This document shows positions 1 through 35,396 of a DNA stretch of 35,396 nt, piece by piece. The notes below the pieces were generated by a model that was not told where the DNA came from, did not search any database, and worked only from the letters and a program-made list of their open reading frames with translations. Made by a program: the position numbers and the translations under genes. How positions within the stretch are numbered: position 1 is the stretch's first letter; every line of letters begins with the position of its first letter. Origin of the DNA: an uncultured Flavobacteriales bacterium (GTDB lineage: Bacteria; Bacteroidota; Bacteroidia; Flavobacteriales_D; Sanyastnellaceae); the NCBI GenBank assembly GCA_913051865.1, contig CAJXHE010000010.1:1-35396 (forward strand). The letters run 5' to 3'.

Positions 1-27
1 GAAAATGCGTTCGGTTAAAAACGACAT
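1..27 (-). CDS. Possible 5' end of a leftward gene, cut by the window edge
   Basis: Reading leftward from an ATG at 25-27 gives nine open codons, MSFLTERIF, up to the window edge. The start lies 54 bases downstream of the stop codon of the M16 peptidase gene, in the same direction, so it would continue that gene run. In Bacteroidota an O-methyltransferase gene often follows an M16 peptidase gene, and those proteins tend to start in a similar way, but nine residues cannot identify a family. Treat this as a candidate start only. Confidence 0.3.
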
Positions 28-81
28 TCAATCTGACCACGACGATGTACACAAGTTTTCTACGAGATAATCTCTACGAGG

Positions 82-1314
82 TCAAGTGTCAAGGTAAACG
101 AGTCTGCTGAGTTTTTCAGGACTGATATACTGATTAGAAACGCGAAGAATATCCTCGGAAGAAATCTGCTCTATTGATTTAAAAAAATCCGCCAGGGGTT
201 GCACCCGATTGTACAATAAAAAACTCTTTGCCAGACCCGTCATCATCGCTGGGCCGCTATCTTGACTAAGTGCGATTTGGCCGATCAGTTGTTTTTTTGC
301 ATCGTGTAGCTGCATCACACCCAGACGATTGTCACATATGAGCTGGAGTTCCTTGTCCACCAAGGACTCCACCTTTTTGTGATGCCTCCTGTCAGTCCCG
401 AAGTACACAGAAAACACCCCACTGTCCTGATAAGGGGAATATCCTGCCTCTATGTGATAAGCCATCCCATATTTCTCACGAATGTTGAGGCTTAAACGAC
501 AATTCATGGCCGGACCCCCTAAATAATTGGCAATCAAGGTGAGGGGAAGTTTGTCTGGATGATCCGCTCCGACAGTCAAACCTCCGAGAAGATGATGAAC
601 TTGATGCGTGTCTTGCTCAGTACGTTCATCAAAAATTGCTTGAGGACTTGGAGCGACCCTTTGAATGGCATTCCCTTTGCCTGTTTCATGGTTCAGGTAT
701 CTCTCGCACAACTTCTTAAACTTCTTAATTGGGGTAGATCCAACGGACGCAAACACCATTGATTCAGCGCAATAATTGCGATTGACAAAGTTCTTAATTT
801 CTTCGACCCCAAGACTTCGAACTGAATCAGTGGTACCTAGAATCGATCTTCCCAGCGAATGCGTTCCAAACAACCGTTCCTCAAACTCATCGAAAATCAC
901 ATCGCTGGGATTGTCTAAGACGGATGCAATCTCATCTAAAATAACATCACGTTCCTTGATGATTTCCTTTTCGGGGAACGTTGAATTAAATACGATATCA
1001 GACACCAATTCTATCGCCCTCCCTAAGTCTCGCTCTAAAAATGAAGCACTTATCCAAGTCTCCTCTTTCGTCGTATATGCATTCAAATCCCCACCTACCC
1101 TCTCTAATCTATTGAGAATATGAAATGTCTTCCGCTTTTTTGTCCCCTTGAAAAGGCAATGTTCTATAAAATGTGCCACACCGGCCTCGCCTTTCATTTC
1201 GTCACGTGTACCCGCGTTGACAACAAGGGCAACATGACTGGCTGCTCTTGGGACTTCCTTATGAATGACGCGTATGCCATTAGGGAGTGTAAATGTGTGA
1301 AATTCTTGAGCCAT
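82..1314 (-). CDS. M16 family zinc metallopeptidase (insulinase/processing-peptidase type)
   Basis: The 410-residue protein has the inverted zinc motif HFIEH at residues 48-52 and a third zinc ligand, Glu128, 76 residues further on (in VILDEI), as expected for M16. The second half carries the family's inactive partner domain, with an Arg/Tyr region around IREKYGMAYHI. Length fits the single-chain M16B type, which works as a dimer and degrades peptides. There is no signal peptide, so it is probably cytoplasmic. A TAnnTTTG element (1323-1330, minus strand) ends only 8 bases before the ATG, which would make the mRNA nearly leaderless. The gene follows the fatty-acid transporter by 53 bases. Peptide substrate cannot be told from sequence. 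Confidence 0.93.
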   Translation of the reverse strand: MAQEFHTFTLPNGIRVIHKEVPRAASHVALVVNAGTRDEMKGEAGVAHFIEHCLFKGTKKRKTFHILNRLERVGGDLNAYTTKEETWISASFLERDLGRAIELVSDIVFNSTFPEKEIIKERDVILDEIASVLDNPSDVIFDEFEERLFGTHSLGRSILGTTDSVRSLGVEEIKNFVNRNYCAESMVFASVGSTPIKKFKKLCERYLNHETGKGNAIQRVAPSPQAIFDERTEQDTHQVHHLLGGLTVGADHPDKLPLTLIANYLGGPAMNCRLSLNIREKYGMAYHIEAGYSPYQDSGVFSVYFGTDRRHHKKVESLVDKELQLICDNRLGVMQLHDAKKQLIGQIALSQDSGPAMMTGLAKSFLLYNRVQPLADFFKSIEQISSEDILRVSNQYISPEKLSRLVYLDT

Positions 1315-1322
1315 TGCGGGTG

Positions 1323-1330
1323 CAAAGATA
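1323..1330 (-). promoter_or_regulatory. Bacteroidota -7 element before the M16 peptidase gene
   Basis: On the minus strand this reads TATCTTTG, an exact match to TAnnTTTG. It ends 8 bases before the start codon at 1314, so transcription would begin within a few bases of the ATG. No TTG is found 17-23 bases upstream, so the -33 half is missing and the call rests on one element. Confidence 0.4.
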
Positions 1331-1367
1331 TCTTGTAATTGAATGGTATTTATTCAGCCGCCATTTT

Positions 1368-2783
1368 TTAAGCGAGAAGAAGCAGAGAAACAATAAACAC
1401 CACACCTGAAACGAGAAGAGCAGCAAGCGTATATGGCAAGATATCCCTTGCTTTCAGTCCTGTTATCCCCAACAACGGCAACGCCCAAAAAGGCTGCAGC
1501 ATATTCGTCCACTGATCACCATAAGCCATGGCCATAATTCCCTTTTCCAAACTAATCCCCATTGCGTGACATGATTCTATTACAAGGGGACCTTGAACCG
1601 CCCACTGCCCTCCCCCACTGGGAACGAAGATATTTAGAAGACCCGAAGACCCGAAAATTGCCAGAGGCAATGTATCTGATGTCGTCGCCGAGACCAAAGC
1701 TCCAGACAATACATCTGCCAAACCGGTTCCCGTGACGATACCCATAATACCAAAATAAATAGGGAATTGGAGAAGAATCCCGGACGCTCCTCCGATCGCT
1801 TTCTCTAAGGCGTTCAACATATTGGAGACAGATCCATGAGCGAGCATGGCCAAACCCAATAAGATTAAATTAATCCAATCAGGGGTCACAAAGCCAAGAC
1901 TTGTCGTGTTCGAACCGAAACTATCTACGGCGAGCCAAATGGCAGTTCCTGTACATACAATACCAAAGGACCACGCAAGGACTTTGCCCTTATCTAACGC
2001 ATCCGCCACAGATCTGGATCCGCGAATTACAGCAATAAAATCTGTTTCCGGGGAGTCAGAAACATCTTCATTTAATCTTTTCTCTCCCTCCTTACTTCCC
2101 ACCGTTGAACCTAAGAAAATAAAAAGCAAAACGACAGAGATGATCACCGCAAGCGTAATCGCAAAATTCCAACTTGTAAAAACAGTTCTTGAAATCGAAA
2201 TGGCTTCTTCTAAGGGAGTTGACCAATTCACGCCATTTGGGTAAAGAGATATTAAGTGACCAGGTTCTGCTACTTTTAATGGTGCACTTCCACTCAGGCC
2301 ACTGTGCCAAACCAACAATCCCATATATCCAGCGGCGCCGATTAAACCTGGATTAATCTCTGCATTTTCACTGCGTGATCTGTCGATGACCGATTTGGCT
2401 AATAATGCACCCGCTACAAGTCCCAGACCCCAATTGATCCAACCCAGCAATAAGGCAAATAAGGCGACCCAAGCAGCAGCATGTCTCGTGTTACGCATCG
2501 CCAAATCAACGACGACACGTAAGAATTTGGACACAGGTGCAGAAAGAGCAAGAACGTGACCAAGGACAAGCATAAACATGGCTTGAAAACCAAATCTCAT
2601 TAAATCCGGGTTCCACAAACCCGTTGACCACGCTTTCAAAACAGGCTCAAACCCGTCGCTACCAATCGCATAAGCACTCACAAATGCCACAGCTGTTAGA
2701 ATAAGAGCGATAGCGAATGGTGAAGGAAGGAAACGTTGAAATCCGCGCGAATAAGCCTCAAGCCAATCTGACAGTTTAGGCAT
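1368..2783 (-). CDS. Short-chain fatty acid transporter, AtoE family
   Basis: A hydrophobic protein of about 471 residues with many membrane segments, matching the AtoE/TIGR00366 short-chain fatty acid transporter family (SCFA_trans) along its length. The N terminus (LEAYSRGFQRFLPSPFAIAL) and the glycine-rich segment near residue 390 (FVPSGGGQWAVQGP) are typical. It should import or export acetoacetate, butyrate or similar acids in the inner membrane. The start is uncertain: the longest frame opens with GTG at 2798, but the ATG at 2783 (MPKLSDW) is chosen because family members begin shortly before this amphipathic segment. It lies 36 bases downstream of the DUF3127 gene; the M16 peptidase follows. 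Substrate is inferred from family only. Confidence 0.9.
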   Translation of the reverse strand: MPKLSDWLEAYSRGFQRFLPSPFAIALILTAVAFVSAYAIGSDGFEPVLKAWSTGLWNPDLMRFGFQAMFMLVLGHVLALSAPVSKFLRVVVDLAMRNTRHAAAWVALFALLLGWINWGLGLVAGALLAKSVIDRSRSENAEINPGLIGAAGYMGLLVWHSGLSGSAPLKVAEPGHLISLYPNGVNWSTPLEEAISISRTVFTSWNFAITLAVIISVVLLFIFLGSTVGSKEGEKRLNEDVSDSPETDFIAVIRGSRSVADALDKGKVLAWSFGIVCTGTAIWLAVDSFGSNTTSLGFVTPDWINLILLGLAMLAHGSVSNMLNALEKAIGGASGILLQFPIYFGIMGIVTGTGLADVLSGALVSATTSDTLPLAIFGSSGLLNIFVPSGGGQWAVQGPLVIESCHAMGISLEKGIMAMAYGDQWTNMLQPFWALPLLGITGLKARDILPYTLAALLVSGVVFIVSLLLLA

Positions 2784-2819
2784 GCGGGAATTTTCCACTA
2801 TTAATTACAGAAAGGGTGA

Positions 2820-3218
2820 CTAAAACGGCAGGTCGTCGTCAGTTAAAGGTGCAGAACTTAACTCTACAGGTGCAACTTCTGGAAGCGGAGCAGCACTCAC
2901 AGAGTCCGATGAAGCATGGGCACCACTGTTATTTTCTGCAGGAGACTGACCTTGAACACCTCGTTCAATACGCCAAGCATTTAAATCTACGTAGTAATTA
3001 CCGTTATACTCTCTTCCTCTTACATCAAATTTGACAGTTAGCTCATCGCCCTCAACAAGGCCATTTAACTGATCTACACGCTCTTTGAGCGCGCCAAATT
3101 TAATATCTTGTGGATATTGTTCGTTAGTCGTAATAACGAAATCGCGCTTATAAAAGCCGCTTGGAAAATCCTGTCGATCGTACAGAACTTTAATTTTACC
3201 TTTTACCTCAAATGACAT
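2820..3218 (-). CDS. DUF3127 protein with an SSB-like acidic C-terminal tail
   Basis: A 132-residue protein. Residues 1-88 form a compact beta-rich DUF3127 domain (start MSFEVKGKIKVLYDRQDF, core KFDVRGREYNGNYYVDLNAWRI), a family widespread in Bacteroidota and of unproven function. Residues 89-125 are low-complexity and rich in Ala, Ser, Pro and Glu. The last six residues are DDDLPF, almost identical to the DDDIPF tip by which bacterial SSB recruits DNA-repair and replication proteins. The layout (OB-like domain, flexible linker, acidic tip) resembles SSB, but the domain is not the SSB family, so a DNA-related role is inference. Its neighbours are metabolic genes and give no help. Confidence 0.85.
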   Translation of the reverse strand: MSFEVKGKIKVLYDRQDFPSGFYKRDFVITTNEQYPQDIKFGALKERVDQLNGLVEGDELTVKFDVRGREYNGNYYVDLNAWRIERGVQGQSPAENNSGAHASSDSVSAAPLPEVAPVELSSAPLTDDDLPF

Positions 3219-3254
3219 ACGATAAAGGTAAAATAAGACCGTGCAAAAACAATA

Positions 3255-4157
3255 CTATCCGAGGTTAAAACTAAGAAGTGTTTTCCACGCTTCATTAACA
3301 TTACCACTGTCAAGAAGTCGCGCTGAATGCAAATGGAGTTCTTTTTCTAATTGCTCACCATCGTCACAGTAGTCCATGAATATGGATGATAATTCCATTA
3401 ATTTATAATCATTGACATCTGTTTCATCAGGCAATGACTCAGTATTACCGAGCATTGCCAAATGTCTCCCCGTTAAAAACCGACTGAGACGAATGTCCTC
3501 CGGGATATTGTCGACACCTATCCCCAAATTCGATACGGGCTTAGGGATTTCAAACAATGCATCTCCAGAAGCTCTGACATAATGAGAACCGCCACATCGC
3601 CCCACAAGATCTAACAAGTGCGCATCAGGCAATCCATTAGAATCGAGGACATCCTCCCTGAAATGCATCCGATTAATTTCACACACCACAAGGTTTCCAG
3701 CACCTGGGTTGTCGCCAAACGAATCCACCCTAAGCACTTTACATTCGAACGAAACTGGTGATTCCAAGACTCTGGGAGGAGCGATAGTATCTGAGGGGAT
3801 CTCCGTGAGTCCCGCTTTTTTAAATTCGTTCACTCCTGCAGCGTAATCAGTACTTGCGAGTGAACACGCGTGAACCAAATTGAAATCGACCAGGTTCACA
3901 ACGACTTCAGGAACTGAAAGGACATTGTCAAGCGTATGTTTTGTCGTGTTATCTCGGCCTCGTCTCGCAGGAGAGAAAATTAAGATTGGCGGATTAGCTG
4001 AAAAAACGTTGAAGTAACTAAATGGGGCCAAGTTGACCCTTCCTTCCATATCTATTGTGCTCGCAAATGCTATCGGACGCGGAGAAATACCGCCCAACAA
4101 AAATGAATGACGCTTTTGAGGAGTTAATTCCGAAGGAGTAAAAGATAAATGCGACAT
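3255..4157 (-). CDS. Flavin reductase family protein (FMN-binding split barrel)
   Basis: Three hundred residues. The N-terminal two thirds match the flavin reductase/flavoredoxin split-barrel domain: GGISPRPIAFAST near residues 22-34, then NLAPFSYFNVFSANPPILIFSPARR at about 42-66, the FMN-contact region. The C-terminal third contains a conserved Bacteroidota extension (GRCGGSHYVRASGDALFEIPKP and beyond). Such proteins bind FMN and pass electrons from NAD(P)H; the partner is unknown. The start ATG shares one base with the purE stop codon (TAATG), so the two are translationally coupled. The link with PurE is positional only. Confidence 0.88.
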   Translation of the reverse strand: MSHLSFTPSELTPQKRHSFLLGGISPRPIAFASTIDMEGRVNLAPFSYFNVFSANPPILIFSPARRGRDNTTKHTLDNVLSVPEVVVNLVDFNLVHACSLASTDYAAGVNEFKKAGLTEIPSDTIAPPRVLESPVSFECKVLRVDSFGDNPGAGNLVVCEINRMHFREDVLDSNGLPDAHLLDLVGRCGGSHYVRASGDALFEIPKPVSNLGIGVDNIPEDIRLSRFLTGRHLAMLGNTESLPDETDVNDYKLMELSSIFMDYCDDGEQLEKELHLHSARLLDSGNVNEAWKTLLSFNLG

Positions 4158-4654
4158 TAAGATGGTGTGTGATTCTCCACTGTTGATGTCGCCTTTTCGA
4201 CTTTTAATTTAAGATTATTCTTAAACAAGATGATTCTATCGAGAAGAGCGGGATCTGAACAGGCCATGATTTGTGCAGCCAGAATGCCCGCATTCCTAGC
4301 CCCATCAAGAGCCACCGTTGCTACTGGAACACCTGAAGGCATCTGTAGAATACTCAACACTGAATCCCAACCATCAATTGAGTTTCTGCTTTTAACGGGC
4401 ACGCCGATAACTGGCAAAGGGGTATAAGATGCGGTCATCCCTGGTAGATGAGCTGCGCCACCTGCGCCCGCAATAATTACGGATAACCCACGGTCAATAG
4501 CAGTAGAGGCATATTCAGCCATACGGTCAGGTGTCCTATGTGCACTTACAACAGTTGACTCGTAAGGAACGCCCAACTCATCGAGCGCACGCATCGCTTC
4601 TTCCATAACCGGGAGGTCAGAAGTACTGCCCATAATGATACCTACTTTTTTCAT
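4157..4654 (-). CDS. purE: N5-carboxyaminoimidazole ribonucleotide mutase, PurE class I
   Basis: PurE moves the carboxyl group of N5-CAIR to make CAIR in de novo purine synthesis. The protein (165 residues from the chosen start) shows the substrate-binding loops: GSTSDLPVM at 9-17, SAHRTP at 37-42 with the catalytic His39, and AGAGGAAHLPGM at 62-73. The frame stays open to an ATG at 4693, but that would overlap the upstream nuclease gene by 32 bases and add a non-conserved tail; the ATG at 4654 leaves a 7-base gap and matches the family start (MKKVGIIMGS). No purK is next to it. The stop overlaps the flavin reductase start by one base. Confidence 0.96.
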   Translation of the reverse strand: MKKVGIIMGSTSDLPVMEEAMRALDELGVPYESTVVSAHRTPDRMAEYASTAIDRGLSVIIAGAGGAAHLPGMTASYTPLPVIGVPVKSRNSIDGWDSVLSILQMPSGVPVATVALDGARNAGILAAQIMACSDPALLDRIILFKNNLKLKVEKATSTVENHTPS

Positions 4655-4661
4655 GGTGATC

Positions 4662-5282
4662 TTATTTCTTAGATTCAAGTTTTTCAATTGCAATCTTTAA
4701 TATAGAAGCAGCCTCATATTCTTCATTTTCAATTGCTTGATTTAATTTATCTCGCAACTTCTTCAATTCCTTCGTTTTGTCTATTTTCTTTGAAGGCTTC
4801 TCCACATTTTCAACAACTTCATCAAAGGCGTTTCCCCCATCTTCATCGAATGCATCATCAGCAGAGCCTTCATCACTTGGATCGATCCCCATAGATTGCA
4901 GAATCGTCTCATAGCATTTAATAGGAATTCTAAACCGAACGGCAATCGCTACAGCATCGGAGGATCTAGAATCAATTTCTATGATTCTTTCACCATCTGT
5001 CACGATGACTTTCGCAAAAAAGATGCCCTCATTGTAATTGTAGATCAAGACTTCATTGACCGTCATGTTAAATGACGTCAATGTATTCTTGTACAAGTCA
5101 TGCGTTAAAGGCCTGCTCGGCTTCATGTTCTCAAGCTCTATTGCAATCGCCTGAGCTTCCGAACTCCCTATAATAATTGGAATTTTCCTGTTGCCGCCCT
5201 TCTCAACTAAAACCATAGCATAGGCCCCTGAATTAGTCCCACTGTGGGATATGTCAAATATTTCGAGGACTATTTTTTTCAT
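4662..5282 (-). CDS. Bifunctional nuclease (DUF151) domain protein with a C-terminal UVR motif
   Basis: A 206-residue protein. Residues 1 to about 135 match the bifunctional nuclease/DUF151 fold (IPIIIGSSEAQAIAIELE, then SRSSDAVAIAVRFRIPI). A low-complexity acidic stretch follows (about 136-165), then a helical UVR (UvrB/UvrC) motif at about 170-205 (KELKKLRDKLNQAIENEEYE). The DUF151 domain was described as having DNase and RNase activity in a plant homologue; in bacteria its role is not settled. The UVR motif usually mediates protein contacts, as between UvrB and UvrC, so a repair or stress role is plausible. It sits 20 bases after etfA and 7 bases before purE in one run. This domain combination is common in Bacteroidota. 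Confidence 0.9.
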   Translation of the reverse strand: MKKIVLEIFDISHSGTNSGAYAMVLVEKGGNRKIPIIIGSSEAQAIAIELENMKPSRPLTHDLYKNTLTSFNMTVNEVLIYNYNEGIFFAKVIVTDGERIIEIDSRSSDAVAIAVRFRIPIKCYETILQSMGIDPSDEGSADDAFDEDGGNAFDEVVENVEKPSKKIDKTKELKKLRDKLNQAIENEEYEAASILKIAIEKLESKK

Positions 5283-5302
5283 CTCTATCTACACTTAAAC
5301 TT

Positions 5303-6235
5303 TCAGAGTGCGTTAATCGCTGCTGTTAATTTAGGAAGAACTTCGAATACATCTCCAACAATTCCATAATCAGCTGCTTTAAAGAAAGGCGCTTCAGGGT
5401 CTGTATTGATGACAACAATGACTTTACTCTGATTCACTCCAGCAAGATGCTGAATCGCACCCGATATTCCACAAGCGATGTAGAGGTCAGGACGAATGGT
5501 AATGCCAGTTTGGCCTACGTGCTCATGATGAGGACGCCATCCCATGTCACCCACAGGACGACTGCATGCTGTAGATGCACCCAATGCCTTTGCCAAATCT
5601 TCTACAATTTCCCAATTCTCTGGCCCTTTGAGCCCTCGGCCCGCAGAAACAACTCTAACAGCTTCAGGAAGTGGCACTGTGCCTTCTGAACTTGTCGGTG
5701 TAAAACCATTGAATGTCACTCTTGCCACTCCCACATCCGCAGAATATGCTTCAACAGCTGCTTCTGGGCCTCCTGTGTTCTTGATACCAAAAGAATTAGG
5801 AGTCACAGAAATCACACTCGTCTCAGTAGTGACTTGAACATGCGCCGTTGCTTTACCACTAAAAACACTTCGTACGTATGTTTTGCCTTCTGGAAGACTA
5901 GTCGCGCCAGCCACGTATCCAGCATTCATTGAAATTGCAACACGAGGTGCGACAGCATTTCCAATACTGTTCCCTGAAAAAACAACAATCTTTGCGCCAA
6001 TGGCTAACGCTGCTTCTTTTGTAAGCTTAGACTGCTGACTGTTGTCGGTAAGTGCGTCTGCACAATGTAAGACTTTAGAAACCCCCACAGCACCAAGACC
6101 TCCATCACCAGAAATGTCACCCGATACGAGCGCAACAACTTCTCCTGAATCAAGTGCGCTGGCATAGGATGCTACTTCTAAGCCTGCATTTGTGGCTCTA
6201 CCTGCTTGAGTTGATATATATACTAATACTGACAT
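5303..6235 (-). CDS. etfA: Electron transfer flavoprotein, alpha subunit
   Basis: EtfA carries the FAD of the ETF heterodimer, which takes electrons from acyl-CoA dehydrogenases and passes them to the quinone pool. The protein has about 310 residues. Its C-terminal FAD domain is clear: GRGLKGPENW, then SRPVGDMGWRP, VGQTGITIRPDLYIACGISG and AIQHLAGVNQSKVIVVINTD. The frame extends upstream to 6295, but that would run through the end of etfB; the ATG at 6235 (MSVLVYISTQ) is the family start and leaves one base after the etfB stop. Together with etfB it forms a standard two-gene unit; no ETF dehydrogenase gene is in this window. Confidence 0.96.
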   Translation of the reverse strand: MSVLVYISTQAGRATNAGLEVASYASALDSGEVVALVSGDISGDGGLGAVGVSKVLHCADALTDNSQQSKLTKEAALAIGAKIVVFSGNSIGNAVAPRVAISMNAGYVAGATSLPEGKTYVRSVFSGKATAHVQVTTETSVISVTPNSFGIKNTGGPEAAVEAYSADVGVARVTFNGFTPTSSEGTVPLPEAVRVVSAGRGLKGPENWEIVEDLAKALGASTACSRPVGDMGWRPHHEHVGQTGITIRPDLYIACGISGAIQHLAGVNQSKVIVVINTDPEAPFFKAADYGIVGDVFEVLPKLTAAINAL

Positions 6236-6236
6236 C

Positions 6237-6977
6237 TTAAATAATTTTTGCTTCCTCACGTAAAACACGAACCAACTCTTCGGGGTTATCTGCATCTACT
6301 AGCACACAATCTCCTTTGGGGGCTGGCAATTTAAAAACATCCACGTGAGTTGAAACCTCAACTGAAGAGTCCTCAACAACCTGCAGTTGCTTCGTTCTCG
6401 CAGACATAATCCCTCTCATGTTGGGTATCCTTTGCTCAGCGATTCCTTTTGTAGCACTCATGACAAACGCTCCTTTCACTGACAGGTTATTTGTTCCGCC
6501 CGTTGTTTCAGCTATTAAGGTCGCCTCATCTCCAGACATTTCTAATTTGGTAACGAGCGCAACATATGGAAGGTCTAGACACTCTGCAATCATCGCAGGA
6601 ACAGCGGATGAGTTGTTATCAATTGTTTCTTTGCCTCCAAGAATAATATCATACCCTTGATCTTGCGCATAATTTGCAATCAATCTCGCAACTTGAGAAG
6701 AATCTGTGGGGACTGCATCTATTCTGACCGCATCTGAAGCACCAATCGCAAGTGCTTTTCTGACAATGGGGTCGCAGGTGGCATCTCCGACAGTGATTGT
6801 CGTGACAGAACCGCCATTTTGCTCGACAAGTTCAATCGCACGAACAAGTGCATACCACTCATCATAGGGGTTGACAATAAATTGGACACCGCTTTCATCG
6901 AAGCGTTTATCTCCGTCTGTAAAGGCGATACGGCTAGTGGTATCAGGGGCTTTACTTATACAAACAAGCAATTTCAT
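6237..6977 (-). CDS. etfB: Electron transfer flavoprotein, beta subunit
   Basis: EtfB pairs with EtfA and binds AMP in group I ETFs. The 246-residue protein opens with MKLLVCISKAPDT and has the FDESGVQFIVNPYDEWYALVRA region followed by GDATCDPIVRKALAIGASDA and ETIDNNSSAVPAMIAECLDLP, all typical. An upstream in-frame ATG at 7034 is rejected: the -7 promoter element at 7018-7025 would then lie inside the coding region, and the extra residues are not family-like. It is the first gene of the leftward run ending near the window edge and diverges from pdhB. The shared promoter gap suggests that ETF and pyruvate dehydrogenase are expressed together. Confidence 0.96.
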   Translation of the reverse strand: MKLLVCISKAPDTTSRIAFTDGDKRFDESGVQFIVNPYDEWYALVRAIELVEQNGGSVTTITVGDATCDPIVRKALAIGASDAVRIDAVPTDSSQVARLIANYAQDQGYDIILGGKETIDNNSSAVPAMIAECLDLPYVALVTKLEMSGDEATLIAETTGGTNNLSVKGAFVMSATKGIAEQRIPNMRGIMSARTKQLQVVEDSSVEVSTHVDVFKLPAPKGDCVLVDADNPEELVRVLREEAKII

Positions 6978-7015
6978 ACTCAAGTAAATATAATCCAAGA
7001 TGTATTTCTTGGGGT

Positions 7016-7061
7016 GGCAAAGGTATGAAGTCAAGGTTGAGAATATTAACTTACCTTTGCC
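7016..7061. promoter_or_regulatory. Mirrored divergent promoters between etfB and pdhB
   Basis: A perfect 10-bp inverted repeat, GGCAAAGGTA (7016-7025) and TACCTTTGCC (7052-7061), is separated by 26 bases. Each arm contains an exact TAnnTTTG -7 element (TACCTTTG): the left arm reads leftward to etfB, the right arm rightward to pdhB. Predicted leaders are about 30 bases for etfB and about 17 for pdhB. Neither has a TTG at the usual -33 spacing, so both may need an activator or rely on the extended -7 sequence. The two -33 regions overlap in the 26-base centre. Confidence 0.6.
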
Positions 7062-7082
7062 GCCCTAATTGTTACTTAAAAA

Positions 7083-8063
7083 ATGCGTGAAATTACATAT
7101 AGAGAAGCTGTAGCTGAAGCAATGAGTGAAGAAATGCGACGTGATGAACGTGTATTTCTAATGGGTGAAGAAGTTGCTGAGTACAACGGAGCATACAAAG
7201 CTTCGAAAGGTATGCTTGAGGAATTTGGTGCGCGACGAGTGATCGACACGCCTATTGCAGAGCTGGGATTCACTGGTATAGCCGTCGGTGCAGCGATGAA
7301 TGGCCTTCGCCCTATTGTGGAATACATGACCTGGAATTTTGCGGTCTTGGCATCAGACCAAATCATCAATCACGCGGCCAAAATGCTACAAATGAGTGGG
7401 GGGCAGTACACCGTTCCTATTGTTTTTCGTGGACCCAACGGGCCTGCCGGACAATTGGCGGCAACGCACAGCCAGAGCTATGAGGCAATGTATTCTGCGA
7501 TCCCTGGTTTGAAAGTTGTCACGCCATTCACTCCTTATGAAGCCAAAGGACTTTTAAAGTCGGCCATTCGCGACAACGATCCTGTATTAATTATGGAGTC
7601 TGAGAAGATGTACGGCGACAAAGGAATGATTCCAGACGGAGAATTCCTTGTTCCAATAGGAAAAGCAAACGTGAGACAGAAAGGTTCGGACGTCACGATT
7701 GTTTCATTTGGCAAGATTCTCAAAACGGTTCATGCAGCAGCAGATGAATTGGCGAAAGAAGACATCGAAGTTGAAATCATCGACCTCGTGACAATAAGGC
7801 CTCTTGACTTAGACACCATTATTGAGTCTATCAAGAAAACAAACCGTCTCGTGATTGTAGAGGAAAGTTTTCCTGTAAGCTCAGTCTCATCTGAGGTTGC
7901 TTATAGGGTTCAACGCAATGCGTTCGATTATCTAGACGCGCCAATTGTGAGAATCTGTCAGTCAGATACGCCTTATGCCTTTGCAACTACCCTCATTGAT
8001 GAAGCGACTCCACAAATAAAAGAAATTGTGGAAGCTGTAAAAACTGTAACGTACATTAAGTAA
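7083..8063 (+). CDS. pdhB: Pyruvate dehydrogenase E1 component, beta subunit
   Basis: E1 alpha and beta together decarboxylate pyruvate with thiamine diphosphate and acetylate the lipoyl arm of E2. This 326-residue protein matches E1 beta from end to end: MREITYREAVAEAMSEEM at the start, MGEEVAEYNGAYKASKGM (about 27-44), the thiamine-side region DTPIAELGFTGIAVGAA, and the C-terminal transketolase domain around VTIVSFGKILKTVHAAADEL. Branched-chain 2-oxoacid E1 beta subunits are close relatives, but the overall match favours pyruvate. The alpha subunit is not adjacent, which is usual for Flavobacteriales, where E1 alpha sits with E2 elsewhere. hppA follows after 43 bases. Confidence 0.93.
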   Translation: MREITYREAVAEAMSEEMRRDERVFLMGEEVAEYNGAYKASKGMLEEFGARRVIDTPIAELGFTGIAVGAAMNGLRPIVEYMTWNFAVLASDQIINHAAKMLQMSGGQYTVPIVFRGPNGPAGQLAATHSQSYEAMYSAIPGLKVVTPFTPYEAKGLLKSAIRDNDPVLIMESEKMYGDKGMIPDGEFLVPIGKANVRQKGSDVTIVSFGKILKTVHAAADELAKEDIEVEIIDLVTIRPLDLDTIIESIKKTNRLVIVEESFPVSSVSSEVAYRVQRNAFDYLDAPIVRICQSDTPYAFATTLIDEATPQIKEIVEAVKTVTYIK

Positions 8064-8106
8064 TAATTTTCGAGAAACTTATCCGATTAACCTATAAATC
8101 AATATC

Positions 8107-10374
8107 ATGCAATTTTTAATTGACAACATTCTTTATCTGGTCCCTTTAATTGCCATTTTCGGCTTAATCATCATGGCTATTCAAGGTTCTTGGGTTCGCA
8201 AACAACCTAAGGGCAACGAAAGAATGACGGAAATCGCAACCTATATACACGAAGGAGCGCTTGCTTTCCTGAACGCTGAATACCGACTATTGGCCATTTT
8301 TGTAGTCATTTCTGGAGCGGCGCTTGCAGTCGTCTCAACGCTTGTAGAAAACACGCATTGGTTTATTGTTGTGGCATTTGTCATAGGTGCAGTATTTTCT
8401 GCTGTTGCTGGAAACATCGGGATGCGCATCGCAACTGAAGCTAATGTGAGAACTGCTGAGGCAGCAAAGACGAGCTTATCTAAAGCATTGAAAGTATCCT
8501 TTACCGGAGGTACAGTCATGGGACTTGGTGTCGCAGGTTTGGCTGTGTTCGGGTTGAGTATTATTTTCATTATTTTAATTAAGACGTCTATACTAGGAAT
8601 AGATGGTGGTCTGCCGGATCCTACAAAATGGCAAGACATGATTATCGTGCTTGAAGCACTTGCTGGTTTCTCGTTAGGTGCTGAATCAATTGCGCTGTTT
8701 GCGCGTGTTGGAGGAGGTATTTACACCAAAGCAGCTGACGTTGGTGCTGATTTAGTCGGTAAGGTTGAAGCTGGTATTCCTGAAGATGATCCACGTAACC
8801 CTGCGACTATTGCAGATAACGTAGGTGATAACGTAGGTGACGTAGCCGGCATGGGTGCTGATCTGTTTGGCTCTTACGTGGCAACAGTACTAGCGGCAAT
8901 GGTCCTAGGGGTTTACGTTGTACGTGACATGGGCGCTGAATACACGGACGGGTTCGGTGGCCTCGCTACACTACTCCTACCGCTTGTCATCTCAGCGCTT
9001 GGTATTATATTCTCTCTGATCGCAACGAAGTTCATTAACGTGACTGACGACGGAAAAGAAGCTGAAGTTCAATCTGCACTTAACAAAGGAAACTGGGGCT
9101 CTATCATTATGACAGCGATTGCTTGTTACTTCCTGATTGATTGGATGCTCCCTGATATGATATCTATGAATTTCTTCCAAGACGCTGAGAAGTCTGCGAC
9201 TCCTTTCGCTTCAATCAACGTTTTCTATGCTGTTCTTGTAGGACTTGGTGTAGGAGGTGGGATTAGCTGGATGACTGAGTACTATACTGGACTCGGTAAA
9301 AAGCCTGTAATGGACATCGTGCGCAATTCAAATACAGGAGCAGGAACAAACATCATCGCTGGATTGTCAACGGGTATGATTTCGACCTTCGGACCTATTC
9401 TTCTTTTTGCCGTTGCAATTTACGCATCTTACGAATTCGCAGGATTCTATGGGGTTGCGATTGCTGCATGTGCGATGATGGCTACAACCGCAATGCAATT
9501 GGCGATTGATGCCTTTGGACCTATCGCAGACAACGCGGGAGGTATTGCTGAGATGTGTGAACTGCCTGCTGAAGTCCGTGAGCGTACAGATATTCTCGAT
9601 TCTGTTGGAAACACAACGGCAGCGATCGGGAAAGGCTTTGCAATTGCATCGGCTGCTTTGACAGCTTTGGCACTTTTCGCTGCCTACGTGACCATGACTG
9701 GTATTGACGGAATTAACATTTTTAAGGCTGACGTTCTAGCAACACTGTTTGTGGGTGCGATGATTCCTGTGGTGTTCTCTGCACTCGCTATGAAATCAGT
9801 CGGAAAGGCTGCGATGGAGATGGTAAAAGAGGTGAGACGCCAGTTTAAAGAGATTCCTGGAATTATGGAAGGAACAGGCCAACCTGAATACAGCAAGTGT
9901 GTTGATATTAGCACAAAAGCTGCCCTCAAAGAGATGATGCTTCCTGGTGCGATTACAATCGTTTCTCCAATCATCATAGGATTCACTATGGGTGCTGAGC
10001 CACTCGGGTCTTATATGGCGGGTGTCACAGTGAGTGGCGTTCTTTGGGCAATCTTCCAAAACAACGCTGGCGGTGCTTGGGACAACGCAAAGAAGAGTTT
10101 CGAAGCAGGTGTTGAAATTGATGGAGAGATGACATATAAAGGTTCTGAAGCTCACAAAGCGGCAGTCACTGGAGATACTGTTGGCGATCCATTTAAGGAC
10201 ACATCTGGTCCATCAATGAACATTCTTATTAAGTTGACTTGCCTAATCGGTCTTGTTATTGCCCCTCTTCTTGCAGGAGGAGACAATCACAGTCACACAA
10301 ACAATGAGGACACATCAATCGATGCAAAGGTTGAACGCATTACCGAATCGAATGAAGTCTTTGTTAAAAATTAA
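8107..10374 (+). CDS. hppA: Membrane-bound ion-pumping pyrophosphatase, K+-dependent type
   Basis: The 755-residue, very hydrophobic protein (about 16 membrane helices) splits pyrophosphate and pumps cations across the inner membrane. The active-site signature is intact: [11 protein letters not shown] (211-221), then [20 protein letters not shown] (226-245). Residue 505 after GNTT is Ala rather than Lys, which marks the K+-dependent class. The glutamate found in LFESYV of Na+-pumping enzymes is Gly255 here (LFGSYV), while GAESIAL carries Glu193 where most members have Ser. This matches the flavobacterial H+-pump pattern, so H+ transport is the best guess. The C-terminal tail, about 30 residues, is polar and unusual. 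The YceI lipoprotein gene follows after 4 bases. Confidence 0.95.
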
Positions 10375-10378
10375 AACC

Positions 10379-11062
10379 ATGAAATTATCTCACCTTATTT
10401 TCGGATTTGTAGTCCTCATATGCACGTCTTGTAACTCTGAATCTTCAAACGAAAATTCAGACACAGCGTCTACAAATGAGTCAAAAGCCAAAGTCTCTAC
10501 AACATTAGGTGAATTGGGCATTCCTGATGGAAAGTATTCTTTAACAAAGGACAAACCACGTATCAATTGGACGGCAAAGAAAATATCTGGATCAGGTCAT
10601 TCAGGCATTATCCCTGCGACAAAAGGGAAATTTAAAGTTGAAGCTGGGATCATTACAAAAGGTCTTGTCACCTTCAATATGAATGGCTTTGAGGCCACCG
10701 ATATCGATGGAGATTCAAAAGAAAACTTTGACAGCCATCTAAAGAATGAAGACTTTTTTGATGTCGATAAATTCCCAGAAGCAACGCTTTCTTTCAACAG
10801 TTCTTCAATCAATAAGGAAGGCACAAAGACACTTTCATGCACACTCGACATGCACGGTATCGCTGTAGATTATGACATACCATTTAAGTTAAAGGAACAA
10901 AAGTTACCCGAGGGAGGGATGGGTTATAACATCTCCGGAGAGTTTTTCATGGATCGAACAAAACATGAACTTACATATGGTTCAGGATCATTTTTTGACA
11001 ACCTGGGAGACAAAGCAATCAATGACGATGTACTCATATCATTCGCATTTTTAGCTCTATAA
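10379..11062 (+). CDS. YceI-like lipoprotein
   Basis: A 227-residue protein. The N terminus is a lipoprotein signal (MKLSHLIFGFVVLICTSC, with Cys18 the likely lipid-bearing residue; the -3 position is Cys, so the lipobox is imperfect), followed by a Ser/Asn/Glu-rich linker to about residue 45. The rest is a YceI lipocalin-like domain (NWTAKKISGSGHSGIIPATKG, KNEDFFDVDKFPEATLSF, HGIAVDYDIPFKL). YceI proteins bind isoprenoid-type lipids, but physiological ligands are mostly unknown. The frame is open further upstream inside hppA; the ATG at 10379 is chosen because the signal peptide starts there. It is likely cotranscribed with hppA and ends at the terminator at 11081-11109. Confidence 0.9.
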   Translation: MKLSHLIFGFVVLICTSCNSESSNENSDTASTNESKAKVSTTLGELGIPDGKYSLTKDKPRINWTAKKISGSGHSGIIPATKGKFKVEAGIITKGLVTFNMNGFEATDIDGDSKENFDSHLKNEDFFDVDKFPEATLSFNSSSINKEGTKTLSCTLDMHGIAVDYDIPFKLKEQKLPEGGMGYNISGEFFMDRTKHELTYGSGSFFDNLGDKAINDDVLISFAFLAL

Positions 11063-11078
11063 ATTAAGAACCCTACAA

Positions 11079-11110
11079 GAAAAAAGCCACGCAAATGCGT
11101 GGCTTTTTTT
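11079..11110. terminator. Bidirectional hairpin terminator between yceI and dNK genes
   Basis: AAAAAGCCACGC (11081-11092) pairs perfectly with GCGTGGCTTTTT (11097-11108) around an AAAT loop. The run of T follows on the plus strand and, by symmetry, on the minus strand. It lies between two convergent genes (YceI-like, stop 11062; deoxynucleoside kinase, stop 11131), so it can end both transcripts. Confidence 0.9.
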
Positions 11111-11130
11111 ATGCTTAAGCGGGAGATATC

Positions 11131-11757
11131 TTACTTGGCTTGCTCAAACAAACCATGAAGCTTTGCATCAATAGCCTCAATGATTTTACTCAGATCTTCT
11201 TTGTTGTCGGCAAACTCAAGATCATCTACATCAATAATGAGAAGTTCACCTTTTGTATATGTAGAAATCCACGCTTCATACCTTTCATTCAAACGGTTGA
11301 GGTAATCCAAACGAATCGCTTCTTCGTAATCTCTTCCCCTTTTCTGAATCTGAGAGACCAATTTTGGAACTGAAGCCCTCAGGTAAATCATTAAGTCAGG
11401 AGGAGAAACAAACGTTTCCATTAAATCGAACAATATTCTATAATTCTCATAGTCACGCGTTGACATTAGACCCATAGCGTTCAGGTTGGGCGCAAAAATA
11501 TGAGCATCCTCATAAATAGTCCTGTCTTGAATCATGGGCTTCCCTTTCTCTTTAAGATCGATTAATTGCGCAAATCGAGAATTTAAAAAGTACACCTGCA
11601 CATTGAAAGACCAACGTTGCATGTCTTTATAAAAATCGTTTAGATAGGGATTGTCATCTACACTCTCATAATGAGGTGTGTATTTATAGTGCTTTGCTAA
11701 AAGCGTAGTGAGAGTAGTTTTGCCTGACCCTATGTTTCCTGCGACTGCTAAATGCAT
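11131..11757 (-). CDS. Deoxynucleoside kinase (dAdo/dGuo kinase family)
   Basis: A 208-residue cytoplasmic kinase that phosphorylates deoxynucleosides for salvage. It has a P-loop GNIGSGKT at 7-14, the acidic substrate residue Glu31 followed by VDDNPYLNDFY, the DRTIYEDAHIF motif at 78-88 (the dNK 'ERS/DRS' site), and an arginine-rich lid at KRGRDYEEAIR. Base specificity cannot be read from sequence; Bacteroidota members often act on purine deoxynucleosides. A near-consensus promoter (TTG-N20-TAGTTTTC) lies before it, with its -33 half in the end of the GH3 gene. The convergent terminator closes the unit. Confidence 0.93.
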   Translation of the reverse strand: MHLAVAGNIGSGKTTLTTLLAKHYKYTPHYESVDDNPYLNDFYKDMQRWSFNVQVYFLNSRFAQLIDLKEKGKPMIQDRTIYEDAHIFAPNLNAMGLMSTRDYENYRILFDLMETFVSPPDLMIYLRASVPKLVSQIQKRGRDYEEAIRLDYLNRLNERYEAWISTYTKGELLIIDVDDLEFADNKEDLSKIIEAIDAKLHGLFEQAK

Positions 11758-11788
11758 TTTATACTTCGTTTTGTTCTTATTCCAGCGG

Positions 11789-11819
11789 GAAAACTAACAC
11801 CTATTTGAAGCCTAACCAA
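11789..11819 (-). promoter_or_regulatory. Probable promoter of the deoxynucleoside kinase gene
   Basis: On the minus strand, TTG (11817-11819) is followed after 20 bases by TAGTTTTC (11789-11796), one mismatch from the TTG-N17-23-TAnnTTTG consensus of Bacteroidota. The predicted start is about 25 bases before the ATG at 11757. The -33 half overlaps the last codons of the upstream GH3 gene, so the kinase can be expressed independently of that gene. Confidence 0.45.
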
Positions 11820-13359
11820 GCATTGTAAATCGATTGGGGATAACTCTTAGTATTTCATCTAAAAATGTCCGTGTATTTGAAAGCCTTAGAATTTTGTGTT
11901 GGCCACCCAATTTGTTGTTTTCTTTAAGCCAACGCTCAAAAGTCCCACACGCTACCAATTGTATATCAGGCATTTGAAGCACCAGATCTCCCGTTCTCTT
12001 CGCATCATAATCTGAACTCAACAACTTGAGTTCTTTGTCTAATGTCACAGCCAAATCGTTCGCTGACAATGTTGACGCATTCTGAGACAACAACTCGATG
12101 GCCCATGTGTGTCCGATCGGATGTCCATCTTCAGCAAAACGTGGCGCAACGGTAAAGTCTTTTGCAGATAAAGAAAGTTTAAACATGGTGGATGCAATCG
12201 CATTTTCCACTTGATCAACCATCAATTCTTCACCCACGACATTTAAAAAAGAAGAGACTCTTCCTGTAACTTGAATGCGATAGGGATCCCGACTCGTCAA
12301 ACGAACGACATCACCTAGCATATACCTCCACAATCCTGCATTTGTTGAAATAACGATGGCGTATTCTTCGCCTACTTCTAACTCTTGCAATTCAAGTGTC
12401 ATTGGACTGGCCCCACCTACCTCGCCTCGCGGAATGAATTCATAAAAAATTCCATGATTTAAAAGCAAAGCCATGTCGTCCCTGTCTAGAGAGTCCTGAA
12501 TGCTAAAGAACCCTTCTGAAGCATTATAGGTTTCCATATAGTTAATATTAGGGGATTTAATTAATCTCTGGAATTCAGATTGATAGGGTGAAAAGCCTAC
12601 GCCCCCATGCATATATAACCACAGGTTTGGCCAAACCTCATCCAAACTTGTCGCGCCAGTTTTATCAAGAACACGATGTGTGACGACAAGCATCCAACTT
12701 GGAATACCCGCAAGGATCCTAACGTCTTCATGAATGATTTGATCAACCATTAAATCAACCTTTTTTTCCCAATCCTCAAGCAAAGTAATCTCACGTCCAG
12801 GTGTTCTTCGCATTTCAACCCAAGAAGGAAGGTTGCGGACGATGATGGCCGACAAATCACCCGTATATGAACCACTTCCGTTTGCATGCAGTGTACTACT
12901 CCCTCCAATAATCAGGTGCTTACCCGAATAAAGAGGGGCATTCGGTCTTTGGTCACAGAACATTGCCAGCAAATCTCTCCCACCTTTGTAATGACAAGAT
13001 TTAAGAGAATCCTGAGTAACAGGTAACAATTTTGACCGATCTGAAGTCGTGCCGGATGTTTTTGCGAACCAAGTGACATCCCCAGGCCAAAGAACATTGG
13101 GCGCGCCTTCATGTGCTTTGAAAATCCAAGGTTTAATCTCATCATACGTCCTTATGGGTATCTGAGATTTAAAATCCCTCAAAGAAATCGGATTTGAGAA
13201 CTTCGAGAAACCGTGCGCTTCACCAAACTTTGTGTGTTGTAGACCCTTTGCCAAATCAAAAAACACCGATTCTTGAGACGCAATAGGATTTTGCAACATC
13301 CGATTAATCTTTGCCATTCTGAGGCGGATAATCGAAGAGAAAAGTCGGTTAATAGGCAT
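11812..13359 (-). CDS. GH3 family acyl-adenylate-forming enzyme
   Basis: The 515-residue protein matches the GH3 family, known from plants as enzymes joining amino acids to jasmonate or auxin through an acyl-adenylate. Its ATP-binding motifs are visible: SGTTS at 102-106 (in FAKTSGTTSDRSKLLPV), YNASEGFF (the YxASE motif) in the middle, and YMLGDVVRLTS further on. Bacterial members are common in Bacteroidota, but substrates are unknown; no plant-hormone role should be read into this. There is no signal peptide. It follows the cysteine desulfurase gene by 16 bases and is probably transcribed with it. Confidence 0.9.
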   Translation of the reverse strand: MPINRLFSSIIRLRMAKINRMLQNPIASQESVFFDLAKGLQHTKFGEAHGFSKFSNPISLRDFKSQIPIRTYDEIKPWIFKAHEGAPNVLWPGDVTWFAKTSGTTSDRSKLLPVTQDSLKSCHYKGGRDLLAMFCDQRPNAPLYSGKHLIIGGSSTLHANGSGSYTGDLSAIIVRNLPSWVEMRRTPGREITLLEDWEKKVDLMVDQIIHEDVRILAGIPSWMLVVTHRVLDKTGATSLDEVWPNLWLYMHGGVGFSPYQSEFQRLIKSPNINYMETYNASEGFFSIQDSLDRDDMALLLNHGIFYEFIPRGEVGGASPMTLELQELEVGEEYAIVISTNAGLWRYMLGDVVRLTSRDPYRIQVTGRVSSFLNVVGEELMVDQVENAIASTMFKLSLSAKDFTVAPRFAEDGHPIGHTWAIELLSQNASTLSANDLAVTLDKELKLLSSDYDAKRTGDLVLQMPDIQLVACGTFERWLKENNKLGGQHKILRLSNTRTFLDEILRVIPNRFTMLG

Positions 13360-13375
13360 CAGTAGATGACTGACA

Positions 13376-14533
13376 TCAGCTTAATGCGGGTGAAGAAACG
13401 GGTGCAAAGACACGAGAAATGGCTTCAAGAGCCATGTCAATATCTTCGAATGTCGTGTACCTAGAAAACGAAAACCGAAGACTCGCTCTGTTGGGATCGT
13501 GGTATCCAAGTGCTTTGAGGACATGTGAACCTGTAGTGGCACCACTTGAACAGGCACTTCCTCCAGAACAACATATGCCTTCCAGGTCTAACAGAAATAG
13601 AGCCATACCGCTGTTTGGATGGGGTGGAAATTTGACGCTTAAGACAGTATAGAGTCTGTCTTCTTTGTCAGAGTCTGCATTGAAACTCACGCCAGAAATT
13701 GTGCGCTTCAACCCTTCAACCATATACTTCTTAATATTTCGAACATGAATGGAATGACTGTCAAGCTCTGCATATGCAAGCTGTAGCGCCTTGGCTAAAC
13801 CCACAATCCCATGTAAGTTTTCTGTCCCACTCCTCAATCCACGCTCTTGCCCCCCTCCCACGATTTGGCTTTTAATTTTATTCCTGGGATGGGTGTACAA
13901 GAAGCCTGTCCCTTTTGGACCGTGAAACTTATGCGCGGAACACGTCAGGAAATCTATTTCAAGTGCATCAAGTTGAAAGGGATAATGCGCCATTGTTTGG
14001 ACAGTGTCACTGTGGAAATAAGCATTCATTTCCTTACACGTCTTGGCAATTTCATCAAGAGGCTGAATGACTCCCACCTCATTATTTGCGTGCATTAGAC
14101 TGACAATTGTCTTGGGACCAGATGCCAAAATATTCCTTAAATCATCACAGTCGACAGTTCCATCAGGATGATGTTTCACATACACAACTTCGATGGCAAA
14201 CAACTGAGACATTTTTTCCGAACTCGCAATGACTGCAATATGCTCGGCCTCAGATGTCACGATTCTTTTACATCCCAAATCTTTGACTGCAGCTCTTAAC
14301 GCAAGGTTATCTGCCTCTGTACCGCCAGAAGTAAAAGTAACAGAGCGAGGTGCACAACCAAGTAAGTGCGCAATATCTCTTCTGCTCGTTTCTATGAGTG
14401 CCTTTGCTTTCCTTCCTTCAGCATGTGAAGAAGAGGGATTTCCGAACACATCCCTTAGGACAGGAATCATTGCTTCTGCAACTTCGGGTGCTAACTGTGT
14501 CGTTGCAGCATTATCGAGATAAATAGATTTCAC
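13376..14533 (-). CDS. Cysteine desulfurase (NifS/IscS-like)
   Basis: A PLP enzyme that takes sulfur from cysteine and holds it as a persulfide for Fe-S clusters or tRNA thiolation. In the 385 residues: DNAATT at 7-12, SGGTEADNLAL (69-79), the PLP lysine Lys202 in SAHKFHGPKGTGFLY, the RSGTEN motif (234-239) and the catalytic loop SGGSACSSGA with Cys328. Two extra cysteines, 321 and 322, sit just before this loop. No iscU or suf genes are adjacent, so it is probably not the main Fe-S assembly enzyme, though that is inference. A consensus promoter lies upstream, and the GH3 gene follows closely. Confidence 0.94.
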   Translation of the reverse strand: MKSIYLDNAATTQLAPEVAEAMIPVLRDVFGNPSSSHAEGRKAKALIETSRRDIAHLLGCAPRSVTFTSGGTEADNLALRAAVKDLGCKRIVTSEAEHIAVIASSEKMSQLFAIEVVYVKHHPDGTVDCDDLRNILASGPKTIVSLMHANNEVGVIQPLDEIAKTCKEMNAYFHSDTVQTMAHYPFQLDALEIDFLTCSAHKFHGPKGTGFLYTHPRNKIKSQIVGGGQERGLRSGTENLHGIVGLAKALQLAYAELDSHSIHVRNIKKYMVEGLKRTISGVSFNADSDKEDRLYTVLSVKFPPHPNSGMALFLLDLEGICCSGGSACSSGATTGSHVLKALGYHDPNRASLRFSFSRYTTFEDIDMALEAISRVFAPVSSPALS

Positions 14534-14556
14534 TTTATAATCTTTAATTCAGATTG

Positions 14557-14590
14557 CAAATGTAAGATTTAAGCTCAACAATTACGCAAA
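14557..14590 (-). promoter_or_regulatory. Promoter of the cysteine desulfurase gene
   Basis: On the minus strand, TTTG (14587-14590, inside the last codons of glmM) is followed after 22 bases by TACATTTG (14557-14564), an exact TAnnTTTG. The spacing falls within the 17-23 range reported for Flavobacterium. It predicts a leader of about 17 bases before the ATG at 14533. Confidence 0.6.
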
Positions 14591-15976
14591 TCGCTTGAGA
14601 AGGTCATGCAACTCAGTTTTAAACCTATTTGCAAGGTTTTGTGAGGCTTCTTTTGTATTCGATTCTGCATAAACACGAATGATTGGCTCCGTGTTGCTTC
14701 TCCTAAGATGAACCCACCCCTCTTCCAGGTCAAACTTAACGCCATCAATGGTGTTCACTTTAGCCTCCGGATGATTCAATACCAATGTATCCAAAGCCTC
14801 CTCTACGCCAGATTCAGGGAGAGATAATTTGTCTTTTTGGATCACAAAGCTGGGATAAGTATTCCTTAATTCGCTGCACTTTAATCCAGATTCAATAAGG
14901 TGGGTTAAAAACAAACCCACGCCTACCAATGCATCTCTGCCGGAGTGAGAGGTCGGATAAATGACACCTCCGTTTCCCTCACCGCCAATGATAGCTTGTG
15001 TATTGCGAATCGCCTCTACGACATTGACCTCGCCTACTGCTGAGGCTGTATACATCCCACCATGACGTTCGGTAATGACACTAAGAGCTCTTGTCGAACT
15101 CAAATTACTAACTGTATTTCCTGGCGTCTTTGACAACACGTAATCAGCGACAGCCACAAGTGTATACTCCTCTCCGAAAAACGTGCCATCTTCGTTCACG
15201 AAACAGAGCCTATCTACGTCTGGATCTACACTAATTCCCAGGTCACATTTGTGATCGACAACAACTTTCATAAGGTCCGTCAGATGTTTTGGCAGCGGTT
15301 CGGGGTTGTGCGCGAAATTTCCTGTAGGCTCGCAATGAACTTTAACAACGTCCACTCCGAGGCTTTCTAACAACATGGGAATTGCAATGCCTCCAGATGA
15401 GTTAACGGCATCAACAGCAACTTTCAATCCCGCACCTCTCACAGAATTTGCATTGACCAAATCGAGACCCAAAACATGGTCAACATGCCATTTTAACCAC
15501 GAATCATCATGTGAGGTCGTTCCCAAATCATCCACCTCTGCATATTGAATCTGCGAATCCGACAATTTCAGCACCAACTCTCCTTCAGAAGCCGAAAGAA
15601 ATTCTCCACGCCCATCAAGAAGTTTTAAAGCGTTCCACTCTTTCGGATTGTGCGAGGCCGTAATAATAATCCCACCGTTCGCGGCCAGTTCAGGGACAGC
15701 CAATTCTACAGTTGGCGTTGTACTCAGACCGAGATCAACAACATTAATTCCCAACGCATTCAAAGTAGAAGAAATTAAATCACTGACCATCCTGCCAGAC
15801 AGCCTTGCATCTCTGCCCAAAACAACTGTTGGAATATTGGAATTACCCACTTCCATCTTAGAAAGAATCCAAGCACCATAGCCTGTTGCAAAACGAACGA
15901 TATCTGGTGGCGTAAGACAGTCACCTACCGACCCACCAATTGTTCCTCGAATACCAGAAATAGATTTAATAAGCAT
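14582..15976 (-). CDS. glmM: Phosphoglucosamine mutase / phosphohexomutase
   Basis: GlmM converts glucosamine-6-phosphate to glucosamine-1-phosphate on the way to UDP-GlcNAc. The 464-residue protein has the phosphoserine motif TASHNPKEWNALK (Ser108 of the chosen start), the Mg-binding loop DPDVDR, the sugar-binding loop GGEGNGGVIYP and the C-terminal phosphate-binding segment RRSNTEPIIRVYAES. The ATG at 15976 (MLIKSISGIRGTIGG) is chosen over one at 16030 because the family begins right before SGIRG. Phosphomannomutase activity cannot be excluded, but the GIRG start and Bacteroidota practice favour GlmM. It diverges from the TPR gene. Confidence 0.9.
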   Translation of the reverse strand: MLIKSISGIRGTIGGSVGDCLTPPDIVRFATGYGAWILSKMEVGNSNIPTVVLGRDARLSGRMVSDLISSTLNALGINVVDLGLSTTPTVELAVPELAANGGIIITASHNPKEWNALKLLDGRGEFLSASEGELVLKLSDSQIQYAEVDDLGTTSHDDSWLKWHVDHVLGLDLVNANSVRGAGLKVAVDAVNSSGGIAIPMLLESLGVDVVKVHCEPTGNFAHNPEPLPKHLTDLMKVVVDHKCDLGISVDPDVDRLCFVNEDGTFFGEEYTLVAVADYVLSKTPGNTVSNLSSTRALSVITERHGGMYTASAVGEVNVVEAIRNTQAIIGGEGNGGVIYPTSHSGRDALVGVGLFLTHLIESGLKCSELRNTYPSFVIQKDKLSLPESGVEEALDTLVLNHPEAKVNTIDGVKFDLEEGWVHLRRSNTEPIIRVYAESNTKEASQNLANRFKTELHDLLKRFA

Positions 15977-16100
15977 AGACACAAAGTAAAGGCGCACAAT
16001 CCATGTCTCAGCATCCACTTTCGCATGCAATAATTTAGTTTTCCCCTATTGATGTTAAAAACCCTCTTGTATTAAAGATAAGTTTAAGACATTTGTATGT

Positions 16101-16108
16101 TAGTTTTG
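16101..16108 (+). promoter_or_regulatory. Possible -7 element before the TPR gene
   Basis: TAGTTTTG is an exact TAnnTTTG match. If used, transcription would start near 16114, so the ATG codons at 16115 or 16136, and not the earlier one at 16097, would be the real starts. No TTG lies 17-23 bases upstream, so support is partial. Confidence 0.3.
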
Positions 16109-16114
16109 GTAAGG

Positions 16115-17527
16115 ATGGTTGAAGAAGAAAATCACATGAATAGCGAAAGCGAAATAGATGATTTAGTTAAGCGATACGAGCTCATGGTAGATAATGGTGA
16201 AAACCGTTATTTCGATGTGGAGGAGTTCGAAATGCTGATTGGGCATTATCTGAGCTTTGGCGAAATTGAGAATGCACAACGGGTACTTCATTATGCGAGC
16301 AATTTGTTTCCTGAAAGCATCAATCTTCAATTGAGAGAAGCACAAATACTGGCCGGACTGGGAAAGCATATTAATGCAATTCCCCGATTACAAAACCTCC
16401 TTGCTTTTGAACCTCAAAATGAAGAAATTCATTTAACCCTTGCGTCTATTTACAGCAAAATGGAAGAGCACACAAAAGCAATTGACCATTTCAAAAGTGC
16501 ATTTATAAATTCTGATCCAGAATTAAAATCAGAAATAAGACTTGACATTGCGCTGGAATATGAAAATTTAGGAGACTGGAAAAAAGCTATTTCCGTCCTT
16601 GAAGAAGCACTGACTCATGACGTTTCTAACGAGGCCGCGTTGTTTGAATTGGCTTTTTGTTATGACAAAATGAATAACCTCAAAAGTGCCATTAAATTTT
16701 TCAATCAATTTCTGGATGAAAATCCATACAGCACTACTGGGTGGTATAATCTGGGGAACGCTTATCACAGAATTGGATCTATCAAACAAGCGATTGATGC
16801 GTACGATTTTGCAATTGCTATAGACGACAAATACGTACAAGCATATCAACAAAAGGCGGAAGCGTTTGGATGCAATGACAATTTCTCTGATGCATTAGCA
16901 ACCTATCAAGAGGTTTTACAAATTGTAGATCCTACACCGCATACGCTCTGTTCTATTGGAGAATGCTATGAGAGACTCGACAACTATTTAGAAGCTGAAG
17001 TTTACTATAAAAAATGTTTGGCTTTAAATGAGGGATACCCCGACGCATACATCGGCCTAGGTGTTCTAGGAGACCTTCAGTCTGATAACGCTTTGGCTGT
17101 CACATGTTTTGAACAAGCTGTCCTGTTAACACCTGACAACTCAGACTATCGCCTGCTTCTTGCAACAGCGTTGATGAAGCTCGCGAAACCGCAAGAAGCT
17201 GACTCACAATTTATTGAAATCCTAGAAAGAGAGCCGAAAAACATCGAGGCATGGGAAGGTCGCGTTGACAATCTGCAACGTCTCAATGCGCATGAAGCAG
17301 CATTGGAGTTGTTAGAAGAGGGCCTCAAAATAGTTCCTGAAACAACCCATCTTAAATATCAAGAGTTTGTAAGCATCTTCTTCAGCGGAGAAGAAGCTAA
17401 AGCGATTGACTTACTGGAAACACTCCTTATCAACAACTACGACAGTGCGCGTAGAATTTTCAAATCATTCCCTGACTTGCTCAATGACAACAGGATTGCG
17501 GATAGATATAACCGCCTTAAACCCTGA
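16115..17527 (+). CDS. Tetratricopeptide (TPR) repeat protein
   Basis: About 470 residues made almost wholly of 34-residue TPR helix pairs, roughly nine or ten of them, recognisable from repeats such as ALYELAFCYDKMNN-like units, GWYNLGNAYHRIGSIKQAI and AYIGLGVLGDLQSDNALAV. The N-terminal 40 residues are acidic with the FDVEEFEMLIGHYL motif seen in Bacteroidota homologues. It has no signal peptide and probably serves as a cytoplasmic scaffold; partners are unknown. Possible starts are 16097, 16115 and 16136. The middle one is chosen because the -7 element at 16101-16108 overlaps the first and because MVEEENHMNSE reads as natural coding. It is 4 bases upstream of the ComA-like gene. Confidence 0.88.
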   Translation: MVEEENHMNSESEIDDLVKRYELMVDNGENRYFDVEEFEMLIGHYLSFGEIENAQRVLHYASNLFPESINLQLREAQILAGLGKHINAIPRLQNLLAFEPQNEEIHLTLASIYSKMEEHTKAIDHFKSAFINSDPELKSEIRLDIALEYENLGDWKKAISVLEEALTHDVSNEAALFELAFCYDKMNNLKSAIKFFNQFLDENPYSTTGWYNLGNAYHRIGSIKQAIDAYDFAIAIDDKYVQAYQQKAEAFGCNDNFSDALATYQEVLQIVDPTPHTLCSIGECYERLDNYLEAEVYYKKCLALNEGYPDAYIGLGVLGDLQSDNALAVTCFEQAVLLTPDNSDYRLLLATALMKLAKPQEADSQFIEILEREPKNIEAWEGRVDNLQRLNAHEAALELLEEGLKIVPETTHLKYQEFVSIFFSGEEAKAIDLLETLLINNYDSARRIFKSFPDLLNDNRIADRYNRLKP

Positions 17528-17531
17528 TTAA

Positions 17532-18335
17532 ATGAATGCTAAACTATCATACATCCCTGAAAGAACCCAGAAACCTAGAGAATCTGGATTGAATATGGTG
17601 ATGGATAAAGGGCTTAGTCTGAGACAAACTGAAGACTTTATCGAGCTTAATGCCGACAGAACCGATTTACTCAAGCTAGGTTTTGGAACATCGCTCATTA
17701 CACCCAATCTCAAAGAAAAGGTCAAACTGTACTTGGACGCAGGAATAGAAGTTTACTGTGGAGGCACTTTATTCGAAGCGTTTTATATCAGAAAATCTGT
17801 GGATGACTATTTGAGATTTATTGACGACATGGGAATTAGATGCCTCGAGGTGAGTGATGGCTCTATGGTCATTCAAGGAGAAGATAAGTGTGAGATGATC
17901 CGAAAGCTATCAGCAAACTATAAAGTTTTAAGTGAAGTAGGATCCAAGGAAGCGGGAATTTTAATCAGCCCAAACAAATGGACTGAGATGATGAGTAACG
18001 AACTGGAAGCTGGAAGCTGGAAAGTCATCGCCGAAGCACGTGAAAGCGGCAACGTTGGCATATACAGACCAAATGGAACTGCACATACAGCGCTTATACG
18101 TAAAATTCTAGCCAAGGTTAATCTGGAGGACATCCTATGGGAAACCCCTAAGAAACCCCAACAAGCTTGGTTTGTTCAGCAATTCGGTGCAAATGTGAAT
18201 CTTGGAAATATCGGACCATGGGATGTTATACCACTAGAGACGCTTAGATTGGGACTTAGGGGAGACACCTTTTTTAATTTCTTGCCAGAATCTATGTCCA
18301 CGGGATTGCGTCAGGAAATAGATCCAGAAAGCTAA
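17532..18335 (+). CDS. ComA family protein (phosphosulfolactate synthase-like)
   Basis: The 267-residue protein matches the ComA TIM-barrel family, whose founding member joins sulfite to phosphoenolpyruvate to give phosphosulfolactate, first step of coenzyme M synthesis in methanogens. Visible motifs: KPRESGLNMVMDKGL (14-28), LKLGFGTS (47-54), YCGGTLFE (75-82), LEVSDGS (105-111) and SEVGSKE (134-140). Bacteroidota do not make coenzyme M; the product could feed sulfolactate or sulfonolipid metabolism, which is inference. No ComB, ComC or cysteate genes lie nearby. It starts 4 bases after the TPR gene and is followed by a rhodanese after 4 bases, a possible functional link through sulfur. Confidence 0.87.
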   Translation: MNAKLSYIPERTQKPRESGLNMVMDKGLSLRQTEDFIELNADRTDLLKLGFGTSLITPNLKEKVKLYLDAGIEVYCGGTLFEAFYIRKSVDDYLRFIDDMGIRCLEVSDGSMVIQGEDKCEMIRKLSANYKVLSEVGSKEAGILISPNKWTEMMSNELEAGSWKVIAEARESGNVGIYRPNGTAHTALIRKILAKVNLEDILWETPKKPQQAWFVQQFGANVNLGNIGPWDVIPLETLRLGLRGDTFFNFLPESMSTGLRQEIDPES

Positions 18336-18339
18336 AAGC

Positions 18340-18657
18340 GTGAAAAGCATAGACGTAACAACACTCATAAAATGGCGTGAAGAGGAACACGAACATCAAC
18401 TTATTGACGTGCGCGAACCTTGGGAAGTTGAAGTGGGAAACATCAATGGCTTTCATATCCCTATGCACGAACTCCTAGATTCAATTGAAAAAATCCGAAG
18501 AGATATCCCTGTAGTCGTTCACTGCAGATCTGGCGTGCGCTCAGCTGCTGTCGTGCATCATCTCACATTACAACTCGGATACGAGAATGTGCATAATTTA
18601 CAAGGTGGAATAGAGGCTTGGTCGCGTGAAATAGACAGCAATATAGAAGTCGCGTGA
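18340..18657 (+). CDS. Single-domain rhodanese-like sulfurtransferase
   Basis: A 105-residue rhodanese domain: LIDVREPWEVEVGNI near 21-35 and the active loop HCRSGVRS with Cys62 at 61-68, which can hold a persulfide. The closing LQGGIEAW motif is present. Single-domain rhodaneses deliver sulfur to varied acceptors; the partner is unknown. It begins with GTG, 4 bases after the ComA-like gene, and its stop overlaps the next GTG start by four bases (GTGA), so this is a tight operon. Placement beside a sulfite-using family enzyme hints at sulfur handling but proves nothing. Confidence 0.9.
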   Translation: MKSIDVTTLIKWREEEHEHQLIDVREPWEVEVGNINGFHIPMHELLDSIEKIRRDIPVVVHCRSGVRSAAVVHHLTLQLGYENVHNLQGGIEAWSREIDSNIEVA

Positions 18658-19562
18658 GATCCGGAACGGACTGGATAAAACTCGCCGCAAAAGGCTTTGC
18701 GATGGGTGCCGCAGATCTAGTCCCCGGTGTGAGTGGTGGAACCATCGCATTTATCTCAGGCATTTACAATGAATTAATTTCAACAATTGCTGGTCTTGGA
18801 ATAGGGACTTTAAACGATTTATTTAAAGTCGGCCCCATTGAGGTTTGGAAAAAGTATAACCTAAGCTTTTTGGCTGTATTAGTCTTGGGACTCATGTTTG
18901 CCATCTTCACACTGGCGGGACCGATACATTGGATTCAAATTCATCACCCATCTGAACTCCGAGCTTTTTTCTTCGGACTTGTTCTTGCCTCTGCGCCCAT
19001 CATTGTCCGTGAGATTCGTCCCTATAAACTCACAGATTTTGGATGGGGAACATTAGGAATCGTGTTCGCATTAATTGTGACAAACATCCCTCCTTCATTT
19101 CAATCTGAATCTCCTATTTTCATTGCAATCTGTGGTGCGATTGCTATTTGTGCGATGCTCCTTCCCGGCATAAGCGGAAGTTTCATTTTAGTGATTCTAG
19201 GCGCTTACAATTCCATTATTTCTGCACTTGCAAATTTTGACATCGTAACCGTTGGCGCATTTGTTTTAGGGGCTTTCTTAGGGCTACTCAGTTTTAGTCG
19301 AATGCTTAAGAAAATACTTCATAATTTCCGTGCACAGACACTGGCTATTCTCACTGGATTCATGTTGGGATCCTTACATATTCTCTGGCCATGGAAGGAG
19401 CAAATCGAACTTCTTTTTAAGCATCGTGATGGGAGAGAAGAATGGATGACTAAAAATGTACTCCCTGATTTTCAGCCCTTGGATATTATTGCCATGTTCA
19501 TATGCGCAGGTCTTGGGGTAGCTATTGTCATGGGATTAGATAAACTGTCGAAGACCACATGA
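18654..19562 (+). CDS. DUF368 membrane protein (PopT-type undecaprenyl-phosphate translocase)
   Basis: A hydrophobic protein of 302 residues with about eight membrane segments. The DUF368 signature appears twice in inverted-repeat style: MGAADLVPGVSGGTIAF near 17-33 and AMLLPGISGSFILVILG in the second half. Members in Staphylococcus (PopT) and Vibrio were shown to return undecaprenyl phosphate across the membrane for reuse in wall and O-antigen synthesis. The role here follows from family. The GTG start overlaps the rhodanese stop by 4 bases, and its TGA overlaps the aroE ATG by 4 bases. Neighbouring murQ and nearby glmM fit an envelope theme. Confidence 0.9.
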   Translation: MRSGTDWIKLAAKGFAMGAADLVPGVSGGTIAFISGIYNELISTIAGLGIGTLNDLFKVGPIEVWKKYNLSFLAVLVLGLMFAIFTLAGPIHWIQIHHPSELRAFFFGLVLASAPIIVREIRPYKLTDFGWGTLGIVFALIVTNIPPSFQSESPIFIAICGAIAICAMLLPGISGSFILVILGAYNSIISALANFDIVTVGAFVLGAFLGLLSFSRMLKKILHNFRAQTLAILTGFMLGSLHILWPWKEQIELLFKHRDGREEWMTKNVLPDFQPLDIIAMFICAGLGVAIVMGLDKLSKTT

Positions 19563-20314
19563 AAAAGTTGGGACTTTTAGGGCACCCTGTTTCTCACTCG
19601 ATGTCGCCTAAATTGTTTGCTGATAAATTTTCGAAAGCTGGACGACTTGATTTAGAATATCTCACCTACGATCTACCTGAAATTTCTGACTTCAACACAT
19701 TCACCGCAAACAACCCTGACATTGTTGCACTCAATGTAACGACACCTCACAAAGAGAGCATCATCCCTTATTTATCCGAAATAGATGAAGAAGCACAAGC
19801 CATAGGGGCTGTCAATACGCTTTTAAAAGCAAATGGCAAATGGATGGGATACAATACGGATGGTTGGGGGTTTCGAAGATCAATGCAACCCTTCCTGAGG
19901 GGACGTCACGAAAGCGCACTTATTTTCGGTACTGGCGGGGCAGCAAAAGCTGTTGCATATTCTCTTAAAACTTTAGGTATTGCATGTTACTTTGTGAGCA
20001 GAACTCCTGAAAAACAGCGTCAAATGTCTAACGTCATTGGCTTTAATGAATTAACACCTGAAGCTATAAAACACCACCTTTTATTAATTAATTGTACGCC
20101 TTTAGGAATGGAACCCGATACAGATGGATGTGTTCAAATCCCCTGGCAAGGTGTCGGGAAAGATCATCTCGTTGTTGATCTCGTTTACAATCCAGATGTG
20201 ACTACATTTATGACCAGAGCTATAGAGAAGGGTGCAGAGGCAATGAATGGATGTGATATGTTAAGACTACAGGCCGAGAAATCATGGGATATTTGGCTCA
20301 AGAATGGATTATAA
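19559..20314 (+). CDS. aroE: Shikimate dehydrogenase
   Basis: AroE reduces 3-dehydroshikimate to shikimate with NADPH in aromatic amino acid synthesis. The 251-residue protein has GHPVSHSMSP at 8-17 (substrate loop), the catalytic Lys65 in NVTTPHKE, IGAVNTL with Asn86, catalytic Asp101 in GYNTDGWGF, and the nucleotide loop GTGGAAKAV. It is slightly shorter than the E. coli enzyme (272) but complete. The start overlaps the DUF368 stop (ATGA). murQ begins 7 bases after its stop. Confidence 0.95.
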   Translation: MKKLGLLGHPVSHSMSPKLFADKFSKAGRLDLEYLTYDLPEISDFNTFTANNPDIVALNVTTPHKESIIPYLSEIDEEAQAIGAVNTLLKANGKWMGYNTDGWGFRRSMQPFLRGRHESALIFGTGGAAKAVAYSLKTLGIACYFVSRTPEKQRQMSNVIGFNELTPEAIKHHLLLINCTPLGMEPDTDGCVQIPWQGVGKDHLVVDLVYNPDVTTFMTRAIEKGAEAMNGCDMLRLQAEKSWDIWLKNGL

Positions 20315-20321
20315 AAAGACA

Positions 20322-21155
20322 ATGAGTAAGGCGACACCACCCACCGAACAAACTGGCAAGTACGCTGACCTTCATGAGATGAGCATCGGAGCATTGATTT
20401 CTGCCATGCATGAAATAGATTTCGAAGCCTTAGAGGCCGTGGGAAGAGTGAAGAAAGAAATTGAAAGTTTTGTGGTGCATTTGGTAGAACGGATGAAGCA
20501 AGGTGGAAGGTTATTCTATATGGGAGCTGGCACAAGTGGTCGACTGGGTGTTGTAGATGCCAGCGAATGCCCTCCTACATTTGGTGTTGATGATGGAAGA
20601 GTGGTGGGATTAATTGCAGGGGGAGATTCCGCAATCCGAAAAGCGGTAGAAGGTGCAGAGGATGATGTCCACCAAGGATGGAAAGATTTATCGAAACATA
20701 AGGTCACGAAACGAGATACAGTCCTGGGAATCGCCGCAAGCGGAAGAACACCCTATGTCATAGGAGCGATTGTGGAAGCTCGGAAAATGGGAATGCTCAC
20801 CGCTTGCATTACATGCAATCCCGACAGTGAACTTGCACAAGAATCCGAATTTTCCATCGAAGCAATATCAGGCCCAGAATTCGTGACCGGATCGACACGT
20901 TTAAAGGCGGGAACAGCCACTAAGCTCATTCTCAATATGATCACGACCGTGACGATGATACAACTTGGGCATGTGAAAGGCAGCCAAATGGTCGACATGA
21001 AGTTGTCAAATATAAAACTCATCGAACGGGGCACAAAAATGGTGGCCGAAACGACAGGGTTGGACAATGATGAGGCGAGGAAACTTTTGCTGACACATGG
21101 CAGCGTCAGAGAAGCTGTGGTAAATTTTAATTCAAGCAAAGGAACCTCTAAGTAG
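20322..21155 (+). CDS. murQ: N-acetylmuramic acid 6-phosphate etherase
   Basis: MurQ splits the lactyl ether of MurNAc-6-phosphate to give GlcNAc-6-phosphate and lactate during peptidoglycan recycling. The 277-residue protein has one SIS domain with GAGTSGRLGVVDASECPPTFG at 68-88; Glu82 and Glu113 (in VEGAEDD) match the two catalytic glutamates of the E. coli enzyme. The frame opens at 20304 inside aroE, but the ATG at 20322 (MSKATPPTEQ) fits the family's short N terminus and leaves a 7-base gap. No PTS transporter is next to it, so the substrate probably comes from recycling. Confidence 0.95.
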   Translation: MSKATPPTEQTGKYADLHEMSIGALISAMHEIDFEALEAVGRVKKEIESFVVHLVERMKQGGRLFYMGAGTSGRLGVVDASECPPTFGVDDGRVVGLIAGGDSAIRKAVEGAEDDVHQGWKDLSKHKVTKRDTVLGIAASGRTPYVIGAIVEARKMGMLTACITCNPDSELAQESEFSIEAISGPEFVTGSTRLKAGTATKLILNMITTVTMIQLGHVKGSQMVDMKLSNIKLIERGTKMVAETTGLDNDEARKLLLTHGSVREAVVNFNSSKGTSK

Positions 21156-21737
21156 TTGCATACGATTGAACCATATTACAACTGGCGCAACCACTATGTG
21201 GCAAGCAATGATCCTCGAAGTCCTTTTTTTGAGCGAACGTATAATGAAATGTCTTATCACATCAAGTTGTATGACCATTTCATACACCCTCAGTGGGATA
21301 CATTTGGATCAAGCACACTCTACATCAAAATCTTATTTGTAGAGTACGAGGATGGATATGCCATCTTAGAGCTTATGGGAGAATGGAATGACTGTCTGCA
21401 CAACGACATCATGCAGCTCAAGCGTGACATCATAGAATCCCTGCAGGAGGAAGGCATATCCAAGTTCATCTTAATCGGAGAGAATGTCCTTAACTTTCAT
21501 TACAGTGACGATTCATACTATGAAGAATGGTTTGATGAGGCGGTCGAAACGGATGGATGGATTGCTTTGCTTAATTTCAGCAATCACGTTCTAGAGGACA
21601 TGAAAATGATCGATTTAGACAGTTATTTTGTCTTGGGAGGCGCGCTCAACGACATCGGATGGAGAACATATAATCCAGACCAGTTGTTCAATAAAATCCA
21701 AGACAGTGTTGAAAATAGAATGGGGGTCATTCAATAA
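21156..21737 (+). CDS. Conserved Bacteroidota protein of unknown function
   Basis: A 193-residue protein rich in Trp, Tyr, Asp and Glu. I recognise the general sequence as a family conserved across Flavobacteriia but know no function. Conserved-looking blocks: YYNWRNHY (7-14), RSPFFERTYNEMSY, YIHPQWDTFGSSTLY-like segment around 43-58, GEWNDCLHNDIMQLKRDII and ILIGENVLNFHYSDDSYYEEW. It has no signal peptide and no membrane segment. The start is TTG placed directly after the murQ TAG stop (TAGTTG), which implies coupled translation with murQ. A role in wall recycling is possible from position only. Confidence 0.8.
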   Translation: MHTIEPYYNWRNHYVASNDPRSPFFERTYNEMSYHIKLYDHFIHPQWDTFGSSTLYIKILFVEYEDGYAILELMGEWNDCLHNDIMQLKRDIIESLQEEGISKFILIGENVLNFHYSDDSYYEEWFDEAVETDGWIALLNFSNHVLEDMKMIDLDSYFVLGGALNDIGWRTYNPDQLFNKIQDSVENRMGVIQ

Positions 21738-21744
21738 CTCAGTT

Positions 21745-22545
21745 CTAAAACCCTTCAATCGCACCCAATCCAAAGAGTGCAAAATCAAATTTTACTGGAT
21801 CGACGGAATCGAAACGTCTCAGCGAGGCGTCTAATTCTTCGACAGATTTCCAATCGTTTTGCGTGCGATTCAATAAGCCCAAGGCTCTTCCGACATTGGA
21901 TGTGTGAACATCCAAAGGAATACTCAACACACGCGAAGGAATCTGCTCCCAAATTCCAAAATCCACTCCCCTGTCCGATGACCGAACCATCCATCTCAAG
22001 TACATATTCAAACGCTTGGCAGCTGATCCCTTTGCAGGGTTTGCAATATGTTTACGAGTTCGGTCAGGATGTGGCTGATTGAAAAAAAGGATATGAAACT
22101 TACTTATGACGTCTTTTAGATTGTTTGGTCTACCTGATGCTTCCCATTGTGTTGCAAAAACAGTCTCTAAAGAGCCATAATCACGAATAATTCTTTGTAA
22201 TGACCGCATAAAACACACCGCATCCTCAGGTTGAAACGTTCTGTGAACAAACCCATCAAACACTTTTTCATCTGCCTTTTCGAAATTTAAAACGAAATCA
22301 AATGGAGAAAAATCCATGCGCTCCATGAGACTATGCGCATTCTTCAATATTGACTTCCTTTGCCCCCAAGCTATTGTAGCTGCAAGGAATCCCGCTATTT
22401 CTATATCGGCTTTATTTGAAAATAAATGGGGGATCGAGATGGGGTCATCAGGGATAAATTCTCGCGTTTCAAATAGCTGTTGTTTCTCGTTCAAAAACAC
22501 ACCCAGTTCTTTATGTGAGAGGCGCTTAATTTTTTTAATTCCCAT
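21745..22545 (-). CDS. TIGR02757 family protein
   Basis: The 266-residue protein matches TIGR02757 (DUF2400), a family widespread in Bacteroidota, epsilon-proteobacteria and spirochaetes, with no established function. Typical blocks are DPISIPHLFSNKADIEIAGF and ATIAWGQRKSI near the N terminus, the KRLNMYLRWMVRS segment in the middle, and IPLDVHTSNVGRALGLL toward the C terminus; the last resembles the helix-hairpin-helix/DNA glycosylase fold, so a nucleic acid role has some support. It converges on the murQ-linked gene with only 7 bases between stops and no terminator, and diverges from the BatA-like gene. Confidence 0.9.
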   Translation of the reverse strand: MGIKKIKRLSHKELGVFLNEKQQLFETREFIPDDPISIPHLFSNKADIEIAGFLAATIAWGQRKSILKNAHSLMERMDFSPFDFVLNFEKADEKVFDGFVHRTFQPEDAVCFMRSLQRIIRDYGSLETVFATQWEASGRPNNLKDVISKFHILFFNQPHPDRTRKHIANPAKGSAAKRLNMYLRWMVRSSDRGVDFGIWEQIPSRVLSIPLDVHTSNVGRALGLLNRTQNDWKSVEELDASLRRFDSVDPVKFDFALFGLGAIEGF

Positions 22546-22583
22546 AACAGATATAATAATGGTGTAAAGGTCGTAAAACCAAT

Positions 22584-22591
22584 TAACTTTG
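22584..22591 (+). promoter_or_regulatory. -7 element just before the BatA-like gene
   Basis: TAACTTTG is an exact TAnnTTTG match ending 8 bases before the ATG at 22600. Transcription would then start almost at the ATG, giving a nearly leaderless mRNA. No TTG lies at the usual -33 spacing. Confidence 0.45.
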
Positions 22592-22599
22592 CAACAGAA

Positions 22600-24669
22600 A
22601 TGGAGTGGGTCAGACCAGAAATACTTTGGGGATTAGCAGCGCTAATCATTCCCGTATTAATCCATTTACTTCATTTGCGGAAATTTAGAAAAGTATCGTT
22701 TTCTAATGTGTCGTTTTTAGCAGACATCAAAAAAGAAACCAGATCGAAGCACAGACTCCGCAACCTGTTGATTTTAGCTTTGAGACTTACAGCGATAGGT
22801 GCAATCGTTTGCGCGTTTGCGGACCCATATATTCCTTATTCAGAGAATTCTCAAGATGCCTCAAGGATAGGAAATGCCGTTTCAATCTATATAGACACCA
22901 GCCCGTCAATTGATGCAATTGGTGAGGAAGGGCCCCTTTTACAAGTGTGCAAAACACGCGCTTTAGAAATCGTTGAGGGGTACTCTGAGACGGATAAATT
23001 TAATGTTCTCACCAATTCGTTTGCGGGAAGCTATGCGCATTTTTACAGCAAAGACGAAGCTTTAGAGAGAATTTCAGGTATTCGTACCGAACCATTTGTA
23101 AGAAATGTAGAATCTGTGATCTCGCGCGCAACTGACCTTTTACAAAAAGAAAATGACCGGGTAAAATCCATTTATTACTTAAGTGACCTCCAAAAAAGTT
23201 CACACGTCCTTTCAGAATCATTTCTTCCTGACTCAAACATCTCTATTTACTTTCTTCCAAGTCTCGCGAATGAAAGGCCTAATGTTTGGATAGACTCCGC
23301 CTGGTTTAACGCTCCGATTGCAACCGCTGGAAAGCCCGCTGAATTACACGTGCGTATCAAACACAATGCGCTTCAAAGCGTCGATGGATTGGGGCTTCAG
23401 CTACACATCGATGGAGCGCGAAAGGCAATTGCTAATTTCAACCTCATTCCTGGCATAGAAACCGACACTGTGCTTAGATTCAGTCATGGACAACCCGCAC
23501 TAAATCACGCCATAATATCTATCGATGACGCTCCAATTCAATTTGATGACACATACTTTCTAGGATATGAGGTTGTAGACCAAATTAATATCTTACATCT
23601 CACCCAAGATCTATTTTCTAAAGAAACGAAAAGTTTAAATCGGGTGTATGAATCCAGCAGCGCATCGGTTAATATCGAGACCTCCGAATCTATTCCCGAT
23701 TCCCAAACGTTGTCATCATTTGATTTAATTATCACAAATGGTTTAGTTGACCCTACAAATGGGCTCACAAACACACTGGTGGAATTTGCAGCTTTAGGTG
23801 GAACTGTCGTTGTCATTCCAGATTCCTCAAACAGTTCTTCAAGAGCAAATTATTTGCGTACTCAATTGGGTTTCGGTTCTGGATCTAAATGGAATCTATC
23901 TGAGTCTCCGGTTTCTATTGGAAATTTGAATGTTGACCATCCGTTATTCGACGGGGTGTTTTCATCAACTCCCAAACGTATGGACTTACCATCTACTGAC
24001 AGATGTATCGCGAGGAACATTTCTCCTGACGAAGAAATTCTCGGCACGATGTCTTCCGGACTGGTTTTTCTATCTCGGATTCCTGTAAATAAAGGTGGGG
24101 CATTTCTTTTCGGATCTCCATTAGAAAAAGAAACCGGGAATTTGGTAAATCACGCCCTTTTCGTTCCTATTCTTTTGAGAATATCTGAGGTTTCCAGATC
24201 GGCAAGGGTTCACGCGTTCACACTCGGGCTAGACGATGCCCTGACTTTAAATTTCGAATCCAACGAAGAAGATGAAATCCGTATCTCCTCATTAGACAGT
24301 TCGAGTGTCATCCTCCCTGAATCCAGGTCTTCATATGGATCAACTCATTTAAGCCTCGGCCCCGAACTTGATACACCGGGAAATTATTTCGTTGAAATAG
24401 ATAAAGCCCAAGTCCTTGCATTTGGCCTCAACGCAGACAGAACTGAAAGCAATCCTTCTGCGTGGGATACCCCCACATTTCGACAACAATTGTCATCTTT
24501 TGGATGGAGTAATGCTTCCGTTCTAAATGTTACAAACGAAACTATTTCCTCTGTAGTTGGGAATCTAGATACTGGAAACCATCTTTGGTGGTATTTAATT
24601 CTTGTCGTAATTATTGCATTAGCAGGTGAAACAATTCTTCAAAAAAGATGGAAACGCACATACTCATAA
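22600..24669 (+). CDS. BatA domain membrane protein with a von Willebrand A-like region
   Basis: A 689-residue inner-membrane protein. Residues 1-80 are the TIGR02226 'double transmembrane' BatA module (WVRPEILWGLAALIIPVLIH, then a basic loop and a second helix near 56-76). A von Willebrand A-like region follows with DTSPS at 99-103, a variant of the DxSxS metal site. The large middle part is beta-rich, likely periplasmic or cytoplasmic Ig-like material, and a last membrane helix lies near 660-680 before the basic tail KRWKRTYS. Such proteins occur near MoxR/Bat aerotolerance genes in Bacteroidota, but none are here. Its end overlaps the next gene by 22 bases. Confidence 0.88.
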   Translation: MEWVRPEILWGLAALIIPVLIHLLHLRKFRKVSFSNVSFLADIKKETRSKHRLRNLLILALRLTAIGAIVCAFADPYIPYSENSQDASRIGNAVSIYIDTSPSIDAIGEEGPLLQVCKTRALEIVEGYSETDKFNVLTNSFAGSYAHFYSKDEALERISGIRTEPFVRNVESVISRATDLLQKENDRVKSIYYLSDLQKSSHVLSESFLPDSNISIYFLPSLANERPNVWIDSAWFNAPIATAGKPAELHVRIKHNALQSVDGLGLQLHIDGARKAIANFNLIPGIETDTVLRFSHGQPALNHAIISIDDAPIQFDDTYFLGYEVVDQINILHLTQDLFSKETKSLNRVYESSSASVNIETSESIPDSQTLSSFDLIITNGLVDPTNGLTNTLVEFAALGGTVVVIPDSSNSSSRANYLRTQLGFGSGSKWNLSESPVSIGNLNVDHPLFDGVFSSTPKRMDLPSTDRCIARNISPDEEILGTMSSGLVFLSRIPVNKGGAFLFGSPLEKETGNLVNHALFVPILLRISEVSRSARVHAFTLGLDDALTLNFESNEEDEIRISSLDSSSVILPESRSSYGSTHLSLGPELDTPGNYFVEIDKAQVLAFGLNADRTESNPSAWDTPTFRQQLSSFGWSNASVLNVTNETISSVVGNLDTGNHLWWYLILVVIIALAGETILQKRWKRTYS

Positions 24670-25913
24670 AAAATGTCAGAGTCGTCGATACAGGCGGTTC
24701 TTTCAATGGTAAGAAAATTGACCTCCGGATTAAGAAAGGAGTGATCACAGAAATTGGCACAGATTTAGAAAATAAATCTGCGCTGGTTTTAGATAAAAAA
24801 GGCAGTTACATCAGTCCGGGATGGATGGATGGACAAGCTCATTTTCGGGACCCTGGATTGGAGTTAAAAGAAGGACTCGAAAGAGGACTTCATGCGTGTG
24901 CAGCTGGAGGCTTCACGGATGTCGCTGTGCTTCCTTCAACTTCACCACCAGTTGACAACAAATCGGCGATCTCTTATCTGCTCACCCGCGGTGCAGAATA
25001 CAATGTAGCATGTGACCCGCACCCACTTGGATGCGTCTCAGAAGGGAGGCAAGGAAAACAATTGGCTGAACTTTATGACATGAGTAACGCAGGTGCCATT
25101 GGGTTTTATGACGACAAACCAATTGAAAGGGTGGGGCTGCTCAAGATGGCCTTAGAATACCTATCTCCCTCTGGCGCTGTTGTCTTGTCGGACGCAAATG
25201 AAGAAGACCTTAATCCAGGCGCCTCTATGCATGAAGGAGAGACAAGTACTGCGCTAGGCCTCACTGGATCTCCATCTGAATCTGAAACAATCAGACTTCA
25301 ACGCGACATTGAGATTCTATCATACACAGGAGGACGATTACACATACCTGTTGTATCGACTCAAGGTGGAGTCAAACTTATCAAGCAAGCAAAAAAACGC
25401 GGGCTTGCAATAACGGCATCTACCACGCCACATCACTTGACTTTTATTGATGAAGATTTGATGTCCTTTGACGGAACATTGAGGGTCAACCCTCCTTTGA
25501 GATCCAAAGCTGACAGAAAGGCTTTGCGAACGGCATTGGCAGACGGCGTGATTAACTCTGTCGTGTCTGACCACAGACCTGAGAGCATCGAGAGTCATGA
25601 CGTTGAATTCGCTTTAAGCCCAAACGGGATTTCAGGAATTGAATCCGTTTTTGCTGCCTTATGCACAGCCTGTCCTGATTTAGAGTTGGCACGTTTGGTA
25701 GATTCGATCTCAAATGCAACGCGCCGAGTCTATCAACTCCCAGAGCTTCACATTGAATTAAATGTTCCTGCAAAAATCACATGGTTCACTCCCAAGCAGA
25801 AGTTCTTGTCGCCAGAAATATCTGGTGGAGTCAATAATCCTTGGAAAAATCAGGAGCTAAGTGGCGTTGTATATGGCACCATTAATGGCGAGAGAGTACA
25901 CTTAAACGACTAA
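24648..25913 (+). CDS. Dihydroorotase-like amidohydrolase lacking metal ligands
   Basis: The 421-residue protein matches the multifunctional-complex type of dihydroorotase (PyrC) over its full length. Key ligands are altered: the HxHxRxP motif reads DGQAHFRDPG (Gln63 for the first His, His65 kept), the usual HxED site reads SDANEED (181-187), and HIAHVST reads HIPVVST (Val235 for a metal His). The Asp of the DHxP motif is kept (SDHRP, Asp308). It is therefore probably not an active zinc dihydroorotase, and may be a structural partner like the inactive PyrC' bound to aspartate transcarbamoylase in other bacteria. Similar degenerate copies occur in other Flavobacteriia. It starts 22 bases inside the BatA-like gene. 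Confidence 0.87.
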   Translation: METHILIKNVRVVDTGGSFNGKKIDLRIKKGVITEIGTDLENKSALVLDKKGSYISPGWMDGQAHFRDPGLELKEGLERGLHACAAGGFTDVAVLPSTSPPVDNKSAISYLLTRGAEYNVACDPHPLGCVSEGRQGKQLAELYDMSNAGAIGFYDDKPIERVGLLKMALEYLSPSGAVVLSDANEEDLNPGASMHEGETSTALGLTGSPSESETIRLQRDIEILSYTGGRLHIPVVSTQGGVKLIKQAKKRGLAITASTTPHHLTFIDEDLMSFDGTLRVNPPLRSKADRKALRTALADGVINSVVSDHRPESIESHDVEFALSPNGISGIESVFAALCTACPDLELARLVDSISNATRRVYQLPELHIELNVPAKITWFTPKQKFLSPEISGGVNNPWKNQELSGVVYGTINGERVHLND

Positions 25914-25928
25914 CGCCCAAATCAAGGC

Positions 25929-26246
25929 TTACGCTTCCCCTTGTGGCCCCCCAAATGCCAATGGCATTGTCTCTTCAGGTCCGCTAATTTCAGATATCGT
26001 ACCGTGCGTACCTTCATATCGCTTGATATTCCCAGCCAAAGCCTTTAACAATCGCTTGGCATGTTGCGGCGTCATGATGACTCTTGAACGCACTTTTGCC
26101 TTCGGCATGCCTGGCATGATTTGAATAAAGTCTGTCACAAACTCAGTGGGACTATGTGTTATTACTGCCAAGTTTGAGTAAATACCCTCACTAATCTCTT
26201 CTGGAAGCTCGATGTTCAGCTTGTTCTTTTTTTCTTCTTTTGCCAT
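25929..26246 (-). CDS. DUF3467 family protein
   Basis: A small protein of 105 residues matching DUF3467, known only as a conserved family. Conserved blocks include IELPEEISEGIYSNLAVITHS, PTEFVTDFIQIMPGMPKAKV and SRVIMTPQHAKRLLKAL, followed by a variable, Gly-rich tail. It has no signal peptide. An ATG at 26267 is possible, but the one at 26246 (MAKEEKKNKLN) fits the usual length. It is the last gene of the leftward seven-gene cluster, 33 bases after the HAD gene, and converges on the dihydroorotase-like gene. Confidence 0.88.
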   Translation of the reverse strand: MAKEEKKNKLNIELPEEISEGIYSNLAVITHSPTEFVTDFIQIMPGMPKAKVRSRVIMTPQHAKRLLKALAGNIKRYEGTHGTISEISGPEETMPLAFGGPQGEA

Positions 26247-26279
26247 TTCACTAAGGTAATAAACCAAACCTTCTTTATC

Positions 26280-26981
26280 CTATTTTCTCAAGGGAAGGTC
26301 TAAAATTGATATTAAATCGACCACTTCGTGAAGAATAATTTCATTGTGAGGAATAGACTGTGGGTTATAGTAGACCTGTCCCCACCCTGCTTCTCTTGCA
26401 CCTATAATATCTGCCTCCAAACTGTCCCCCAACATGATTGCGTTCTCTTGCTTTGAGTTTGTTTCTTTCAATGCCAAGTTGAAGATTTCTCGGTGGGGTT
26501 TCTTTACGCCAAGAGCGTCGCTTGTTAAGACGGTTTCAAAAAAGGGAGCTAGTCCACACTGTGTCACTTTAATGTGCTGAACCTCCTCAAAGCCATTCGT
26601 AAGCATAATCAATCTGTGTCCACGTTCATATAAATCGGTCACAACTTTCAACGCATCTTTTACGAGATGCGTTTTAAAGGGAGAGGTTTCAACATAATGA
26701 GACCCCAAGCGGTCTCCCAATACAGAATCATTTTCTAACCCCCAGCGTTCAAGTGCCATGGAAAATCTACGCCATCTCAATTCAGCTTTGTTCATGCGAC
26801 CTGCCTGATACTCTCCCCAGCACCACGCATTGGCTTTTTTGTATGTCGATATATATTCTTCAACGCTTTCAATCCCATAGGAAGAAAGTGAAATCTCATC
26901 ATAACCTTCTCTTAAAGCTTCAACCGAATTCCTTTCAAAATCCCAAAGCGTATGATCCAAATCAAAAAATAAATCTTTCAT
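26280..26981 (-). CDS. HAD-family nucleotidase, YjjG type
   Basis: A 233-residue haloacid-dehalogenase-like phosphatase. Motif I is FFDLDHTLWDF with Asp7 and Asp9, motif II is LTNGFEEVQ, the motif III lysine is in GVKKPHREIF, and motif IV is GDSLEADIIGAREAGW. The DHTLWDFERNS start and cap region match the YjjG noncanonical pyrimidine nucleotidase group (TIGR02254), which hydrolyses dUMP, dTMP and damaged nucleotides. Location two genes after upp fits pyrimidine metabolism. Substrate is inferred from family. Confidence 0.88.
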   Translation of the reverse strand: MKDLFFDLDHTLWDFERNSVEALREGYDEISLSSYGIESVEEYISTYKKANAWCWGEYQAGRMNKAELRWRRFSMALERWGLENDSVLGDRLGSHYVETSPFKTHLVKDALKVVTDLYERGHRLIMLTNGFEEVQHIKVTQCGLAPFFETVLTSDALGVKKPHREIFNLALKETNSKQENAIMLGDSLEADIIGAREAGWGQVYYNPQSIPHNEIILHEVVDLISILDLPLRK

Positions 26982-26999
26982 ATCATTTAAATGTCGTCA

Positions 27000-27476
27000 T
27001 TAAAACAATCCCGATTTAACGCTCCAGCTTATAAAGGTCAACACACAACCCCACACTGAAAATGCGGCGATTAAGTAAAAGGGTGTACTTCGATTGTGTG
27101 AAAAATACTTGGCACCAAGAACGGCGGTTATAGGCACCGAAATAAAAACGGAGATTAACATCAATCCCTTTAGACCATAGTTTCTTTTAAATTGAATGAA
27201 CTGCCTTTTTCTTTTCGTTATTAAGCGTTTTTTTTTGACGGGCTTTTTGTTCCGAGAGGAAGCCTTCACCATTTTCCACCATGAAAAAATAGACTTACCT
27301 GCTGTGTAAAACAACAGGATTCCAACAGTTGCGCCTAGCGTGCAAGTAACAATCACTTCCAACCAGTTATTTCCAGCAGCGACCATTAGCGAGGGCGTGA
27401 TTAAAAATTTCAGGATGGACATAAATACCCAGCCGAGGTAAGCAACAATATCAGTCATAACATCTTCACCCATCAC
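27000..27476 (-). CDS. Small membrane protein with a strongly basic central loop
   Basis: A 158-residue protein not recognised. Four membrane segments are likely, at about 10-30, 40-60, 101-123 and 131-152. Between the second and third lies a highly basic stretch at about 69-98 (Lys/Arg-rich, for example KKPVKKKRLITKRKRQF), which by the positive-inside rule faces the cytoplasm. The third segment, LMLISVFISVPITAVLGAKYF, faintly recalls small multidrug-export or DedA-like proteins, but that is a weak impression. It lies 6 bases after upp and 18 bases before the HAD gene, so it is part of the operon. Starts at 27476 or at Met7 are both possible. Confidence 0.7.
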   Translation of the reverse strand: MMGEDVMTDIVAYLGWVFMSILKFLITPSLMVAAGNNWLEVIVTCTLGATVGILLFYTAGKSIFSWWKMVKASSRNKKPVKKKRLITKRKRQFIQFKRNYGLKGLMLISVFISVPITAVLGAKYFSHNRSTPFYLIAAFSVWGCVLTFISWSVKSGLF

Positions 27477-27482
27477 TGTATT

Positions 27483-28148
27483 CTATGATCGTGTTTTCGG
27501 TCCGTATGACAAATCCCCAGCATCTCCTAAACCTGGGACGATATAATCGTTCTGATCTAACCCTTCATCTATCGCTCCAATCCAAAAAGCAGTTCCTTCG
27601 GGCAATTCTTGTTGTGCATATTTCACCCCTTCAGGACTTGCAATCGCACAGATGACATGAAGCTGTTTGGGTATCCCATCTGAGCAAAGGGCTTTATATG
27701 CAGCAACCATTGAAGCTCCTGTTGCGAGCATTGGGTCGACCAATACGAGAATGCGACCCTCACAAGAAGGTGCTCCGAGATACTCGATTTCGATGTCAAA
27801 TCCTCCATTAGAATTGTGTTTCCTATATGCAGACACAAAGGCGCAGTCCGCACCATTCCAGACATCCAAAACCCCGGCATGCATAGGTAAACCAGCACGC
27901 ATAACTGTGGCCAGTACAGGCTGTTCTGAAGGGATACTGCATCGGGCTGTACCCAGACCTGTATTCACCTCTACGTCTTTCATGGGCCAAACCTCTGCCA
28001 GCGCATTTCCCAACATCCATCCCAAACGTTGAAGATTGTGACGGAATACTGCACGATGGCTTTGGGCTTGAGGATGACGTAAACTGAAAAGCAAACTTCC
28101 TGCCAGTCCTTTCTTTTTACTAAAATCGTGAATCAAATTCTCATTCAT
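27483..28148 (-). CDS. upp: Uracil phosphoribosyltransferase
   Basis: Upp makes UMP from uracil and PRPP in pyrimidine salvage. The 221-residue protein shows the PRPP loop VLVDPMLATGAS (135-146), MRAGLPMHAG before it, and the uracil-binding C terminus DYIVPGLGDAGDLSYG. The usual C-terminal FG is YG here, a mild change. An ATG at 28166 would overlap the upstream deacetylase gene by 13 bases; the ATG at 28148 (MNENLIHDFS) leaves 5 bases and fits the family length. The next gene starts 6 bases after its stop. Confidence 0.93.
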   Translation of the reverse strand: MNENLIHDFSKKKGLAGSLLFSLRHPQAQSHRAVFRHNLQRLGWMLGNALAEVWPMKDVEVNTGLGTARCSIPSEQPVLATVMRAGLPMHAGVLDVWNGADCAFVSAYRKHNSNGGFDIEIEYLGAPSCEGRILVLVDPMLATGASMVAAYKALCSDGIPKQLHVICAIASPEGVKYAQQELPEGTAFWIGAIDEGLDQNDYIVPGLGDAGDLSYGPKTRS

Positions 28149-28153
28149 ACGAG

Positions 28154-29461
28154 CTAAGGTAGGCACCTTCTCACAACATCTTCATAAAGTGTTTGCCAAC
28201 CTTTCCAAATCCCATGATTTGAGACTGAGGTGTTGTGCCAAACTGTCATCATCACACCTCCAACCTCTCTTACAGAATCGGAGAGTTCAGACACCAGATG
28301 AAGGGACTGTTCACAGTCAAGATTCAAGTATGATTTTAATGTTGAATCCATCACAGCAAATGGATGAATCACAAGTTCAAGGGGCGTGTCCTGTTCAATG
28401 TCATATGCAGGAAACGGACGGCTCATACCCGCTCTAAACCCTGGTTGATCAGCGTACCCCATAGAGTAATCATGTTGGATTGACGCTTCTTGAAATGCAG
28501 TCCACATTGAAGACTGTCCTCTTAAAAAGTGCGTTCTAATCTGAGATGTATTTCCCACATCTTCAAAGGTCTTTTTTTCATTTAAAAAAGTTTGACCACG
28601 ATGTGAAATTGCATCGTAACTCGGATGCCAGTTTACGGTGGCACGAGAAGACAATTTATCAATTAAAGGAACCAACACTGACTTCGAGACGCCCAAATCA
28701 AAGGGTCTTTTATAATCGGCAAAATGCACGAAACATTGTGTCGTAAGATGTGAGTCCCCGTGAAGATTAAGAAAAAAATCGTATGAGTCGTAAGGGTCTT
28801 GGGCATGATTTAAAAGGACATTCATTCTTTCACGAACGCTGCTCCACCTTAACAACAGAAAATCTCTCGTACCTGCAGTTAGATTGTGAAGGCGTGACCG
28901 CCCCTGATAAGCAAACGCAATATCAATGTCAATCGTGGGGTGATATTCATAATCTTGTCTTGTAATTAAGGGTATAATTCCCAACTCTTTTGCAAGAATC
29001 TTTGCGAGGTTTTCAATGAGGGGCGTTCGCAACATCCCCTCCTTATAGGCCGCGCTAGAAACGCCACGAAAACGACCATGCGTGTCTCGCATCACAGTAT
29101 CTCGTTCACCATCTGAAGGAATTTCTTCCCAACGTGAACAACAAAAAAACGCCGCAGCCAAAGGGTCAAACATTAAATCAGTTACACCTAGGACTTCACC
29201 TGGGAATTTAAAACCCTTCCATTCAACCCATGTGACACCCGAAGAGCGCGTTGTTTCATCGTCGCCAAAGCTCAATGAATGGATTGGACACTGTAAAGAC
29301 TTATTTGTAGCGTTAATTGTATAAAAGTGATTGTCCCCATTGTCAAGGTCAACATTTTCTAACCATTCAACTTCAACACCCAGACATGTTCTAAATAAGA
29401 TGTCCGCACCGTACCTCATTCGTTCAGTAGGCGAGTTGTAGGATATAGAAATCTTACTCAT
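28154..29461 (-). CDS. Polysaccharide deacetylase family protein with DUF7033 N-terminal domain
   Basis: A 435-residue protein of the type annotated in Bacteroidota as polysaccharide deacetylase (NodB fold) with an N-terminal DUF7033 domain. The N-terminal part has FGDDETTRSSG and FDPLAAAFFCCSRWEE; the deacetylase-like part begins at PTIDIDIAFAYQ (about 175-190) and includes NWHPSYDA and a final VWHNTSVSNHG segment. Those family members that are characterised remove acetyl groups from surface sugars; substrate here is unknown. It overlaps wecB by four bases (ATGA), so it is translated with it, and a role in a ManNAc- or GlcNAc-containing surface polymer is plausible. Confidence 0.85.
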   Translation of the reverse strand: MSKISISYNSPTERMRYGADILFRTCLGVEVEWLENVDLDNGDNHFYTINATNKSLQCPIHSLSFGDDETTRSSGVTWVEWKGFKFPGEVLGVTDLMFDPLAAAFFCCSRWEEIPSDGERDTVMRDTHGRFRGVSSAAYKEGMLRTPLIENLAKILAKELGIIPLITRQDYEYHPTIDIDIAFAYQGRSRLHNLTAGTRDFLLLRWSSVRERMNVLLNHAQDPYDSYDFFLNLHGDSHLTTQCFVHFADYKRPFDLGVSKSVLVPLIDKLSSRATVNWHPSYDAISHRGQTFLNEKKTFEDVGNTSQIRTHFLRGQSSMWTAFQEASIQHDYSMGYADQPGFRAGMSRPFPAYDIEQDTPLELVIHPFAVMDSTLKSYLNLDCEQSLHLVSELSDSVREVGGVMMTVWHNTSVSNHGIWKGWQTLYEDVVRRCLP

Positions 29462-30534
29462 GACAACTTTTCACTTAAAATCCTAAGAATATCATGCGCG
29501 GCCTCGCCGTTACCATACAGTGCATCATCACCATTTATTGTTCGTCCAAATTGTGAATTCGCACACCCACTAAGATCCTTTGGTTCAAAGCATAAAACAG
29601 TATGACCTGCCTTCACTAGCTCCACCCATTCTGTATTTCGACGTATGACGACCGAGGGTGTTTCACAACTGTACGCTTCCTTCTGAATCCCTCCTGAGTC
29701 TGTAATCACCAGGCGACACGTCTTGATTAACCGAAGAAGTTCAACATATCCAACGGGATCAATGGCATGAATGTTTTTTTTCAAAAGCACGTGAGACCAA
29801 ACTGAACCATATAATGCAACGAGAGATTTTTTTGTGCGAGGATGCACCGGAAAAGTCGCATCGACATGATGAAGCGCACACCAATCCCCGATAGCATCAA
29901 TCCAAGACTGTAGAAGCGGAAGGTCATCAACATTGGAGGGTCTGTGCATTGTAAGGAGGACCGATTTAGATTCAAGTGCCTGCATCTCTTTTGTGAAATA
30001 CAATGCGTTATCATGCATGATATCTCCCGTCAGAAAAGCGCCGTAAATCCCTTCATTATGAAGATTTTTCATGGCAGTAGTCGTCGGCGCAATTAAAATG
30101 GACGACAGTTTATCTGTCGCAATCCGATTGACCTCTTCTGGCATATCAAGATCAAAAGACCGCAGACCTGCCTCGATGTGAATAATCGGAATTCCCAACG
30201 CATCTGCAGCCTGAGCGCCTGCCAGTGTTGAATCAGTGTCTCCGTAGACGAGTACCGCATCTGGCGTGCATGCGTTTATTGCATTCGTTATCCCCAATTT
30301 CATCTCATTCATTCTAGACGTTCTTTCGCTACTTTCTAGCTTTAGCGTATAGTTTGGTCTGGGCAGATGTAATTCCTCAAAGAAAATATCAGAAAGCTTG
30401 GCGTCGTAATGTTGTCCCGTATGAATGATTGATTGGCTCCAGCCCAATTCAACTTTATTGGCAATAGCTCTAGTCAAAGCAGCTGCTTTAATAAACTGAG
30501 GCCTGGCCCCTAATATGGTGAGTAACAAAGGCAT
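29458..30534 (-). CDS. wecB: UDP-N-acetylglucosamine 2-epimerase, non-hydrolysing
   Basis: WecB interconverts UDP-GlcNAc and UDP-ManNAc for surface polysaccharides. The 358-residue protein has GARPQFIKAAAL at 9-20, HTGQHYD at 38-44, the HIEAGLRSFD loop, and TDSGGIQKEA near the C terminus, with RRNTEWVELV following. These are the substrate and UDP-binding motifs of the non-hydrolysing enzyme. It starts only 2 bases after radC ends, and its stop overlaps the deacetylase start by four bases. No ManNAc dehydrogenase gene is next to it. Confidence 0.93.
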   Translation of the reverse strand: MPLLLTILGARPQFIKAAALTRAIANKVELGWSQSIIHTGQHYDAKLSDIFFEELHLPRPNYTLKLESSERTSRMNEMKLGITNAINACTPDAVLVYGDTDSTLAGAQAADALGIPIIHIEAGLRSFDLDMPEEVNRIATDKLSSILIAPTTTAMKNLHNEGIYGAFLTGDIMHDNALYFTKEMQALESKSVLLTMHRPSNVDDLPLLQSWIDAIGDWCALHHVDATFPVHPRTKKSLVALYGSVWSHVLLKKNIHAIDPVGYVELLRLIKTCRLVITDSGGIQKEAYSCETPSVVIRRNTEWVELVKAGHTVLCFEPKDLSGCANSQFGRTINGDDALYGNGEAAHDILRILSEKLS

Positions 30535-30536
30535 AT

Positions 30537-31199
30537 TCAGATGAGTCCTTCGTCTGCAAAGCTAACATACTGCTTGCCTGCTACAATGATATGATCTAGT
30601 ACAGGTAAATCTAAAAAAATTCCGGCCTCTCTCATGTTGTTTGTGAGTGATTTATCACTGGAACTCGGTTTGGGGTTTCCCGAGGGATGATTGTGGATTA
30701 AAACAATTGCCGAAGCTCTTAACGCAAGCGCTCTTCCAAAAATTATCTTTGGGTCGGCAACAGTCCCTGACAATCCACCTGATGAAATTTTAATTTCTGC
30801 AAGAACATGGTTTGATCTGCGAAGTAGTAAAATCCAAAACTCTTCATGCGGAAGATCCGACAACCTATCAACAAACCTTAAAAATACGTCTCGAGAAGAA
30901 ACAATTTGGATGGTGACAGGCCTCAAACTCGACATTCTTCGGCGACCAATCTCCATTGCAGCAGTAAGTATCGAAGCTCTTGCATACCCTATTCCCGAAA
31001 TTGAGGCATACCCTTCTGGAAGAAACTTACCTAACTCATGCAAATTGTCACCCGCCAAATTAAGGAGGTCAATGGCAACATCGTGCGCTGTCTTACCGCT
31101 AGATCCATTGCCTATTAAAATCGCCAATAATTCAGAATCTTTTAAAGCACTTGCACCTTGAATGAGCATCCTCTCCCTCGGTTTCAAATCATTCACCAT
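30537..31199 (-). CDS. radC: RadC family JAB/JAMM protein
   Basis: The 220-residue protein has an N-terminal helix-hairpin-helix region (residues 1 to about 95, including the ISGIGYARA turn) and a C-terminal JAMM metalloprotease-like domain with Glu119, His169, His171 and Asp182 in HNHPSGNPKPSSSD. The set of metal ligands is complete. RadC has long been linked to DNA repair, but that original link was withdrawn and its true function is unsettled. It heads the leftward cluster ending at DUF3467. No promoter consensus is seen in the 23 bases between the rpsT terminator and its start. Confidence 0.92.
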   Translation of the reverse strand: MVNDLKPRERMLIQGASALKDSELLAILIGNGSSGKTAHDVAIDLLNLAGDNLHELGKFLPEGYASISGIGYARASILTAAMEIGRRRMSSLRPVTIQIVSSRDVFLRFVDRLSDLPHEEFWILLLRRSNHVLAEIKISSGGLSGTVADPKIIFGRALALRASAIVLIHNHPSGNPKPSSSDKSLTNNMREAGIFLDLPVLDHIIVAGKQYVSFADEGLI

Positions 31200-31221
31200 A
31201 ACACATCATCTCGAAAATTTT

Positions 31222-31256
31222 CAAAAAAAAACCCCCCGACATCATGTCGAGGGGTC
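31222..31256 (-). terminator. rpsT terminator
   Basis: On the minus strand, CCCCTCGAC and GTCGGGGGG form a stem of about nine pairs around a short ATGAT loop, followed by nine T residues (31222-31231 on the plus strand read A). It lies 22 bases after the rpsT stop and 23 bases before the radC start. Confidence 0.9.
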
Positions 31257-31277
31257 AAATATGATCATAGTCTTGAC

Positions 31278-31532
31278 TTAAGCTAGGCTCGATGTATGAA
31301 TGGTGAGGCTAGATTTAAGGTTGGACGCTTTATTCTTGTGAATGACATTCGTTTTTGCAAGCTTGTCTAACATAGACGAGACCTTAGGCAACATCGCAGC
31401 TGCTTCTTTAGCGTCAGTTGACGCACGCAAGTTACGAATTGCGTTACGCGTTGTCTTGTGCTGGTAACGGTTACGGTCGCGCTTCTTTTCGTCTGAACGA
31501 ACACGCTTTAATGCTGACTTGTGATTTGCCAT
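31278..31532 (-). CDS. rpsT: 30S ribosomal protein S20
   Basis: An 84-residue basic protein with the S20 signature [27 protein letters not shown]-type N terminus (only the first part quoted here matters: [10 protein letters not shown]) and an alpha-helical body ending in [13 protein letters not shown]20 binds 16S rRNA in the body of the small subunit and is made early in assembly. The gene stands alone, with its own consensus promoter and its own terminator, as is common for rpsT. Confidence 0.97.
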
Positions 31533-31553
31533 TTTTTATTTAATTCAGGGGTG

Positions 31554-31583
31554 CAAATATAGTTCGGAATCCAACGTATCCAA
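31554..31583 (-). promoter_or_regulatory. rpsT promoter, full Bacteroidota consensus
   Basis: On the minus strand, TTG (31581-31583) is followed after exactly 19 bases by TATATTTG (31554-31561), the best match in this window to the TTG-N17-23-TAnnTTTG consensus. The predicted leader is about 15 bases. Strength fits a ribosomal protein gene. Confidence 0.75.
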
Positions 31584-31597
31584 CAAAAAAAACAAAT

Positions 31598-32053
31598 TTA
31601 ACTGCCACACTCCCATTTTAACATCAAATCGAGCTCTAAAAAGCCACCTTGCACAGTCTCACGACGGTTGCGCTGAAGTAGAAAATCGCTGGGAACGAAG
31701 GTCGTGCTCCCGATAAAATCCTCAGTAGTCGCTTCATCATCATCAAAGATTAATATTTCGATCTGGAGATTCATCTCTTCGCCTATAAACAGAAAAGATT
31801 CTAAATCTATGGAAGCAGGCAAAGCTTGACTATAAGAAACCTCCGATATATAATCGTTGTCACCATTAATGCGAACGATGGCATATAACTCTGGGAACCC
31901 TTCATCTGGAACAGTATCATCATCATAATCTTCATCAAAAGCAATGACATCAATAGATTCGATAATGATATAATCCTGTGCCGATTCATCACAGCACCCT
32001 GTGAGAAAAAAACATAAGAAAACAGTGGCTATTAAAATAAACGTTTGTTTCAT
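31598..32053 (-). CDS. Small lipoprotein with a possible C2-like domain
   Basis: A 151-residue protein from the chosen ATG at 32053. It has a clear lipoprotein signal, MKQTFILIATVFLCFFLTGC, with lipobox LTGC (Cys20), so it is probably anchored in the outer membrane. The mature part is very acidic and beta-rich. The segment LQIEILIFDDDEATTEDFIGST resembles a calcium-binding loop of a C2 domain, an impression not a proof. An in-frame ATG at 32089 adds 12 residues and runs into a terminator-like hairpin, so it is not chosen. Function is unknown. The leader contains a hairpin followed by T, see the separate entry. Confidence 0.8.
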   Translation of the reverse strand: MKQTFILIATVFLCFFLTGCCDESAQDYIIIESIDVIAFDEDYDDDTVPDEGFPELYAIVRINGDNDYISEVSYSQALPASIDLESFLFIGEEMNLQIEILIFDDDEATTEDFIGSTTFVPSDFLLQRNRRETVQGGFLELDLMLKWECGS

Positions 32054-32076
32054 GGTTGCAAGTAAGGGGAAAACAA

Positions 32077-32105
32077 AAAAAGAGCGCAATTAAAGCGCTC
32101 TTTTT
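32077..32105 (-). terminator. Terminator-like hairpin in the leader of the lipoprotein gene
   Basis: AAAAAGAGCGC (32077-32087) pairs with GCGCTCTTTTT (32095-32105) over 11 bases around a 7-base loop. On the minus strand it is followed by a T-rich run, and on the plus strand by five T. No gene ends here: the lipoprotein start lies 24 bases downstream on the minus strand, and the predicted minus-strand promoter lies upstream. It could act as an attenuator for that gene, or end a short RNA. Confidence 0.75.
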
Positions 32106-32175
32106 ATCCTAACAATCTACTTGTATTCATTCAAGAAGGGCTCATTCACTTCCCTTAATGATTAATAATACATTC

Positions 32176-32183
32176 CAAAAGTA
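32176..32183 (-). promoter_or_regulatory. -7 element for leftward transcription toward the lipoprotein gene
   Basis: On the minus strand this is TACTTTTG, an exact TAnnTTTG. Transcription would start near 32169, giving a leader of about 115 bases with two hairpins before the ATG at 32053. At the -33 position there is a T-run rather than TTG. Confidence 0.45.
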
Positions 32184-32329
32184 GTTTAGCACCTGTATAA
32201 TAAAAAATTATTATACGTGTATTTTAAATTAATCGACACAAGATGTTATTTGGTCGATAAAAAACACCTATACAGCTAATGCCTTTCACCTGACAACTTC
32301 ACGTTACCAACTTAAACATCTCGAAATAT

Positions 32330-32428
32330 ATGAAATACCCTCAGACAAAAATGCGCAATAATTTAAACTTAAATCAAGCATTAAGGGCAGCACTTAAAGC
32401 GTGTCCACGCGTTATGATGATGATCTAG
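32330..32428 (+). CDS. Possible small peptide upstream of the beta-mannosidase
   Basis: A 32-codon open frame beginning at ATG 32330, with a second in-frame ATG at 32351 preceded by ACAAAA, a typical Bacteroidota A-rich start context. It encodes a basic, helix-prone peptide with NLNLNQALRAALKACPRV in its middle and ending in MMMI, where three successive Met codons are followed by one Ile and the stop. It ends 27 bases before the GTG of the mannosidase gene. I recognise no family. It could be a leader peptide, a small protein, or chance. Confidence 0.25.
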   Translation: MKYPQTKMRNNLNLNQALRAALKACPRVMMMI

Positions 32429-32455
32429 GTAAAAGTCTTTAACGTATTTTGCAAC

Positions 32456-35074
32456 GTGAAAAAAATTATTTTGTCTCTTCTTATTTTGTCTCTTGTATTA
32501 CCGAACGAAAGTCACGCCCAAACAGCACTCACTCTTTTTGGCACATGGCAATGTCTAGACTCTACAGAAATAAAAGCAACAGGAAAGCTACCGGGAAGCC
32601 TTTACAATGCTTTGTTAAGCGAAGGAATTATTCCAGATCCATTTGTGGGCTCAAATGAAGATTCCATTCAATGGGTAAGCCAAATGGATTGGACCTTTAC
32701 TTCACATGCCTTTGACGCTGCGGATCGTGACATGAGATCGGATTTCCTGGAACTAGATCGGGTCCTTACGTACTCTGTTTGGTCTCTCAATGGCGTGAAC
32801 ATTGGCACAACTGACAACGCTTTCCACAAGTGGAAGTTCGACTTGAAATCCGCTTTAAAACCGAACGGAAACATCATAAAAATAAATTTCGGGTCGCCAC
32901 ATAAACGATCAGAAACATTGATTTCAAACACTGGGCATCCATTACCTGGCGACGCCCCAAGAGCGGTTCATCGATCTCCTCAATATGCATTCGGATGGGA
33001 TTGGGCCATGTCACTCGTTGACAACGCCGTCGGTTCAATAAACATCCAAGAATCAAACAAAGAACATCCGCTTCAAATAAATAAATTAGATGTCATCACA
33101 GACCGCATAGTGTCAGGTACGGCAACAGGGAGAGTCAGGTTGGAAATTGAAGGTGAGTCAGATGAAAATCTGATTTTGAGGTGGGCTTTATCAAATCCGG
33201 AAGGACAGGTGGTCGCAGCTGGAAAACTAAATCATGGGAAAGGATTGGTTGAAGTCGGTTTTGAAATCAAGAATGCCGACCTGTGGTGGACACACGACTT
33301 AGGCACACCCGCCATGCACACGCTAGAGGTTGTTGCTGTGGGGCAAGGGAAACTGATGGGGAGAGAAAAAATTAAGGTTGGACTGCGAACACTAAGACTT
33401 GACACATCTGAGGATGAAAGAGGCGCAAATTTTAAATGGATCTTAAACAACATCCCCATATTTGCGGGTGGCGCCAATGTTGTTCCTGCGGACCTCATAT
33501 TGAATCGCATTCGTCACTCAGAAGAAGTGAGATTGGTAGAAAATGCTGTTGCGGCTAACATGAATACGCTCAGAGTGTGGGGCGGTGGAAATTATGCATC
33601 TGACACGTTTATGAATGCGTGTGATGAATTGGGCGTGTTGGTGTGGCATGATTTCATGTTCGCGTGTGCCATGTATCCTGGCGATGGTGAATTCATACAT
33701 TCTGTCACTGAAGAAGCTACATACCAAACCCAAAGACTGCGCCACCATCCATCCTTGGCGATGTGGTGTGGCAACAATGAGGTGAGCGAAGGTTGGGCGA
33801 GGTGGGGATGGAAGGATGGTCTTACAAGTGACGAAATCTCAGATATCCAATCCTCCTACGACAAAATATTTGAGGAACTTTTACCTTCGATCGTTGCTGA
33901 ATTTGATGACGCACCCTACTGGTCATCTTCTCCATCTTTAGGTCGAGGGGATTCGGACTTTGTCAAGTGGGGAGATGCACACGACTGGGGAATATGGCAT
34001 GACGGATATTCTTTCGATTCACTTTGGACAAGGGTTCCCAGATTTATGAGCGAGTTCGGATTTCAAAGCTTCCCAGAAAAATCGACATGGGAGACGGTGG
34101 TGCCTGACGCACAATTTACACGTGAATCAGAAGCAGTCATTGCACACGAAAAACATTCACGGGGATTTGACATTATCGATTCTTATCTCAACGAAACCCA
34201 CGGAAATGGTTTTGAAAATCTACCTTATGAGGAATGGTCATATCTCACACAAGTGATTCAAGCCAAGGGTATTTCTGATGGTGTCAAAGCTGCACGCCTC
34301 AATCAAGACTTCTGTTCGGGATCTTTGGTTTGGCAATTAAATGACTGCTGGCCTGTCGCCTCATGGTCTTCGATTGATGCACATGGGAAATGGAAACTAC
34401 TCCATCACGCGCTTAAGACCGCCTTCGCGCCTACGCTCCTATTCGGCAGATGGAATACTGAAGGTCGAAAACCCATCCTTGAAGTTGGGCTTGTCTCAAA
34501 TCCCACCAGAGAAGCATCCAAAGAGATTCCAGGAACCTTAGGGGTTTCTGTTGTGGGTTTCAATGGCGATGTCCTCTCCATGAGTGAACATCCATTGACC
34601 CTTTCCCCTGGCAAACCAATGTGGACAGAACTCGAAAACATTCTCAGCAGGAAAGTCGACCCCACACAATCCTTTATTCAACTCTCGTGGAGCGACGACG
34701 CGTGTGAGGACACATCCAATTGTCAACATTCAGCGAGCGCTGTGGTGTGGACAGTATTGCCGAAAGACCTCAACCTCGAAAAAGCAGATATTACTGTTCG
34801 CAACGGACAAAAAATGTATTCCGAAAACAACAGCACGCAGTATATTATAGAATCTCCCGTCTTCGCAAAAAACGTTCAACTTACTTGTAACGCTTCCGGA
34901 AACTTCAATATCAATGGATTTGATCTTCTCCCTGGCGAAAAGAAAACCGTCATATTCACACCTCACAAATTAGAAACTTGGGCGCCTGAATTTGCAAAGC
35001 TTGGCACTTCTCAGAAATCTCATTCTCAATTTTTGATTCAAGCAATAAGCCTTAATGCCATACTTGGCGAGTAG
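32456..35074 (+). CDS. Secreted beta-mannosidase, glycoside hydrolase family 2
   Basis: An 872-residue enzyme that removes terminal beta-linked mannose. A signal peptide spans residues 1-21 (hydrophobic run, then ESHA before Gln22), so it is exported to the periplasm or outside. Then come the GH2 sugar-binding domain (30-200, including PQYAFGWDW at 175-183), an Ig-like domain (210-315) and the TIM barrel. The acid/base is Glu442 in MWCGNNEVSEGW and the nucleophile Glu533 in RFMSEFGFQSFP; VWGGGNYASD and VWHDFMFACAMYP are typical of beta-mannosidases. The C-terminal 200 residues are beta-rich. It starts with GTG. It converges on a probable GH20 hexosaminidase gene. Confidence 0.93.
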   Translation: MKKIILSLLILSLVLPNESHAQTALTLFGTWQCLDSTEIKATGKLPGSLYNALLSEGIIPDPFVGSNEDSIQWVSQMDWTFTSHAFDAADRDMRSDFLELDRVLTYSVWSLNGVNIGTTDNAFHKWKFDLKSALKPNGNIIKINFGSPHKRSETLISNTGHPLPGDAPRAVHRSPQYAFGWDWAMSLVDNAVGSINIQESNKEHPLQINKLDVITDRIVSGTATGRVRLEIEGESDENLILRWALSNPEGQVVAAGKLNHGKGLVEVGFEIKNADLWWTHDLGTPAMHTLEVVAVGQGKLMGREKIKVGLRTLRLDTSEDERGANFKWILNNIPIFAGGANVVPADLILNRIRHSEEVRLVENAVAANMNTLRVWGGGNYASDTFMNACDELGVLVWHDFMFACAMYPGDGEFIHSVTEEATYQTQRLRHHPSLAMWCGNNEVSEGWARWGWKDGLTSDEISDIQSSYDKIFEELLPSIVAEFDDAPYWSSSPSLGRGDSDFVKWGDAHDWGIWHDGYSFDSLWTRVPRFMSEFGFQSFPEKSTWETVVPDAQFTRESEAVIAHEKHSRGFDIIDSYLNETHGNGFENLPYEEWSYLTQVIQAKGISDGVKAARLNQDFCSGSLVWQLNDCWPVASWSSIDAHGKWKLLHHALKTAFAPTLLFGRWNTEGRKPILEVGLVSNPTREASKEIPGTLGVSVVGFNGDVLSMSEHPLTLSPGKPMWTELENILSRKVDPTQSFIQLSWSDDACEDTSNCQHSASAVVWTVLPKDLNLEKADITVRNGQKMYSENNSTQYIIESPVFAKNVQLTCNASGNFNINGFDLLPGEKKTVIFTPHKLETWAPEFAKLGTSQKSHSQFLIQAISLNAILGE

Positions 35075-35099
35075 TTGACCAAAGCTTTTACGCGCTCTT

Positions 35100-35396
35100 T
35101 TACTTGGCCCTTACCACAAGCTCGTCGCAAAAAAGCCACGTAGGCTCAGTAGCTGCAGCGTGCCAATCAGGACAAAGCCCTGAGTTCACCGCCCGCATCT
35201 TAACATACTGCGCTTTGACATTGTTCAATCTCCCTGTACTGATTGTCAAAATATCTTGCGCATCATTTTTGTCCAGTGAGGTTTTAAAAACACGTTCAGA
35301 AATCACCTCGAAATTCTTCCCATCTGAGGACACTGAAAACACAACCGAACTTGGCGAGAAAATCCAAGCATCTTGATAACGATAGAAATTCGCAGA
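35100..35396 (-). CDS. C-terminal end of a probable GH20 beta-N-acetylhexosaminidase (truncated by the window)
   Basis: The leftward frame is open from the window edge to a stop at 35100, giving 98 residues of C terminus. The sequence (FYRYQDAWIFSPSSVVFSVS, then AQYVKMRAVNSG and CPDWHAAATEPTWLFCDELVV) matches the discoidin-like (F5/8 type C) domain that ends many Bacteroidota GH20 hexosaminidases, with its CPDWH signature. The catalytic domain lies outside the window, so the enzyme class is inferred from this tail. Such enzymes release GlcNAc or GalNAc. It converges on the beta-mannosidase with 25 bases between stops. Confidence 0.75.
   Translation of the reverse strand, partial: SANFYRYQDAWIFSPSSVVFSVSSDGKNFEVISERVFKTSLDKNDAQDILTISTGRLNNVKAQYVKMRAVNSGLCPDWHAAATEPTWLFCDELVVRAK

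Follow-up and report, generated by a model that had tools for sequence, protein, structure and literature searches.

To our knowledge, small RNAs of marine Flavobacteriales have seldom been described. The closest known systems are GibS of Bacteroides thetaiotaomicron, an intergenic sRNA of ~145 nt with its seed at an open 5' end (PMC7366714), and Rfp18 of Flavobacterium psychrophilum, whose predicted pairing region is its third stem-loop (PMC9723704), along with the ribosomal protein leaders of Flavobacteria, namely those of S4, S15, S16, and L19 (PMC7247131).

Here, we propose that the window (the whole stretch of DNA that was analysed, 35,396 nucleotides, part of a 1.97-Mb genome assembled in 119 contigs) carries on its minus strand a free-standing gene for a small non-coding RNA of ~97 nt, which would have its own sigma-A-type promoter, rely on a linker as its working part and, most likely, act in trans. 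Based on the sequence comparisons presented below, we give this reading a probability of about three in four. The RNA consists of three predicted parts, a 5' hairpin, a nearly invariant single-stranded linker (GTAGATTGTTAGG), and a terminator, and represents a new, lineage-restricted RNA family of an ordinary and already known kind (the intergenic sRNA).

Promoter box, fold, and predicted ends

The -7 promoter box of the small RNA gene, TACTTTTG, lies at 32176..32183 on the minus strand and is recognised by its sequence and by the equivalent boxes in relatives. Since the flavobacterial sigma-A box TAnnTTTG sits at -12 to -5 (PMC9723704), the start in the window would fall at ~32171. Together with a 3' end at ~32075, we infer from the box geometry, the terminator, and the conserved family a transcript of ~97 nt (32075..32171, minus strand). 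Its 5' hairpin (32121..32171) has an outer GTATT/AATAC stem and an inner AAGGG/CCCTT stem (32156-32136, minus strand), and is supported by the folds, by its fit between box and linker, and by strand swaps. The single-stranded linker GTAGATTGTTAGGAT follows (32106..32120, minus strand), nearly invariant and with a conserved core, and then an intrinsic terminator (32075..32105, minus strand), identified from the sequence and a terminator scan, with an 11-bp stem, a 7-nt loop, and a T-run. The terminator hairpin, AAAAAGAGCGC-TTTAATT-GCGCTCTTTTT, occupies 32105-32077 on the minus strand with two further T behind it, leaving a gap of 23 bases before the ATG of the lipoprotein gene (32053).

The whole leader folds better than every one of 200 shuffled sequences (z -3.45). 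When 2 kb were scanned loosely for terminators, 2 sites were found, compared with 1.6 in shuffles, so that the hairpin alone is within chance and the case for the element rests on relatives, where the hairpin is conserved and thereby shown to be real. The first-pass annotation had reported the TAnnTTTG element (32176-32183), the AAGGG/CCCTT stem, and the 11-bp hairpin with its T-run, all of which are present on the minus strand, and its leader of ~115 bases is right if counted to the start codon. Its suggestion of an unannotated short RNA of ~90 bases, starting near 32169 and ending at the hairpin, is well supported, with the length and start now put at ~97 nt and ~32171. It had also recognised no known riboswitch family, in agreement with our Rfam search, in which no family reached its gathering score and none of the lower-scoring matches was convincing.

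Just upstream of the promoter box and overlapping the -33 region, a perfect 9+9 palindrome, GTATAATAA-AAAA-TTATTATAC, is found at 32195..32216. It recurs, little changed, in the other carriers of the genus, and a similar ATATAA-N10-TTATAT is found at about the same place in a second genus, g3. We regard the palindrome as a candidate operator of the RNA gene.

Conservation across five genera

When 60 relatives were searched at the DNA level, the stretch turned up in five further genomes of the window's genus (g1). In two g3 genomes only a piece ending in ACAAGTAGATTGTTAGGAT was found, with a different terminator sequence behind it. Used as a pattern with up to 2 mismatches, this 19-mer matched 46 of the 114 genomes of the family, from 5 of its 21 genera; each of these genomes has a single copy apart from one with two contig copies. 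The reversed pattern, used as a control, gave one match. The first-pass annotation had proposed a covariance model as a check in related genomes, and a model of linker and terminator (E<=1e-3) indeed found the pair in 54 of 399 genomes of the order, all within five genera of the window's family and almost always as one strong match per genome. In addition, scanning genome contigs gave 44 loci, nearly all from metagenome-assembled genomes. The carriers comprise five genera (g1, g3, g5, g10, and g11) of uncultured marine Flavobacteriales. Weak model matches (~27 bits) in other genomes lacked the linker and were rejected as other terminators.

The linker is nearly invariant throughout the family. 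Its 14-base core, AGTAGATTGTTAGG, is unchanged in 30 of 30 aligned copies from the 5 genera, and among the copies found by the model the linker varies in a few g5 and g3 genomes, mostly at its ends. Between two g1 loci (L001 and L006), identity is 100% in the linker, 85% in the hairpin, and 81% in the terminator, compared with 68% in the lipoprotein coding sequence and 44% in the gap between the RNA and the lipoprotein gene. A small open reading frame across the linker was considered and, read by eye, is not conserved.

In nearly all of the 51 distinct copies the order is the same: a TAnnTTTG-type box, 3 nt, a hairpin closing at the linker, the linker, and the terminator. Where the window has G as the last base of the box, the other copies from its genus have A, and the other genera have TAnnTTTG or variants of it at the same spacing (TAATATxG or TATTATxG in g5). 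The 5' hairpin, of 26-56 nt, is genus-specific in sequence and fits the space between box and linker across these 51 copies, with closing pairs of, for example, GUAUU/AAUAC in g1, CGUAUUCG in g10, UGCAUUGUG/CACAAUGCA in some g5, and GCUAUCGC/GCGAUUGGC in g11. A MAFFT alignment of the whole RNA leaves the 5' hairpins of different genera unaligned, and hence the support for the hairpin rests on fold position, z-scores, and strand swaps. The mean z of the predicted hairpin against shuffles ranges by genus from -1.8 (g1, the weakest) to -3.8 (g3), and when strands were swapped between genera, the foreign pairing was weaker than the own pairing in 12 of 13 representatives, the exception being a g11 copy, L038 (best foreign -13.4 vs own -12.0). 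The terminator stem covaries in g5 and g10, where 2 pairs are changed on both sides and pairing is 100%. Comparison between genomes shows a gene unit of three predicted parts, how it is distributed, and that it persists where the lipoprotein gene is missing.

Several observations were made on the edges of this distribution. Two genomes of the window's own genus, G008 and G002 (loci L071 and L073), have another sequence before rpsT and neither the RNA nor the lipoprotein gene, reflecting either the joint loss of the two or their joint gain at a later time. A g3-type copy of the RNA was found on a contig labelled Rhodopirellula sp. MED697 (L146, NZGD01000221.1), which is probably misassigned. 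Finally, four g1 genomes that lack the RNA (L097-L100) share a nearly identical block of ~90 bases (TAACATGGTCAATGACTATGTTGGTTTCAATTTTCTTGCAGGTATAG plus a terminator) between differing flanks. This block (e.g. ~640-740 of L097) has no Rfam match, is absent from the window, and is perhaps a second conserved small RNA.

Neighbouring genes and competing explanations

In the window, the RNA is followed on the minus strand by a small lipoprotein gene (31598..32053; 151 aa, a lipobox-like TGCC, no Pfam match) and by rpsT (31278..31532), which encodes ribosomal protein S20 (Pfam PF01649, E 3e-22) and has a separate promoter box of its own, TATATTTG, at 31554..31561. Behind rpsT lies a strong 12-bp terminator with a T run (31230-31256, minus strand), and the divergent neighbour on the other side (32456-35074) encodes a glycoside hydrolase family 2 protein of the beta-mannosidase type. 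Wherever the locus extends far enough, the RNA lies just before rpsT-radC on the same strand. The lipoprotein gene stands between RNA and rpsT in g1, most of g3, and g11; in g5, g10, and several g3 genomes (e.g. L030, L106-L108) the RNA lacks this neighbour. The lipoproteins of this family are acidic. Clear homologues occur in three genera, and more distant relatives (E 1e-7 to 1e-12) in others; three of these weaker homologues were read, none of which is preceded by the RNA.

Might the RNA then be the leader of the lipoprotein mRNA, in which a signal chooses between termination at the hairpin and read-through? Conditional attenuation of this sort had been put forward in the first-pass annotation. 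All 27 clear homologues in the family lie 18-82 nt behind the end of the RNA model, on the same strand. This placement would also fit a shared transcript and makes read-through coupling possible. In the same direction, no promoter box is visible in the window from the terminator to the lipoprotein start, and G002 and G008 lack the RNA and a clear lipoprotein gene alike. Against this, the RNA is retained with all its parts in g5, g10, and part of g3 with no lipoprotein behind it, inspection revealed no antiterminator pairing, and few stretches are less conserved than the gap between RNA and lipoprotein gene. The g3 lipoprotein gene, moreover, has its own TATTTTTG box directly before the ATG, which fits a leaderless message of its own. 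We therefore consider attenuation of the lipoprotein gene distinctly unlikely. In two g1 loci (L001 and L003), the linker start CAAGUAG could form pairs with a UUACUUG right ahead of the lipoprotein ATG (window 32054-32124), a pairing that is not conserved in L005 and L006.

The constant synteny with rpsT-radC likewise raises the idea of a ribosomal protein leader, the RNA being a control element of rpsT, which is downstream in the carriers examined. Yet a TATATTTG-type box is found shortly before the rpsT ATG in every upstream region read, whether or not the RNA is present; in three genera an entire lipoprotein gene lies in between; in the two genomes where the 16S rRNA was located, the linker pairs with it no better than shuffled linkers do; and no S20 leader is recorded for Flavobacteria in the survey of r-protein leaders (PMC7247131). 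The persistence of the RNA where the lipoprotein gene is missing and the separate rpsT promoter wherever read together argue that the RNA serves neither as an attenuator of the lipoprotein gene nor as an S20 leader. A short block that hardly varies might also be a protein site on DNA, with the conserved 13-mer as an operator and the hairpin as an incidental terminator; but the 13-mer is flanked by two hairpins that change sequence and keep their pairing, the spacing from box to first hairpin is fixed, and the terminator stands directly behind the 13-mer. We give the DNA-site explanation a very slim chance, and the S20 leader a marginally slimmer one.

A putative trans-acting small RNA

In light of these comparisons, how might a free-standing small RNA of this family work? 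Transcription would begin at its own sigma-A-type promoter and end at the 32077-32105 hairpin as an intrinsic terminator. The 5' hairpin would protect the RNA end and also, since in every genus its closing pairs directly adjoin the linker, hold the linker open. This nearly invariant linker, GUAGAUUGUUAGG, would stay single-stranded, and its ~13 bases probably do the regulatory work. We infer that the RNA most likely acts in trans, either on one or a few mRNAs through imperfect base pairing or through a protein that it binds. The lipoprotein gene would be a frequent neighbour, expressed from its own promoter (as the g3 box suggests) or by leak past the terminator.

Linker complements were searched for as exact Watson-Crick seeds, and neither perfect nor short ones pointed to a shared target. 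Across 15 carrier genomes, the linker has no exact 12-mer complement away from the RNA gene itself (the 12-mer CCTAACAATCTA is confined to that gene in 14 of the 15 and is absent from the last), and 8-mer complements within 24 nt before an ATG are not clearly commoner than controls and are absent from some genera. Mimicry of, or pairing with, 16S rRNA was rejected on a comparison with shuffled linkers in the two genomes (of nine carriers) where the 16S was located, in one of them partly masked. As for a protein partner, Bacteroides has no obvious Hfq or ProQ homologue (PMC7366714), so that the partner of this RNA, if any, may be of another kind.

A related reading, which we judge unlikely, keeps the new RNA family and makes the ~13-base linker a docking site for a protein or for a single essential RNA partner, with leak past the terminator also feeding the lipoprotein mRNA in some genera. 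If true, one promoter would yield both a regulator and the lipoprotein message. Under the preferred reading of a free-standing small RNA gene, as under this one, the family offers a precise and testable working part (the linker), predicted ends, and a list of carriers, and close relatives that lack the RNA are listed as well, all of them genomes of uncultured bacteria.

The locus has the traits of an intergenic sRNA, judging by its predicted promoter between genes, its putative intrinsic terminator, and its varying downstream genes. Like the r-protein leaders of Flavobacteria, it stands upstream of a ribosomal protein gene; unlike them, it is followed by a gene, rpsT, with its own promoter box, and another gene may intervene. 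The closer parallels, compared by description, are with the sRNAs. The RNA resembles Rfp18 in being an independent, structured sRNA that is conserved in a flavobacterial lineage and has the same promoter type, and differs in that Rfp18 comes from another genus and has its predicted pairing region in the third stem-loop. With GibS it shares its own start site, an intrinsic terminator, a highly conserved single-stranded stretch, and a limited lineage, with the difference that here a hairpin takes up the 5' end and the conserved stretch comes after it, before the terminator.
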